Of a DNA stretch of 64,000 nt, positions 1 through 64,000 are shown piece by piece. The notes under the pieces are model-generated. The model worked only from the letters and a program-made list of their open reading frames with translations, ran no database searches and was not told the origin of the DNA. The stretch is from Sporosarcina ureae. Lineage in GTDB: Bacteria; Bacillota; Bacilli; Bacillales_A; Planococcaceae. The position numbers were made by a program, and so were the translations under genes. Within the stretch, counting starts at the first letter, position 1; each line of letters begins with the position of its first letter. Location: the NCBI RefSeq assembly GCF_002109325.1, contig NZ_CP015348.1:1021001-1085000 (forward strand), in the 5' to 3' direction.

Positions 1-329
1 GCTTCCGCAAGTGCGGCAATGGCGTTGTAGTAGCCATTTGTCTTCGTTACATCTTTGAAGCCTGGATTTTTCACATGGTTCATATCCAGTTTAATCATCT
101 TCACAATAATCGCGGCAGCCTGTCCTCTTGTAATATTATTCCCTGGTTTGAACGTACCGTCCGGATAGCCTCCTATAATATTGCGCTCTGCCAATTCATT
201 GACCGCTTTCGCAAAATGCTTCGTCGCCGGCACATCAGGAAACGGTTGTTTGCTTGTAGCAACGCTGGATAAAGGCGAGATGCACGCAATCAACAATGCA
301 CCGACTATCGCTAGTAATTTTCTTTTCAT
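1..329 (-). CDS. S-layer homology (SLH) domain protein, 3' part missing
   Basis: Only the first 109 codons or so lie in the window; the gene runs off the left edge. The start is an ATG at 327-329 behind a GAGAGGATG-type ribosome binding site. The first ~22 residues form a signal peptide (basic MKRK, then a hydrophobic stretch). An SLH repeat follows, with FPDVPATKHFAKAVNELAER, then GGYPDGTFKPGNNITRGQAA, and a second repeat begins with GFKDVTKTNGYYNAI. SLH domains anchor exported proteins to pyruvylated secondary cell-wall polymer, so this is a surface-attached protein. What the missing C-terminal part does cannot be known from this window. Confidence 0.85.
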   Translation of the reverse strand, partial: MKRKLLAIVGALLIACISPLSSVATSKQPFPDVPATKHFAKAVNELAERNIIGGYPDGTFKPGNNITRGQAAAIIVKMIKLDMNHVKNPGFKDVTKTNGYYNAIAALAE

Positions 330-607
330 TTACTCTCATCCTCTCTAAATTATAGAATTTATTCGTGTATTCAGCGTATAGACGCGGAAATGGTGTAATA
401 GTTTCAAAATCAAAATACCTATACTAGAAACAGACATGAACGTTTCATATAATAGGTACTATTTTCTACAAAATAATCAGTACATTGAACAAAAAAACGT
501 TTTACATATTCCATTAATCTAAGCATACACCGCTCATCTATCATGTATAGTTAAACTAAACTCAATAATCACACACCTAATAAAATACAAACAGGAGGCG
601 ACCAACA

Positions 608-1459
608 ATGAAAAAGATCATCCTAACAACCGAAAGCGGTGCCGATCTACCAGAATTTCTTTCGAAGAAACACAACATCCATGTAGTACCCATGCACGTC
701 ATCATGGATGGTCAGGACTATTTAGACGGCCATTTGCCCGTACAAGATATATTTAATTTTTATGACCGCACCAAAAAGATACCATCGACCGCCGCCACAA
801 ATACCCATGAGTACCAAGAGTTTTTCAAAAAGATTCGAACGGAATTTCCTGATCATACAATCGTTCATATAGGCTATACATCAAAGGCGTCTGTTTCCTA
901 TCAAAATGCGTTAACAGCTGCGAAAGATTTCGAGGATATTTATTTAATTGATACATTAAACGTTACAGGCGGATTAACTGCGGTGATTATGTATGCGGTT
1001 GCTCTGCTGGAGGAAGAACCTGAAATGGATCCTGTCCACTTGCTAGAAAAGATCGAAGCAAAGGTTCCAAAAGCCAGACTCGCCTTCGTTCCGGGAAGCT
1101 TAGATTTTTTAAGGGCTGGCGGACGAGTCAGTAATATGGCGTATCTAGGCGGGGCTTTGTTAAAAATCAAACCGTGTATTGAATTAGTGGAAGGGAAGCT
1201 TGTTTCGACTAAAAAATATCGTGGGAACATGAGCAAAGTGGCTGAAAGTTTGCTACTAGACTATTTACAGCAATATGACATTGATAGACAACAAATCTAT
1301 TTTATATACTCTATCGGGCTTAGTGAGACTATTAAAGAACGGATCGATGACATTGCACGAAAAAAAGGATTCGAGAATAGTCTTTGGATTGAAGCGGGTG
1401 CGATGATTTCGTCACATTCTGGTCCAGGAGGATTTGGGATTGCGGGGATAGAGGTTTAA
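608..1459 (+). CDS. DegV family fatty-acid-binding protein
   Basis: The protein has 283 aa, the usual DegV length, with an ATG behind AGGAGGCGACCAAC. N-terminal KKIILTTESGADLPE, then the STAATNTHEY segment and GYTSKASVSYQNA are typical of the family, as is the RAGGRVSNM motif in the middle. DegV proteins bind a single long-chain fatty acid in a deep pocket. The FakB members pass it to the kinase FakA for phospholipid synthesis. No fakA lies nearby, so this may be one of several FakB paralogues. An IS1182-type element begins 7 bp after the stop codon; the C-terminus (GPGGFGIAGIEV) looks intact. Confidence 0.9.
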   Translation: MKKIILTTESGADLPEFLSKKHNIHVVPMHVIMDGQDYLDGHLPVQDIFNFYDRTKKIPSTAATNTHEYQEFFKKIRTEFPDHTIVHIGYTSKASVSYQNALTAAKDFEDIYLIDTLNVTGGLTAVIMYAVALLEEEPEMDPVHLLEKIEAKVPKARLAFVPGSLDFLRAGGRVSNMAYLGGALLKIKPCIELVEGKLVSTKKYRGNMSKVAESLLLDYLQQYDIDRQQIYFIYSIGLSETIKERIDDIARKKGFENSLWIEAGAMISSHSGPGGFGIAGIEV

Positions 1460-1501
1460 TATCAAAAAGAGGCTGGGACATAACTAGCCAGAAGTGAGCC
1501 A

Positions 1502-1544
1502 AAAAAGGGTTCGATCATCGTTTTTTGATGATCGAACCCTTTTT
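1502..1544. terminator. Bidirectional terminator hairpin at left end of the IS1182-type element
   Basis: An 18-bp perfect stem (left arm 1502-1519, right arm 1527-1544) closes a 7-nt loop. A-runs on one side and T-runs on the other make it an intrinsic terminator in both directions. It ends degV transcripts and also the transposase transcript. Confidence 0.8.
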
Positions 1545-1567
1545 GTATAGAAATCCTTGTACGACTT

Positions 1568-3145
1568 CTATACGTTTACCTCCCTGGCAGTGTACTTTCT
1601 CAAGTTCACTGCCAATAAACCGAAGGCTAATTCATTTTTCACCTTATCCTTTCCCCTTACGGAGAAACGAGTGAACCCTAAATTAGCCTTCAAGAATCCA
1701 AAAACTGGCTCTACGTCAATCTTGCGCTTGCCGTAAATTTCACCTGTTTTCTTATCTGAAAGCTTTTCACGAATATATTCTTTTTGCTGTTCCCACTTTT
1801 CATTCACATACAGCTTCCTATTGTTCTCTTCTTTTGCTTTGGTACAGAAAGAGCGCAATGGGCAGCTTGAACAATCCTCACATTCGTATACTTTCATCGT
1901 CCGTGTGAATTGATAACGATCCGTCCGATTGGAAAGGTAGCGGAACACGAGTTTTCTGTCATTTGGACAAGTAAAGGTATCCGTAGTTTCATCATATGCC
2001 CAATTCGCCGTATTGAAAGGGTCGGTTTTGTACTTCTTTTTCTTTTCTTTGCGATATTGGTTATAGGTAATAAGCGGAACGCGCTTTCGATTTTCAATGA
2101 CATCTCCGTAATTCTGTTCACTTCCATAACCGGCATCCGCGACAATATACTGTGGCAGCTCAAAAAAGTCTTGTTCAATAGTATCTAAGAATGGAATGAG
2201 TGTACGCGTATCGGTCGGATTTGGATACACGTCAAAAGCGAGGGTATATTGCCCTTCGGTCGCAATTTGCACATTATATCCCGGTTTTAGTTGCCCGTTT
2301 TTCATATAATCATCTTTCATCCGCATAAAGGTCGCATCGCGGTCCGTCTTCGAGTAGCTGTTACGATGGCCAAAGATCTTCATATCGTGCTGATACTTCT
2401 GCTTTCGATCCAAGAAGTCTTGAAATTGTTTACGGTATTGTTTAGGTTCTTTTCGTAGCGAGCGAATTTGTTTACGTTCCTCGACATCTTCGCTAGCGTT
2501 AATCTTTTCTGTATAGGTTTGGATAGTTTCATCTAGCTTCTCTACTACTTTAGCCAGTTCCGCAGTAGATAGTTCATCAAAACTTTCTCGTTCGATTTCA
2601 GGGATGATCTCTTTTTCTAACAGCTCTTCGTACATCTGACTGGACCTTTCTACAAGACCTGAACTATACCGTTCCACTGACTTGCGCCAGACAAATGTAA
2701 ATTTGTTGGCATTCGCCTCAATCTTCGTTCCATCAATAAAAATGGCTTCTTCATCAATTAGCTGTTTTTGTACCAGCTGGCAACGAAATTGCACGAAGCA
2801 CTGGCGTAGTACTTCTTTTACTTCAGGATGAACGCGAAATCGATTGATGGTGCGATAGCTTGGTTTATAACCTTGAGCTAACCACATCATGCGAAGGCTA
2901 TCTTTTAACAGTCCTTCTATTTTTCTGCCCGAAAAAACAGACTGTGTATAGGCACACAAAATGATCTTTAACATCATCCGTGGATGATAAGATGGGCAAC
3001 CTGTCTCACGCAAAAAGCTGTCAAATGCTTGTTTCGGAATGCTTTCGACTAGATCATGCACGGCGTAAGCAATATCATGTTCTTGTAAGCTAATTTCTAA
3101 ATCTAAAGGTAAAATCAGTTGGTTCATGTTATAATCTTTAAACAT
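1568..3145 (-). CDS. IS1182-family transposase
   Basis: The protein has 525 aa and its frame is intact. The N-terminal half carries the DUF772-type region (CPSYHPRMMLKIILCAYTQ). The catalytic core follows, with IFIDGTKIEANANKF (first Asp), IVADAGYGSEQNYGD (second Asp) and FGFLKANLGFTRFSVRG near the C-terminus holding the last acidic region. A Cys-rich stretch (CEDCSSCPLRSFC) sits at about residues 427-439. The ATG at 3143-3145 has GGAGG 7-8 nt upstream; that binding site lies in one arm of a hairpin (separate entry). The gene points towards degV and is insulated from it by a terminator. Confidence 0.93.
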   Translation of the reverse strand: MFKDYNMNQLILPLDLEISLQEHDIAYAVHDLVESIPKQAFDSFLRETGCPSYHPRMMLKIILCAYTQSVFSGRKIEGLLKDSLRMMWLAQGYKPSYRTINRFRVHPEVKEVLRQCFVQFRCQLVQKQLIDEEAIFIDGTKIEANANKFTFVWRKSVERYSSGLVERSSQMYEELLEKEIIPEIERESFDELSTAELAKVVEKLDETIQTYTEKINASEDVEERKQIRSLRKEPKQYRKQFQDFLDRKQKYQHDMKIFGHRNSYSKTDRDATFMRMKDDYMKNGQLKPGYNVQIATEGQYTLAFDVYPNPTDTRTLIPFLDTIEQDFFELPQYIVADAGYGSEQNYGDVIENRKRVPLITYNQYRKEKKKKYKTDPFNTANWAYDETTDTFTCPNDRKLVFRYLSNRTDRYQFTRTMKVYECEDCSSCPLRSFCTKAKEENNRKLYVNEKWEQQKEYIREKLSDKKTGEIYGKRKIDVEPVFGFLKANLGFTRFSVRGKDKVKNELAFGLLAVNLRKYTAREVNV

Positions 3146-3202
3146 AAGGATACCTCCGATACTTTTTGTTGTGGTGACTAAATTTTATCAGAAGGTATCC
3201 TT
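3146..3202 (-). promoter_or_regulatory. Hairpin covering the transposase ribosome binding site
   Basis: The segment 3146-3161 holds the transposase ribosome binding site. It is complementary, with small mismatches, to 3186-3202 upstream of it. A transcript starting outside the element would contain both arms and bury the GGAGG. A transcript starting between the arms would not. This matches the known translation-protection design of IS10 and IS50; its role here is inferred. Confidence 0.55.
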
Positions 3203-3233
3203 TTTTTCTTCCTAAAACTAAAAAAATATATAA

Positions 3234-3275
3234 AAAAGAACGGACCCCATAAACTTCAATGGGTCCGTTCTTTTT
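3234..3275. terminator. Hairpin terminator at right end of the IS1182-type element
   Basis: The arms AAAAAGAACGGACCCCAT and ATGGGTCCGTTCTTTTT pair with one bulged C and end in A/T runs, so the hairpin can act in either direction. It lies between the terminal repeat and the transposase promoter region and would stop transcription coming in from the right flank. Confidence 0.75.
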
Positions 3276-3474
3276 CAATATGAGGAGGGTTTTGTCCCAG
3301 CCTCTTTAATTATGTTGAGCTCTATCTAATAAAACACAAATACCGTCCTCAACAACAAACGAGCTCCATTGCCATCAGTGGAGGTATTTTCCAACCCGCT
3401 ATGGAGAATTACAGTTTCGTACACAACTATAGATCAGTTACTTGTTTTTCATAAGAGAACTCTCATTTAAACCC

Positions 3475-3609
3475 TCACTGAATATATTTCCAAACATCTT
3501 CCACAGATTCATAACCGAAAATATTAGACAATAACAACTCCAATTCAATCGAGTCCGCTCACATTATCGCTTCTTTAATGTCTACTTGTGCCTCTGCATC
3601 TTATTAATT
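3475..3609 (-). pseudogene. Degraded small gene remnant, unknown family
   Basis: The 400 bp between the IS and the ger operon hold no intact gene. On the minus strand a short readable stretch ends ...NIFGYESVEDVWKYIQ-stop and carries an in-frame TGA about 27 codons earlier. A very similar tail (YEDVEYIWKYIQ-stop) occurs at 8162-8205 beside the toxin-antitoxin pair, so both may be leftovers of one family of small accessory proteins. I do not recognise the family. The rest of 3308-3711 is AT-rich and shows nothing I can identify. Confidence 0.3.
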
Positions 3610-3711
3610 TAGTTTCGTATATTTAAAGCTTAAAAAGCCAACAATGGAATTAATACCGAATTTTACCGTCCTTCCAAAATGCTTTTTAACATATAGAAGT
3701 GAGGAATGTAC

Positions 3712-5187
3712 ATGTTTTGGAAAAAACAACAGGATCAAAATAAGCCTGTTTCTCAATCAAACGCAGAATCAGAAATATCAATAGAGACTTTAAAAAAAGC
3801 CCTCGTTCAAATGGATGATGCGGAATTTGTGGAAATCAACATTTCTGAAAATCAAAATGTTGATCTTATCTACGTAAGAACTCTGATTGACCAAGAGAGA
3901 TTAAATGAAAGCATTCTAAAACCTTTATCTAACTGTTCCAAACAATCCATTCAGGAATGCAATGTTCACTCAACAATAAACTCTATTTCCACTTTTAACG
4001 AGGCAAAAAAGCAGCTGTTTAAAGGATCTGTTTTGTTATTTGACTCTTCGTCAAATCTTTGGTTCGCTATCCCTTTAGAAAATCCACTTGGACGTGCAAT
4101 TGAACCATCCGATACTGAAACCATCCTTTTAGGAGCAAAAGACAGCTTCAGTGAACAGCTAGAACAAAATATTACGCTCATTCGTAGGCGTCTTCCAACA
4201 CATGATCTGAAAACAGAGAAGTTCACCGTTGGTTCTATAAGTAGGACAAATGTGGTTTTATTGTACATAGAAGGGCTGACCAATCCAGAATTTGTTTCAA
4301 CCGCCAAAAAGAAGATTTCGGAAATTAATTATGATCTCTTATCTGATTCTTCTCAAGTAGCGGAATTCATGGAGGAACATCAAGATAGTATTTTTCCTCA
4401 GTTTCAGCAAACTGACCGACCTGATGTTGTTGCTTATTCTCTGGGATCAGGAAAAATTACGATTCTGGTAGACAATACACCTTTTGCTCTCGTTGCCCCA
4501 ATTACTTTTTTTCATTTGTTCCAATCACCAGAGGATTATATTAATCGATGGGTAGTTGCCAGTTTTTTGCGCATCATCCGATATGTAAGTTTTATTCTGT
4601 CTATCACATTGATCCCATTCTACGTGGCATTAACAACTCATCACTATCAAATGATTCCTTTACAAACACTTTTCGTCTTGGTGGAGTCAAGGAGCAAGCT
4701 TCCGTTCACTCCTTTTTGGGAAGCATTTATCATGTTGATTTTTATTGAAATTATAAAAGAAGCAAGTTTAAGGATGCCAACAAAGACTGGTCAAACGCTT
4801 GGGGTTATTGGGGGCATTGTAATTGGTCAAGCAGCAGTTGAGGCTGGTATGGCAAGTCAGGTGTTAATTGTCATGGTAGGGATTTCAACTATCGGATCTT
4901 TTCTTGTTCCTAATTACCTTGTGACAAAGGCGAATTCATTGATTCAATTCATTCTTCTTATATTTTCTTCGTTTCTTGGGATAGTAGGGATTGTTTTGGC
5001 AATGATTATCATTTTAGCCCACCTTAATGGCTTGTCTTCACTCAAGCAGCCATATTTATCTCCTGTTGCCCCTTTCTACGGAAAAGATTGGCTTGACCTA
5101 TTCATTCGAGGGCCTTTAGTCAAAATGAAGGAGCGTCCAGAACATCTTAAACCGCTGAAGATGAAGAGATATCAAACTAGGAGATGA
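3712..5187 (+). CDS. GerA-family spore germination receptor subunit A
   Basis: This is the A subunit of a nutrient germinant receptor in the spore inner membrane. I place the start at the ATG at 3712 (MFWKKQQD). GAGG at 3701-3704 is 7 nt before it, whereas the ATG at 3706 is only 1 nt away from that site. The ~491-aa protein has a soluble N-terminal domain of about 270 residues. The typical GerA segment follows (NRWVVASFLRIIRYVSFILS) with several transmembrane helices, including the LGVIGGIVIGQAAVEAG stretch. It leads a three-gene A-B-C operon, with the B gene 4 bp downstream. The germinant cannot be deduced. Confidence 0.93.
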   Translation: MFWKKQQDQNKPVSQSNAESEISIETLKKALVQMDDAEFVEINISENQNVDLIYVRTLIDQERLNESILKPLSNCSKQSIQECNVHSTINSISTFNEAKKQLFKGSVLLFDSSSNLWFAIPLENPLGRAIEPSDTETILLGAKDSFSEQLEQNITLIRRRLPTHDLKTEKFTVGSISRTNVVLLYIEGLTNPEFVSTAKKKISEINYDLLSDSSQVAEFMEEHQDSIFPQFQQTDRPDVVAYSLGSGKITILVDNTPFALVAPITFFHLFQSPEDYINRWVVASFLRIIRYVSFILSITLIPFYVALTTHHYQMIPLQTLFVLVESRSKLPFTPFWEAFIMLIFIEIIKEASLRMPTKTGQTLGVIGGIVIGQAAVEAGMASQVLIVMVGISTIGSFLVPNYLVTKANSLIQFILLIFSSFLGIVGIVLAMIIILAHLNGLSSLKQPYLSPVAPFYGKDWLDLFIRGPLVKMKERPEHLKPLKMKRYQTRR

Positions 5188-5191
5188 ACTG

Positions 5192-6334
5192 ATGGAAGCC
5201 CTTCAATTATTTAATAAGAATGAAACCTATAATGGGTTCTATGCCATGTTGATGGTAAACCGCCTCCAAATGCTTTACTTTTTTTTGATTATGCCAAGGT
5301 TTTTGATCCATTCATATATGATTTGGGTGATTATAGCGGTCGGCATATTGTCTCAACTAAACATTCTTCTTTTATCCAAATGGTTTTTAACCCGGTTTTC
5401 TAGCGAAGGATACAACGGATTTGTCCAATTATTCGGGAAAAAACTTGTACGTCTCCTCTCATTCATCGGGTTGTTCTTTATCCTGCTTAAACTTTTCGTG
5501 ATTTTGTTAGGATTCTCGGAAATGGTTCAAATATTTATGTTTCCAGCTACAGATTCAAATTGGCTTATCTTTTTTATTCTGTTGTCTTGTTTGTATGTAG
5601 CATGGAAGGGCGTTGAAAAAACTATACGTTTTGTCGTGATTTCATTTTTGTGTACATTTTGGATGTTCTTATTCTTTGCTTTTTTCTTCTTTCCTCCAAT
5701 AGCTCAACTCAGTGATTTGTATCCGATTATTCCAATGGAATTAAGTGTGGATTCCTGGAAAGGAATATTTTTAATTTTATCTTCATTTTCAGGGCCTGAA
5801 TTTCTGGTATTTTTAGGACCGTGGTTTAAAACAAATAATAAGACATTTCGCTATTTGTCTTATGGCAATGCTCTAACCGTTATAGAGTATGTATTTTTAT
5901 ATATGGCGTCCTTATTCTATTTCGGTTCCAATTATTTAAGTAAAAGTCAATTTCCAATTGTCACTATGGCTCGTTATTTTCAAAATCCAGTAATTGAACG
6001 TATTGATATGGTCATGCTTTCTTTAGAATTATTTAACATCGTATTTGCGGTTTCAATTTTTCTACTGTTGTTTTATGGAGCATCTAAAATAGCTAGTGGG
6101 AAAATGGAGAGACCACCCAGTCGAGTAGGCTTTTTATTCAGTGTATTCATTATTTTAATTGGAATGATTCTTGTAAATGAATGGATTTGGAAGTCAGATG
6201 AAAAGCAGGTTATTTTACTTAATCTTCAAATTTTAGCAGGAAGCTTAAGTTACTTAGTGGTTCCAATTACTATGATCGTAGTGATGAAGATAAAGGGGTT
6301 TAATAAACATGAGACTACGAAAGAAGATGGCTAA
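5192..6334 (+). CDS. GerB-type endospore germination permease
   Basis: The protein has 380 aa with about ten hydrophobic helices. It belongs to the spore germination permease family, related to amino-acid/polyamine transporters, and is the germinant-recognising membrane subunit of the receptor. The ATG follows AGGAG by 8 nt and begins 4 bp after the A-subunit stop, so translation is probably coupled. The final 26 bp overlap the start of the C subunit. Length and helix pattern are normal for the family. Confidence 0.9.
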   Translation: MEALQLFNKNETYNGFYAMLMVNRLQMLYFFLIMPRFLIHSYMIWVIIAVGILSQLNILLLSKWFLTRFSSEGYNGFVQLFGKKLVRLLSFIGLFFILLKLFVILLGFSEMVQIFMFPATDSNWLIFFILLSCLYVAWKGVEKTIRFVVISFLCTFWMFLFFAFFFFPPIAQLSDLYPIIPMELSVDSWKGIFLILSSFSGPEFLVFLGPWFKTNNKTFRYLSYGNALTVIEYVFLYMASLFYFGSNYLSKSQFPIVTMARYFQNPVIERIDMVMLSLELFNIVFAVSIFLLLFYGASKIASGKMERPPSRVGFLFSVFIILIGMILVNEWIWKSDEKQVILLNLQILAGSLSYLVVPITMIVVMKIKGFNKHETTKEDG

Positions 6335-7415
6335 AAAATTGTCAATCATATTTATGGCGTTATGGTTAACTGGATGTGCCCCTTTTACTGAAAATAACAT
6401 TATTGAAGAGCTTACTCCAGTCACATTTTTATCACTTAGTAAAGGGGATGAAGGTAAAATAAAAATCAGTACGATTTTGCCTTCTCTAAGCAAAGAAAAA
6501 AAGAGTGTAATAACGCAAGAAGTAAGCTTAATAAAGGAGGTACTAAGGAGTTTTAATTTAAACTTCTACCAGGAAATGAAATTTGGGCAAATGCGAATGC
6601 TGATAATTAATGAAGACCTCGGAAGAAACGAAGGTATTATGTCCATTATTAATGTGTTATTGACTGATCCGGATATTTCTTTGAGAATCTATTTAGTTAT
6701 CGTAAAAGGAAATTTTGAAGAATACTTGGAAAATCAATTGGACAAACAAGAAAATCTTGATTACTCTTTTTACCGAATGCTGAAGCACTATGAGGAAAAA
6801 AATCAGGGAGAATTAAGTGTCGTTAATCTACATGAATTTAAAAAATTGTTATATACTCCTTATTCAGATCCTTTCTTACCTGTATTCAAAATAGAAAATG
6901 ACGCTATCAGCTATGAAGGTACAGCCCTGTTTCAAAATGATAAACTAGTTGAAATAATAACAACTTATGATGATCGTATCTTCCAACTGTTACACAACGA
7001 TCACTACTTAGCAGTTTTACCGATCCCAGAATTACAAGTTGTTCTAGGTCATGTTAGGTCTAAAACGAAAGTGGATATCAATAAAAGCTTGTCTACAATG
7101 ACCTATACAGTGAATATAGACTCAAGAATTGAAGAATACCGGGGAGAAAAGCAATTATTTGACCCACAGGATTTAGAAGATTTTAAAAAAGATATCCAAT
7201 CGAATCTTGAAAAACAAACACAAGAACTAGTAAAAAAGATGCAAGAATTGAATGTGGATCCATTACAGCTAGGCATTCATACATTAAAACCATTCTCAAA
7301 ACCAATGGATGAAAAAAAATGGATTGAACTTTACAAGAAGATGGACATTAAAATAAAATACAATATTAATATTAATCCTTTGACGGATGCAAATTCAAAA
7401 AGGCAAAACCTTTAA
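6309..7415 (+). CDS. GerC-type germination lipoprotein
   Basis: The protein has 368 aa. It begins with a lipoprotein signal (basic MRLRKKMAKK, hydrophobic core, LTGC lipobox), so the mature protein is lipid-anchored in the spore inner membrane. The remainder fits the Ger(x)C family, including FKKDIQSNLEKQTQELVKKM near the C-terminus. It overlaps the B gene by 26 bp; AAGGGG lies 10 nt upstream of the ATG. An internal ATG 18 nt later (MAKKLSII) is an alternative start. The Lgt enzyme that would modify it is encoded at 45011-45832. Confidence 0.9.
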   Translation: MRLRKKMAKKLSIIFMALWLTGCAPFTENNIIEELTPVTFLSLSKGDEGKIKISTILPSLSKEKKSVITQEVSLIKEVLRSFNLNFYQEMKFGQMRMLIINEDLGRNEGIMSIINVLLTDPDISLRIYLVIVKGNFEEYLENQLDKQENLDYSFYRMLKHYEEKNQGELSVVNLHEFKKLLYTPYSDPFLPVFKIENDAISYEGTALFQNDKLVEIITTYDDRIFQLLHNDHYLAVLPIPELQVVLGHVRSKTKVDINKSLSTMTYTVNIDSRIEEYRGEKQLFDPQDLEDFKKDIQSNLEKQTQELVKKMQELNVDPLQLGIHTLKPFSKPMDEKKWIELYKKMDIKIKYNININPLTDANSKRQNL

Positions 7416-7419
7416 TTCT

Positions 7420-7628
7420 TCCTATTGCAATCTCTTTCTCATTAATCGGACGTGCGTCTTCTTCAGCCTGCTTTTCCTTTAACCATTGTTCACGTTCGGC
7501 CTTCGGCTTCCGTCCGCGCTTTTTCGGTACCTGCTTCTTTTTCTTTTTGGCGGCTTGGACTCGTCTCTTGCCTCAAAATGTGTGGCATCGAAGGCGACAT
7601 ATTCATCGCTGATATGCCCTTGTAGAAT
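7420..7628 (-). pseudogene. Transposase fragment with a frameshift
   Basis: The translation HISDEYVAFDATHFEARD, then a Lys-rich run, then KKRGRKPKAEREQWLKEKQ matches the interior of a transposase of the IS1182/DUF772 type. The second half is in another frame, so a one-base indel has occurred, probably in the A-rich run near 7535-7555. Both ends of the transposase gene are missing. The scrap is joined directly to a truncated Fic gene upstream and to the end of the ger operon downstream. It is not the same gene as the intact copy at 1568-3145. Confidence 0.65.
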
Positions 7629-8066
7629 TAGTTCATCATGGATCTGTGGAACTACTACAGCATCAGGTGGCGTATGAGAGGCACCTGATATGATTACATT
7701 CTGCTCTCTATACTTCCCTGCATTTGTTCTGTCTATTGAATGCAAGACGATGCCATGCAATTCTTTAATCGCTATTTCTGAGAGGGGCTGATCTTGCTGC
7801 ACCATTTCTTCGGCAACTAAAATTGCTTCTTTATGATTAATAGCTTCTAGGTGCTCTCTCATGGATTTTCCGGCAATAACTATGCCATCATCTAGCACTG
7901 CTTTTGTTTCATAAATCGATAATCTATTTCCTTCAATCGCATTGGAATGATATGTATTTTTAATTAAAAAGTCTTCTTTCAGGCTACGAATAAGCCCTTT
8001 TGAAATTGGTCGTCGTTGATCGACATTCTTTTTTAACAGTGAAAGTCGATCCGTTTTTTCTATCAC
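7629..8066 (-). pseudogene. Truncated Fic-family protein (AMP transferase)
   Basis: The first ~146 codons read as the N-terminal part of a Fic protein. They include the inhibitory-helix motif SNAIEG at residues 41-46 (pattern S/T-x-x-x-E-G/N), then ELHGIVLHSIDRTNAGKYRE and VIISGASHTPPDA. Fic enzymes transfer AMP to target proteins using the loop HPFxxGNGRxxR. That loop is absent because the frame runs into a transposase scrap near residue 147 and stops at 7479. The start is probably a GTG at 8066 behind AAAGGGG. The product cannot be an active AMP transferase, though the inhibitory half could still be made. Confidence 0.75.
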
Positions 8067-8090
8067 AGCTTACATCCCCTTTATTAAAAT

Positions 8091-8132
8091 AAGGGATATT
8101 GTGCAAGAGCTCACTCTTGTACAATATCCCTT
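8091..8132. repeat. Palindrome matching the ssrA terminator
   Basis: The arms AAGGGATATTGTGCAAGAG and CTCTTGTACAATATCCCTT flank a 4-nt loop. Read on the minus strand it is followed by TTATTTTAAT and can act as a terminator. A near copy sits at 8823-8863 directly after ssrA, in the same orientation, and the similarity extends a few bases beyond the hairpins. The toxin-antitoxin pair lies between the two copies. Confidence 0.65.
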
Positions 8133-8210
8133 CATCGAAAAAGTATAGAAAACCGATTCATCACTGGATATATTTCCAGATGTATTCAACGTCTTCGTAT
8201 AGCTGCTTCA

Positions 8211-8561
8211 CTACAATTCATTTTCTAAAATTTGATCTATTATTCGTATGATTTCCTTTACAGATATATCTTCTTGTTCGTTTTTAGAGTAAATGGTTAA
8301 CGGATATATTTCTAAGTCGGCTGTGACTAAATACCATATTACACGGAATCCGCCACTCTTGCCTTTGTCTGCATTTGGATTACTCAATCTGGTTTTATAT
8401 ACGACATTTCCTTTGGTTCTGGGAATTCGGTCCCCATATAATTTACCTTCTTCAAAATCTGCAAAAAGGGAATCGACTAAATCAACCACTACTGGATATT
8501 TTCTAGCGATTTTTAAAAGCTCTTTTTCGAACGCTTTAACGCCAAGCACTTTATACTCCAT
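8211..8561 (-). CDS. RelE/ParE-superfamily toxin of a type II toxin-antitoxin pair
   Basis: The protein has 116 aa. It has the small basic fold expected of RelE-like toxins, with an N-terminal helix region (KAFEKELLKIARKYP) and the strand sequence GGFRVIWYLV, followed by LEIYPLTIYSKNEQEDIS. Members block growth by cutting mRNA on the ribosome or poisoning gyrase; which applies here is not visible. Its ATG overlaps the antitoxin stop as TAATG, so the pair is translationally coupled. A short out-of-frame leftover follows it (8162-8205). Confidence 0.75.
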   Translation of the reverse strand: MEYKVLGVKAFEKELLKIARKYPVVVDLVDSLFADFEEGKLYGDRIPRTKGNVVYKTRLSNPNADKGKSGGFRVIWYLVTADLEIYPLTIYSKNEQEDISVKEIIRIIDQILENEL

Positions 8562-8710
8562 TATTTTTCTTCTAAGCTCTTCCTCACTCGGTTCATCATA
8601 TCCTTATATGAATGTTTGGGTAGCTTTCCCTTTCTCATTTGGTTTACTTCTTTTATAGATTCTGTCAGTATTTTTTTACTATCTGCCTGATTGTCTTTTA
8701 AAATGGCCAT
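8561..8710 (-). CDS. Probable antitoxin partner of the RelE-like toxin
   Basis: The protein has 49 aa, beginning at the ATG at 8708-8710, which has AAGGAGG 8 nt upstream. A longer in-frame start upstream has no binding site. It is small and charged (MAILKDNQADSKK... SLEEK) with no obvious DNA-binding motif. Position directly before the toxin and the one-base stop/start overlap support the antitoxin call. I do not recognise the antitoxin family. Confidence 0.6.
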   Translation of the reverse strand: MAILKDNQADSKKILTESIKEVNQMRKGKLPKHSYKDMMNRVRKSLEEK

Positions 8711-8822
8711 TTCATTTTCCTCCTTCTCATCCACACATACCACATCCTTTCAGATTATGTATATGTGTAAGTATGTAATGAGCATGATGATTTAAACATC
8801 GTTTTACTTTATTTTTAAAAAT

Positions 8823-8863
8823 AAGGGATATCACACAAGAGGTTCTCTTGTACAATATCCCTT
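8823..8863 (-). terminator. ssrA terminator
   Basis: The hairpin begins about 28 nt after the end of mature tmRNA. The arms are AAGGGATATTGTACAAGAG and CTCTTGTGTGATATCCCTT in minus-strand reading, followed by TTATTTTT. It is nearly identical to the hairpin at 8091-8132. Confidence 0.75.
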
Positions 8864-8890
8864 ACATCTTATTACACCTTAATCTCATAA

Positions 8891-9247
8891 TGGAGACGGT
8901 GGGAGTCGAACCCACGTCCAAAGGCTCTGCTACTTCAGCGTCTACGCGTGTAGATTGATCATTAGGTTTCGCGCAAACATTCTGCCATCAATCAGGGCGT
9001 CCTGTGCGCTATTCCGGGAATCTCTTATGACAGCCTCAGAATGCAGATGTCATCGTAGCTCACTATAAGTGAACCTTACGCCTCCACATGAGCGATGGAA
9101 ACGGAAGGTAGATTCAACAGCTTACGCTGCGAATGCTAGGTTGTTGTTTGTTTTGCCAGTTATTATTAACTGTCGTTTCTGACGGAGACGATCCCTCCGA
9201 CGCGCGGCTCAAGCCCAGACCACCCCTGTCGAATCCGTAACGTCCCC
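8891..9247 (-). ncRNA. ssrA: Transfer-messenger RNA (tmRNA)
   Basis: This RNA rescues stalled ribosomes and tags their products for ClpXP-type proteolysis. The 5' end GGGGACG pairs with CGTCTCC at the 3' end (one G-U), forming the alanyl acceptor stem. The T-arm GGTTCGACTCCC is present. The tag frame reads GKTNNNLAFAA then TAA (near 9150-9115), with a GGC resume codon. The 3' CCA is not encoded; the discriminator A at 8891 is followed by TTA. Its partner smpB lies just upstream, and clpP is at 32371. Confidence 0.95.
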
Positions 9248-9337
9248 GAAGGAAAGTCCGGAACCCAGGCCCGTTTCACTTAAAACGGCGGGTCGTACTT
9301 GATACTTCATCTAGTATATAATAAATCGGCTCGATTA

Positions 9338-9805
9338 TCAATCTTGTTGATTCGATTTGAATACTCGCTGCATGTCACGCTTATGCTCTTTTTCTTTCAA
9401 GTCTTGGCGCTTATCATAGAGTTTCTTCCCTTTACCTACACCGATCAATACTTTAGCGAAGCCATTCTTAATATACATTTTCAACGGAATGATCGAATAC
9501 CCTTGTTCTTTCATCGTGCCTGCAAGTGAAGCGATCTGTTTTTTGTGCAACAGTAATTTCCGCACGCGGACAGGATCGTGGTTATGAATATTTCCTTGTT
9601 CATACGGGCTGATGTGCATATTCGACAACCATGCTTCATTATTACGGATTAATATAAATGCGTCGCGCAACTGGACTTTCCCTTTGCGGATCGATTTAAT
9701 TTCCGTTCCTTTTAACACGATTCCTGCTTCAATCGTTTCTTCAATTGCGTAATCAAAATTCGCCTTTTTATTGACGGCGAGTACTTTACCGGTTCCTTTG
9801 GCCAT
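9338..9805 (-). CDS. smpB: SsrA-binding protein SmpB
   Basis: The protein has 155 aa, the normal length. It begins [23 protein letters not shown] and contains the conserved [18 protein letters not shown] segment. The C-terminal tail ([19 protein letters not shown]) enters the ribosomal A-site/mRNA channel during trans-translation. GGAGGAAGTTGC-type binding site precedes the ATG. It sits between rnr and ssrA as in B. subtilis, and RNase R degrades the faulty mRNAs released by tmRNA-SmpB. Confidence 0.96.
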
Positions 9806-9847
9806 GCAACTTCCTCCCTGACAGAAGACCGGAGACGCGCTCCAGTC

Positions 9848-12229
9848 TTATTTTTTCTTCGGTCGTTTCTTAGATTTCTTTGGCATACCTTCATAAAACT
9901 TACGCTTTGGCTTCTCGTGCTTTTTATTGCGCTTGTCGCCGTCGCTCTTCGCTCCGCCACCTGCACGAGGTTTAGTAGGATCAGCACCTTGCCCTTTGCT
10001 TCTTCCACGTCCTGCGCCTTGGCCTCGGCTCTTGCCTCTGCCCGATTGAATGACTTTCGGCGTTTCTTTACGAGAGCCTCTAAAGCTTTCTTTCATTCCA
10101 ACGATTTCGAAGTCCACTGATTGTTCTTCTGGCTTAACAGAAGTCACACGCACTTTCACTTCGTCTCCGATACGGTATTGTTTCGCTGTACGTTCTCCGA
10201 TCATCATCATTTGGCGATCGTCGAATCGGTAATAGTCGTCGTTCATGTTCTTGACATGGACAAGTCCTTCTACTGTATTCTCAAGCTCAACAAAGATCCC
10301 GAAGTTCGTAACAGAAGAAATCACGCCTTCAAACTCTTCCCCGATTTTATCCAACATAAACTGCGCTTTCTTCAGTGCGTTCGTATCACGCTCTGCATCG
10401 ACTGCACGGCGTTCACGTTCTGACGTGTGTTTCGCAATTTCAGGTAGCGTCGCAGACCAGTGTGCAACCGTTTGTGCCGATACGTCTTTATTGAATAAAT
10501 ACGTACGGATTAGACGATGAACGATCAAGTCTGGATATCTTCTGATCGGTGCGGTGAAGTGTGTGTAGTAGTCCGTTGACAAACCGAAGTGTCCGATGCT
10601 GTCTTCGAAATATTTCGCTTGTTGCATTGAACGCAATAGCATCGTCGAGATCAGCGATTGTTCTGGCATTCCTTCGATTTCTGCAATGATGTCCTGCAAT
10701 GCGCTCGAATCGACTTTTTTACCTGATCCCTTCACAACGATTCCGAATGTCGTTAAGAACTCGAAGAAGCGTTGTAGTTTCTCTTCTTTTGGATCTTCGT
10801 GGATTCGGTAGAGGAACGGTACTTTCATCTTGTCGAAGTGCTCTGCAACTGTTTCATTGGCAGCTAGCATGAATTCCTCGATTAGACGTTCAGATACTGT
10901 ACGCTCTATAATGACGATATCTTTCGGCCAGCCTTCTTCATCTACAAGAATTTTGGATTCTTTGAAGTCGAAGTCAATGGCGCCACGATCTTTACGCTTC
11001 TGACGGAAGTTCCCAGCCAGTTTCGCCATATCGTTTAACATCGGCACGATTTCTTCGTACTTCTTCGATAATTCTTCATCCTGATGTTCGATAATTTGGT
11101 ACACTTCATCGTAGGTCATACGGTAGCTTGAATTAATGACACTTGGATAAATCTCATGATCAATCACTTTACCATTTGCATCGACTTTCATTTCGCAAGT
11201 GAGAGTCAAACGATCTTCCCCTGCATTCAATGAACAGATTCCGTTCGACAAGCGATGCGGTAACATCGGAATGACGCGGTCGGTTAGATAGACACTCGTA
11301 CCACGGTCTGCAGCTTCTACGTCCATTGGCGAGTTCTCCGTGACGTAGTAACTGACGTCTGAAATATGCACAAATAGACGATAGGATCCGTTATCTTCTT
11401 TGAAGACCGAAATCGCATCATCCAAGTCTTTTGCATCGGCACCGTCAATGGTCATCGTCAGTTCTTTGCGTAAATCTCTACGGCCTTCGAAGTCTTCTGG
11501 CTGAACCGTCGACGGTACGCTTGTCGCGTGTTCCATGACGTCTTCAGGAAAATCGACTGCAATGCCGTGCTTGTGAATGATCGATAGAATGTCTACACCC
11601 GGATCATTTTTATGTCCGAGAATTTTTGTGATCATGCCCGTTGCATTGTTTTCATCTGTTGGCCAGTTCGTAATTTCCGCAATGACTTTCTGACCGTCTA
11701 CTGCTTCGAGTGAATGACCTTTTTCGATATATAAATCCATCGGTAATTTTTTATCATCGGGTAAGACGAAACCGTATCCTTCGTGGGCTTGATACGTTCC
11801 GACTAGTTGTGACGTTTTGCGTTCGACAACTTTCGTAATGACTCCTTCGCGACGATCGCCGAATGAGCTGCCGGATACGCGTACTAAGACGATATCGCCG
11901 TTCATGGCGCTGTTGATTTCATGGGGTGGGATGAAGACGTCATCGCCCTCTACTTCTTCTGGTACGACGAAGCCGAAGCCTTTTGCGTGACCGATGAATT
12001 TCCCACGGATGAGGTTCATTTGTTCAGGCAAGCCGTATCGGTTGTTGCGTGAACGAACAATTTTCCCGCTTTGCTCGAGTTGTACGAGCATTTTTACTAG
12101 ATCTTTAAATTCGTCTGCCTCTGTCAATCCGAGTGCTTCTTCGATTTCGTGGACTGTAGATGGCATGTAGGATTTTTCTTTTAGTAAAGACATAACCCGT
12201 TCTTGTAACTCTTTTATATTTGGTTCCAA
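9848..12229 (-). CDS. rnr: Ribonuclease R (3'-5' exoribonuclease)
   Basis: The order is an N-terminal winged-helix region, cold-shock domains ([20 protein letters not shown]), the RNB catalytic domain ([17 protein letters not shown] with its Asp cluster, [34 protein letters not shown]), an S1 domain ([20 protein letters not shown]) and a very basic Gly/Lys/Arg tail. I take a TTG at about 12229 (reading [11 protein letters not shown]) as the start because AAAGGAGGAG lies just before it, giving ~793 aa. The longer frame upstream only translates a dispersed repeat. The enzyme degrades structured RNA and cooperates with tmRNA. Confidence 0.95.
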
Positions 12230-12274
12230 ACAATCATCTCCTCCTTTTGTTTCTGTAAAGTAAGTTGGTATAAA

Positions 12275-12318
12275 CGTTGATTTCCGTTCCAGGCGGACGC
12301 TTTCCACTACAATCAACT
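12275..12318 (-). repeat. Dispersed palindromic repeat, internally deleted copy (A)
   Basis: Both ends of the repeat seen in full at 19548-19676 are present: GTTGATTTCCGTTCCAGGCG and TTCCACTACAATCAACT. About 85 bp of the middle are missing. The copy lies directly upstream of the rnr start and is responsible for the false N-terminal extension of that reading frame. Confidence 0.7.
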
Positions 12319-12390
12319 GAGTGTCCTTTTAGAAGGTAATTTCTAGCAAGGACTGAAGTTCAACTTCTTTAGTTATATCTTCCCCTGTTT

Positions 12391-13137
12391 TCACTCTTGC
12401 CAATCAAGGGATTCTAAGAATTTTAGTATATTTTCGTGAAGTTGTGCTTTTTCGGGACCGAGTGTTATGACGTGCCCGGATTCTTCGTACCATTGTAGTT
12501 CTTTGTCTGTCGATTCTGCTTCGTCGTAGATGATTTGTGCAGAGTTCGGATCAATTACGCTGTCGTGACGTGATTGGACGACGAGTAATGGTGTGTAAAT
12601 GCAGTCGACTTTGTTTCGTACGCTTTGGACCATCGATTGCAAGCCGTCGAGGCCTGGCATAGACTTGGTTTTCAAGTCGTCCATTTCCTCTTTGATTTGT
12701 TCATCGGATAAGCCTGCGAACTTTTTGTAGTCGCGGGCGTATTTCAGTACGCCTGACCACATGAGATCGGTTGTTTTCATCGACATCGGTGCACACATCG
12801 TGACGATGCCTTTTAGCGGAAATTGTGTTGCGAGTCTCAATGAAAATACACCACCGAGCGATAATCCCGCCACCGCAATCTCTTCATATCCTGCCTCTTT
12901 TAGTTGATTATATGCATCCAAGACATCTTCCCACCACTGGTCAGGATTTGTCTTGATCAATTCTTCAGGTGGCACACCATGTCCACGGTAATGTGGTGCC
13001 AGTGACGTGTAATTATGTTTTTCAAGGAAGCGTCCGAGCATCCGCACGTCCGCCGATGTTCCTGTGAACCCATGCAACAGTAATACCGCACGTTTTCCAT
13101 GTTCAAAAAAGAATGGCTTCGGTTGAGCAATTCGCAT
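12391..13137 (-). CDS. est: Carboxylesterase, Est30 type
   Basis: This 248-aa alpha/beta hydrolase matches the Est30/YvaK esterase of Bacillus and Geobacillus. HGFTGTSAD (from residue 22) forms the oxyanion region. The nucleophile Ser93 lies in GLSLGG; Asp192 (SRHDSVID) and His222 (SGHVITL) complete the triad. It has no signal peptide, so it is cytoplasmic and hydrolyses short- to medium-chain carboxylic esters; the physiological substrate is unknown. Position between secG and rnr is the same as in B. subtilis. Confidence 0.9.
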
Positions 13138-13159
13138 GTCTTTCGTTCCTTTCTACGAA

Positions 13160-13193
13160 AAGCGCCTGACCGTTCAAACATGGTCAGGCGCTT
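13160..13193 (-). terminator. Terminator between secG and est
   Basis: The stem AAGCGCCTGACC / GGTCAGGCGCTT is followed by TTTTCG on the minus strand. It lies directly after the secG stop and probably reduces read-through into est. Confidence 0.65.
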
Positions 13194-13197
13194 CCAT

Positions 13198-13425
13198 TTA
13201 TATTTTCATAATCGCAATGGTTAGGACAAAAAATAAGACAGATAAGACGATTGTCGCTCTTTGTAGAACGAGATCCAATCCACGTGCTTTTTGTTTACCG
13301 AAAAGTTGCTCTGCCCCTCCGGAGATGGCTCCTGACAGTCCCGCACTCTTACCGGATTGCAATAAAACGACTACTATTAATGCTATAGCTACGACTATCA
13401 GCGATGCTGTTAAAACGGCATGCAT
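13198..13425 (-). CDS. secG: Preprotein translocase subunit SecG
   Basis: This 75-aa protein has two transmembrane helices (about residues 5-22 and 52-71). The conserved linker [20 protein letters not shown] lies between them, followed by [11 protein letters not shown]. SecG joins SecY and SecE in the membrane channel and helps SecA-driven export. A GGAGG site precedes the ATG. Likely clients in this window include the prsA, TPM and SLH products. Confidence 0.95.
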
Positions 13426-13536
13426 GTTTTTCCACCTCCAAAAATAGCAAGTTACAACATTTCTATTCTACCAAAGCAAGTCTCTCGACACAACCTTTTG
13501 TTGCGAATTATGCCGAGCGACCTGTAACGAACGCTA

Positions 13537-14844
<1,308 letters not shown>

Positions 14845-16371
14845 TTAGAATAATGATTTTCCGGTCATTTCAACCGGTTGTGGAATTCCTAACATTTTTA
14901 ACATTGTCGGTGCCAAGTCTGCAAGAATACCGTCTGTACGCAGCACCACATCTGGATTCGTGACAATAACCGGCACAGGATTGGTCGTGTGCGCTGTCAT
15001 CGGTTGTCCACCCATTGTAGTGACTTCGTCCGCATTGCCGTGATCTGCTGTGATGATAGCTGATCCGCCTTTTGCAGACAAGGCATCAATGATTCGGCCA
15101 AGACATTCATCGACCGTTTCAATCGCTTTAACAGTTGGCCCTAGCATTCCGCTGTGGCCGACCATATCCGGATTCGCAAAGTTCAAGATAATCGCGTCTT
15201 GTCGTTCCGCTTCGATTTCTGCTACGAGTGCGTCCGTTACTTCGTATGCGCTCATTTCAGGTTTCAAATCATACGTCGCAACTTTTGGCGAATTGATCAG
15301 AATTCGGGTTTCCCCTTCAAACGTCTCTTCGCGTCCGCCACTCATAAAGAACGTCACGTGTGGATACTTTTCTGTTTCCGCAATGCGCAATTGACGCTTG
15401 CCTTGGTCTTCTAGCACTTCACCGATTGTTTTCGTTAAATTGACATTGTGGAATACAATATCTGCTACTACATCATCATTATAATGCGTAAAGCCGACAA
15501 AATGTAAGTCCGTAAACTTTTTGACGCCTCTGTTGAAACCATCAAAGCCCGGTTGCGTTAACGCGCGTGACATTTGGATGGCACGGTCTGGACGGAAATT
15601 GAAGAAAATGACTGCATCTCCGTTTTCAATCGTCGCCACCGGTTTGCCATCTTGTTGAATAACAAACGGCTCAACAAACTCATCATGTATTTCTTCGGCA
15701 TAAGAAGCTCTGACTCCTTCTTCTGCTGATTCACAATGTGGTCCGATCCCGTAGACCATCGCGTCATACGTCTTTTGTACACGTTCCCAACGCTTATCGC
15801 GGTCCATTGCAAAATATCTTCCCGATACGGTCGCAATCTGTCCAACTCCGACTTCTTCCATAACATCTTCTGTACGCTTGATATATGGAAGTGCCGTCGT
15901 CGGTCCCACATCACGTCCGTCAAGGAATGCATGCAAGTAGACGCGCTCTACACCGTGTTCTTTCGCCATTTTCAATAAAGCGAATAAATGCTCATAGTGA
16001 CTGTGAACACCGCCGTCAGACAGCAAGCCCATGACGTGAAGTGCAGAGCCTTTCGTTTTCACATGCTCCATCGTCTCAAGCAACGTCGCATTGTCGAAAA
16101 ACTCGCCTTCACGAATCGACTTATTAATACGCGTTAAACTTTGATAGACGATACGACCGGCACCGATATTCAAATGCCCGACTTCAGAGTTCCCCATTTG
16201 TCCTTCTGGTAACCCTACCGCTTCTCCACAAGCCGTCAATGTCGCATGCGGGTAGTTCTCCCACAGCAAATCAAAGTTCGGAATCTTGGAGTGTGCAACT
16301 GCGTTACCGTATGTTTCATCTCGTAAGCCAAACCCGTCCAGTATAATTAATGCGACCGGTTTATTCGACAT
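14845..16371 (-). CDS. gpmI: 2,3-bisphosphoglycerate-independent phosphoglycerate mutase
   Basis: This Mn-dependent enzyme interconverts 3- and 2-phosphoglycerate. I set the start at the ATG at 16369-16371 ([15 protein letters not shown]), giving 508 aa; an earlier in-frame start would lie inside tpiA. The Mn-binding Asp of ILDGFG and the phosphorylated Ser62 in GNSEVGHLN are in the expected places, as are HDxxD-type ligands ([21 protein letters not shown]). Its first 11 bp overlap the end of tpiA, so translation is likely coupled. Activity is sensitive to Mn and pH in sporulating bacilli. Confidence 0.96.
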
Positions 16372-17125
16372 GTGTTCCAGCCTCCACCAATTTGACGAAT
16401 GCTGCCGGATCAAGACTTGCTCCCCCAACCAATGCGCCGTCAATATTGTCTTTGCTCAGTAATTCTGCAATGTTTTCTGGTTTTACACTGCCTCCGTATT
16501 GAATGCGAATTGCCTCTGACACGTCTTTTGCGTACAGTGTTTCGACTTTATGACGAATCGCTGCACATACTTCATTGGCATCGTCAGCTGTTGCTGTTTT
16601 GCCAGTGCCAATCGCCCAAATCGGTTCATACGCAATGACTGCTTGCTTCGCTTGATCCGCCGTCACACCACTAAATGCTTTTTCGACTTGCGCTGATACG
16701 ATCGAAACCGTTTCATGTGCATCGCGCTCTTCCAATGTTTCGCCTACACAAACAATTGGCACTAAGTGATGATCGAATGCTGCCAGTACTTTTTTATTGA
16801 CGCTTTCGTCTGTTTCATTGAAATACTGACGACGTTCCGAATGGCCAAGAATGACATAGTCTACGCCTACGTTTTCAAGCATCGCTGGACTGATTTCACC
16901 TGTAAATGCTCCTTCGACAGTATCATGCATCGTTTGAGCACCTAATTTGATCGCAGTCGTTTCAAAACGTTGGAGTAAATCGTTCAAATACAACGCCGGT
17001 GGACAAATGACCGCCTCGACGTGATCGGATGGCTTGAGTTGTTCTTTGATCTGTTCCGCAAAATCTGCAGCTTCGTTAGAAAGTTTGAACATTTTCCAGT
17101 TGCCCGCAATTATTCGTTTTCTCAA
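16361..17125 (-). CDS. tpiA: Triosephosphate isomerase
   Basis: This 254-aa TIM barrel begins [13 protein letters not shown]. Catalytic residues are visible: Lys11 (NWKM), His95 (ILGHSERR) and Glu167 ([11 protein letters not shown]). The phosphate-binding loops [11 protein letters not shown] and [11 protein letters not shown] follow. It interconverts dihydroxyacetone phosphate and glyceraldehyde-3-phosphate. It lies 12 bp after pgk and overlaps gpmI by 11 bp. Confidence 0.97.
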
Positions 17126-17137
17126 AAGAAACCCTCC

Positions 17138-18325
17138 TTATTCTTGATCTTCTAATACAGCTACTCCTGGCAATTCTTTGCCTTCCATGAACTCGAGTGA
17201 AGCACCGCCACCAGTAGATACGTGATCCATTTGGTCTGCTACTTCAAACTTTTCAACAGCTGCTGCAGAGTCTCCCCCACCAATTACTGTATAAGCAGAT
17301 GTTTCTGCCATAGCGTCCGCTACTGTTTTCGTACCGTTTGCGAATGGTTCCATTTCGAACACACCCATCGGCCCGTTCCAGATGACGAACTTCGAGTCTT
17401 TGATGACTTGCTTGTAACGCTCTGCTGTTTCCGGTCCGATATCTAGACCCATCCAGCCTTCTGTAATGTCTTCTACAGAAACCATTTTCGTCTCTGCATC
17501 CGCTGCAAATTTATTCGCTACGACTGCATCTGTCGGCAAGTACAGATTCACTGCTTTTTGCTTCGCCTTTTCAATGAACGACTTAGCTAGTTCTACTTTA
17601 TCCTCTTCTACTAATGAATCTCCAGTTTCATGACCTTGTGCACGTGTGAAGGTATACGACAGTCCGCCACCGATCAACAAGTTATCGACTTTATCCAATA
17701 AATTATCAATGACGCCAATCTTATCTTTCACTTTCGCGCCGCCAATGATTGCTGTGAACGGACGCTCTGGATGCGACAATGCTTTTCCGAGGACATCCAA
17801 TTCTTTTTCAAGCAAGAAGCCAAGAACACCGGGTATGTACTCCGCAATTCCAGCAGTAGAAGCGTGTGCACGGTGTGCTGTTCCAAATGCATCATTGACA
17901 AATACGTCTGCCAGACTCGCATATTGCTTGGACAGATCTGCATCATTCTTCTCTTCGCCTGGATTGAAGCGAACGTTTTCCAACAAGATCACGTCGCCGT
18001 CTTTCATTTCAGCAATCGCTTTTTCTACTTCTTCACCGATTGATGAATCTAGCTTTTTCACTGTTTTGCCAAGAAGCTCAGACAATTTATCGCCAGCAGG
18101 TGTCAAACGCATCTCTTCATTTACTTCACCTTTGGGACGTCCCAGGTGGCTGGCTAAAATAACCTTCGCTCCTTCGTTCGTCATATATTCAATTGTAGGA
18201 ACAGCTGCTCTGATGCGTGTATCATCCGTTACCTTTCCATTTTCCATCGGTACGTTGAAATCCACGCGGCAAAATACGCGTTGGCCATTCAATTTAATAT
18301 CTTTAATCGTCTTTTTCGTCTTCAT
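17138..18325 (-). CDS. pgk: Phosphoglycerate kinase
   Basis: The start at 18323-18325 ([17 protein letters not shown]) has AAGGAGGACTTACTTT before it and gives 395 aa, the usual length. An upstream in-frame extension would translate the terminator hairpin and is rejected. Typical segments are [22 protein letters not shown], the hinge region near IGGAKVKDK and the nucleotide-binding [11 protein letters not shown] and GGGDSAAAV. The enzyme makes ATP from 1,3-bisphosphoglycerate. A hairpin between gapA and pgk probably lowers its expression relative to gapA. Confidence 0.96.
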
Positions 18326-18356
18326 AAAGTAAGTCCTCCTTGGCTTAAATACAAAA

Positions 18357-18381
18357 AGAGGAACGGGTTCACCGTTCCTCT
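18357..18381 (-). terminator. Partial terminator between gapA and pgk
   Basis: The stem AGAGGAACGG / CCGTTCCTCT with loop TGAAC is followed by TTTTTG on the minus strand. It sits between gapA and the rest of its operon. In bacilli gapA mRNA is much more abundant than the distal message, and this hairpin gives a plausible cause. Confidence 0.65.
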
Positions 18382-18457
18382 GACCCATATTTATTCATTA
18401 TAATCGGTTACCTGTAGAATGGCTATGATTTATAACAGAATTGATGGTTTTCGCTTT

Positions 18458-19465
18458 TTATAGTCCTTGTTCGTTCATATAACGTGCCAAATCGATACAA
18501 CGAGCAGAGTAACCAGACTCATTATCGTACCAAGAAATAACTTTGACCATATTGCCTTCCATTACCATTGTAGACAAACCATCTACTGTAGAAGAAGCTG
18601 TATTGCCGTTGTAATCAACAGATACGAGTGGTAATTCACTGAAGAATAGAAGTCCTTTTAAATCGCCTTCTGAAGCTTCCTTCAATGCAGCGTTCACGTC
18701 TTCAACCGTTACCTCTTTCTCTACTTCCGACACAAAGTCCACAAGTGAAACGTTTGGAGTCGGTACACGCACTGCCATTCCGTCTAATTTGCCTTTTAGT
18801 TCAGGAATTACTTTTGTTACAGCAGAAGCTGCACCCGTTGAAGTCGGGATCATCGACACGCCTGCCGCACGCGCACGTCGGTAGTCTTCGTGTGGAAGAT
18901 CAAGAATCTTTTGGTCATTCGTGTACGAGTGAATCGTTGTCATCATTCCGCGTTTAACACCAAATGAATCGTTCAATACTTTAACGACAGGTGCTAAACA
19001 GTTTGTCGTACATGATGCGTTCGATACGATGTTGTCGCTCGCTGCATCGTACGTTTCTTCATTGACACCCATTACAAGTGTTGTCATTTCACCTTTAGCT
19101 GGAGCGGACAAGATGACTTTTTTCGCGCCTGCATCGATGTGCTTTTGTAGTCCTTCTTTCGTACGGAATACACCTGTACAGTCGACAACGATATCTACGC
19201 CAAGGTCTTTCCAAGGTAAGTTCGCAGGGTCTTTTTCTGCAAAGACGCTGATCTTCTTGCCATTGACATTGATCGATGATTCGTCCGATTGCACGTCTGC
19301 GTCAAAGACACCGTGCACAGAGTCATATTTCAATAAATGCGCCAACATCGCTGCATCTGTTAAGTCATTGATCGCTACTACTTCCATATCTTCTGATGCA
19401 AATGCTTCTCGAAGTACCAATCGTCCAATACGTCCAAATCCATTAATCGCTAATTTTACTGTCAT
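18458..19465 (-). CDS. gapA: Glyceraldehyde-3-phosphate dehydrogenase, glycolytic
   Basis: The start is the ATG at 19463-19465 (MTVKLAINGFGRIGR) with GGAGGCGATTTAAG before it, giving 335 aa. The longer frame upstream (77 extra codons) translates a dispersed repeat and is not real. The Rossmann motif is at the N-terminus, catalytic Cys152 lies in SNASCTTNC, and the catalytic His lies in TIHSYT. AINDLTD places an acidic residue near position 34, as in NAD-dependent glycolytic enzymes. Co-location with cggR supports the glycolytic rather than gluconeogenic type. Confidence 0.95.
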   Translation of the reverse strand: MTVKLAINGFGRIGRLVLREAFASEDMEVVAINDLTDAAMLAHLLKYDSVHGVFDADVQSDESSINVNGKKISVFAEKDPANLPWKDLGVDIVVDCTGVFRTKEGLQKHIDAGAKKVILSAPAKGEMTTLVMGVNEETYDAASDNIVSNASCTTNCLAPVVKVLNDSFGVKRGMMTTIHSYTNDQKILDLPHEDYRRARAAGVSMIPTSTGAASAVTKVIPELKGKLDGMAVRVPTPNVSLVDFVSEVEKEVTVEDVNAALKEASEGDLKGLLFFSELPLVSVDYNGNTASSTVDGLSTMVMEGNMVKVISWYDNESGYSARCIDLARYMNEQGL

Positions 19466-19547
19466 CTTAAATCGCCTCCGTAAAATGGTTGTTATGTTTT
19501 CGCCTAATGCAAAAGTTAAATATAAGAATTCATGATTCCATAAGCAC

Positions 19548-19676
19548 CGTTGATTTCCGTTCCAGGCGGACGCGTTCCGCGGGCACGGCTTCAATCTCCT
19601 CGTCCGCTTCGCTACCTGCGGGGCTTTCAGCTCGCGCTGTTCCCGCAGGAGTCGCCGCCTTCCACTACAATCAACT
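19548..19676 (-). repeat. Dispersed palindromic repeat, full copy (B)
   Basis: This ~129-bp GC-rich unit lies between cggR and gapA. Its ends are inverted (GTTGATT / AATCAAC, plus CCAGGCGG / GGAAGGCGG). The inside holds further complementary parts such as TTCCGCGGGCACGG and CCCGCAGGAGTCGC. A shortened copy is at 12275-12318 and a copy split by an IS110-type element spans 34396-36286. The type is a short non-autonomous palindromic repeat, as is common in Bacillales. Confidence 0.75.
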
Positions 19677-19722
19677 AAGTATTCTTTTAACAATTTAATT
19701 AAAACTTACATAGACGCTGTAT

Positions 19723-20754
19723 CTACTTTTTCATAAGCGACAGCATATGTTCCGCTGCGCCTTCGTCTGTTACTAAAATAGTCTGAGACGGTGCACTTGC
19801 TAAGTACGACAGCAGTGCTTCCGCTTTGCTTGCTCCGCCGGCTACTGTGAACACGTGCGGTATGTCTTGCAGATGTTCCATTTGAATTCCGACTGTGCGG
19901 ATTCGATGGACAATTTCACCTTGCTGGTTGAAATAAAAGCCGAATGCTTCTCCCTTTGCTTGCCGATCCAGTAGAATCTGCTGTTCGTCTTCAGGAGAGT
20001 TTCGTAATACTGCCATTTTCGCCGCATTGCCGACACCGTGGATGACGCAATCCGTCTGGCTATATAACTCGAGCATTTCTTTTGCTGCTGGTTCATGCTG
20101 AAATACCGCATGCGCTTCTTCACTTAATGTGTCTGGATAATAAAATGCTTTGTATGTCGCATGACAACTTTCTGCAAACGAAGCTGCAATCATATTCGCT
20201 TGTAATCCAATTTCTTCCCCTACGCCACCTCTTGCTGCGATAAATTGCACATTGGGCAGTTCATCTTGCTGCATAAACGATGGAATCGCGGCTACTGTAC
20301 TACCGCCTGTCACTGCAACGATTTCATTTCCTTTAATACGGGAACGAAACTGTTTTGCCGCTTGCATGCCAAGCAACTTTTTCGTCAAAGGTGAATCATC
20401 AGAATCTCCTTCTACTACATGCACTTTCAGAATGCCCAGACGCTCCGCCAATTCATTCGCAAGTTGACGTCTACCAGACCTTTCTTCCATCGTATCATGC
20501 AGCGCAAAGAGTACTTCTATACCTTTTTCCGTAGTCGAAACACCTTCTTTGGCAATATTCACCAATCCCTGCTCTTTCAATAAATCAAGCATCGTCCGTG
20601 TTTCCCTTTCGGAATAACCGGACACAGAACTAAGTGTTCTTCTGCCGACAGGACCCGACGCTTTAATCAGTTTCAACATGTGATAACGTTGTTCAATCAA
20701 TAGCGGAAGTTCTGGTACAAGTGCGAGTTGCGCTTCCAAAAATGATAAGTTCAC
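19723..20754 (-). CDS. cggR: Central glycolytic genes regulator CggR
   Basis: This 343-aa SorC/DeoR-type repressor senses fructose-1,6-bisphosphate and controls the gapA operon that follows. An N-terminal helix-turn-helix (GPVGRRTLSSVSGYSERETRT region) is followed by the sugar-binding domain with VAVTGGSTVAAIPSF and FIAARGGVGEEIGLQAN. The start appears to be a GTG at 20754 with a weak upstream site. The next gene, gapA, is 258 bp away, separated by the dispersed repeat. CggR normally represses its own promoter. Confidence 0.95.
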   Translation of the reverse strand: MNLSFLEAQLALVPELPLLIEQRYHMLKLIKASGPVGRRTLSSVSGYSERETRTMLDLLKEQGLVNIAKEGVSTTEKGIEVLFALHDTMEERSGRRQLANELAERLGILKVHVVEGDSDDSPLTKKLLGMQAAKQFRSRIKGNEIVAVTGGSTVAAIPSFMQQDELPNVQFIAARGGVGEEIGLQANMIAASFAESCHATYKAFYYPDTLSEEAHAVFQHEPAAKEMLELYSQTDCVIHGVGNAAKMAVLRNSPEDEQQILLDRQAKGEAFGFYFNQQGEIVHRIRTVGIQMEHLQDIPHVFTVAGGASKAEALLSYLASAPSQTILVTDEGAAEHMLSLMKK

Positions 20755-20838
20755 TCACATCACTCTTTTCAAGTGGGCTGTTTTTGATCCCTTGATATTA
20801 TTACTGTCCCACCTAGTGTAAAAAAATACTATACATGT

Positions 20839-20883
20839 AGTATAGCATCTTGAAAATCAAAACACAATTAGAAAGCGTTTTCA
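20839..20883 (-). promoter_or_regulatory. cggR operon promoter with abutting cre-like site
   Basis: On the minus strand -35 TTGTGT (20862-20867) and -10 TATACT (20839-20844) are spaced 17 bp. Directly upstream of the -35 is TGAAAACGCTTTCT (20870-20883). It matches the CcpA site pattern TGNAANCGNTNNCA except at the last base and touches the end of the glutaredoxin-like gene. Downstream, GGTGGGACAGTAATAATATC followed by AAGGGATC vaguely resembles the GGGAC half-sites of the known CggR operator; this is weaker. Confidence 0.55.
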
Positions 20884-21114
20884 CTCGTCAATTAATTCCA
20901 AAACGTCGATATAGCCTATATTTCCGTAGGTTCGCACACGTCCTTCGTGTTCAATGACTGGGATCATCAGCATGTATTTTTCATGGATTTCGTCATCTTC
21001 TTCTATATTAATGGTCTCCCACTCGAGCGGATGATCTTCCGCCACTAATTTAAGCATGCGCTCCGCTTCCTCGCACAGCTCGCAATTGGGTCTTGTGTAG
21101 AATGTAATGTGCAT
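20881..21114 (-). CDS. Glutaredoxin-like thiol protein
   Basis: I use the ATG at 21114 (MHITFYTRPNCELC). GAGGT lies 10 nt before it, and the GTG four codons earlier has no binding site. The 77-aa thioredoxin-fold protein has a CxxC active site (Cys11-Cys14) and MIPVIEHEGRVR, the cis-proline region of the family. It is probably a cytoplasmic thiol-disulfide protein; partner and substrate are unknown. Its stop overlaps the cre-like site of cggR. Confidence 0.8.
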   Translation of the reverse strand: MHITFYTRPNCELCEEAERMLKLVAEDHPLEWETINIEEDDEIHEKYMLMIPVIEHEGRVRTYGNIGYIDVLELIDE

Positions 21115-21207
21115 GTCAGGGTTCACCTCGTTTTTTATTATGATGGCATGGATTGGGGCGGAATTCTAGTGAATTGCTTTTTTTAAGGGGGTGATGGGTT
21201 TGCTTGT

Positions 21208-21238
21208 GGGATGTGGGCTGTGGGGTGTGGGGTGTGGG
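21208..21238 (+). other. G-quadruplex-capable G-tract
   Basis: There are five runs of three to four G separated by 3-4 nt loops (pattern GGG-4-GGG-4-GGGG-3-GGGG-3-GGG) on the plus strand. The tract directly precedes the first core of the 21-bp array and lies about 95 bp upstream of the glutaredoxin-like gene. Confidence 0.5.
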
Positions 21239-22110
21239 CTATGAGCGGTTGCGCGGCTGGATAGAGCGGATAGCGTGTGGCTATGATCGGATACGTGATG
21301 TGATAGAGCGGATAACTTCGTGGATAGAGCGTTCGTGGGGTGGCTTAGAGCGGTCAACGCGATTCATTGAGCCGCGAGCAGCCAGAGCAACCAGTTACAG
21401 CGTAGCGGCCAGGTCAAGTGCGGAAAGATAGATGGCGCGGCTCATAGAATTCGTGGAGATCAGAATGTCATGCCGCGGGCTTAGAGCGGTTGCGTGGCCC
21501 GATAGAGCGGATAGCGCGCGGCTATGATCGGATACGCGGTGCGATAGAGCGAATAACTTTGTGGATAGAGCGGTCGCGGGAAGGCATAGAGCGGTCAACG
21601 CGATTCATTGAGCCGCGAGCAGCCAGCGTAGCGAGTTAGAGCGCAGCGATCAGGTCAAGTGCGGAAAGAGTGATGGCGCAGCACATAGTATTCGTGGAGA
21701 TCCGAATGTCGTGCCGCGGGCTTAGAGCAGTTGCGTGGCCCGATAGAGCGGATGGCGTGTGGCTATGATCGGATACGCGGTGCGATAGAGCGAATAACTT
21801 TGTCGATAGAGCGGTCGCGGGAAGGCATAGAGCGGTCAACGCGATTCATTGAGCCGCGAGCAGCCAGCGTAGCGAGTTAGAGCGTAGCGACCAGGTCAAG
21901 TGCGGAAAGATAGATGGCGCGGCACATAGAATTCGTGGAGAATGGAATGTCGTGCCGCGGGCTTAGAGCGGTTACGCGGCTCAATAGAGCGGATAGCGAG
22001 TGGCTATGATCGGATACGTGGCGCGATAGAGCGAATAACTTCGTCGATAGAGCGTTCGCGGGGATGCATAGAGCGGTCAACGGGATTCATTGAGCCGCGA
22101 GCCGCGGGCT
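21239..22110 (+). repeat. Array 1 of 21-bp phased GAGCGG cores in 241-bp units
   Basis: Cores of the type TAGAGCGG begin at exact 21-bp steps. In the second block GAGCGG-like cores start at 21484, 21505, 21526, 21547, 21568, 21589 and 21610. Four such seven-core blocks begin at 21243, 21484, 21725 and 21966, exactly 241 bp apart. Each ends in ATTCATTGAGCCGCGAG. The linker between blocks carries a separate conserved part (GTCAAGTGCGGAAAG, ATGGCGCGGCACATAGAATTC) and an inverted pair GCGGCAC/GTGCCGC. Both strands are open in several frames because 21 is a multiple of three, but I see no ribosome binding sites. I treat it as non-coding. Confidence 0.85.
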
Positions 22111-22136
22111 TAAAGCAAAAACTCCTCCACAATCAA

Positions 22137-22177
22137 AAAAGTGACGATAACTCGTCAAACGAGTTATCGTCACTTTT
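22137..22177 (-). terminator. Terminator of the lemA-TPM operon
   Basis: The perfect stem AAAAGTGACGATAACTCGT / ACGAGTTATCGTCACTTTT with a 3-nt loop is followed by T residues on the minus strand. It lies 6 bp past the stop codon of the TPM gene and separates it from array 1. Confidence 0.85.
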
Positions 22178-22183
22178 AAAGGC

Positions 22184-22981
22184 TTACCAGCTTCTGCCGG
22201 CGCCGCCTCCGCCACTGGAACCACCGCCGCCGAAGCCACCAAAGCCTCCACCGCCGCTGCTTCCACCTCCGAAGCCGCCACCGGAACCCGGGAAGAATAT
22301 TGGGCCGCCGCTAGATCGACCGCGTGGACCGCCGCCTCCTCTGCCACCTCTTCCTCCGCCTCCGAAGAAGAGTCGGAAGAGAATGTAGAGGACGATGACA
22401 ATGATGAAGAAGTTCGGCATTCCTACATCTCCGTCGTCACTTCCACCTTCAAGATACGTGACGGGTAAGTCGTCGCCATTCAAACCATATTCTGCTGCGA
22501 TTTCATTGTAGAATGCTTTATACGCTTCCATAATCGCGAGGTCTGGTTGTTCATTTCGTAAATATGGCATGGCCAGTTCATCAATGAAACGTCCTACTTT
22601 ACCGTCAGGCAGTGCTCCTTCTAGACCGTAGCCAGTGAGCAAATAAAATTCACGGTCTATTCCTTGCGCTTCGTCTTTCTCAGTAGAAACGACTAGCAAC
22701 GCACCATTTTCTAGCTTACTATCACCTAATTTCAATTCACGAAATGTCCGTAATGCATAATCCTCTACAGGCTCGCCTTCAAGTGAATAAACTGTACGTA
22801 CCGCAAGTTCAGCTTTTGTCGCTGCTTGTAATCTTATACCGTATTGCTCTATTTCTGATTCTTGTTCAGGTGATAAAATATTTGCATCATCTACCACCAC
22901 ATCCGTAATCGCATGGGCTGTCGTAGTACTAGTAAGGGCAACTAGTATGGCTACGAGGAACATGCAGAAACGGTTGATCAC
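22184..22981 (-). CDS. TPM-domain membrane protein with Gly-rich tail
   Basis: This 265-aa protein belongs to the YgcG/TPM_phosphatase family. It has a signal peptide (about residues 1-24, ending TAHA), the TPM domain (ITDVVVDDANILSPEQ... to ~170) and one transmembrane helix (NFFIIVIVLYILFRLFFGG). The tail is almost only Gly and Ser, ending GGGGAGRSW. The TPM domain would be outside the cell. Biochemical function is poorly defined in the family. Its ATG overlaps the lemA stop by 4 bp, a pairing seen in many bacteria. Confidence 0.85.
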   Translation of the reverse strand: MINRFCMFLVAILVALTSTTTAHAITDVVVDDANILSPEQESEIEQYGIRLQAATKAELAVRTVYSLEGEPVEDYALRTFRELKLGDSKLENGALLVVSTEKDEAQGIDREFYLLTGYGLEGALPDGKVGRFIDELAMPYLRNEQPDLAIMEAYKAFYNEIAAEYGLNGDDLPVTYLEGGSDDGDVGMPNFFIIVIVLYILFRLFFGGGGRGGRGGGGPRGRSSGGPIFFPGSGGGFGGGSSGGGGFGGFGGGGSSGGGGAGRSW

Positions 22982-23556
22982 TTCTTGTCATCCCCAAAAT
23001 CGACTGATGGCGGTTGTTGCGCCCCTTCGACCGCTTTGAAGTATTCTTTTTCATCGAATCCGAAGATTGAAGCGACAATCTTGCCTGGGAAACGTTTTAC
23101 TGTTCTATTGAAGACTGAAACGACGTCGTTATAATCTTTACGTGCAACGGCGATTCTGTTTTCCGTACCGGCTAATTCATCCATTAACTGCTGGAAGTTT
23201 TGATTCGCTTTTAAATCTGGATAGTTCTCTACTACGACTAGTAAACGACTCAATGCACTCGATAGTTCTGAATCTGCTGCTGCTTGTTCTTCAGGACCTT
23301 GTGCTCCGGCCATTTTACTACGTGCGTTGGCAATGTTTTCGAGCACCTCTTTTTCATGTGAGGCATATCCTTTTACCGTATTGACCAAATTCGGGATTAA
23401 ATCTACTCTTCGTTGTAGTTGCGTTTCGATTTGTGCATATGATTGATCTACGTCTTCTTCTAAGTTCACTAACTTATTATACGAAGGTACGATCATAATC
23501 GCAGCTATGACAACTAGTACTATAATGGCTATAAGCGGACCAGCTAATTTCTTCAT
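22978..23556 (-). CDS. lemA: LemA family protein
   Basis: This 192-aa protein has one N-terminal membrane helix (PLIAIIVLVVIAAIMIV) followed by the helical-bundle LemA domain. Signature parts are YNKLVNLEEDVDQSYAQIETQLQRR, DLIPNLVNTVKGYASHE and FNRTVKRFPGKIVASIFGF. The fold is expected outside the membrane; the molecular role is unknown. It overlaps the TPM gene by ATGA and the two almost certainly form one operon. Confidence 0.9.
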   Translation of the reverse strand: MKKLAGPLIAIIVLVVIAAIMIVPSYNKLVNLEEDVDQSYAQIETQLQRRVDLIPNLVNTVKGYASHEKEVLENIANARSKMAGAQGPEEQAAADSELSSALSRLLVVVENYPDLKANQNFQQLMDELAGTENRIAVARKDYNDVVSVFNRTVKRFPGKIVASIFGFDEKEYFKAVEGAQQPPSVDFGDDKK

Positions 23557-23760
23557 AGATCACTACTCCTTTCCTTATCTCTTTAGTATATCCTTACCCT
23601 TATTCTTTGACTCCCCAAACTTACAGTTGAAATTAATTAACTGGTAGTAGTTGGGTGTATGTCTAGTTTCACTTTCATTTATAAGCATAGACTACTTTAA
23701 ATATGATTCGTTTCTCACTACAATCATTGATACGGCTTGGAATTTATTTTCAACTAACTC

Positions 23761-23949
23761 TTTACAGATTATTTTTAGTAAGCTATACTATTAAAGTTGC
23801 ACGAGGGAAAGAATATAGTCCTAATCATGCATTAGAGTTGCGTGAAGGAAACTATTGCTTTATATTAATAAATAAATTAACTACAATTCTACTCAAGTCA
23901 TATATAATGGTGCTTTATTTTTTGCGTAAAAGTTGCACGAGGGAAAGAA
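23761..23949 (+). promoter_or_regulatory. Promoters and three MntR-like boxes upstream of the Mn/Zn transporter
   Basis: A good promoter TTTACA (23761-23766), 17 bp, TATACT (23784-23789) is followed at once by AAAGTTGCACGAGGGAAAGA (23793-23812). The same 20 bp recurs at 23928-23947 just before the ribosome binding site. A variant, AGTTGCGTGAAGGAAACT, lies at 23836-23853. A second -10 (TATAAT, 23903-23908) lies between them without a clear -35. The sequences resemble the TTTGC(n)-(n)GGAAA-type box that I recall for MntR, the Mn-responsive DtxR-family repressor. The 400-bp region has no gene. Confidence 0.55.
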
Positions 23950-23961
23950 GGAGGATACAGT

Positions 23962-24702
23962 ATGATCGAACCGATAACAGTTAAACATATTAGTGTTTCA
24001 TATGACGGCAATGAAGTCGTAAAGGATGTATCTTTTTCATTTGGAGCTGGCAGTTTGATTGGTGTGCTTGGACCAAACGGCGCGGGTAAATCCACGTTAC
24101 TGAAAGCGATGCTCGGCTTGATCCACAAAGATCATGGAGACGTGAAAATCGGTAGCCAGACTGTGAATTCCATGCGTAAACAAATTGCTTATGTTCCACA
24201 GCGTTCCAATATCGACTGGAACTTTCCGATCATCGTAAAAGACACGGTCTTACTGGGTACCTACCCAAGAACCGGTATACTTAGACGTCCTCGTAAAGCG
24301 GATAAAGAATTCGCTATGGAATGTTTGAAGCAAGTCGGCATGGAAAGCTTCGCAAACCGTCAGATTGGTGAACTTTCAGGCGGACAGCAACAGCGTGTGT
24401 TCCTTGCACGTGCGCTCGCTCAAAAAGCAGATTATTTCTTCCTCGATGAACCATTCGTCGGAATTGACGTATCCAGTGAAGAAATCATTATCGGGATCTT
24501 ACGCAAATTGCAAGCAGCCGGTAAAGTGATTTTCGTTGTTCACCATGATTTATCAAAAGTAAAAAGTTATTTTGACGAGTTGATTCTTATCAATAAAGAG
24601 TTAATTGATGCAGGCCCTACTAGTAAAGTCTTCCAGTCGGGCAATATGACGAAAGCATACAATCGTGAATTTATGATCGACGGCTTGGAGGTTACTATGT
24701 AA
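23962..24702 (+). CDS. mntB: Manganese/zinc ABC transporter, ATP-binding protein
   Basis: This 246-aa ABC ATPase has Walker A GPNGAGKST, the Q-loop near VPQRSNIDWNFP, signature LSGGQQQR and Walker B DYFFLDEP, then HHDLSKV. The RSNIDWNFP segment is typical of the metal-specific (ZnuC/MntB) branch. The start follows AAGGAGGATACAGT. It heads an operon with the permease (1-bp overlap) and the substrate-binding lipoprotein. Whether Mn or Zn is preferred is not certain from sequence; the MntR-like boxes favour Mn. Confidence 0.9.
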   Translation: MIEPITVKHISVSYDGNEVVKDVSFSFGAGSLIGVLGPNGAGKSTLLKAMLGLIHKDHGDVKIGSQTVNSMRKQIAYVPQRSNIDWNFPIIVKDTVLLGTYPRTGILRRPRKADKEFAMECLKQVGMESFANRQIGELSGGQQQRVFLARALAQKADYFFLDEPFVGIDVSSEEIIIGILRKLQAAGKVIFVVHHDLSKVKSYFDELILINKELIDAGPTSKVFQSGNMTKAYNREFMIDGLEVTM

Positions 24703-25571
24703 TGGAGTTTATTCAAGATTTAATGACCTATAGCTTCTTGCAAAAAGCGTTGATCACTTCCGTTATGGTCGGCGTCATCTGCGGCGTCATCGGTAGTTTT
24801 ATCGTTCTTCGCGGGATGGCACTAATGGGGGATGCGATTTCCCACGCGGTTCTACCGGGAATTGCCATTTCCTATATGCTCGGTATCAACTATTTCTACG
24901 GTGCTGTGTTGACGGGCGTTCTGACCGCATTCGGTATTGGAGCCATTTCTCAAAATAGTCGAATTAAAAATGACTCGTCGATCGGAATTGTCTTCTCCGC
25001 ATTTTTCGCACTCGGGATTATCTTAATTACTCGGGCAAAAAGTGCGACCGATCTAACGCAAATTTTATTCGGTAACGTCTTGTCTGTCCGCACATCGGAT
25101 ATGTGGCTGACATTGATTATCGGATCTGTCGTTATTCTAGTCGTTGTGTTGTTCTTTAAAGAACTACTCGTTTCCAGTTTTGATGAAACGATGGCTGCAG
25201 CATACGGTTTAAAAACGCAGCTTATCCATTATACAATTATGTTTTTACTGACATTGGTTACAGTCGCTTCTTTACAGACAGTTGGCGTGATTTTGGTCGT
25301 TTCATTGTTGATAACGCCCGCTTCCACAGCGTATCTGTTAACGAATCGCCTATCGATCATGGTCGTACTCGCAGCATTCTTCGGTGCAGTATCTTCTATT
25401 ATTGGTCTGTACTTCAGTTTCTTATACAATATGCCGTCAGGACCAGTTATCGCGTTGGCAGCAACAGCTATATTCATCCTGGCATTCCTATTCTCCCCTA
25501 AACAAGGGATTATCGTCAGCAAGATCCGTTCAAGAGCGAAACGCAAAGCGATTACAAATGCTACAAATTAA
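24702..25571 (+). CDS. mntC: Manganese/zinc ABC transporter, permease
   Basis: This 289-aa membrane protein of the ABC-3 family has about eight to nine helices. The family motif GDAISHAVLPGIAISYMLG occurs near residue 46. The conserved VTVASLQTVGVILVVSLLITPASTAYLL stretch also occurs. It forms the channel for the ATPase just upstream; its start overlaps that stop. Confidence 0.92.
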   Translation: MEFIQDLMTYSFLQKALITSVMVGVICGVIGSFIVLRGMALMGDAISHAVLPGIAISYMLGINYFYGAVLTGVLTAFGIGAISQNSRIKNDSSIGIVFSAFFALGIILITRAKSATDLTQILFGNVLSVRTSDMWLTLIIGSVVILVVVLFFKELLVSSFDETMAAAYGLKTQLIHYTIMFLLTLVTVASLQTVGVILVVSLLITPASTAYLLTNRLSIMVVLAAFFGAVSSIIGLYFSFLYNMPSGPVIALAATAIFILAFLFSPKQGIIVSKIRSRAKRKAITNATN

Positions 25572-25632
25572 AGATTCAACCGCTGCGGCGGAAATATAAA
25601 TTTATTATCCATAAAGGAGTAGAAACGATTAC

Positions 25633-26604
25633 ATGAAGAACTTAGCAAAGTGGCTGACATTGTCATTGCTCGCTGTATTTATGTTAGCAGCGTGCGGCAA
25701 TGACGATAAAGGCAAGCAAGGCGCAGAAGACGGCGACAAAGCAGCGGAAACGGGTGACAAGTTGAAAGTCGTTACATCGTTTACTATCATTGCAGATATG
25801 GCACGTGAAATTGGCGGAGACTATGTGGAGGTTTATAACCTAGTACCCACTGGAACGGATCCCCACGAATATGAACCATTGCCAAATGATATTAAAGCCG
25901 CAACAGATGCGGACGTCTTATTCTACAACGGCTTAAACCTTGAAGGCGGAGAAAAAGGTTGGTTCTTCAAGATGATGGATTCCGTTGGACAGAAAGACGA
26001 AAACATCTACAGCTTGACTGAAAATGTTGAGCCTAAGTATCTTGGTGGCGATGATGGGCGTGAAGAAGAAATCAACCCACACGCGTTCATCGATCCTGCT
26101 GTTGGAGTGAAAATGGCAGAAGCTATGCGTGATGCTTTGATTGAAAAACACCCAACACATAGCGAACAAATCCATGAGCAAGGCGACAAGTATGTTCTAC
26201 GCCTACAAGAGCTTGACGACGAATTCGCAGAGCGCATTTCTACAGTTCCTGAAGAAAATCGCGTGCTTATAACAAGTGAACGTGCATTCCAATACTTGAA
26301 CGACCACTACGGTTTGAAAGAAGCATTCATTTGGGAAATCGATACGGAAGAGAACGGTTCTCCTAAACAAATCAAAGAACTTGTTCAGTATATTAAAGAT
26401 CACAAAGTTCCTGTGTTATTCGTAGAATCCAACGTGGATACTCGTCCAATGGAAACTGTTTCCGAAGAGACCGGCGTACCTATTGCTGAAAAGCCGATCT
26501 ACTCTGACGAAATTGGTAACCCTGGTGACGAAGTCGATACGTATGTAAAATATTTAACGTATAATATGGATCTAATTCATGACGAGTTGAGCAAAGAACG
26601 ATAA
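25633..26604 (+). CDS. mntA: Manganese/zinc ABC transporter, substrate-binding lipoprotein
   Basis: This 323-aa protein has a lipoprotein signal ending LAAC, with Cys21 as the lipidated residue. It belongs to cluster A-I metal-binding proteins. Likely ligands are His78 (TGTDPHEYEP), His150 (INPHAFIDP), the Glu of ITSERAFQYL and the Asp of ESNVDTRPM. A linker of charged residues (DDKGKQGAEDGDKAAE) tethers the domain. The His-His-Glu-Asp set is the usual Mn site, and no long His-rich zinc loop is present, which supports Mn. A strong terminator follows. Confidence 0.92.
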   Translation: MKNLAKWLTLSLLAVFMLAACGNDDKGKQGAEDGDKAAETGDKLKVVTSFTIIADMAREIGGDYVEVYNLVPTGTDPHEYEPLPNDIKAATDADVLFYNGLNLEGGEKGWFFKMMDSVGQKDENIYSLTENVEPKYLGGDDGREEEINPHAFIDPAVGVKMAEAMRDALIEKHPTHSEQIHEQGDKYVLRLQELDDEFAERISTVPEENRVLITSERAFQYLNDHYGLKEAFIWEIDTEENGSPKQIKELVQYIKDHKVPVLFVESNVDTRPMETVSEETGVPIAEKPIYSDEIGNPGDEVDTYVKYLTYNMDLIHDELSKER

Positions 26605-26628
26605 ACTCACGGTCAACCGACCTAATAC

Positions 26629-26665
26629 AAAAAGGAAGTCACACTCCCCTGTGGCTTCCTTTTTT
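26629..26665 (+). terminator. Terminator of the metal transporter operon
   Basis: The stem AAAAAGGAAG-CAC / GTG-CTTCCTTTTTT has internal mismatches and ends in a T run, 25 bp after the mntA stop. Confidence 0.8.
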
Positions 26666-26679
26666 GTTTATAAAAAGTA

Positions 26680-26708
26680 TTGTATATATAAGTCCGTGCT
26701 TATATGAT
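26680..26708 (+). promoter_or_regulatory. arsR promoter with palindromic operator
   Basis: -35 TTGTAT (26680-26685) and -10 TATGAT (26703-26708) are 17 bp apart. The spacer is almost filled by ATATAAG-tccgtg-CTTATAT (26686-26705), a perfect 7-bp inverted repeat of the kind ArsR-family repressors bind. A repressor there would block RNA polymerase directly. Confidence 0.7.
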
Positions 26709-26737
26709 AGTTGTACTAAAGAATAAAGGAGAATTAT

Positions 26738-27049
26738 ATGAATCCCGAACAAATGGAAAGGTATTTAAAAACTATCGGGGACCAATCCCGTTTACAGTTA
26801 TTGAAAGCATTAGAAAACAGACCTTTATGTATTTGTGATGTACAGCCTTTACTCGATATTTCGCAGCCCGCTGTCAGTCAGCATATGCGCAGACTAAAAA
26901 CTGACGAAATCGTATGCGATGAACGGCGCGGACGTTGGGTATACTGGTCACTCAATACGAGCCATCCCCACTATTCTTTACTGCTCAAATTATTGAAGTT
27001 ATTACCGGTTCCTTCTATTGATCGACAGGAGGAGAGTCGATGCAAATAA
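26738..27049 (+). CDS. arsR: ArsR-family arsenic/antimony-responsive repressor
   Basis: This 103-aa winged-helix protein has Cys31 and Cys33 in PLCICDV, at the start of the recognition region. That is the classical As(III)-sensing position of ArsR. The recognition helix is [13 protein letters not shown], followed by the wing [12 protein letters not shown]. Metal binding releases it from the palindrome in its promoter. The last 10 bp overlap arsB. Confidence 0.9.
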
Positions 27050-28332
27050 TAGTAGCGAGTTCGATTTTTCTACTCACGCTCATTTTCGTCATTTGGCAAC
27101 CACGAAACTTATCAATCGGCTGGTCCGCAATTGCCGGTGCACTTCTTGCGCTACTGGCTGGCGTCGTCAGTTTCACTGACGTAATCGACGTAACAGCGAT
27201 TGTTTGGAATGCTACATTAACATTTGTCGCTCTAATTATTATTTCGTTAATTTTGGATGAAATCGGATTTTTCGAATGGTCCGCTTTACATATGGCGCGT
27301 TTTGCCAAAGGTAGTGGCTTCAGGATGTTCTTGCTAGTCATCCTACTCGGCGCCGGTGTATCAGCTTTATTCGCAAATGATGGTGCGGCTTTGATCTTAA
27401 CGCCAATTGTTCTTGCGATGGTGCGTGCGCTTGATTTCAAAGAGAAGATGATTCTCCCCTTTGTCATGGCCTCGGGATTCATTGCGGACACCACGTCACT
27501 GCCTCTCGTTGTCAGCAATCTCGTAAACATCGTCTCCGCCGACTTCTTCGGTATCGGTTTTGCCGAATACGCAAGCCGGATGATCATTCCGAACTTCTTC
27601 AGTCTAGGCGCAAGCATTCTCGTGCTGTTTATCTATTTCCGGAAATCCATTCCAAAACGTTTTGATGAAAAGTTGCTACGTACACCCGCTAGCGCCATTC
27701 GAGATCACAAGATGTTCCGGATTTCATTTGTCGTACTCGGCACCCTACTCGTAGGCTACTTCATCAGCGAATCAATTGGATTACCTGTCTCCTTCATTGC
27801 CGGTTCGATTGCGATTGTATTCTTATTGATCGCGAGAACGAGCGATGCAGTAGAAACCAAAACCGTAATCAAAGGCGCACCTTGGGCAGTCGTGTTCTTC
27901 TCAATCGGAATGTACGTAGTCGTCTACGGTCTGCGCAACGTAGGACTGACGTCTGTATTGACAGGATTGATCGAGTGGACGGCTGGACATGGTTTGTATG
28001 CCGCAACGATCGGCATGGGCTTCATTGCCGCAATTCTGTCGTCGGTTATGAATAATATGCCGACTGTTATGATTGACGCATTAGCCATTCAAGACGCTGC
28101 AGTTCCACCAGATGTGCGCGAGGCATTGATCTACGCAAACGTTATTGGATCAGACCTCGGTCCCAAAATGACACCTATCGGCTCACTTGCGACGCTGCTG
28201 TGGCTGCACGTACTGTCCCTAAAGGGCGTACGTATTTCATGGGGCTATTACTTCAAAGTAGGAGTAGTTCTGACCGTGCCTACGCTGTTGATCACGTTGA
28301 CTGGGTTATGGTGGTGGCTGACGGTTTCTTGA
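27040..28332 (+). CDS. arsB: Arsenite efflux membrane protein ArsB
   Basis: This 430-aa protein has about twelve helices and belongs to the ArsB/NhaD ion transporter superfamily. Typical segments are [47 protein letters not shown] and [19 protein letters not shown]. It exports arsenite/antimonite using the proton motive force. GGAGGAGAGTCG precedes the ATG within arsR. No arsC reductase follows, so arsenate resistance would need a gene elsewhere. Confidence 0.92.
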
Positions 28333-28445
28333 AGGTAGTGAGAGTACGGTTAAAATTGAAATGAGTTAACAGATAGTAGCTGGCAGGGTGTTGGGGTAGG
28401 GATTTGCGCTTCGGAAACACTACTTAAAAACATTGATCTACGTAG

Positions 28446-28480
28446 AAAAGGATGTCCCAAACAACTTGGGACATCCTTTT
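28446..28480. terminator. Bidirectional terminator between arsB and ehuA
   Basis: The perfect stem AAAAGGATGTCCCAA / TTGGGACATCCTTTT separates two convergent operons and has A/T tails suited to both directions. Confidence 0.85.
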
Positions 28481-28485
28481 TGTTA

Positions 28486-29259
28486 TTATCGATTATTCGT
28501 AAAGCGTCCCAAGAAGTCTTGCAGTCGCTCGCTTTCAGGATTCAGTAAAATCTCGGACGGCGACCCTTCTTCCTCGATCACACCTTCATTCAAAAATACT
28601 ACACGGTCTGCAATGTCGAGTGCGAAATCCATTTCATGTGTCACGAGAATCATCGCCATCTCGCCTTCTTTCGCAAGATCACGAATCACCTCAAGCACCT
28701 CGCCGACGAGCTCTGGATCTAGTGCAGATGTTACTTCGTCAAACAACATTACTTGTGGACGCATCATTAGCGCTCGCGCCATTGCGACACGCTGTTTCTG
28801 ACCGCCTGACAGCTGCGATGGGAACAGTTCAATCTTGTCACCAAGACCCACTTTCTCCAGCATCTCCACTGCCGTCGCCTTCACTTCTGCCTTGCTTTCG
28901 TTCTTAACAAGTACAGGTGCCAGCATGCAGTTGTCGAGAATGGTCATATGCGGAAATAGGTTAAAATGCTGGAACACCATCCCGATATCCCCACGAATGG
29001 AACGTAGATGTTTTTCATCCGCTGTCACCCACTCGCCTTTTTTCTGCATCATCCACAAGTTTCGGCCATTCACTTCAATGACGCCTGAGGTAGGTTCTTC
29101 AAGTGTCATCAACAGACGAATGATCGTCGTTTTACCAGAACCACTTGGCCCGATGAGCGCGACTTTTTCGGAAGGTTTGATATCCAAGTCGATACCTTTT
29201 AACACTTTCGTCTCTCCGAATGATTTATGCACGTCTTTATATTGTACGATCGGTTCCAC
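28486..29259 (-). CDS. ehuA: Polar amino-acid/ectoine-type ABC transporter, ATP-binding protein
   Basis: This 257-aa ATPase has Walker A GPSGSGKTT, Q-loop MVFQHFNLFPH, signature LSGGQKQR and Walker B VMLFDEVTSALDPE, typical of the polar amino-acid uptake family (HisP/GlnQ). The insert NLWMMQKKGEWVTADEKHLRSIR is a feature I associate with EhuA. The operon order substrate-binding, permease, permease, ATPase matches ehuBCDA. Substrate as ectoine/hydroxyectoine is by family resemblance, not proof; another amino acid is possible. Confidence 0.75.
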   Translation of the reverse strand: MEPIVQYKDVHKSFGETKVLKGIDLDIKPSEKVALIGPSGSGKTTIIRLLMTLEEPTSGVIEVNGRNLWMMQKKGEWVTADEKHLRSIRGDIGMVFQHFNLFPHMTILDNCMLAPVLVKNESKAEVKATAVEMLEKVGLGDKIELFPSQLSGGQKQRVAMARALMMRPQVMLFDEVTSALDPELVGEVLEVIRDLAKEGEMAMILVTHEMDFALDIADRVVFLNEGVIEEEGSPSEILLNPESERLQDFLGRFTNNR

Positions 29260-29288
29260 GATCTAATCCTCTCCTTCATCTTCATTCA

Positions 29289-29972
29289 TTACGCTAACGT
29301 CTTCTTATCGAACCGACGATTGTATTTCTTCTCTAATTTATTGATCAATAATGCAGATGGGTAGCTCACTAATAGGAAGAACAACGCCACTACAGTTAAT
29401 GGCTCAACGTATTTGTAGTACTGCGCTCCGTAGTCGTTCGCGATATGTAACATCGCCACTACACCAATTGTTGAAGCTAGTGGTACTTCTTTGAACATGA
29501 TAATCAAGTAATTTCCGAGCATCGGTATAGTCGGTGGAATCGCTTGCGGTAAAATAATTTTTGTCCACTTTTGACGCGTCGATAGATTGAGTGCAGTCGA
29601 AGCTTCCCACTGCCCTTTATCAACGGACTCAATACCTGAACGATACACTTCAGACATATACGTACTGAAATGAATACCGAGACCTAAAATTGCGGCTACA
29701 AATGGATTGAGCGAGACGCCTACAACCGGCATCATCGGCCATGCATAGTAGATGAAGAATAGTTGTACGAGTGGCGGTGTCGAACGGATAAATTCCGCAA
29801 TCCAACCGAACAACCAACGCACAGGTCGCCAAGGTAATCGACTAATGAATACCCATACGAAACCAAAGACCGCAGCGAATAAGTAGCAAGCAAGCGTCAA
29901 ACCGACTGTAATCCATAACCCTTTAAATATCAGTGGAATAACGGAAAAGAATACATCCCAACTCCAAGTCAT
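29289..29972 (-). CDS. ehuD: Polar amino-acid/ectoine-type ABC transporter, permease 2
   Basis: This 227-aa inner-membrane permease has about five helices and the HisM/GlnP-type EAA loop STALNLSTRQKWTKIILPQA. It pairs with the permease encoded just upstream; TGATG overlap (1 bp) couples the two. It lies 29 bp before the ATPase gene. Confidence 0.8.
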   Translation of the reverse strand: MTWSWDVFFSVIPLIFKGLWITVGLTLACYLFAAVFGFVWVFISRLPWRPVRWLFGWIAEFIRSTPPLVQLFFIYYAWPMMPVVGVSLNPFVAAILGLGIHFSTYMSEVYRSGIESVDKGQWEASTALNLSTRQKWTKIILPQAIPPTIPMLGNYLIIMFKEVPLASTIGVVAMLHIANDYGAQYYKYVEPLTVVALFFLLVSYPSALLINKLEKKYNRRFDKKTLA

Positions 29973-30631
29973 CAGCTAGCCACTCCTTTCTTCGATACGC
30001 TCTCCATCTTTCTAGTGAAGAAAATCATTGGCAACGCAATAATAAAGTACATGACGAGTAAAAGTACGTAGACCATCGGAGATTCCGACAAGTGCGTGCT
30101 TCGGTAAATATTCCCGTAATATAGCAAATCAGTTAAACCGATCAACGAAACCAAAGATGTTGCTTTTAAAATTTGAATTAAATAATTTCCGTATTCAGGT
30201 AGCATCATGCGTAGGGCTTGCGGAAGAATAATATGACGCATGCGTTGAAACTTCGATAGGTTCAACGCAATAGAAGCTTCTGTCTGCCCAGCAGCTACGG
30301 CTTGAATAGACCCTCGTACAATTTCAGACATGTACGCTCCATAGTTTAAGGATATTGCTAGCACGGCTACCCATATATCGCTACCTAGGTGAATATTGAA
30401 TAAACCGGGTAACGCATAAGAGAACCAAAACAGCTGTACGATCAATGACGTGCCACGGAAAATCTCCACGTAGAAACCAGTGAACCCTTTAATAAGGGGA
30501 TTCGTATTGACACGTGACAAGCCCGCGACGAATGCGATGATACTCGCACAGATAATCGATAGAACTAGCACTTGCAGCGTAATGCCTAACCCTTGTACAA
30601 CAGTGGAAAAAATATCGGGTAAGGAACTCAC
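29972..30631 (-). CDS. ehuC: Polar amino-acid/ectoine-type ABC transporter, permease 1
   Basis: This 219-aa protein has about five helices and the EAA loop SIALNLSKFQRMRHIILPQALR. It heads the permease-permease-ATPase part of the operon. A hairpin lies between it and the substrate-binding gene upstream, so it is probably made in smaller amounts than that protein. Confidence 0.8.
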   Translation of the reverse strand: MSSLPDIFSTVVQGLGITLQVLVLSIICASIIAFVAGLSRVNTNPLIKGFTGFYVEIFRGTSLIVQLFWFSYALPGLFNIHLGSDIWVAVLAISLNYGAYMSEIVRGSIQAVAAGQTEASIALNLSKFQRMRHIILPQALRMMLPEYGNYLIQILKATSLVSLIGLTDLLYYGNIYRSTHLSESPMVYVLLLVMYFIIALPMIFFTRKMESVSKKGVAS

Positions 30632-30683
30632 AAAACCACTCCATTATAGTTGTTTTTATAACTAGTATTTCGTTTCTCAAATT

Positions 30684-30713
30684 AAAAAGGTCATGCCGCT
30701 GTTGGGCATGACC
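30684..30713 (-). terminator. Partial terminator between ehuB and ehuC
   Basis: In minus-strand reading the stem GGTCATGCC / GGCATGACC is followed by TTTTTAATTTG. It is placed to let binding-protein mRNA outnumber permease mRNA. Confidence 0.7.
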
Positions 30714-30724
30714 CGGTTGTACAT

Positions 30725-31612
30725 TTAGTAGTTATCGCCGTTACATACACTTTCCGTCGTAATGTCGTCTTCTACTATATTCATTTCTTCAGTGAAGCCA
30801 AATGGTTCAATCAACGCTGCGATTTCGCCATTATCCTTCAATTTCTGTAATTCTTCGTTATATGCTTCACGTAATTCATCATCATCATTTGAGAATGCTG
30901 CGGCACCAAAGCTTGGTACTCCTTCAATGTCTGGCTGTTCGAAATCTGTAACAAATTCAAGTTTTTCATTGTTCGCAGATTCAAGAGCCATTTTGATCGT
31001 CATTTCTGTACCTGTTGTCACTGCTGCACGCCCTGATTCTACTGCTGAGAAAGATGCAGGAATATCAGGAACCATCATGATCTGGTCTTCAGCAATCCCT
31101 TCACGAATCATGAAGTCCTTCTCTGTTGCGCCACTCATCACTGCCACTTTGACGTCTGGGTTGGCTGCGATATCTTTATAACTCTTTAAGTTCATAGGAT
31201 TTCCTGTCTCAACGATCAAGCCTTCACCATATTTAATTTCCGGCTCTCCAAATGAAACACTTGAACAACGGTCCGGCGTAATAGCCATACCCGCCGTGAT
31301 GACATCATATTTTCCTGCGCCCAAGCCTGGGATTAATTGACCGAAATCAGACAGTTGACCATCTACCTCGGCCACACCCAAGTTTTCAAAGACCGCTTTG
31401 GCAATAGCGACCGCTGCACCTTGCAATTCTCCGTCTTCTTCATACGCATACGGTTTCTCATTGGCAAAGCCGACTTTGACAACGCCCTTTTCTTTTAAAT
31501 TATCTAATTTGCTACCATCTTTACTGCCAGATGAATCTGAATCCCCATTCCCACAAGCCGCTAGTAACACAAGCAGCATCACCGCCAAAACACTTATCGC
31601 CGATTTCTTCAT
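30725..31612 (-). CDS. ehuB: Polar amino-acid/ectoine-type ABC transporter, substrate-binding lipoprotein
   Basis: I start at the ATG at 31612 (MKKSAISVLAVMLLV), with AAGGAGGAGAATT before it, giving 295 aa; the earlier in-frame codons include that binding site. The LLAAC lipobox anchors the protein. The SBP_bac_3 domain follows (GVVKVGFANEKPYAY, DVITAGMAITPDRCSSVSFGEP, KVAVMSGATEKDFM). The AITPDRC wording resembles EhuB, the ectoine/hydroxyectoine binding protein, which would supply a compatible solute. An unusual C-terminus, ESVCNGDNY, contains a single Cys. Confidence 0.75.
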   Translation of the reverse strand: MKKSAISVLAVMLLVLLAACGNGDSDSSGSKDGSKLDNLKEKGVVKVGFANEKPYAYEEDGELQGAAVAIAKAVFENLGVAEVDGQLSDFGQLIPGLGAGKYDVITAGMAITPDRCSSVSFGEPEIKYGEGLIVETGNPMNLKSYKDIAANPDVKVAVMSGATEKDFMIREGIAEDQIMMVPDIPASFSAVESGRAAVTTGTEMTIKMALESANNEKLEFVTDFEQPDIEGVPSFGAAAFSNDDDELREAYNEELQKLKDNGEIAALIEPFGFTEEMNIVEDDITTESVCNGDNY

Positions 31613-31748
31613 AATTCTCCTCCTTGATTTTTTTATCAAACTAATAATAAGTTAGTTGCTAGATTACCATAGTAAAATAATAAGTTCAAACCTCTTTTGA
31701 CAATTTGATTATCTGTATATAAATGGAATAAACTAACGAAGCTTGTCG

Positions 31749-31762
31749 TGATAGCGTTTGCA
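31749..31762. promoter_or_regulatory. cre-like site upstream of ehuB
   Basis: TGATAGCGTTTGCA fits the CcpA recognition pattern TGNAANCGNTNNCA with one mismatch and lies about 140 bp upstream of ehuB. The 455-bp stretch 31613-32068 contains no gene. It also holds a perfect 14-bp palindrome AATGAATATTCATT (31837-31850) of unknown use and AT-rich sequence; I could not fix a promoter with confidence. Confidence 0.35.
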
Positions 31763-32012
31763 CGCATTAAATTTTGTTGTATTTAGCGGAAAAATATATT
31801 TTTTTCTAGGTGGAAAGACAGGTTTCCTATCTTTTAAATGAATATTCATTCGTTGTTCTTTTTTCATGTAAAAGAATTGCCTTATTAATTAAATCAAGTA
31901 AATCATTATAAATCATTTTTGAATAAGGCTATTTGTAAATAATGAAGTTTAAAAGAAGGTCTATCTGGGGAAAATGTAGAATAGTAAGTCGTGAGTAATA
32001 GAAACTCAACAC

Positions 32013-32061
32013 AAAAAAGCGTTTGAACATAATCGCTACATGCGAACTGTTCAAACGCTTT
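32013..32061 (-). terminator. Terminator of tRNA-Arg
   Basis: The arms AAAGCGTTTGAACA and TGTTCAAACGCTTT are followed by TTTTGTG on the minus strand, 8 nt after the tRNA 3' end. Confidence 0.85.
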
Positions 32062-32068
32062 ACTATGA

Positions 32069-32140
32069 TGCCCTCGGCGGGAGTCGAACCCACATTTTGA
32101 GCTTCGGAGGCTCACGTGCTATCCATTGCACCACGAGGAC
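32069..32140 (-). tRNA. tRNA-Arg (CCG anticodon)
   Basis: This 72-nt cloverleaf has acceptor stem GTCCTCG / CGAGGGC (one G-U) and D-arm TGCAATGGATAGCA. The anticodon stem TGAGC/GCTCA has loop CTCCGAA, giving anticodon CCG, which reads CGG. The T-arm is GTGGGTTCGACTCCCGC. CCA is not encoded. An arginine tRNA beside clpP is also found in B. subtilis. Confidence 0.95.
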
Positions 32141-32267
32141 GAAACATGTATGATCAAGCTTTAGCTATGATAACTCCACTACAGAAAGAACTTTTCTTCT
32201 GTAAGAGACATCTTCCATTGTATCTTAGAATATAATGAAAAGCAATGTGTATTTTTAAGGCAAATGA

Positions 32268-32310
32268 TTTGACCTTTGTTGACCTTAATAGGTAAAATAC
32301 AGTTATAGTT
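32268..32310 (+). promoter_or_regulatory. clpP promoter region with CtsR box
   Basis: TTTGACCTTTGTTGACC (32268-32284) is, on the other strand, GGTCAACAAAGGTCAAA. This matches the CtsR heptad repeat (GGTCAAA-N3-GGTCAAA type) with one difference. Possible promoters overlap it: TTGACC (32269-32274), 18 bp, TAAAAT, or TTGACC (32279-32284) and TTATAG. CtsR binding would block transcription until heat or protein stress. Confidence 0.75.
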
Positions 32311-32370
32311 GAAATACAAACTGATTTCAACCGAACGAATATTATGAAGTAATTAAAGGAGGAAGTCTAA

Positions 32371-32967
32371 TTGAATCTAATTCCTACAGTTATTGAACAA
32401 ACAAACCGTGGTGAGAGAGCGTACGACATTTACTCTCGTCTATTGAAAGACCGTATTATCATGTTGGGTAGCGGCATTGACGACAACGTAGCCAACTCTA
32501 TCGTTGCACAATTGCTCTTCCTAGAAGCTGAAGATCCAGAAAAAGACATCTCGATCTACATTAACAGCCCAGGTGGAAGCATTACAGCAGGTATGGCGAT
32601 CTACGATACAATGCAATACATCAAACCAGACATCCGCACAATCTGTGTAGGCATGGCAGCATCAATGGGTGCATTCTTGCTAACAGCCGGTACAGAAGGC
32701 AAACGCTACGCATTGCCAAACGCAGAAGTCATGATTCACCAACCACTAGGTGGCGCACAAGGTCAGGCAACTGAAATCGAAATTGCCGCAAAACGCATCT
32801 TGCACCTACGCGAAAAACTAAATCAAATCCTAGCAGATCGCACTGGCCAGCCAATCGACGTCATCGCAAAAGACACAGACCGCGATAACTTCATGACTGC
32901 CGAACGCGCAAAAGAATACGGCCTAATCGACCACGTTCTAGAACGCAACGAAATCGAAAAGAAATAA
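32371..32967 (+). CDS. clpP: ATP-dependent Clp protease proteolytic subunit
   Basis: This 198-aa serine peptidase forms the two-ring barrel that works with ClpX, ClpC and ClpE. The start is a TTG at 32371 with AAAGGAGGAAGTCTAA upstream. The catalytic triad is at the textbook positions: Ser98 (MAASMGAFL), His123 (MIHQPLGG) and Asp172 (DTDRDNFM). The N-terminal [11 protein letters not shown] lines the pore. It degrades regulatory, misfolded and tmRNA-tagged proteins. A terminator follows. Confidence 0.97.
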
Positions 32968-32974
32968 CAACTAC

Positions 32975-33018
32975 AGGTTGTCGCAGAAAGCCAAAAGGCC
33001 TTCCGCGACAACCTTTTT
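32975..33018 (+). terminator. clpP terminator
   Basis: The stem AGGTTGTCGC / GCGACAACCT with an inner GCC/GGC pair ends in TTTTT. The following 33035-33090 is a degenerate T/G-rich run (units like GAGTTT and GGTTTT) with no other content. Confidence 0.85.
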
Positions 33019-33132
33019 ATTTTGTGTTTTTATATGAGTTCGAGTTTGAGTTTGAGTTTGGGTTTATTTTGGTTTTGATTTTGGTTGGCCAATTGTACAA
33101 TCAAGTTAGCCACCTAAATCCAAACAAAAAAA

Positions 33133-33200
33133 TGCCACTATAAAATTCGTGTATCATTGAAGTTGCGAGACTAACAATGAGAGGAAGTTTTATAGTGGCA
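33133..33200 (+). promoter_or_regulatory. Inverted repeat covering the IS30 transposase start codon
   Basis: TGCCACTATAAAA (33133-33145) is perfectly complementary to TTTTATAGTGGCA (33188-33200), which contains the GTG start. Read-through RNA from outside would fold and hide the start. RNA starting between the arms would escape. The function is inferred from similar designs in other IS. Confidence 0.5.
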
Positions 33201-34235
33201 CAACTTGAGAGTACCATACAAAACCGTAAAAATAAACACCTGTCAGCTTTTGAGCGCGGTCAAATCGAGGCGCTTCACAAGGATGGACATACCAACCGAG
33301 AGATCGGTAGACGCTTAGGACGCGTTCATCAAACCATCGCGAATGAATTAAAGCGTGGAACCACAATCCAACTCAAAACTGGACGCACATCCTATACAGC
33401 CTATTTCGCTGAAACGGGACAGGCGATATATGAACGAAATCGACTTCAGTGCGGCGCAAAAAGTAAGCTGCTTATGGCCAATGAATTTGTCAATTTCGCG
33501 TGTGATAAAATCCTAGATCAGGACTGGTCACCAGACGCAGTCGTCGGGTTTACAAGCCTTCAAGAAGAGTGGAAAGACCGACCTACTGTGTCCACGAAAA
33601 CCCTGTATAACTACATTGATTTAGACGTATTACGCGTTCGAAATATAGACTTGCCGATGAAACTGAGACGGAACACCAAAGTGAAACACATCCGAAGAAA
33701 CCGTCGTATTTTGGGCATGAGCATCGCTGAACGTCCCGTTGAAATTGAAGATCGTCAAGAATTCGGTCATTGGGAAATTGATACGGTAGAAGGACAGAAG
33801 TCTGATGACAACGCATTATTGACGCTCGTTGAACGTAAAACGAGAAACTATTATGCCATCCTCCTAGATGATCAAGATCATGATTCGGTGGACTTTGCGA
33901 TCAACCAGTTACGACAGGATTTTGGTGAGCTGTTTTCTCAAGTATTCAAAACGATTACGTCGGATAACGGCAGCGAGTTTTCTAATCTGACAAAGAGTCT
34001 TCAAGGTGTTACTGACGTCTATTTCGCTCGTCCATATGCACCGTATGAAAGAGGATCTAACGAGCGACACAATGGTCTGCTCAGACGATATATTCCCAAA
34101 GGAAAAGCAATTTCTGATTACTCTACAGAGTCTATTCAACGTATTTATCAGACACTGAATCAGTTGCCTAGGAAGATTTTGAACTATCGACAGCCATCCG
34201 TTTTGTTTGAAGAAGAGTTGGCTAGGTTAGCATAG
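33195..34235 (+). CDS. IS30-family transposase
   Basis: I choose the GTG at 33195 (reading MAQLESTIQNRKNKHLS) because GAGGAAG lies 7-10 nt before it; the ATG at 33177 has no binding site. The 346-aa protein has an N-terminal helix-turn-helix (RGQIEALHKDGHTNREIGRRLGR) and a second near VSTKTLYNYI. The DDE core is visible: FGHWEIDTVEG, ITSDNGSEFSN and PYERGSNERHNGLLRRY. The frame is intact, so the element may still move. Confidence 0.93.
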   Translation: MAQLESTIQNRKNKHLSAFERGQIEALHKDGHTNREIGRRLGRVHQTIANELKRGTTIQLKTGRTSYTAYFAETGQAIYERNRLQCGAKSKLLMANEFVNFACDKILDQDWSPDAVVGFTSLQEEWKDRPTVSTKTLYNYIDLDVLRVRNIDLPMKLRRNTKVKHIRRNRRILGMSIAERPVEIEDRQEFGHWEIDTVEGQKSDDNALLTLVERKTRNYYAILLDDQDHDSVDFAINQLRQDFGELFSQVFKTITSDNGSEFSNLTKSLQGVTDVYFARPYAPYERGSNERHNGLLRRYIPKGKAISDYSTESIQRIYQTLNQLPRKILNYRQPSVLFEEELARLA

Positions 34236-34395
34236 TATTTCCAAAACTAACCCGTTAATTGAGGGATCACATTCCCCTTCATACATACACTGGATTTTAT
34301 CTAAGTGGCTAATTTAATATTGCAATTTAGGTTTGATTTTGGTTTAATCTTCACAACACAAATGTATCAGCGTTCTAACTCCAAAAAGAGACACC

Positions 34396-34424
34396 AGTTG
34401 GTCGTAGTGGAAGGCGGCGACTCC
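34396..34424 (+). repeat. Dispersed palindromic repeat copy C, first part
   Basis: AGTTGGTCGTAGTGGAAGGC and the following bases to CTCC match the first 29 bp of repeat B read in its other orientation. The copy is broken here by the IS110-type element and resumes at 36184. Confidence 0.75.
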
Positions 34425-34599
34425 CTCTTGAAAAGGTGATGATGACAAGGCTTGTCGCATTATTCTATTGACCCAAAAAGAATTTATATGACTAGTAAAG
34501 AGAATCGTCTACCTGAAAGTACATACTTTTGTAGATACTGTAAGTAAAGGATAACGCTGCGCTACCAGTTACAGAAACTGTTAATTTAATATGGCATGC

Positions 34600-34770
34600 A
34601 CTATGGATCTCCAAGTACCTTATGATGACGAACCCTCCCACATCTCTTAGCGTCATGCGCTGACATTCCTTCGTTCGGTCTATCATAAGTTGGAGGCCGG
34701 CGAGATGCTCCCGATGAGGCTCGAGGCCTAATGTACGCCGCTGGTGCCAGCTTCTCCGTGTCATGAATAG
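34600..34770 (-). ncRNA. Candidate bridge RNA of the IS110-type element
   Basis: IS110-family elements encode a guide RNA from a non-coding end. The region after the transposase is GC-richer than its surroundings and folds into at least two hairpins. One is GGCC-T-CGAG / CTCG-CC-GGCC (34695-34728), and the other GACCGAAC / GTTCGTC (34627-34680) has a large internal loop. The first loop contains CGGGAGCAT and the second contains AGGAATG. Both match sequence at the element's own end and target (see findings). No promoter was located. An alternative is simple non-coding DNA. Confidence 0.4.
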
Positions 34771-34789
34771 AAGTTTCAGAATGCCAACC

Positions 34790-36067
34790 TCATGCTACTA
34801 ATTGTAAACAGTGAAGGTCCGCAAGCATTTGCTCACCATCAAATTTCCGCTTTTTTGTACACATGGCATGAAGAACCTTTAGTAATTTGCTACATAACAC
34901 GACCATCGACTCCTTCTTACGAAGGGGATTTTGAGGTCGTTGCGTATAATACTGATGAAGCTTCATAAAGGCAGGGTTGTTTCTAAGGATTGGATGCATT
35001 GCTCTGAATAAAATAGCCCGTAATCGTCTTCGTCCTCGTTTTGATATCTTCTTCATTCCCTTATGTTTACCAGAGGAATTCTCATGTAACGTAAGTCCCG
35101 CTAATTTAATTAATTGGCGTGGACTTTCAAAGTCAGTAAAACTTCCAATCTCCGCTAAGAGACCGGAAATAGTTCTACGGGAAATTCCCGGAAATGAAGC
35201 GAGATATTCATAATCAGCCGTTTGGACAATTAAGGATTGTATTTCCTCTTCAATCATCGCAAGTTCTTCCTCGAGTAGACGGTATTGGCGAATGAGACAT
35301 TGTATCTCTCGTTTAGCTCCCCAAGGAGCCACGGTGATGCCAATGGATGTCTGAGCTACCTCAATGACTTTAGCTGCTATTTTGGGTCGCCTTTGCTTCA
35401 TCTGACTCGCTTTCGCGCATTGATCCGCTAAATCAGCTGTTGTCATATTGACCAGCTCTGCAGGCAACGGGGTTGTCTCCAACACACCTAGAACCATGGC
35501 TCCAAAATCTGAGAATACCTCGAATAGCTCAGGGAAGTATTTATCTACCCATCGATGAATTCTGTTTTTCAGAATGGTGCGGTCGTCTATTAAAGTTTGC
35601 TCAAGCGTGAAACAGGAACGAATATTTGCTGCTTGATCCCGAAGAAGCTTCGGATATGAGAAACGACCATCTTTCATTAGCCGTGCGATCGTCAGAGCGT
35701 CTTTCTTATCGTTTTTGGTTTGCAGATTATCATCTAATTCCTTAACTTTCTTCACATGCATCGGATTGATAACGACCAGTGGTATACCGTAGTCCTCTAG
35801 GAAATATGCTAAATTCAACCAGTAATGTCCTGTAGGCTCCACGCCCACTATCACATGCGATTTATCGAATTCTTTCATACCCTCTAGTATTTCTTGATAG
35901 AACTGTTCAAACCCTTTACGCGTCTGTTTAACGAGAAATGCTTTTTTCAAAACACGTCCACGTTCATCGACAAAGGTTGCGTAATGATTATGTTTAGCAA
36001 TGTCGATACCTATCACTAATGTTTGTTCTGTGACTTGATTAATTTTAGTATTTTCTTTAGAATTCAT
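34790..36067 (-). CDS. IS110-family transposase (DEDD recombinase)
   Basis: The protein has 425 aa and is intact. The N-terminal RuvC-like DEDD domain shows VIGIDIAKHNHYATF (first Asp), VGVEPTGHYW (Glu) and KNDKKDALTIARLM (Asp pair). A helical middle follows. The C-terminal Tnp_20 domain has LASFPGISRRTISGLLAEIG and LIKLAGLTLHENSSGKHKG, which holds the likely catalytic Ser. AGGAGGACTCAC precedes the ATG. These enzymes work with a guide RNA and recombine through a Holliday-junction-like step. Confidence 0.94.
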   Translation of the reverse strand: MNSKENTKINQVTEQTLVIGIDIAKHNHYATFVDERGRVLKKAFLVKQTRKGFEQFYQEILEGMKEFDKSHVIVGVEPTGHYWLNLAYFLEDYGIPLVVINPMHVKKVKELDDNLQTKNDKKDALTIARLMKDGRFSYPKLLRDQAANIRSCFTLEQTLIDDRTILKNRIHRWVDKYFPELFEVFSDFGAMVLGVLETTPLPAELVNMTTADLADQCAKASQMKQRRPKIAAKVIEVAQTSIGITVAPWGAKREIQCLIRQYRLLEEELAMIEEEIQSLIVQTADYEYLASFPGISRRTISGLLAEIGSFTDFESPRQLIKLAGLTLHENSSGKHKGMKKISKRGRRRLRAILFRAMHPILRNNPAFMKLHQYYTQRPQNPLRKKESMVVLCSKLLKVLHAMCTKKRKFDGEQMLADLHCLQLVA

Positions 36068-36183
36068 GTGAGTCCTCCTGGGTTATAATTAGGGGTCAAG
36101 CCGTCGACGCCTTGACACCCCGAATCATACCAAGGGGACTTTTCTATTTCAATAGGGTTCCACTAACCAAACAGGAATGCTCC

Positions 36184-36286
36184 CGCGGGAATAGCATGAG
36201 CCTTGAGACCCCGCAGGTAGCGAAGCGGACGAGGAGGCTCAAGCCATGCCCGCAGGAAAGCGTCCGCCTGGAACGGAGACCAACGG
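36184..36286 (+). repeat. Dispersed palindromic repeat copy C, second part
   Basis: The remaining ~103 bp of the repeat are colinear with copy B: CGCGGGAATAGCATGAGCC, then CCCCGCAGGTAGCGAAGCGG, then AAAGCGTCCGCCTGGAACGG. Removing the IS110-type element restores one continuous copy. The following 36287-36366 leads to the crh stop and shows nothing else. Confidence 0.75.
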
Positions 36287-36366
36287 CTTCTCCACGTACC
36301 CCCTTATTAAGTCAGAACAAAAAAAGATGACGAAACCTCAAAAGGTCATCGCCACCCATATCCAAC

Positions 36367-36624
36367 TCACTGCTCCACTTCGACTAAATCAGCCAAATTC
36401 TGAAGGGCCAAATCCTCATCAATCCCGTCCGTAATCAACGTGATCTCCGTTCCCTTCGCAATCGCCAAACTCATAATCCCCATAATGCTCTTCGCATTCA
36501 CCTGACGACTATCCTTCTTCAAATAAATATCAGCCGTATACTTATTGGCCTCCTGTACAAACAACGCTGCCTGTCGCGCTTGCAAACCAGGCTTAATTCC
36601 TACTATTACTGTTTTTTCTACCAT
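36367..36624 (-). CDS. crh: HPr-like catabolite repression protein Crh
   Basis: This 85-aa protein starts at the ATG at 36624 (MVEKTVIVGIKPG). It is an HPr homologue in which the phosphorylatable His15 of HPr is Gln15 (GLQARQAALF), while the regulatory Ser46 is kept (NAKSIMGIMSL). It therefore cannot serve in sugar transport but can be phosphorylated by HPr kinase, encoded here at 45833-46783, and act as CcpA co-repressor. It follows whiA as in B. subtilis. Confidence 0.93.
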   Translation of the reverse strand: MVEKTVIVGIKPGLQARQAALFVQEANKYTADIYLKKDSRQVNAKSIMGIMSLAIAKGTEITLITDGIDEDLALQNLADLVEVEQ

Positions 36625-36673
36625 ATTGTGTGCTCCTTTTCTTCCTCTTCTCATGAAGGATCTACTAGTAATT

Positions 36674-37600
36674 TCAACGTAACCGATCTGCAATTTCTTC
36701 AATTTTACGCAGTCTATGATTGACTCCCGACTTACTGACCGTTGCACCCGTCACCAGCTCGCCTAGCTCTTTCAATGTCACATCTTGATGCGCAACACGT
36801 AATTGAGCAATCTCTTGCAAACGTTCTGGTAATTGATCCAAACCAATCGTGCGCTCAATCAACTTAATATTTTCAACTTGTCTTTGTGCCGCTCCGATTG
36901 TTTTATTCAGATTGGCCGTTTCACAATTCACCAATCGATTCACACTGTTTCGCATATCGCGCATGATCCGTACATCCTCAAACTTCATAAGGGATACATG
37001 TGCGCCGATGATGCCTAGGAAATCGGATATCTTTTCAGCTTCTTTCAGATAGGCGATAAATCCTTTTTTACGCTCGATAGACTTTGCATTCAATTGAAAA
37101 CGATTCATCAACTCGACAAGCGATTGACTATGTTCCTGATAGCTCGAGAAGACTTCCAAATGATAAGAAGACGTCTCCGGGTTATTAACGGAACCTCCTG
37201 CCAGGAAAGCTCCCCGTAAGTACGCGCGTGCACAGCAGTCTTTTTCAATTAGCTGTGGATCGATCGTATTGATCATTTGAAAATCATCCGTCATAATCGA
37301 TAATTCTACCAATAAATGCTTGGCCCCGTCACGGATTCTGCAAATATATACATTATTTTTCTTAAGACGCATTTTTTTTCGTACAAGCAATTCCACTTTA
37401 TACGGATATAGCGCCTTCACGTTCGAATACAGACGACGCGCAATAGAGGCATTTTCTGTTTGAACGTCGAGACTCAGTTGTTTATTTGAAAAAGACATGA
37501 CACCATTCATACGGATGAATGCTGCAATTTCAGCTTTCGTACAGCAATCATCCGCTTCAATCTGCGTCAATTCTTTTTTCGTTTTGGATGCAAAAGACAT
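36674..37600 (-). CDS. whiA: DNA-binding protein WhiA
   Basis: This 308-aa protein has a degenerate LAGLIDADG homing-endonuclease-like N-terminal domain ([35 protein letters not shown]) and a C-terminal helix-turn-helix ([25 protein letters not shown]). WhiA affects cell division and chromosome segregation in Gram-positives. It lies between yvcK and crh in the conserved cluster. Confidence 0.95.
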
Positions 37601-37641
37601 GATATTCCCCCTCTTCGGCGATTTTCATATCTATCCGCCTT

Positions 37642-38604
37642 CTACGTTCTCTCTATATAGCGCATCAACATGTCTGCTACTTCCGTCGTTTTATGCATAA
37701 TCGTTCCATCTACAATTGTCGCGATTTCCTGCACAAATACTTCGGGTACTAGCGCTTGCAGTTTTTCTAAATCATTCTCCACAAGCCATGGCTCTTCTTT
37801 TTCACCGCGGTTGTGCGTGCGTCTGAACGCTTCTGCATTATTCACCAGTACCGCATCGAGGAAAGGTGCTCCAGCATGGTCATAGAGTGCCTGCACGTGC
37901 TCAGAAGCGGTGTAGCGATACGTTTCACCACGTTGCGTAGTTAAATTGCCTACATATACCTTTTTAGCGGTGCTTTCGATAATCGCATCACGAATATCCT
38001 GCACTAAAAGAGTTGGCAAAGTACTAGTATACAAGCTTCCCGGTCCAAAAACGATTAAATCTGCATTTTTTAGCGTATCGGCTGTTTCTGGCAATGGTTT
38101 TACATCTTGTGGCGTGATGAAAACATTACGAATTTTTCTTCCATAGAGAGGAATTTTCGATTCACCTGTAATAATTGAACCATCTTCAAGCTCTGCATGC
38201 AAGGTAATTCGCTGATTTGCTGCAGGTAATACTTTCCCCTTTATATTCAGCACAACGCCCATCTGCTCGACTGCACGGGCAAAATCTCCAGTGATGGTCG
38301 TGAGGGCGGTAAGCATTAAGTTCCCAAGAGAATGCCCCTTTAAACCATCTGATCCTTCGAAACGGTGTTGAAACATTTTCTCAATCATCGGCTCGACATC
38401 TGAAAGCGCTGCCATAACCTGTCTTATATCTCCGGGCGGTGGGACATTGTACTGGTCGAATAAACGACCCGAACTGCCCCCATCATCCGCCACCGTGACA
38501 ATAGCTGTCAACTGAATCGGATACCGTTTTAATCCGCGAAGAATCGTAGATAACCCCGTACCGCCACCGAACACAACGATTTTTTTCATAGTAGTGGATT
38601 GCAT
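37642..38604 (-). CDS. yvcK: Gluconeogenesis factor YvcK (CofD-like)
   Basis: I use the ATG at 38604 (MQSTTMKKIVVFGGGTG), 8 bp after the rapZ stop; MKK five codons later is an alternative. The ~320-aa protein has the Rossmann-type GGGTGLSTILRGLK, TVADDGGSSGRL, PPPGDIRQ and SLGNLMLTAL motifs. YvcK binds UDP-sugars and is required for growth on gluconeogenic carbon sources and for cell shape in B. subtilis. Confidence 0.93.
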   Translation of the reverse strand: MQSTTMKKIVVFGGGTGLSTILRGLKRYPIQLTAIVTVADDGGSSGRLFDQYNVPPPGDIRQVMAALSDVEPMIEKMFQHRFEGSDGLKGHSLGNLMLTALTTITGDFARAVEQMGVVLNIKGKVLPAANQRITLHAELEDGSIITGESKIPLYGRKIRNVFITPQDVKPLPETADTLKNADLIVFGPGSLYTSTLPTLLVQDIRDAIIESTAKKVYVGNLTTQRGETYRYTASEHVQALYDHAGAPFLDAVLVNNAEAFRRTHNRGEKEEPWLVENDLEKLQALVPEVFVQEIATIVDGTIMHKTTEVADMLMRYIERT

Positions 38605-38611
38605 ATTTATG

Positions 38612-39499
38612 TCAACCCTTTCTTTTTTCAACATCCCGATGCGATACGTATGTCGGGTAGTCCTCTTTAAAGACACCTTTAAAGTATTCAGCAAGTGTAA
38701 CAGAACGATGTTGACCGCCAGTACAGCCGAATGCAATGACCGCTTGACCTTTACCTTCTTGTTTATACTGAGGTATTAAGAACTTGAATAAATCTGTTAG
38801 TTTTTCGATTAATTCTTTCGTATCTGCCCATTTCAATACGTAGTCTGATACTTCATGATTCAAACCTGTCAACGGACGCAATTCTTCTAAATAGAACGGA
38901 TTCGGTAAAAATCGTACGTCGAATACAACATCTGCATCGATCGGCATACCATGCTTAAATCCAAATGATACGAAATTCAATGTAAATTTCGGCTCACCCG
39001 CTTCAGAAAATTCACGTGTGATTTTCTCGCGCAATTGCTTTGGCTTTAATTTCGATGTATCAATAATCGAACGCGAAAGTCCTTTTAATTCTTTTAGCAA
39101 ATGACGCTCTTTGCGAATTCCTTCGAGCAACACGCCACCTTCAGACAATGGGTGTGATCTGCGTGTTTCTTTATAGCGTTTCACAAGTGTTTCATCATCT
39201 GAATCCAAGAATAACAAACTTGTTTTCACATCTTCCATTTTGAATAATCCGTCGAGTGCGGCAATCAAAGAATCAAATAAACTTCCCCCGCGTGTATCCA
39301 TCACGGCTGCAATCCGTCTCATTTGATTATCCGACTTCATCATCAAATCCAGGAACGTCACAAATAGTTCCGGCGGCAAGTTGTCTATGCAATAGAATCC
39401 CATATCTTCAAAGCATTGCATAGCGACTGTCTTACCTGCACCTGACATACCTGTAATTATTACGACTTCATATTCATTTACCGCTTGTGGCTGATCCAT
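38612..39499 (-). CDS. rapZ: RNase adapter / nucleotide-binding protein RapZ (YvcJ)
   Basis: This 295-aa protein has the P-loop GMSGAGKT (residues 17-24) in its N-terminal kinase-like domain. The C-terminal ligand-binding part holds [16 protein letters not shown] and [13 protein letters not shown]. In enterobacteria RapZ directs decay of GlmZ sRNA. In Bacillus (YvcJ) it hydrolyses nucleotides and influences competence. It sits between the Nudix gene and yvcK. Confidence 0.94.
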
Positions 39500-39504
39500 A
39501 AATG

Positions 39505-39981
39505 TTATTCACCTTCCGTCGATTGTTGAAGCGACTCCCGCAAGAAGCGGAATTGCTCTGTATAATAGAACGTTCCATACTGCGTACCTTTTTGACTGAC
39601 AGCAAAGAGAAGATTCTTGCGGTCTCCTTCTGCCATTGGCAATGTATGCAAACTGTCCAGTGGATGCCATTCCAGTTCACCTTCTACGGTGGTCTTCAAT
39701 AATTCTCCAGAATAATCATGGGCAACAAATGTGAAGAGCAACCATTCATTCAGTAATTCTTTCCCTTCATCATCCATGATCATCATCGTATATACGCCTT
39801 TTAAATGTGGTGCGATAGCGTGCGCTCCGGTTTCTTCAAGAAACTCCCGACTAGCTGCTTCATAAACAGACTCACCTTCATCGATTTTTCCACCCGGTGC
39901 CACATACCAACCGCGTCTTGGCTTCTTCAGTAAAAGGACTTGACCGTCTTTCACCACGAGCAAATTAGCAATTTTTTGCAT
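39505..39981 (-). CDS. yvcI: Nudix hydrolase (YvcI-like)
   Basis: The start at 39981 ([13 protein letters not shown]) has GGGG 8 nt upstream and gives 158 aa. The Nudix box spans [20 protein letters not shown] then ETGA, with the catalytic Glu residues present. The preceding [13 protein letters not shown] is typical. It hydrolyses a nucleoside diphosphate linked to another group; sequence similarity to 8-oxo-dGTPases does not settle the substrate. It ends 5 bp before rapZ. Confidence 0.9.
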
Positions 39982-40185
39982 ATGTAGTTCCCCACTTTTC
40001 AAGTATGTAGTTATAGTATACAATGCTTTCAATGAAAACGATAAAAAAAGGTGACTATTCACGGAAGTTTATACCGCAAATAGCCACAAAGTTGCTATAT
40101 TATGAAAAGGGGGTCTTTCTTCTTTCTATTATCCCCCATCTATATTGCAAGACGATTACATATACGTTACGAATTCATGACCCGT

Positions 40186-41154
<969 letters not shown>

Positions 41155-41288
41155 TCAAAGTACGCATCCCTTGGTTTTCATCGACTTCACCAAAGATTTT
41201 ATCTGGCTCGCAGATAAAACTATCGCTATATAAAATCGTACGAGAAATACACTTGAATATCAACTTAAATGCAACATCTGTTTGATAC

Positions 41289-42812
41289 TTAGTCCTTTGT
41301 TTGTGGCAAGAATTCGATCAGTTCCTGAATATACTTCGAAAGTGTTGCAACAGAGACGCTATAATTTTCTGCAATAGACTTCTTTGTGACTTTTTCAAAG
41401 TGTGCCGTTTGGAACATATAGTCCACAGCTGCAGCGATTGCCTCTACATTACTGAACGCATATTTCTTTTCCAGTGCATTATCACATAACGTAAACCACA
41501 TTTGAAATAGCTGTACGCCTTCTTCATCCAGCGGTTTATACTCTTCATACAATACGTCACAAATCGCCAAAGCTTTTTTCAATGCCTTTTCAAACGAATT
41601 GCTCGCCTTGAATGAATATTCTAAGCTGTGCGCTAAGAAAAGTTGTTCTGCGGCACTTAACTTTTCAACATCTATATAGCCTGGATGCGAAAGAATCTCT
41701 TGTAAATGTGAGGATTTTCCTAGCAAGTACAGTCCGAACATTCTCTCACTGCGATAAGGATTTGAGACTTTCTCGATCAAGAACGGTACATCCTCTTCAT
41801 AGGAATCCGCGTCCAACTCTTCGTCCAGTGATTTCCAAGGTTCGAACCCTTCCTTCGTGGGATCCAGCTTCAGCAAGGCCTCATTAGCTTGCTCCGCCAC
41901 TTTGCGATGACCTGTAAAATAGGCGGCATTTGCTAGCCAGAAGTAATACCCTACATCTCCTTCAAATCCACGTTTCTGCAGACTACGGAGCCAGTGATAC
42001 GCTTCCTCATAACGACCTGTCAGCGCAAACGTCGCACCCAGTTTATAGCGCTGCTCGAATTGATAAGGTTTAATCTTCGACAAAAGCTCCATCATGCTTT
42101 TCAGGCGCTCTTCATCTCGGTTGTAATAAAAGAACACAGCCAAGTTGCAAAGCGCGTGGATATTACCTTTCTCTTCACGCAACACATCATATAAAATCTC
42201 CTCTGCGTGCTTCTCTTTACCAATATAAAAATATGCTAGCGCCAAATTATTATGGACGGCCCATGTTTTCGGATAATCCACAAGCAAATCTTCTAGCACT
42301 TCAATCGCTTCTTCAAAATCCCCTTGCTCCATCATACGTCGCGCTTTTTCTTGTATGAATACTACTGCGCCATCAAGTTGTTCGCCTTCTTCAACGAACA
42401 TTTCTTCTTGATCAGCGAACTCAGATATTTCATGTGCTTCTTCCACAAATACGCCATCTGGTGCCATACCAACATACTTCAATGCATATTGTTTCGCTTC
42501 ACGTAATAAACCTAAATGTGCGTGAACTTCTGCTAAATAGAATGTCGTTTCTTCATTATTTGGATCTAGATCATCAGCCGTTTGCAGCAGCTCATATGCA
42601 TCTTCAAAACGTCCAACTTCCATAATGAATACACCATATTCCATATGTGTCAGTGCATCATCTGGATTTAGATCCAGTGCACGTTTATAGTATTTTTCAG
42701 CGTCGGAAAATTGTTCTCGTTGCATAGCTTGCATAGCGCGTTTACGATAAAAATCACCGTCAGGCAAAAATGATATAATTTTATCTTTTATAAATCGTTG
42801 GTTGTTTTTCAA
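41289..42812 (-). CDS. Tetratricopeptide-repeat protein (YvcD-like)
   Basis: The start is a TTG at 42812 (reading MKNNQRFIKDKIIS) with GGAGGAG before it, giving 507 aa. Several TPR units can be seen: REQFSDAEKYYKRALDLNPD, GRFEDAYELLQTADDLDPNN and GDFEEAIEVLEDLLVDYPK. The C-terminal ~60 residues look like a separate small domain (KSIAENYSVSVATLSKYIQ resembles a helix-turn-helix). It is likely a protein-interaction scaffold. Its position upstream of trxB matches B. subtilis yvcD; function unknown. Confidence 0.8.
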   Translation of the reverse strand: MKNNQRFIKDKIISFLPDGDFYRKRAMQAMQREQFSDAEKYYKRALDLNPDDALTHMEYGVFIMEVGRFEDAYELLQTADDLDPNNEETTFYLAEVHAHLGLLREAKQYALKYVGMAPDGVFVEEAHEISEFADQEEMFVEEGEQLDGAVVFIQEKARRMMEQGDFEEAIEVLEDLLVDYPKTWAVHNNLALAYFYIGKEKHAEEILYDVLREEKGNIHALCNLAVFFYYNRDEERLKSMMELLSKIKPYQFEQRYKLGATFALTGRYEEAYHWLRSLQKRGFEGDVGYYFWLANAAYFTGHRKVAEQANEALLKLDPTKEGFEPWKSLDEELDADSYEEDVPFLIEKVSNPYRSERMFGLYLLGKSSHLQEILSHPGYIDVEKLSAAEQLFLAHSLEYSFKASNSFEKALKKALAICDVLYEEYKPLDEEGVQLFQMWFTLCDNALEKKYAFSNVEAIAAAVDYMFQTAHFEKVTKKSIAENYSVSVATLSKYIQELIEFLPQTKD

Positions 42813-42900
42813 TCGAACTCCTCCGAAAAAGTAAGAGGAACGCACTTGACGTCCCCCTGCAATGTATCCTCTAGTATACCACAACTACTTAGCCCGTCAT

Positions 42901-43422
42901 TCATTTGCTTTCACGCGCTGCACGTTCCGCCATTTGTTCGGCAGTATATATAATGCGCACTGGATTTCCACCAGCAAATGTACCAGCAGGAATATCCTTA
43001 TTCACGAGTGAGGCAGCAGAAACAATTGCACCATCGCCTATTTTGATGCCTGGCAAAATCGTCGTATTGGCGCCAATCAGCACATTATTACCTATTTCCA
43101 CGTCACCAATTCGGTATTCATCAATCAAATATTCATGCGCTAAAATCGTCGTATTAAACCCAATGATGGAATTTTCACCAACAGAAATTCGTTCCGGAAA
43201 CATGACATCCGGCACGACCATCAGCGCGAAAGCCGTATGCTTCCCGACTTTCATCCGCAAGAACAATCGATAGAGAACATTTTTCCATGAAACAAACGGA
43301 GTGTACCGCGCAATCTGGATGACGATGAAATTCTTAGCTACTTTAAAAATCGAGACCGTCCGATAAATATGCCAAAGTGAATTTGCATCTCCTTTAGAAG
43401 GATGCCGCTCGGTGCGTCTCAT
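42901..43422 (-). CDS. Acyltransferase with hexapeptide repeats (YvoF-like)
   Basis: This 173-aa protein has a left-handed beta-helix with repeats such as GVSVGENSIIGFNTTIL-like units: RISVGENSIIGFNTTI, VEIGNNVLIGANTTILPG and IKIGDGAIVSAASLVNKD. NPVRIIYTAEQMAERAA follows. It transfers an acyl group, usually acetyl, to a sugar or cell-wall precursor; the substrate is not known. It overlaps ppaX by 4 bp at the end of the hprK operon. Confidence 0.82.
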   Translation of the reverse strand: MRRTERHPSKGDANSLWHIYRTVSIFKVAKNFIVIQIARYTPFVSWKNVLYRLFLRMKVGKHTAFALMVVPDVMFPERISVGENSIIGFNTTILAHEYLIDEYRIGDVEIGNNVLIGANTTILPGIKIGDGAIVSAASLVNKDIPAGTFAGGNPVRIIYTAEQMAERAARESK

Positions 43423-44075
43423 AATTTGATTCCCGCAGTGACTTTCAGTAAATCGGACATATGCTGCAACATGTAGTCAGGTTTGAAAGTCTGCAAATAC
43501 TCTTCCCCTTTTAACGCCCATGCAACAGCCGCCGTTCGTACTCCTGCATTTCGGCCACCGAGTATGTCATGGAAGTTATCGCCAATCATCAGTGATTCAG
43601 CAGGTGTCCGCCCTAGACGTTCTAATGCAAGTAATAATGGTTCAGGATCCGGTTTAGGCTTTGTCACATCATCCAGTCCAATCACCGTTTCAAAATAAGG
43701 CGTGATCCCAAGAAGATTGACCCCTCTTTCTACCATGTCACGCTTCTTCGTCGAAACGACCGCCATCTTCAAGCCTAGGTCATATAATTTGCGAAGCGTG
43801 TCTGTCACGCCTTCGAATTCCGTTACATAGTCATCATGATGTGCTAAATTCCATTCACGATACTCATGGATCAATTGATCGGTCATATCCGGCGCAATCG
43901 AGGAAAACGTATCATGTAACGTAGGTCCGATAAACGGTAACATCTCTTCCCGTCCGAAACGTCCAGGGAAATGCTTCTCAAGGACATGTTCAAAAGAAGA
44001 GAGTATTAATTCATTTGTATCAGCAAGCGTTCCATCAAAATCAAATAATAATGTAGTAATCGGTTGATTAGTCAA
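43419..44075 (-). CDS. ppaX: Pyrophosphatase PpaX
   Basis: This 218-aa HAD-superfamily enzyme has nucleophile Asp12 and Asp14 in LLFDFDGTLADT, motif II VVSTKKRD and motif IV MIGDNFHDILGGRNAG. PpaX hydrolyses the pyrophosphate released when HPr kinase/phosphorylase dephosphorylates Ser46 of HPr or Crh, so it acts with hprK in the same operon. Confidence 0.92.
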   Translation of the reverse strand: MTNQPITTLLFDFDGTLADTNELILSSFEHVLEKHFPGRFGREEMLPFIGPTLHDTFSSIAPDMTDQLIHEYREWNLAHHDDYVTEFEGVTDTLRKLYDLGLKMAVVSTKKRDMVERGVNLLGITPYFETVIGLDDVTKPKPDPEPLLLALERLGRTPAESLMIGDNFHDILGGRNAGVRTAAVAWALKGEEYLQTFKPDYMLQHMSDLLKVTAGIKL

Positions 44076-45027
44076 TAACAGCTTCCCCCTTCTCTTTCGG
44101 CTGCTTCCATAGAATACTCACTGAAATAGTCAGTACAATGGCAGTTACAAGCCGAATGATCAATAATGGCCAAATTGGTATACCCAGTGGTAGGAATAAT
44201 AGTGTATCCTCAATCACCGCATGGCATGCCATCAAGAATATAAACGCTAATGTAATATCCCGTTTTGATACGCCGTCTTCCTGCACTGCCTGAATCATGA
44301 CCCCAGCACCATATGCCAATCCAATCAATAATCCCGCAACGAGTGTCATCGACGCATTCGGCTTCACACCGATCAATTTCGTAAACGGTGCCAAGCCATT
44401 CGAAAAACGCTCCAAATAATTACGGTCTTTCACATATTGCACAAACAACATGAGCGGAATAACGATCAACGCCAGTTGCAACACACCAAATGCTGCCTTT
44501 TCAAGTCCCAGCAAGAATATTTGTAAAAATCCTTCTGGCACGACTTCCGCTTGCGGTGTCAGACCGTATTGTGCGATTTCATTGCCACCTGTCCAAAACA
44601 GATTAATGAGTACACCCGCCAGCACAGCCAATCCAAGCCGTACGACGAGCACCATCCATAGCTTAACGCCTACTTTTATGGCGACAGCTGTTTCAATGAA
44701 CAGATTATGCGCAAAACTAATCATGACAGCGATGATAAATACTTCTTTAACAGTTAATTCCAATGAAATGATACCGGCAATTCCAGCGTATAAGTTTAAT
44801 GCGTTCCCAAGCACGAGCGGCACGGCTGCTTCACCGCGTAAACCGAAAAGATGCATAATAGGTTCAACTAATTGAACAAGCCAAGGTAAAATAGGTGTGA
44901 ACTGCAAGATGGTCACGAGTAATGTAATAGGGAAAATAATCTTACCGAGTGACCATGTCGTTTTCAGTCCAACTTGCAAACCGTCTTTCAACGTACTGGA
45001 TAACGCAATATTATTTTTGTTTGTCAT
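44068..45027 (-). CDS. Nucleoside-recognition domain membrane protein (YvoD-like)
   Basis: This 319-aa protein has about eight helices and belongs to the nucleoside recognition (Gate) domain family. Its core holds LGLAVLAGVLINLFW and LLIGLAYGAGVMIQAV. It lies between lgt and ppaX with overlaps at both ends, so expression is tied to the hprK operon. The transported or sensed compound is not known. Confidence 0.8.
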   Translation of the reverse strand: MTNKNNIALSSTLKDGLQVGLKTTWSLGKIIFPITLLVTILQFTPILPWLVQLVEPIMHLFGLRGEAAVPLVLGNALNLYAGIAGIISLELTVKEVFIIAVMISFAHNLFIETAVAIKVGVKLWMVLVVRLGLAVLAGVLINLFWTGGNEIAQYGLTPQAEVVPEGFLQIFLLGLEKAAFGVLQLALIVIPLMLFVQYVKDRNYLERFSNGLAPFTKLIGVKPNASMTLVAGLLIGLAYGAGVMIQAVQEDGVSKRDITLAFIFLMACHAVIEDTLLFLPLGIPIWPLLIIRLVTAIVLTISVSILWKQPKEKGEAVID

Positions 45028-45832
45028 TATAGTTCTCTTTTACTTTCATTACATACCTGCGATACAGCAAGATTGCGATCCCTATGACAACTCCTGCTAC
45101 AGATACTAACTGCGCTGCACGTAGACTGCCGATCACATACAGACTATCCGTTCGCATTCCTTCAATGAAGAATCGACCGATTGAATACCAGATGACGTAA
45201 AACAAAAACACTTCTCCACGTTTCATCTTCAGCATTCTTCGGATCACTAAAATCAAAATGAGTCCAACTACATTCCATAACGACTCATACAAGAATGTTG
45301 GGTGATACGTGATCCCATCAATCGTCATTTGATTCATAATCCAATCAGGAATGATCGTACTTTCTTTAAACGCTTCTGAAACCGGTCCGCCATGAGCTTC
45401 CTGATTCATGAAGTTCCCCCAGCGTCCGATAATTTGTCCAATCAATAAACCAGGTGCCGTAATATCTGCAACTTTCCAAAACGACACGCCGCGCTTCCTA
45501 CAGAAAATCACAGCTGTAATGACTGCACCGATTAACGCACCATGGATCGCAATTCCACCATTCCAAATTTGAATGATTTGCTCTGGATGATCCTGATAAT
45601 AATCCCATGTGAAAATAACATAGTAAATTCGTGCACTGATGATAGAAATAGGAATTGCCCAAATGAGCATATCCGTTAGTAAGTCAGGGTGCATTCCCCG
45701 CTTCAGCATTTCTCTTTGCACAATCATAAACCCTAAAATAATTCCGAGCGCGATCAAAATACCGTACCAGCGAACTTCTAAGCTGCCAATACTGATCGCG
45801 ACTGGGTTAATCGCTAGCATGGATACATTCAC
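45011..45832 (-). CDS. lgt: Prolipoprotein diacylglyceryl transferase
   Basis: This 273-aa protein has seven helices and is the first enzyme of lipoprotein maturation, adding diacylglycerol to the lipobox Cys. Conserved parts are VRWYGILIALGIILGF, NGGIAIHGALIGAV and GRWGNFMNQEAHGGPV with its essential Arg and Asn. Substrates in this window include the GerC-like, MntA, EhuB and PrsA proteins. The start sits directly after the hprK stop. Confidence 0.96.
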   Translation of the reverse strand: MNVSMLAINPVAISIGSLEVRWYGILIALGIILGFMIVQREMLKRGMHPDLLTDMLIWAIPISIISARIYYVIFTWDYYQDHPEQIIQIWNGGIAIHGALIGAVITAVIFCRKRGVSFWKVADITAPGLLIGQIIGRWGNFMNQEAHGGPVSEAFKESTIIPDWIMNQMTIDGITYHPTFLYESLWNVVGLILILVIRRMLKMKRGEVFLFYVIWYSIGRFFIEGMRTDSLYVIGSLRAAQLVSVAGVVIGIAILLYRRYVMKVKENYNDKQK

Positions 45833-46783
45833 TTAGTCGCGCCCCTCTTCTTCTAATAGTTCCGCATTGTCTGCGATCGCTTGATCCAAACGCTTAGTAA
45901 ACTCTTCTGCAGCATTAATTCCAAGACGTTTCATTCGATAATCCATCGCTGCTACTTCAATGATGACGGCGATATTCCGCCCAGGTCTTACCGGAACGGA
46001 CAATTTTGTAATTTGCGAATCGAGAATTTCTACTTTCTCTTCATCAATCCCAAGACGATCATAATGCTTCTTATCATCCCAAATCTCTAAATCGACCGCT
46101 AATAATACACGCTTATCATCTTTCACCGAACTCGCACCGAACAACGTCATCAAATCAATAATACCGACACCGCGAATTTCCAGCATATGCTTCAACAACT
46201 TCGGTGACGTTCCGATCAAGATGTTATCGGATACTTGACGAATCTCGACCGAATCATCCGCTACTAGTCTATGCCCTTTTTTAATGAGCTCTAACGCCGT
46301 TTCACTTTTCCCTACTCCGCTGCCACCCGTGATTAATACTCCGACACCATACACATCGACAAGCACGCCATGAACTGTCGTCATCGGAGCGAGTTGTCCG
46401 ACCAAGTAATTCGTCAGCATACCCGAAAACTGAGTCGTCTTATAATCCGTCCGCAAAACAGGAATATTTTTCTCCCCTGCCAACTGGCTCAACTCTTTCG
46501 GACCTTTTTCACCATGAGCAATAATGAACGCTGGCGTATCGCTCGAACAAAGTCGCTCCAAACGCTTTCTGCGCGTGATAGCTGGTAAAGTTTCAAGGAA
46601 GGACATCTCCTTACGTCCAATCAACTGCACACGTTCTGCAGGATAATAATCAAAATAACCAGCCATCTCAAGTCCTGGCCGTGAAATATCACTCATTAGA
46701 ATTTGCTTATGAATGCCCTCGTGTCCAGCAATCAATTCCAATCCGAAACGATTCATAATATCTTCTACTGTTAATTCACCCAT
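45833..46783 (-). CDS. hprK: HPr kinase/phosphorylase
   Basis: I start at the ATG at 46783 (MGELTVEDIMNRFGLEL) with GAGGGATTTC before it; the GTG four codons earlier falls in that binding site. The ~316-aa bifunctional enzyme phosphorylates and dephosphorylates Ser46 of HPr and Crh in response to fructose-1,6-bisphosphate and phosphate. Visible motifs are His139, P-loop GGSGVGKS (153-160) and the signature LEIRGVGIIDLMTLFG. It leads the hprK-lgt-yvoD-ppaX-yvoF operon. Confidence 0.96.
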   Translation of the reverse strand: MGELTVEDIMNRFGLELIAGHEGIHKQILMSDISRPGLEMAGYFDYYPAERVQLIGRKEMSFLETLPAITRRKRLERLCSSDTPAFIIAHGEKGPKELSQLAGEKNIPVLRTDYKTTQFSGMLTNYLVGQLAPMTTVHGVLVDVYGVGVLITGGSGVGKSETALELIKKGHRLVADDSVEIRQVSDNILIGTSPKLLKHMLEIRGVGIIDLMTLFGASSVKDDKRVLLAVDLEIWDDKKHYDRLGIDEEKVEILDSQITKLSVPVRPGRNIAVIIEVAAMDYRMKRLGINAAEEFTKRLDQAIADNAELLEEEGRD

Positions 46784-46978
46784 GAAATCCCTCACTCTCT
46801 GCTACAATGAATAAACTCTTTACGTCATTGCTAAATCATCGTTTTTTTACTTATGTAGCTATCATTCAACCCATTTTACCATGAAGGAAACGAAAAGAAA
46901 TGGATTACTCCTTGTTCTATACATCCTTTTTGTATCCTTTTCAAAAGTCTTCTCTATATAGAGGATAAAGGAGAGTGG

Positions 46979-47536
46979 ATGGAATTGACACTAATTATTC
47001 TCGACGCAGGTCATGGACCGGATACACCCGGTAAACGCACACCTGACGGAAAGCTGCGTGAGTATCATTTTAATTCGGCAGTAGCTGCACTTGTTGGTGG
47101 ACTTTTAACGAAGGAAGGTCTGACAGTGAAGTATACGCATGACTCTTCACGCGACGTGCCGTTAAACGAACGAACGACTTCAGCGAATCAAATGAAAGCA
47201 GATGCATTTATCTCAATCCACGCAAACGCATTCGGCAATGGCTGGCACACGGCACAAGGAATTGAAACATATATTTATCCACAAGCCAGCAAAAGTTCCG
47301 CAACGCTCGCTTCAGTCGTGCAGAAATCCTTAATCTCCGCTTGCCAACGTCCCGACCGTGGCGTAAAAAAAGCCAACTTCGCAGTCTTACGCGACACCAA
47401 TATGCCTGCAATTCTAGTAGAGTGCGGCTTCATGTCGAACCAGACAGAAGCCGCGTTATTGCAAAGCAAAGCCTATCAACACCAATGCGCACGGGCAATT
47501 GCTTTTGGGGTTTTGTGTTGGGAGTATGGGCGGTGA
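46979..47536 (+). CDS. N-acetylmuramoyl-L-alanine amidase (amidase_3), no signal peptide
   Basis: This 185-aa zinc amidase domain is nearly complete in itself. The likely Zn and catalytic residues are His12 (LDAGHGPD), Glu28 (LREYHFN), His81 (FISIHANA) and Glu148 (AILVECGFM). It resembles CwlD/LytC-type enzymes that cleave the amide between MurNAc and the peptide stem. The protein begins almost directly with the catalytic strand, and I see no signal peptide or wall-binding repeats. GGAG lies only 5 nt before the ATG. How it would reach peptidoglycan is unclear. Confidence 0.85.
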   Translation: MELTLIILDAGHGPDTPGKRTPDGKLREYHFNSAVAALVGGLLTKEGLTVKYTHDSSRDVPLNERTTSANQMKADAFISIHANAFGNGWHTAQGIETYIYPQASKSSATLASVVQKSLISACQRPDRGVKKANFAVLRDTNMPAILVECGFMSNQTEAALLQSKAYQHQCARAIAFGVLCWEYGR

Positions 47537-47569
47537 ATGTTGCTGGGGTGGGGGGGCTGGAGGGAAGTA

Positions 47570-48250
47570 GCGGGCGATAGGCTATGAGCGGATACGGCGT
47601 GGCTTAGAGCACTCAACTCATTTCTATGAGCGGATAAAACCCGGCTTAGAGCACTCAACCCATTTCTATGAGCGGATAAAACACAGCATAGAGCACTCAA
47701 CCCATTTCTAAGAGCGGGTAAAACGCCGCTTAGAGCACTCACCCCATGTCTATGAGCGGATAAAACACAGCATAGAGCGCTTAACGAGATTCATTGAGCG
47801 ACAGCAAGCGTCTCCCACTCGAGGATCAAAGATAGATGGCGCGGCGCATAGTTTGCGTGAATACTCAGTGTCACACCGCGAGCTTAGAGCGGTCACGTGC
47901 TTTAATAGAGCGGATCACGTGTCACTATGAGCGAATACAAGACGCAATAGAGCAGATCACTTCATGGATAGAGCGCTCGCGTGGATGCATAGAGCGATTA
48001 TCGAGATTCATTGAGCGACAGCAAGCGTCTCCCACTCGAGGATCAAAGATAGATGGCGTGGCGCATAGTTTGCGTCAATACTCAGTGTCACACCGCGAGC
48101 TTAGAGCGGTCGCATGGCTTAATAGAGCGGATCACGTGTCGCTATGAGCGAATACAAGACGCAATAGAGCAGATCACTTCATGGATAGAGCGCTCGCGCG
48201 GATGCATAGAGCGCATAAACGGATTCATTGAGCCCCCTTCTCTTTCTCGC
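47570..48250 (+). repeat. Array 2 of 21-bp phased cores with 217-bp units
   Basis: Cores start at exact 21-bp steps from 47586 to 47796 (eleven in a row). In the first part they alternate as a 42-bp dimer (TATGAGCGGATAAAAC... then TAGAGCACTCAACCCATTTC). Two seven-core blocks follow, 47887-48013 and 48104-48230, starting 217 bp apart and each ending ATTCATTGAGC. The 91-bp linkers share AGATAGATGGCG and a CATAG element with array 1. The array lies between the convergent ends of the amidase and DUF4097 genes. Confidence 0.85.
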
Positions 48251-48296
48251 CCTCCCCCCTTTGAAGTAACCTCCACCCCCCACCTACTAAATAAAC

Positions 48297-48340
48297 AAAA
48301 AAACACCTGCACCGCCATAAAAATGGCCATGCAGGTGTTT
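48297..48340 (-). terminator. Terminator after the DUF4097 gene
   Basis: The arms AAACACCTGCA and TGCAGGTGTTT have an inner GCCAT/ATGGC pair and, on the minus strand, a T run after them. It may also act on plus-strand transcripts. Confidence 0.75.
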
Positions 48341-48350
48341 ACTTATTCTA

Positions 48351-49442
48351 TCAACCCATATCAACAGAGTTATAGCGAACCATAACAGTGCCTGTCTTAG
48401 ACTCGCCCGTAACATGTAGCGGCTCTTTCGTCTCGTCTACCCCACTCTTGCTGAAACGAATAGTGCGATGCAAGAACTGCTCTTGCTCCTCTACACGCGA
48501 TACATCCTTTAACTGCAAGTCGAGCTTACCCATGTTGGAAGTAATCTCTCCTTTAACACCTAAAGTAGATGGGAAGTAAATTTCCACTGTACCGCTAATC
48601 GACTTCGCTTCCATTCTCTTGGCTTCAGTAGAAGAAGTCGTCAACGTCACATTGCCATTTAGAGATTTCGCATCTATATCTGTGATAGCGCCATCTACAT
48701 AAACACGGCCGTTCAATGTTTCAGCTTCTAGTTTTTCACCAGTTACTTTCAACATACGAATCATACCGTTTGCCGTTTCGAGCTCGGCTTCATGGAATGT
48801 AGTATCAGCGCACTCGATTTTCCCATTCGCTGTTTTAATTCGTAGATCTTTGAAGTCCACACCTTCAGCAGAACATCCGCCATTCAACAAACGTACAGAA
48901 AGTTTACGATACGGTGTTGTAGCCGGTACGTATAAATGGACATTCACTTGCAACATCTTCAAATCGCTACCGATACGTAGTTTGTCGCCGTCTTTTACAA
49001 ACAATAATTTTTCAAGGAACTGGCTTAGGGCGCCTGCTTCTGAATCATTATTGAAATGCTTCACGGAAAACTTCGCCATGATCTCATCATTGTCTGAAGG
49101 ATGAATTTCCACATTACCATGATCGATATGGATGATGATTTCTTCGATGTCTTCTGCAGATTTACTTTCTGTATGTGTGAAGGAAACCGACTTGCTGAAT
49201 GGTGCTTCGAAATCGAATTCTTTCACACGGTGTACAGCCGTATCCATAAATTGCATGAAGCGGTCACCTGCTGTGACGAATTCTTTGCGGATATCTTCGA
49301 AGAAAGCATCAGCTGATGAACTTTCTTCTGCTGTTCCTTGTTCAGTTTCTTTACCCATGGCTTCCAGTAATCTCAATGCTTCATCAGCCGTGATTTTACC
49401 ATCTTCTAGCAACGTAAGTATTCGTATGCGTTCATTTTGCAT
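48351..49442 (-). CDS. DUF4097 beta-strand repeat protein with N-terminal SHOCT-like motif
   Basis: The start at 49442 (MQNERIRILTLLEDGKI) has AGGAGGAATCCAGAA before it and gives 363 aa. Residues 1-30 form a short helical domain (ITADEALRLLEAMG) seen in many regulators. The C-terminal ~230 residues are repeating short strands such as ANGKIECADTTF, ANGMIRMLKVTG, LNGRVYVDGAIT and LNGNVTLTTSS, the DUF4097 beta-solenoid pattern. No signal peptide is seen. Function is unknown; relatives sit near LiaRS-type envelope stress systems. Confidence 0.78.
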   Translation of the reverse strand: MQNERIRILTLLEDGKITADEALRLLEAMGKETEQGTAEESSSADAFFEDIRKEFVTAGDRFMQFMDTAVHRVKEFDFEAPFSKSVSFTHTESKSAEDIEEIIIHIDHGNVEIHPSDNDEIMAKFSVKHFNNDSEAGALSQFLEKLLFVKDGDKLRIGSDLKMLQVNVHLYVPATTPYRKLSVRLLNGGCSAEGVDFKDLRIKTANGKIECADTTFHEAELETANGMIRMLKVTGEKLEAETLNGRVYVDGAITDIDAKSLNGNVTLTTSSTEAKRMEAKSISGTVEIYFPSTLGVKGEITSNMGKLDLQLKDVSRVEEQEQFLHRTIRFSKSGVDETKEPLHVTGESKTGTVMVRYNSVDMG

Positions 49443-49522
49443 TTCTGGATTCCTCCTCGTTTTGAACAATCTTTTCAGTACCTATCTATTTATACGGTTC
49501 TGCGGAGTAAAAGTTTCATTTT

Positions 49523-52390
49523 CTATTTTTTTACTACTTGTTTAATTTGTTCCTTCATTCGATTTCGATCTCTATCTAAGATCGTCTTCAAATATTTCCC
49601 TGTGTAAGACTCTTTCACATCAGCTATTTCTTCCGGTGTTCCCGTCGCAACAATTTCTCCACCTTTGTCTCCGCCTTCCGGACCGATATCGATTATATAA
49701 TCAACCGTCTTAATGACATCCAGATTATGCTCAATGACGAGAACCGTATTCCCTCCGTCAACTAGACGTTGAAGAACTTCAAGTAGTTTGGCTATGTCAT
49801 GTACATGCAAGCCCGTTGTCGGCTCATCTAGAATATAGAATGATTTGCCCATGGAACGTTTATGGAGTTCGGAAGCGAGTTTTACACGTTGGGCTTCCCC
49901 ACCTGATAATGTCGTTGCCGGTTGGCCTAATTGTACATAGCCTAGCCCCACATCAACAATCGTTTGTAATTTACGATTGATTTTCGGAATGTTTTCGAAA
50001 AATACTACCGCATATTCCACTGTCATCGCTAGTACGTCTGCAATATTCTTACCTTTATAATTCACTTCAAGTGTTTCGCGGTTATAACGTTTGCCGTGAC
50101 ACACTTCGCACGGTACATACACATCAGGAAGGAAATGCATTTCGATCTTGATGATTCCGTCTCCACGACACGCTTCACATCGTCCACCTTTGACGTTGAA
50201 ACTAAAGCGACCTTTTTTATAGCCGCGTACTTTGGCTTCATTCGTCATCGCAAACACATCACGAATATCGTCAAAGACTCCTGTATAAGTAGCCGGATTT
50301 GAACGTGGTGTACGTCCAATTGGTGATTGATCAATATCAATGATCTTCTCTAAATGTTCCACACCACTGATACTATCGAACTTTCCAGGCTTCTGTTTGG
50401 ATCGATTTAATTTTTGAGCCAACGTCTTATGCAAAATATCATTGACCAATGTACTCTTACCTGAACCTGAGACGCCAGTGACCGCGATAAATTGACCGAG
50501 CGGGAACTCTGCATCAATATGCTTCAAGTTATTTTCTGCAGCCCCTTTAACGATAATACTGCGTTCATCACGTGATCTACGTTCAATCGGAAGCGGAATA
50601 AATTTCTTTCCACTTAAATATTGACCCGTCAACGACTTCTTGTTTTTCATCACTTTCGCAGGTGTACCCGCAGCGATTACTTCTCCGCCTGCGACTCCAG
50701 CGCCAGGACCAATATCAATTAAATAGTCTGCAGCCATCATCGTATCTTCGTCATGTTCTACAACGATTAGCGTATTCCCAATATCGCGCATACTTTGCAA
50801 CGTGCCGATTAATCGATCATTATCTCGCTGATGTAGGCCGATGGAAGGTTCGTCAAGTATATAAAGAACGCCTGTTAACCGGGATCCGATTTGTGTAGCC
50901 AAACGAATTCGCTGTGCTTCTCCACCAGATAATGTACCCGCTGAACGAGATAAATTCAGATAATCGAGTCCGACGTTCACTAAGAAGCCTAGACGCTCCT
51001 GGATTTCTTTCAGAATCATGTCGGCAATCTGTGTATCTTTTTCGGAAAGTGTTAATTGGTCAAAGAACTTCGTCGTTTCAACAATTGAACGTTCCGTGAT
51101 CTTCCCAATATGCTGACCATCCACTAACACCGAAAGTGATTCCGGTTTTAAGCGGTATCCCGTACAAGTCGGACAGGATTTTTCCGTCATATACTTGCCC
51201 ATTTGCTCACGTATATAGTCTGATGATGTCTCATGATAACGACGTTCTACGTTGCGCAATACACCTTCAAAATAGATGTCGCTGTCGCGTGTATTTCCGA
51301 ATTCATTCGTATAGCGGAAACGTATTTTTTCCTTTTTGGATCCCAACATAAGCTTTTCAATATCCGAGTCGGCTAGCTCACCAACAGGTACATCCATTGG
51401 AATTTTATAATGCTTGGCAATCGTCTTGAGCAGCTCTGGATAATACTGAGAACTCGTTGGCTCCCATGGTGCAATGGCGTGTTCTTTTAACGTCAACTCA
51501 CTATTAGGAATAACTAAATCAGGGTCGACTTCAAGCTTCATGCCAAGCCCATCACATTCAGGACATGCACCGAACGGACTGTTGAATGAAAACATACGCG
51601 GTTCTAGTTCACCGATAGAAAACCCGCAAATAGGACATGCGTGATGTTCACTAAAGAACAATTCTTCTTCACCGATTACATCGACAAGAACATTGCCGTC
51701 AGCTAGGCGTAATGCAGATTCCAATGAATCACTAAGTCGTGTTTCGACGCCTTCTTTCATGACAATTCGGTCAATGACGATTTCAATCGTATGTTTTTTA
51801 TTTTTATCCAAGTCTATATTATCATCAAGATCAATCGTTTCGCCGTTAACGCGGACACGTACATAACCTTGTTTCTTTATATCTTCGAATAGTTTAGCGT
51901 GCGTTCCTTTACGTTCTGAAATAATAGGCGCCAAAATTTGAATTCTAGTACGCTCAGGCAACTCGATTACGCGATCCACCATCTGCTGAATCGTCTGCGT
52001 AGAGATTTCAATGCCATGATATGGACAATGCGGTTTCCCAACCCTTGCGTATAACAACCGCAAGTAGTCATAGATTTCCGTAACGGTTCCTACAGTCGAA
52101 CGCGGATTTTTGCTCGTTGTCTTTTGGTCTATGGAAATTGCCGGTGACAATCCTTCAATAGAATCCACATCCGGCTTGTCCATTTGTCCAAGGAACTGAC
52201 GAGCATATGCGGATAATGATTCTACATAGCGGCGCTGTCCTTCCGCGTAGATTGTATCGAAAGCCAGTGAAGACTTTCCTGAACCTGATAGGCCCGTGAG
52301 CACGACCAATTTATCACGCGGAATCTTCACCGTTATATCTTTTAGGTTATTCGCTCGCGCTCCTTGTATTATAAGTTCTTTATTTTTCAT
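49523..52390 (-). CDS. uvrA: Excinuclease ABC subunit A
   Basis: This 955-aa protein recognises damaged DNA for nucleotide excision repair. It has two ABC modules: Walker [10 protein letters not shown] near residue 31 with signature [12 protein letters not shown], and GVSGSGKST near residue 640 with signature [12 protein letters not shown]. Zinc motifs are present ([14 protein letters not shown] and [10 protein letters not shown]). The 7-bp gap after uvrB shows one operon. Confidence 0.97.
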
Positions 52391-52397
52391 GCGGACT

Positions 52398-54380
52398 CTA
52401 CCTTTCTGCTTTCAGTTCTATTACCGTGTCGCGTAGCTCTGCAGCTCTTTCGAAGTCCAAAGCTTTCGCTGCCTCTTTCATTTCTTTTTCCAATTTGATT
52501 AGCAGTAAGCCTTTCTCGTCTTTCGAAAGTCTCTTGCCGTTCGTTACCTTCTGCAAATAAGATTCCGTTTCTTCAGCTACTTGAGTCGCACGGATCAATT
52601 CGCGGATTGGTTTGACGATAGTTGTCGGTGTGACTCCGTGTTCTATATTATATGCCTTTTGAATTTCACGACGACGCTCTGTTTCATCAATGGCTTTCTT
52701 CATTGAATCTGTCATTTTATCCGCGTACATAATAACGCGTCCTTCAGAGTTACGCGCAGCTCGACCGATCGTCTGAATCAATGCACGTTCAGAACGCAAG
52801 AATCCTTCTTTGTCTGCATCCAAAATCGTGACCAATGAAACTTCCGGAATATCGATACCTTCACGTAATAAGTTGATGCCGATGAGTACATCGTACGTTC
52901 CGACACGCAGTTCACGAATAATTTCTGTCCGTTCGAGCGTCTTGACGTCAGAATGTAGATATTGAACTTTAATCCCGATGTCCTTTAGGTAATCCGTCAA
53001 GTCTTCTGACATTTTTTTGGTCAGTGTCGTAATCAATACTCGTTCATTTCGCTCGATTCGAAGGTTGATTTCATCCAGTAAATCATCAATCTGTCCTTCA
53101 ATCGGTCGGACTTCAATGATAGGATCAAGTAATCCTGTTGGACGAATAATCTGTTCAATCATTTTATCTGTATGCTCTATTTCATATGGTCCTGGGGTTG
53201 CAGAAATATACATCGCTTGTTTAACATGTTTTTCAAATTCCTCAAACATTAATGGGCGGTTATCCAAAGCAGATGGTAAACGGAAACCGTGTTCCACCAA
53301 AACTTTTTTACGCGCTTGGTCTCCGTTGTACATACCGCGAATTTGCGGCAAGGAGACGTGGCTTTCATCTACGACGATCAAGAAGTCGTCAGGGAAATAA
53401 TCCAGAAGTGTATAAGGGGTTGCGCCTGCTTCACGCAATGTTAAATGTCTAGAATAGTTTTCAATACCCGAACAGAAGCCCATCTCGCGCATCATTTCCA
53501 AATCATAGCGCGTCCGTTGCTCTAGGCGCTGCGCTTCCAATAACTTATCGTTATCACGTAAATATTTAAGCTGTTCTTCCAACTCGATTTCAATATTTTC
53601 AATCGCTTTTAATAACTTCTCTTCGCGCGTGACGAAGTGAGATCCTGGGAAAATAGCGACATGATCACGATCGCCAATGACTTCACCTGTTAAGGCATCC
53701 ACTTCACGGATCCTTTCGATTTCATCACCAAAGAATTCAAGACGTATACAACGCTCATCGCGTGCTACCGGGAAGACCTCGACTACATCCCCTCTGACAC
53801 GGAATGTACCACGTGTGAAATTGATATCATTGCGTTCGTACTGGATGTCCACTAGTGTGCGCAACAATTGATTACGCGGTATTTCCATCCCTTTACGTAA
53901 TGAAAAGACCATGTCATTATATTCTTCCGGGGAACCGAGACCGTAAATACACGATACGGATGCAACAATAAGTACGTCATTTCGTTCGAATAAAGCACTA
54001 GTCGCTGAGTGACGAAGTTTATCGATTTCATCATTGATTGATGAATCCTTCTCAATGAATGTATCTGTCTGCGGAACATATGCTTCCGGTTGATAAAAGT
54101 CATAGAAGCTGACAAAGTATTCTACTGCATTATCTGGGAAAAACTCTTTGAACTCGCTATATAATTGGCCAGCCAACGTTTTATTGTGGGCAATGACCAG
54201 TGTAGGTTTATTAATTTCTGTCAGTACATTGGAAACCGTAAATGTTTTACCTGTTCCTGTTGCACCGAGCAATGTTTGATGTTTCTTACCTTCTTTTATG
54301 CCATTAACAAGGCTAGCGATCGCTTTTGGCTGATCTCCTTGCGGCGTATATGGTGCCTGCAATTGAAATGTTTCGTTCAA
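52398..54380 (-). CDS. uvrB: Excinuclease ABC subunit B
   Basis: This 660-aa helicase-like protein loads at damage recognised by UvrA and is cut on both sides by UvrC. Visible parts are P-loop [11 protein letters not shown], the beta-hairpin region [24 protein letters not shown] box [29 protein letters not shown] and QTIGRAARN. The C-terminal UVR domain ([19 protein letters not shown]) binds UvrC. No LexA-type box was identified with confidence upstream. Confidence 0.97.
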
Positions 54381-54542
54381 ATGGTTCCACTCCTCTTCTT
54401 AAACACCTGTCCTTCTATTTTACCACACCTCGTGTTTTTTCTAAAGAAATAACGAACGTACGTTTTAAGCTAACTCTCTATGTACTTTATTGTACCCTTG
54501 TACTTTGTGAAAGAAACTTACAGCTATGACATTCTCTACAAT

Positions 54543-54577
54543 AAAAAACACTGCCAGGATTTCGCCCTAGCAGTGCC
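54543..54577 (-). terminator. Terminator after the IDEAL-domain gene
   Basis: In minus-strand reading CACTGCTAGGG / CCTGGCAGTG forms a stem with one mismatch, followed by TTTTTTATT. Confidence 0.8.
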
Positions 54578-54587
54578 TATGAATACA

Positions 54588-54845
54588 TTATTTTGTTTTA
54601 AGTTCATATCCTTGTTCTTGTGAAATATCGAGTAATTGTTGTGTATACAGGTCGAATGCGTCTTTGTCATTTTGATCTAGCGCTTCATCAATCAAGGTCA
54701 TGATTCGCGCTTGCGTTTGTTCCCAATGAATGTGTTGTAGAAACAGATCCCAATAGATTTCATTCAGCAGCTTTTCCGCTTGGAGAGAAGTACTGTTGTT
54801 ACCTACCGCTTTCAAAAATTCAGCATATGAGTTGTTATTATTCAT
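54588..54845 (-). CDS. IDEAL-domain protein
   Basis: I use the ATG at 54845 (MNNNNSYAEFLKAVG) with AGGGG 8 nt upstream, giving 85 aa. The C-terminal part reads LIDEALDQNDKDAFDLYTQQL, which contains the literal IDEAL motif that names this domain of small Bacillales proteins. It is a soluble helical protein of unknown function that stands alone between two terminators. Confidence 0.8.
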   Translation of the reverse strand: MNNNNSYAEFLKAVGNNSTSLQAEKLLNEIYWDLFLQHIHWEQTQARIMTLIDEALDQNDKDAFDLYTQQLLDISQEQGYELKTK

Positions 54846-55051
54846 CTCTCTCACCCCTGATACCTTTTAGTAATTATATATGCAGTAGAATATGAATTGC
54901 AACCTTTAATCTTACTATTCGAACTTTTGAATTACTTTCGCATAAATAGAAGAAAATTGACTAGGTACATATATTCAGATAATTCTGTTACAAAATGAAT
55001 AATTACTTGAAAACTATTTCTTACTAACACCATTTCCTTTTACGCCTATCA

Positions 55052-56263
55052 TCATATCTCTCTCACTTGTTCTTTCGTTAATCGAATCGTCGCTTCTCCG
55101 ACAATCAATGCAACCACCGCAATCAAGACGGGTGTAACACTTAAGCCATATAACGGCAAGGCCGCCAATAATAGAATAATCGCTTGTAGCCAAATCAATT
55201 TTCTTACTAACGAACGAACCGCTTTGATTTGCGATTTTTCCTGCATTTCAGGAAACAGCTGATCCATCGTGAATTCGACTCCGCCTTCGAGTGCCAAAAT
55301 CAACTGAACGGCAGTCGCAAAGGCTAACGCTCCTACAAATATGAATGACACAATTGGCAATGGTATTAAAAACGCGCCCAATGCAGATAATGCCGTCAAT
55401 CTTACCCACAACCAAAATGTATCATCTGTACGAATGAATGTCCGGACCACTAAATAACTCTGCACATCTCTACGCTTAAACGTGGAACGTTTCATTGCAA
55501 ATTTCAACCAGCTACGCTTACTCACCGATCCAACCAAATGTGGTACTTCCGTAAAATAATTCGCGAATCGATAAAAACGCATCATACGATTTTGTTCCAA
55601 TTCAATAAACTGCTCATAGGGGAACGGATAGTGTGCAGCTTTTTTATCCCAATACTTCGCATAGAGCATGGCGATCAAAATTCCAATGAAGATTGCCACT
55701 GGGCTCCATGTCAGTGCGAATTGAATCGTTAAAAATGTTAGAACTAGTCGAACAACACGATCGGGCCATACGAAATCATGATTGGCGATCCGAACGCTAT
55801 ATTCAGTCGCTACAAACAGTCCTTTAAAAGCGATGATCAGTAACATGACTAAAATATAATCCGTTCCAGTTCCCACTTCTGTCGCCTTTAATAAAGGCAA
55901 CGCGACGACCATGGCGATTAGCGGCAATGGTAGTTGGGAAAATGTCGACCAAGTTTTCGAACGTTTCATATAGTTCGGCAATTGATTTTCCAATGGCAAG
56001 AAAAATACAATGTCTGCCGGCTTAAGCAAAGTAGTCGGCGCCGCCTTCATTAATAATAGTGCAATGACAACGGATATGATAAAGGCAGACGGGAATGTAA
56101 CCGGTACTCCCTTCAACCATTCACTGTACGCATAGCCCCCTGCCCCAATTGCGAACATGAAGACGATGGCCAAATGTCCTGTGAATACATAGCGCATATA
56201 TTTCTGTAATTCATTGACATAATGGAAGAACCGCTGTCCCCAAATCTCATGCATGTTGTTCAT
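55052..56263 (-). CDS. ecsB: ABC transporter permease EcsB
   Basis: This 403-aa membrane protein has several pairs of helices. The N-terminal region MHEIWGQRFFHYVNELQKYMRYV and PTTLLKPADIVFFLPLE match EcsB. With EcsA it forms an ABC transporter that affects protein secretion, sporulation and regulated intramembrane proteolysis by RasP in B. subtilis. Its start overlaps ecsA by 17 bp. Confidence 0.92.
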   Translation of the reverse strand: MNNMHEIWGQRFFHYVNELQKYMRYVFTGHLAIVFMFAIGAGGYAYSEWLKGVPVTFPSAFIISVVIALLLMKAAPTTLLKPADIVFFLPLENQLPNYMKRSKTWSTFSQLPLPLIAMVVALPLLKATEVGTGTDYILVMLLIIAFKGLFVATEYSVRIANHDFVWPDRVVRLVLTFLTIQFALTWSPVAIFIGILIAMLYAKYWDKKAAHYPFPYEQFIELEQNRMMRFYRFANYFTEVPHLVGSVSKRSWLKFAMKRSTFKRRDVQSYLVVRTFIRTDDTFWLWVRLTALSALGAFLIPLPIVSFIFVGALAFATAVQLILALEGGVEFTMDQLFPEMQEKSQIKAVRSLVRKLIWLQAIILLLAALPLYGLSVTPVLIAVVALIVGEATIRLTKEQVREI

Positions 56264-56993
56264 GATCGGTTTCCTCAGTCATAGCAATATATAAATCATC
56301 CAGTGTGGCATCCGGTCGTCCGAACGCCTTGCGCAAGTCGTCCATCGTACCATTCGCACGCACCCGTCCTTCGTGCAACAGGATAATACGATCACAATAC
56401 TTTTCAGCCGTAGCGAGCACATGTGTCGACATCAAAATAGAAGCGCCGGCATTTTTTCTCTCGATGATTTGATCAAGCAATGCACGAATCGCCAACGGAT
56501 CCAACCCAACAAATGGCTCATCGATAATATATAATTTCGGTTCTACAAGGAAAGCACACATGATCATGACTTTCTGTCGCATACCTTTGGAGAAGTGCGC
56601 TGGAAACCATTTCAAGCGCTTTTCCATACGGAACTCTTTTAACAGTTGTTCGGTACGGATTTCAAATTGCTGCTTGTCCAGACCGTATGCCATGGCAGTC
56701 AGTTCCAAATGTTCTTGTAATGTAAGTTCTTCGTATAACACGGGCGTCTCTGGAATATAACTGAATGATTGGCGGTAATGTTCTTTGTCACTAAATGTAG
56801 CACCATCAATTTTAATTATTCCTTCGAGCGGGTTCATAACACCTATAATATGTTTAATTGTTGTACTTTTACCTGCGCCATTTAGGCCGATCAACCCGAC
56901 CAATTCACCTTCTTCTATCTGAAATGAAAGGTCATGTAAAACCGGCTTGCGCGTATAACCACCTGTTACATGTTCTAGTTCTAGGATTGCCAT
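56247..56993 (-). CDS. ecsA: ABC transporter ATP-binding protein EcsA
   Basis: This 248-aa ATPase has Walker A GLNGAGKST, the Q-loop region FSYIPETPVLYEEL, signature FSKGMRQKVMIM, Walker B LYIIDEPFVGLDPLA and switch His in MSTHVLATAEKYCD. It drives EcsB. It is divergent from hit, 121 bp away, as in B. subtilis. Confidence 0.93.
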   Translation of the reverse strand: MAILELEHVTGGYTRKPVLHDLSFQIEEGELVGLIGLNGAGKSTTIKHIIGVMNPLEGIIKIDGATFSDKEHYRQSFSYIPETPVLYEELTLQEHLELTAMAYGLDKQQFEIRTEQLLKEFRMEKRLKWFPAHFSKGMRQKVMIMCAFLVEPKLYIIDEPFVGLDPLAIRALLDQIIERKNAGASILMSTHVLATAEKYCDRIILLHEGRVRANGTMDDLRKAFGRPDATLDDLYIAMTEETDHEQHA

Positions 56994-57114
56994 TGTATTT
57001 CCCCCTATCTTCTTTTATTATTTTAGCAAAGAAATTGTAAAATTGCTTTATCCGCCTTCGTTAACTATCTGAAAATATGCTACAATACATCCAAACATGA
57101 AAGGAAGTGTAGAA

Positions 57115-57540
57115 ATGACTTCATGTATTTTCTGCAAGATTGTAGAAGGAACGATTCCAGGAGAAAAAGTATACGAAGATGAACATGTCATCGCCTTTAT
57201 GGATATTATGCCGGTTACAAAAGGCCACGTACTTCTAATTCCGAAAACTCACCGTGAGAATTTGTATGAATTAACTGAAGAAGAAGCAGGAAATCTATTT
57301 AAAGTAGCACCAAAAATTGCCAATGCTTTAAAAGAAGAATTTCAGCCATGCGGCATGAACCTTTTGCAAAACAACGGTTCCTTCGCAGGACAGTCGGTTT
57401 ATCATTTCCATATGCACTTAATTCCTCGTTATGATAAATCAGATGGTCTAAACGTAGAATTCCATACAAAAGTGGAGCAGTTCCCTATGGACGTTGTCTC
57501 TGAACTAGCGTCAAGCATTTCAAAGCGCCTGCAACAATAA
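57115..57540 (+). CDS. hit: HIT-family nucleotide-binding protein
   Basis: The ATG at 57115 (MTSCIFCKIVEGTIP) follows AAAGGAAG by a good distance; the ATG 18 nt earlier overlaps that site. The 141-aa protein has the histidine triad His97-x-His99-x-His101 in VYHFHMHLIP and a Cys pair in CIFCK. HIT proteins hydrolyse or transfer nucleotides from dinucleoside or AMP-linked substrates; the natural substrate is unsettled. Confidence 0.93.
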   Translation: MTSCIFCKIVEGTIPGEKVYEDEHVIAFMDIMPVTKGHVLLIPKTHRENLYELTEEEAGNLFKVAPKIANALKEEFQPCGMNLLQNNGSFAGQSVYHFHMHLIPRYDKSDGLNVEFHTKVEQFPMDVVSELASSISKRLQQ

Positions 57541-57727
57541 CACACCGAGTAAGTAGAAAAGAAGTACATTGTATTTCTTTCTACTTCATTTGATAAAAAC
57601 CTGCACTCGCTTCTACCTTTTAGGTCGAAAAGCTTTTGATTGTATAATATTTCATTAATTTTCTTGCTCATATACGTAGTAACATGCTTTAATAAAATAA
57701 TAACTATACAAAAGGAGTGTCGTCTAC

Positions 57728-58084
57728 ATGAAAGCGTCCACATTCTTTATTGGTCTGGCAGCTGGTGCTGTAACCTCTGCTGTAACGGTTCTATATTCTA
57801 CTCCAAAAGCAGGTAGCGAACTACGAGACAGCGTCAAAACTGCATCATTGGAACTGAAGGATAAGTTGAAAGATGTCAAAGGTCAAGTAGCAGATTTAAA
57901 AGATTCTGTAACGGATTTATCTAAAGAAGCAAAGGAGCTTGTACCAGAGACTGTCGAAGAAATGAAAGTTTCCGTAGCAGACTGGAAGCGCTCGACTGAG
58001 CACAATAAGAAGCGATTAGAGAAAGAAATTTCTGCCATTCAAAATGCATTGGATGATCTAGAGAAATCCATCGGAACTCGTTAA
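57728..58084 (+). CDS. YtxH-domain membrane-anchored protein (YhaH-like)
   Basis: This 118-aa protein has an N-terminal helix (FFIGLAAGAVTSAVTVLYSTP) with the YtxH-type Gly-Ala-Gly-Ala pattern and PKAGSELRD. A long charged, heptad-rich stretch predicted as coiled coil follows (LKDKLKDVKGQVADLKDSV). Function is not established; such proteins are general-stress or sporulation associated. The same gene lies between hit and hpr in B. subtilis. AAAGGAGTG precedes the ATG. Confidence 0.82.
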   Translation: MKASTFFIGLAAGAVTSAVTVLYSTPKAGSELRDSVKTASLELKDKLKDVKGQVADLKDSVTDLSKEAKELVPETVEEMKVSVADWKRSTEHNKKRLEKEISAIQNALDDLEKSIGTR

Positions 58085-58126
58085 TCTATTTCTCTTTCGG
58101 CGTCCATCCAGTACTTGCTGGTCAGC

Positions 58127-58184
58127 GTGTGCATACCCACATGATACAAGCTATTAAACAGCTGTATTACATGGGTATATACAC
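58127..58184. other. Long imperfect palindrome between yhaH and hpr
   Basis: The halves GTGTGCATACCCACATGATA... and its complement ...TACATGGGTATATACAC give a stem of about 25 bp with mismatches around AGCTATTAAACAGCT. No T run follows, so it is a poor terminator. It could be an operator or an RNA hairpin. The remainder of 58085-58275 is AT-rich. Confidence 0.45.
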
Positions 58185-58275
58185 CTAGGTATAATTATTT
58201 TATTATTCCGTCTTTTTTATTTGTTGCTTTTTTGGTATAATAAATAAAAAAGACTGACAGAAAGCAGGTGTCTCG

Positions 58276-58839
58276 ATGGCAGAGCAAATCATTTCACGTA
58301 AAGAAGCCATGATCTTTAATCAGCGCGTAGCCCAAATGTCCAAAGCATTATGGAAAGCTGTAGAGAAAGATTGGCAACAATGGATTAAACCGTATGACCT
58401 CAATATCAACGAACATCATATCTTATGGATCGCTTACCACCTTGAAGGCGCCACCATTTCAGATATCGCCAAGTTCGGAGTTATGCACGTCTCAACTGCC
58501 TTCAACTTCTCCAAGAAACTGGAACAACGTCAACTTCTATACTTTTCCAAAAAGGAAGACGATCGTCGCAATACATATGTGACGGTTTCAGAAGAAGGCA
58601 AAAAGTTGCTCGTAGAGATGAACGCAAATTATCATAATGAAGATTACAGTGTTCTTCAAGGGTCACTTCCTATTCGCGATATTTACGGGAAGTTCCCAGA
58701 ATTTCTCGAGGTCATGTCTGTCTTACGTAATATTTATGGCGATGACTTTATGGATATTTTCGAACGCGGTTTTCAAAACATCGAGAAAACCTATGTCGAC
58801 TCGAATGATTACCTAACAAAATCTCGAGTGGAGTCTTAA
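58276..58839 (+). CDS. hpr: Transition-state regulator Hpr (ScoC), MarR family
   Basis: This 187-aa winged-helix protein has recognition helix [20 protein letters not shown] and wing [18 protein letters not shown]. Hpr/ScoC represses extracellular protease, sporulation and peptide transport genes in bacilli during the transition state. Location between yhaH and prsA agrees with the family. GCAGGTGTCTCG precedes the ATG, a modest binding site. Confidence 0.92.
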
Positions 58840-58925
58840 CTACCTTCTCCATACAAGGTTTAGGTTTTTCCTTTTGCTCACAAATTCTGCTATGATGGTA
58901 CAGAAGCAGAAAGAGGAGGTCTAAA

Positions 58926-59111
58926 ATGGTTATAGCGATTACCATTCTATTTTCATTGTTCTACTTATATCAAATTAATAAAATGACATTTGCTCTTTGC
59001 CAATCTAGAGAGATTCCAGAAGAAAAGCAGCCTAAGATATATCGGACTGTAAACATTCTAATCACAATCCTCATTTTATCCTTATATGTAGAAGTATTCT
59101 TTAGCGCATAA
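58926..59111 (+). CDS. Small membrane protein, unknown function
   Basis: This 61-aa protein has two hydrophobic segments (MVIAITILFSLFYLY and ILITILILSLYVEVFF) and a short polar middle (KMTFALCQSREIPEEKQPK). AGAGGAGG lies 6-8 nt before the ATG and a strong terminator follows the stop, so the gene looks real. I do not recognise the family. Confidence 0.65.
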   Translation: MVIAITILFSLFYLYQINKMTFALCQSREIPEEKQPKIYRTVNILITILILSLYVEVFFSA

Positions 59112-59122
59112 CACTATGTATT

Positions 59123-59156
59123 GCCCACCCCCATTGCTGGGGGCGGGCTTTTTTTT
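59123..59156 (+). terminator. Terminator of the small membrane protein gene
   Basis: The stem GCCCaCCCCC / GGGGGcGGGC with an ATTGCT loop is followed by eight T residues. Its T run touches the stop codon of the opposite YjcZ-like gene. Confidence 0.9.
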
Positions 59157-59256
59157 AGCACAAGTATGCAGCACCTACAATGATCAACAAAATGAATAAC
59201 ACAACAATTAAAGCAAAGCCTGATGATCCAGAACCGCCTTGAGTGTAACCGCTCAT
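59155..59256 (-). CDS. YjcZ-like small sporulation protein
   Basis: This 33-aa peptide starts at the ATG at 59256 with GAAAGGGGG 7 nt before it. The sequence is a Gly/Ser-rich head (SGYTQGGSGSSG) followed by one helix (FALIVVLFILLIIVGAAYL) and a final Cys. This is the pattern of the YjcZ/CotY-type small membrane peptides of Bacillales linked to sporulation. Confidence 0.8.
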   Translation of the reverse strand: MSGYTQGGSGSSGFALIVVLFILLIIVGAAYLC

Positions 59257-59366
59257 GGTGACACCCCCTTTCACATTGTATCCTATGCGAATGTCGAAAA
59301 AAACGGTTGGGCATATCAGATCTATCCGTTCAATTGAGTGGTACAAAACACAAATTATCGCAAAGA

Positions 59367-59401
59367 ATAGACCGCTAATTCGCATAGGAATTAGCGGTCT
59401 T
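59367..59401. terminator. Hairpin upstream of the YjcZ-like gene
   Basis: The arms AGACCGCTAATTC and GAATTAGCGGTCT (with GCATAG as loop) pair perfectly. T-richness after it is modest in both directions, so terminator activity is uncertain. 59402-59686 holds no gene. Confidence 0.45.
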
Positions 59402-59686
59402 TAAATGGAAAGATGAAATAACAACCTTCTATTAGTAGCACCTTCACTTCTATAATTCACGATATATAGGAATTGAAATTCATTCAAATAATGATTGTTA
59501 TGCAATGAACTCGTTGTATCCATAATTCCCCCTGTTGAATAAATCAAGATTTCCCTCAAAATGTTTTATTGCCATCCACCTTTACCTATTCTTAAAATCG
59601 AGTTGATTCGTGTGTTATTTAATTTGGTATCTCGTATTTTGTACTATTCAATCGAATGGGTTACATTTCAGACGAAGGGAACCTTT

Positions 59687-59714
59687 TTGATTTCCATCCG
59701 TTCTATGCTATAGT
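59687..59714 (+). promoter_or_regulatory. Probable prsA promoter
   Basis: TTGATT (59687-59692), a 16-bp spacer and TATAGT (59709-59714) lie about 50 bp before the prsA start. Confidence 0.55.
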
Positions 59715-59766
59715 GTTTACTTAAAGAATATACAGAATCAATACTTAGATTAGGGGAGTTAATTAC

Positions 59767-60723
59767 ATGAAAAAGAAAATGTTAGCATTTACACTTGCAG
59801 CTTCGGTTGCCGCTTTATCCGCATGTTCTGGTGGCGGCGATGAAAAAGTCATGACATCAAAAGCAGGAGACGTTACGAAAGATGAATTCTATCAAGAAAT
59901 GAAAGCATCTGTCGGTGAACAAGCTCTACAAATGATCATCTTGGAAAAAGTTTTGGATGATAAATATGATGTAGACGATAAGCAAGTAGACGCAGAATTT
60001 GATAAAAACAAAGAACAACTCGGTGAAAACTTCGATGCATTCTTGGCTCAACAAGGTCAGACACCTGAAAGCTTCAAGAAAATGATCCGTTTAAATAAAC
60101 TACAAGAAGCTGCATTGACTGATGGTGTGGAAGTTTCTGATGAAGATTTAGAGAAGCGCCTTGAAGAATCTCAAACTGAGATCAATGCTCGTCATATCTT
60201 AGTTGAAGATGAAGCAACAGCAAAAGAAGTAAAAGAGAAGTTGGATAAAGGAGAAGACTTTGCAAAAGTAGCAAAAGAATTCTCTACTGATCCAGGTTCT
60301 AAAGACGAAGGCGGCGATCTTGATTGGTTCGCATACGGTGTCATGGTTCCTGAATTCTGGAACGCTGCATATGACCTAGAGCCAGGCAAAATCAGTGAGC
60401 CGGTTCAATCAGAAAACGGCTTCCACGTTATTGAAGTAAAAGAAAAGCGTAAAACTGATGATGAAAAAGTGACTGACGAAAAGAAAGATGAAATTCGCCA
60501 AGAACTATTGATGGAAAAAGCTGACGAGAACGAACTATTGGCTAAAGTTTCGAAGTTAGTGAAAGATGCTGACGTGAAGATTAAGGACGAAGATTTGAAA
60601 TCCGCTCTTGATCTGTTCAAGATGGATGAGAAACCAGCTGAAGACGCTCCGGCTGTCGAAGAAGCACCTGCAGAAGACGCTCCAGCTGATGACGCTGAAG
60701 TAGAAGTTGAAGAAGAAAAGTAA
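59767..60723 (+). CDS. prsA: Foldase lipoprotein PrsA (peptidyl-prolyl isomerase)
   Basis: This 318-aa protein has a lipoprotein signal ending LSAC with Cys20 lipidated, placing it on the outer face of the membrane. The N- and C-terminal foldase regions flank a parvulin domain at about residues 137-230 (INARHILVEDEATAKEV, FSTDPGSKDEGGDLDWF, NGFHVIEVKEKR). It folds exported proteins after Sec translocation. The last ~35 residues are Glu/Asp/Ala/Pro-rich, ending VEVEEEK, an acidic tail of unclear role. Confidence 0.95.
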   Translation: MKKKMLAFTLAASVAALSACSGGGDEKVMTSKAGDVTKDEFYQEMKASVGEQALQMIILEKVLDDKYDVDDKQVDAEFDKNKEQLGENFDAFLAQQGQTPESFKKMIRLNKLQEAALTDGVEVSDEDLEKRLEESQTEINARHILVEDEATAKEVKEKLDKGEDFAKVAKEFSTDPGSKDEGGDLDWFAYGVMVPEFWNAAYDLEPGKISEPVQSENGFHVIEVKEKRKTDDEKVTDEKKDEIRQELLMEKADENELLAKVSKLVKDADVKIKDEDLKSALDLFKMDEKPAEDAPAVEEAPAEDAPADDAEVEVEEEK

Positions 60724-60733
60724 TTGGTACATG

Positions 60734-60774
60734 AAAAAGGTCTGTCTCGGAAATTCCGATGACAGACCTTTTTT
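60734..60774 (+). terminator. prsA terminator
   Basis: The perfect stem AAAAAGGTCTGTC / GACAGACCTTTTTT encloses an inner TCGG-A-CCGA hairpin. It starts 11 bp after the stop. Confidence 0.9.
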
Positions 60775-60832
60775 GTTGTTTTACAAACCCTTTTCTCTTC
60801 TTGTGTTTTTGCAGAGGTAGTGGTTTGACTAG

Positions 60833-61490
60833 CAATGTAAATGGGGTGATCATTGGCCCCACTTCGACGGTGGCGGATGGCTTCCGCAATGAGCCAGACA
60901 GGAAGTGCGCCTGGCTGTCTCATTACTACGCCTACCACGTGCAGCCGCCTACGTTAGATAGTGTGTAGAGCAGTTCTGATTCTTCTTTTGCAAGAATAAG
61001 GAACGAATACTACCAGGTCACTGGTTTCATCTACTATAAACCACAACCTGACTTGGCAAGTACTTAGTAGCGCAGGCACAACTGCGGGGTAAGCCGTGGC
61101 CATGAGACAACTGGCAGCTCCACCGCCAGCTGGCTCATGGCTGTAGGCAATCCCCCACGTGCCTGCGCGGCTCCAAAGCATGACCCTCGCTACTTTCAAT
61201 GAACAAGCCAATCTCGAGCAACGACCTAATCTATCTCCTAATGACTTAGCTAAGACAGAAGAATCGTACCACCCAGTCACTGGTTTTCATCTTCTATAAA
61301 CAACAACCTAACTTGGTTCCCACTTAGTAGCGCAGGCACAACTGCGGGGTAGGCCGTGGCCATGAGACAACTGGCAGCTCCACCGCCAGCTGGCTCATGG
61401 CTGTAGGCAATCCCCCACGTGCCTGTGCGGGTCCGAAAAGCAGAACCTTTACTTATTTCTATGCACAAGTCATCCTCGAGCAACGACCCA
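60833..61490. repeat. Cluster of three palindromic repeats between prsA and yhaM
   Basis: Two near-identical copies lie at about 61012-61262 and 61266-61490. Their ~108-bp core (61068-61175 and 61325-61432) is almost unchanged and holds an inverted repeat: GCCATGAGaCAaCTGGC against GCCAGcTGgCTCATGGC. A diverged third unit at 60833-60955 keeps the layout with ATGAGCCAGACAG / CTGGCTGTCTCAT. Translations on both strands look open but lack start signals. The cluster fills 60775-61541, where no gene is found. Confidence 0.75.
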
Positions 61491-61541
61491 ATAAGTAGAT
61501 CAACGTTGCCTTCTACTACCCTGACTCGTTATTTACCTACA

Positions 61542-62480
61542 TCACTCAAAAGTTGGCTTATAGAACGAACGGTTATCCAGTGGGAATACGCGCTCAGAGA
61601 ACTCGCCTGGCGTAGTTTTCGACATGACGCGGTTCAGCATATTCATCTTCGCATCGATATTATCAATATAATGAAGAATCTCCGCCTCCTTCAACATCGG
61701 ACGCTTCGGACTGCCCCACTCCTCTTTACCATGGTGAGACAACACCATATGCTGAAGCAACATCACTTCCTCACCCTCAATCTCCAACTCTTCTGCAGCC
61801 TTGGAAATTTCATTGACCATGATCGTAATATGCCCTAGCAAATTCCCTTCGATCGTATACTGCGTACCGACCGGGCCTGACAACTCGATAACTTTACCGA
61901 TATCATGCAAAATAATTCCTGCATACAGTAAATCTTTGTTCAATGTTGGATACAATTCCGCAATTGCCTTACCGAGTTTCAACATCGAAACAACGTGGTC
62001 TAATAAGCCTGAAACGTAGTCATGATGATTTCTCGTAGCCGCTGGATATAATACGAAATCTTGCTGATGTTTCTTCAATAAATGACGTGTCACGCGCTGG
62101 ATTTGTGGATTCTGCATTTCAAAGAAATACTGCATTAATTCGTCTAACAATACTTCCTTGCTCTTTTCGGCAGAAGGTACTAAATCCGCAATTGTTACCC
62201 CTTCATCTTCTTTCGCAGGACGAATTGCTTTCAAACGAAGTTGATTTTTTCCACGGTACTCATGAATTTCTCCGCCTACTTTTACGATGGTTGCTCCCTG
62301 ATACATCTGAGCTTGTTCTTCACCCGCATCCCAAAGTTTCGCTTCAAGGTCACCACTTTTATCTTGCAGAATCAACGTCATGAACGGACTCCCTTGCTGT
62401 GTGACACCTTTTGTTGCCTGCTTAATCAATAAATACATGTCGATTGTTTCGCCGACTTGATAGTCAAGTAGTTTTTTCAT
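61542..62480 (-). CDS. yhaM: 3'-5' exoribonuclease YhaM
   Basis: This 312-aa protein has an N-terminal OB-fold ([20 protein letters not shown]... [14 protein letters not shown]) and a C-terminal HD domain with metal ligands in THHDYV-like [25 protein letters not shown] and [12 protein letters not shown]. YhaM degrades RNA and single-stranded DNA from the 3' end. It follows the yhaN gene with TGATG overlap. Confidence 0.93.
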
Positions 62481-64000
62481 CAGTGGATCTCCCCTTTAAC
62501 TTTTCGTCCAATCTCAATTGTATGAGGTTCACTTGGCCATTTCGACTTCATTTCTTGATGGCAAGTAAAGTACAGAAATTGATGAGATGGTTGTAACTCC
62601 GTAAGTATTTCTATCATACGCGAAAGTCGCTCATTATCAAAGTGAACAAATGGGTCATCCATAATAATTGGAAACGGTGCGCGCTCTGATAATTCATACG
62701 CTAACGCCAAGCGCAACGAAAGGTAGGCTTGCTCTTTTGTCGCTTGACTAAGCTCATTGATCATGAAAGATTGCCCTTCTGTTGTGACTGCCTCGAAATA
62801 GCCTTCCACAGTTAAGCCAAGCGTCGCATATCGATTCCCAGTTAATTTGCTAAACCATTCATTCGCCTGAAGAAGAACGGCCGGTAATTGATGTTCTTTC
62901 CACTCGCTCATCGTTTGCCGAATTGCCTCACGGACGGCTTTTCGGATTACCCATTGTTCTGTCATATCTTCTAGCTCAGCTTTTCGCACTTCAAATAATT
63001 GCTGAAGTTCGCTATACGTTCGGCTTGCAACCATTTGCGAGATTTCATGTCCAACTTTCACTTGCTCATCTACAAGCTCCACTACTTCTTTGCGAATCAT
63101 TTCCAGGCGGTTTGTCGTTTCACTGCGCTGTCGCTCAAGTTCAGGTAAAGTCCACTCTTTAACTACCGGTTCCTTGGTATATAAGGACAGTTGTGCTTCT
63201 ACTTCTTTTAGCTGTCGTTTTAATAATTGTGCATCTTGATCTTGCTGATATGCTGTGTAAAATTGTTCTTTTTCTGATACCCCAATAACCTCGAACAATT
63301 GTTGAATTTCTGCTGTTACCGTCTCCAACAATTCCTGTGTTTCAACTAATTGCTCTTTAATTTCACGTAGCGTTTGTTCTTTACTTAGATGCTTTTCTTG
63401 TAGGCTGTTCTGACGCTGTAGTTCTTGACGAATTCTCTCATACAAACCTTCTTCAGCCACTGGCCCGAGTACTTCTTCCACTTCTTGAATTAATGACCGT
63501 ATTAGCTGTGTCGTAGTTTGTAGACGTTGTTGCCATGTTCTCTGATCTATCTCCACGTCTTGAAACTCGCGCAACAAACGAAAGCTTTCTTGGATATTGA
63601 ATGTTGGATCGAATGGCTCATCTCGTAACAGATCTTGCAACTTCTTCACCGCTTGTTGTTTTAACTGATAAAGTTGTTCCATTTCCTCTGCGTATTTCTG
63701 CAATTTACGATCCATTCTTTCAATCTCTGTTGATATTTGTTGCTGATCACGTTGTTGCATGTCATGACGTGCAGCTAGCTTTTCCAGTTCGATCGCCAGC
63801 TCTTCATGGTCTCGAATGAACGTTTGCTGGTCTGATACAGAATCAGGTTTTTGTGTAAATAACCAAAACCCGACCGCCATGACTACTAGACCAAGCCCCG
63901 CGAACAACCACTGCTGCTGCATGACACTATATGCCCCGATCACTAGTCCAATGAGCAAAATAATGATCGGAACCATTCCATTCGAAGCCTGCTGACCCCC
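62480..64000 (-). CDS. yhaN: SbcC-like ATPase YhaN, N-terminal part missing
   Basis: The open frame continues past the right edge of the window; only the C-terminal ~506 residues are present. A transmembrane hairpin ([18 protein letters not shown] and [16 protein letters not shown]) interrupts a long coiled coil (many Gln/Glu/Leu heptads to about residue 350). The C-terminal ATPase half then follows, with the signature-like [19 protein letters not shown] and Walker [17 protein letters not shown]. The Walker A part lies outside the window. The partner phosphoesterase yhaO would be expected beyond the edge. Confidence 0.88.

Follow-up and report, generated by a model that had tools for sequence, protein, structure and literature searches.

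Intergenic arrays of seven short direct repeats at a 21-bp step in Sporosarcina ureae and its relatives: probable cis-acting sites for a putative DNA-binding protein

What keeps a series of short, evenly spaced motifs in a gap between two genes of Sporosarcina ureae? The window (the whole stretch of 64,000 nucleotides that was analyzed) holds near 21 kb an array of four blocks whose layout, together with that of the surrounding features, is given in Table 1. A sequence-only reading had described in block 2 seven GAGCGG-like cores at exact 21-bp positions, and in the array a repetition every 241 bp with a common block end, all of which was borne out. The seven positions are 21484, 21505, 21526, 21547, 21568, 21589, and 21610; GAGC[GA] stands at five of them, with GATCG at 21526 and GAGCC at 21610. 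The first cores of the four blocks (21243, 21484, 21725, and 21966) are spaced by exactly 241 bp, all four blocks share the end ATTCATTGAGC, and TRF reported a single 241-bp array at 21236-22102 with 3.6 copies. Within an array, all cores repeat directly on the same strand, and inverted repetition is confined to the linkers: the module GATGGCGCGGC...GCCGCGGGC forms an inverted repeat in the 94-bp linkers between the blocks, and the right arm of the CGCGGCAC/GTGCCGCG repeat, at 21952-21959, enters block 4 by 2 bp. A second array of the same kind, with a linker related to that of the first, spans 47578-48242. On the + strand of the window, GAGC[GA] pairs at 21 bp numbered 33, against a mean of 0.27 at other lags (10 to 59, excluding 21 and 42) and a chance level of 0.15 on average and 2 at most in 100 first-order Markov simulations. 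Open reading frames (ORFs) of 63 to 148 amino acids overlap the window arrays on both strands (21166-21357, 21204-21431, 21395-21598, 21636-21839, 21877-22080, and 21942-22388), and the three translations scanned matched no NCBIfam model.

Table 1. Positions in the window of the two arrays and of the features around the first
Feature	Positions	Strand	Basis
Block 1, 7 units (7 x 21 bp)	21235-21381	+	
Linker 1, 94 bp, holds module GATGGCGCGGC...GCCGCGGGC	21382-21475	+	
Block 2, 7 units (block named in the sequence-only reading)	21476-21622	+	
Linker 2, 94 bp	21623-21716	+	
Block 3, 7 units	21717-21863	+	
Linker 3, 94 bp, holds left arm (21918-21925) of inverted repeat CGCGGCAC/GTGCCGCG	21864-21957	+	
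Block 4, 7 units	21958-22104	+	
Hairpin with A/T-rich flanks, terminator-like, between array and TPM gene	22140-22175		inverted-repeat self-match
Flanking gene, glutaredoxin-like (DUF836)	20881-21126	-	Pfam
Flanking gene, TPM domain protein	22184-22981	-	Pfam
Second locus, 11 units in one register	47578-47808	+	
Second locus, 7-unit block	47879-48025	+	
Second locus, next 7-unit block, at a 217-bp step	48096-48242	+	

The sequence-only reading had preferred selection on spacing to simple duplication. Within the 21-kb locus itself duplication is real: the four neighboring blocks are near-duplicates, with a mean difference of 0.138 outside the core and 0.014 inside it. The argument for selection is drawn from other loci and other species, as set out below. 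Throughout, G000 denotes the source genome (3.38 Mb), other G numbers denote other genomes, and L numbers denote loci.

The search for phased cores that the earlier reading had proposed gave 236 matches to AGAGCGG-N14-AGAGCG (at most one mismatch) in the whole G000 genome, versus 0 for the reversed control; exact three-core matches numbered 110. In the G000 stretches, which were mostly chosen for arrays, GAGCG pairs lay 21 bp apart in 185 cases, 20 bp in 5, and 22 bp in 3, and the steps within the elements were 21 (363), 20 (17), or 22 bp (3), the finder permitting only these three. A tolerant finder gave exactly seven units in 36 of 51 chains and a stricter one in 32 of 50, counted in stretches mostly selected for arrays and with related copies included; among the other 15 chains of the tolerant finder, 8 had 6, 8, or 9 units, and expansions reached 39, the large one at L035 having 36. 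The table of units gave a core of approximately TA[TG][GA]AGC[GA] with 21-bp steps and 13-bp spacers. Printed in register, the elements follow a single design of about seven units, the first core usually being CTATGAGCGG, the middle ones often ATAGAGC, and the last ATTGAGC, AATGAGC, or TATGATC, with mostly unrelated spacers. Between 23 loci (one per site), identity was 0.89 in cores, a value partly conditional on chain detection, and 0.36 in spacers, for which composition alone expects 0.25; the surplus comes from weaker preferences next to the core. Two AT patches recur per 21 bp, at positions 6 to 8 and 15 to 17, the first being partly imposed by the finder. The base after AGCG at these 23 loci is mostly G in units 1 to 4 (35 to 87%), C in units 5 and 6 (52 and 65%), and T in unit 7 (35%). 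Chi sites were rejected on this variation between units, the Chi site of AddAB being AGCGG.

Some of the G000 elements are related beyond the cores. L018 (2771-3130), L020 (2904-3257), and L041 (2878-3117) have 240 to 360 bp in common at 87 to 92.5% identity, and since the shared stretch comprises the array together with its left flank, copying has, for at least some elements, involved longer units. L036 matches L101 of Sporosarcina sp. P2 at 89 to 93% identity in three pieces over 3.7 kb, and the intervening array is not alignable. A different short interspersed repeat was also seen in G000, at L016 (994-1115), L018 (2764-2819), L020 (3195-3256), L021 (1342-1406), L031 (3932-3991), and L044 (9512-9981); it is common to Sporosarcina sp. 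P32b (L055) and partly to P2 (L101) at 78 to 94% identity.

At orthologous loci, the cores and their spacing outlast the DNA between them. The 21-kb window locus carries 2 to 8 blocks in each of eight species, whose consensus blocks differ pairwise by a mean of about 0.04 per core position and of 0.36 outside positions 6 to 12; a core stands at unit seven in 33 of 34 blocks, a seventh-unit core being required for the comparison. The blocks within one species are alike, so concerted evolution occurs at this locus. The corresponding stretches of 13 further relatives gave a five-position array in one and none by the finder in the others.

Two single elements of G000, A and B, located at 214.7 and 222.2 kb and each flanked by hairpins, were compared in 10 genomes. 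Exactly seven units were found for element A in seven genomes (G000, G103, G002, G094, G134, G196, and G122), with 11 units in G110, four detected in G182 (the others altered by substitutions), and none in G039. Element B had seven units in five genomes (G000, G002, G134, G196, and G122), eight in G094, 11 in G110, four detected in G103, none in G039, and none in G182, where the contig ends near by. Both elements are dispensable, as G039 has neither. Of the 72 steps found in the twelve seven-unit cases, 58 were 21 bp and 14 were 20 bp. An alignment of element A that was not anchored on cores, covering six relatives (G182 and the close relative G103 left out), gave identities of 0.35 to 0.46 for spacers and 0.73 to 0.82 for cores, with 0.39 to 0.55 for the left and 0.48 to 0.69 for the right non-coding flank and 0.92 to 0.97 for the left terminator. 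On this evidence, the spacers change much as unconstrained DNA does, whereas the cores and the step are kept; the idea that spacers change faster than neutral was dropped, their identity being close to that of the unconstrained DNA on the left. The array had 0 to 2 gapped G000 columns, and because the left flank had no such columns either and insertions were uncounted, the kept array length rests on the chain steps. In G182, element A (L285) shows another pattern relative to G000, with 0.76 identity in the spacers and 0.89 in the right gap, next to 0.86 to 0.87 in neighboring coding DNA and 0.36 in the left gap, which suggests that the array and its right flank may have been exchanged between species.

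Since cores and spacing persist at orthologous loci while the intervening DNA changes, simple slippage or duplication is insufficient, and the case of strain-unique, identical units, which would have spoken against selected spacing, did not materialize. A broader form of this explanation is a selfish or mutationally maintained repeat, spread by copying, homogenized by recombination, and without host function. It would suit the long common stretches of L018, L020, and L041, the likeness of the 2 to 8 blocks within one locus in eight species, and large expansions such as that of L035. Homogenization, however, would preserve the spacers too, whereas the orthologous single elements keep cores and step only, and slippage does not predict a preferred count of seven; we regard such a repeat as an unlikely explanation.

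Relatives carry arrays with other cores and steps. The motif CGATCA at a 20-bp step (at most one mismatch) matched in 12 of 61 genomes of the genus, among them G226 with 82 matches and G200 with 49; its opposite strand, TATGATCG, is near the G000 core. Stretches taken at arbitrary positions held 20-bp arrays in G226, G199, and G193, where the step is 20 bp or mixed; the arrays of G224, G213, and G202 had a 21-bp step and different cores. The absence of drift stated in the sequence-only reading is accordingly a property of block 2 that does not extend to the 20-bp or mixed arrays or to the 14 shorter steps of elements A and B. Both weaken the strict helical phasing of that reading, and exact 10.5-bp phasing is not universal. 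A periodicity survey covered 72 stretches (1.44 Mb) at arbitrary positions in 18 genomes (16 from the genus, the other two from a second genus in the family), G110, G134, and G174 having been included because they are array-rich and G127 because it matched the control. Outside ORFs of at least 150 amino acids, the period was 21 in 20 of 33 periodic intervals (at least 3 of these 20 being coding or A/T-rich on inspection and not real arrays), 20 in 5, and another value in 8; inside ORFs it was a multiple of three in 39 of 41. In G193, L249 (11400-11830) and L354 show, inside a single intergenic region, a 20-bp TATCAGCACTT array with a 21-bp TTATGAGCG array immediately behind it, and in G224, L241 has three distinct 21-bp arrays (AACTTCG/AACGTT, AACAACGTT, and GTAGTCGAGTTT) inside 20 kb.

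Within the family, the exact three-core pattern matched in 83 of 200 genomes, belonging to 14 of 19 genera, and 117 genomes were without a match. Some genomes matched the reversed control as often or more, and the many control matches in genomes such as G049, G127, and G170 indicate that other 21-bp arrays exist there. Class-wide, 15 of 299 genomes matched, those outside the family including a 7-bp simple repeat and possibly coding repeats. Inspection of 11 loci in named genomes revealed arrays in Sporosarcina, Oceanobacillus, Ornithinibacillus, Virgibacillus, and Allobacillus.

The arrays lie in the gaps of the chromosome. All 36 G000 sites examined, drawn among the matches listed and with the last part of the genome under-sampled, are between genes and none is inside a flanking gene, according to crude ORF calls; ORFs of 103 to 293 amino acids that overlap the array itself at 7 of the 36 sites were taken as spurious. 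By gene context, 11 sites are convergent, 11 have both genes against the core strand, 7 have both along it, and 7 are divergent, rough counts from an ORF finder that does not call rRNA genes, four of the 36 sites following rRNA operons. The arrays perhaps mark the ends of transcription units, but this is not a rule, as at least two sites (L019 and L033) lie between divergent genes. The G000 contig begins with a sigma-70 gene and its origin is not at base 1; when the origin was inferred from the direction in which the eight rRNA operons point, 24 of 37 sites were head-on to replication (P = 0.10), and without the five rRNA sites 13 of 32 were co-directional (P = 0.38), so the strand mapping that had been proposed earlier established no bias. 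At L040, some 940 bp separate a large expanded array from a TOTE-type primase-helicase gene (203-2080; Pfam AEP-TOTE).

The ends of rRNA operons form a distinct setting. G000 has eight 5S genes, and all five operons that end at 5S are followed by an array about 143 to 148 bp away on the opposite strand, four of these five cases having related flanks, which limits their independence; the three operons that continue into tRNA genes had no array in the stretches covered. Among readable rRNA ends without tRNA genes, an array followed in 5 of 5 in G000, 4 of 4 in G110, 3 of 3 in G193, 2 of 3 in G134, 2 of 3 in G199 (the third having three cores only), and 2 of 4 in G226 (one array sitting at 962 bp), and in none of the four each in G202, G224, and G021. 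This amounts to 18 of 34 ends and 6 of the 9 genomes examined, obtained with two slightly different periodicity settings and with the masked loci L327, L331, and L368 left out. One rRNA-end stretch of G202 that was flagged as periodic contained no array on inspection. In G199 an array also follows one operon with a single tRNA. The rRNA-end arrays of G199, G226, and G193 have cores of their own and 20-bp or alternating steps.

Which protein might read such sites was considered for known families. An operator array for a regulator of the LytTR fold or of the Lrp-like type, its chain being cooperatively bound or wrapped, would equate each 9-bp direct repeat plus 12-bp spacer with a LytTR-type half-site. 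The sites of LytTR regulatory systems are described as 9-bp direct repeats with a spacing mostly of 12 bp and in a minority of 11 or 13 bp (PMC6193735), i.e., steps of 21, 20, or 22 bp, of which the arrays use 21 and 20. LytTR domains were present in 20 of 20 genomes tested, two of them in G000, and RemA, a ring with a LytTR-related fold, has been proposed to wrap DNA (PMC8481266). The LytTR consensus looked close by eye, but failed the permutation test: with a matrix built from published half-sites, 14 of 60 column permutations reached the observed score on the G000 cores, and for 17 other array sets the lowest count was 18 of 300. LytTR counts do not rise with array content either, being 2 each in G000, G039, G103, G110, and G122 and 3 to 5 in G021, G066, G076, G128, and G140, all of the latter without a match to the G000 core pattern. 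RemA (PF04025) was rejected as the binder, its gene being absent from all 15 genomes searched, with a positive B. subtilis control. The operators themselves are repeat pairs upstream of promoters (PMC6193735), and the arrays are chains of seven. We consider this operator reading rather improbable, and among the candidates tested, RemA and LytTR, no binding protein was identified.

The position after rRNA operons bears on another reading, in which the arrays are strong gyrase (topoisomerase) wrapping sites comparable to BIME-2 elements of E. coli, their phased sequence favoring the wrap and the enzyme removing positive supercoils after busy operons. Gyrase sites of E. coli are described as having a motif of about 130 bp with a 10.75-bp GC periodicity from -63 to +66, and as enriched downstream of rRNA operons and in BIME-2 (PMC6379681, in extract); the arrays, at about 147 bp, are phased and follow rRNA operons in the 6 genomes named above. 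A degenerate motif of this kind would not, however, predict the kept one-strand GAGCG core, and the 20-bp periods of relatives and the 117 family genomes without a match to the G000 pattern (where other cores are possible) speak against it. Predicted static curvature, computed with a wedge model, was slightly above that of column-permuted arrays (mean P of 0.35 for 46 G000 arrays and 0.34 for 22 others, with P ≤ 0.05 in 5 of the 22); being weak and uneven, it was also rejected as the main conserved property. Gyrase wrapping thus seems quite improbable to us.

That the arrays are translated or structured RNA, a reading to which the seven codons in 21 bp, the several overlapping ORFs of 63 to 148 amino acids, and 2 of 10 RNA folds with z below -2 (about -2.2 and -2.3) might point, is hardly credible, since stop-free frames in 42 elements showed no consistent excess over shuffled spacers (15 versus 10.5 for the best frame, so that any single frame is open in at most 15 of 42, and 0 versus 9.0 for another), all steps are 21 bp in 29 of the 42 only, the 20-bp arrays of relatives break any codon register, the other 8 folds were ordinary (z between -2 and +1.35), every Rfam match fell under the gathering score, and the scanned translations lacked an NCBIfam match. 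A coding repeat, which the sequence-only reading had named as the outcome that would overturn it, is hence unsupported, and with no consistently open frame, mostly ordinary folds, and 20-bp versions, DNA rather than RNA or protein is likely the active form.

The reading that we favor, and hold to be probable, is that each block acts in cis as a set of seven asymmetric sites for a putative DNA-binding protein, of which the core, the step, and often the number are kept. The element consists of sites with a core of approximately TA[TG][GA]AGC[GA] on one strand, 21 (sometimes 20) bp apart and about 147 bp in all. A putative sequence-specific protein that bound these sites from nearly the same side of the helix, in groups of about seven, would explain core, strand, step, and number together; once bound, it might bend or wrap the approximately 147 bp or lie along the DNA as a short filament. 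With less certainty, the complex may occupy the spaces that separate transcription units, which in several genomes include those directly behind rRNA operons, and its position would fit an anchor or a boundary that counters supercoiling, read-through, or polymerase traffic. The partner protein of relatives may have come to prefer another core and another step (20 or 21 bp), with the arrays following.

Elements without a described counterpart of this design had been claimed on first sight, and nothing in the open-licence literature, searched through its listings and with subscription papers outside the scope, contradicted this: no description of such arrays was found. Plasmid iterons and ParR-type centromeres are tandem direct repeats of about 20 to 22 bp that are cooperatively bound; the arrays, in contrast, occur at tens of chromosomal sites and have unrelated spacers. 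Like BIME/REP sequences of E. coli, some of which bind gyrase (PMC6379681, in extract), the arrays are intergenic, but REP units are palindromic, whereas the array cores are one-strand direct repeats at a fixed step. The nearest described repeats, a looser analogue, are the STAR elements of Staphylococcus, which resemble the arrays in being direct repeats scattered over intergenic regions, with a core that is conserved and spacers that differ by locus; they are of unknown function and have one locus upstream of gapR (PMC3532100, in extract). They differ in their core, which is 14 bp long and GC-rich [T(G/A/T)TGTTG(G/T)GGCCC(C/A)], in their spacers of 40 to 44 bp against 13 bp at a 21-bp step, and in their number, being mostly single motifs with up to 7 per locus; the same extract mentions no helical phase and reports no locus common to different species (PMC3532100). 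It is conceivable, though we advance it only tentatively, that the arrays represent an undescribed class of chromosomal element: landing pads, preferably of seven sites in two-turn phase, for a putative DNA-binding protein that diverges fast, arising anew with different cores and steps of 20 or 21 bp across lineages of the genus and perhaps other Bacillales, and serving as boundary or topology elements at rRNA ends and in other gaps.

Selection on spacing itself is seldom seen in dispersed bacterial repeats. In this case, a pattern of seven sites two turns apart has survived in two single elements although the intervening DNA has been replaced, and core and step differ by lineage. The short ORFs that the arrays produce may be kept in annotation as hypothetical proteins. 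If the arrays are read by one protein, genome sequences would suffice to infer its DNA geometry, and it would become testable what marks rRNA operon ends and intergenic gaps on these Gram-positive chromosomes.
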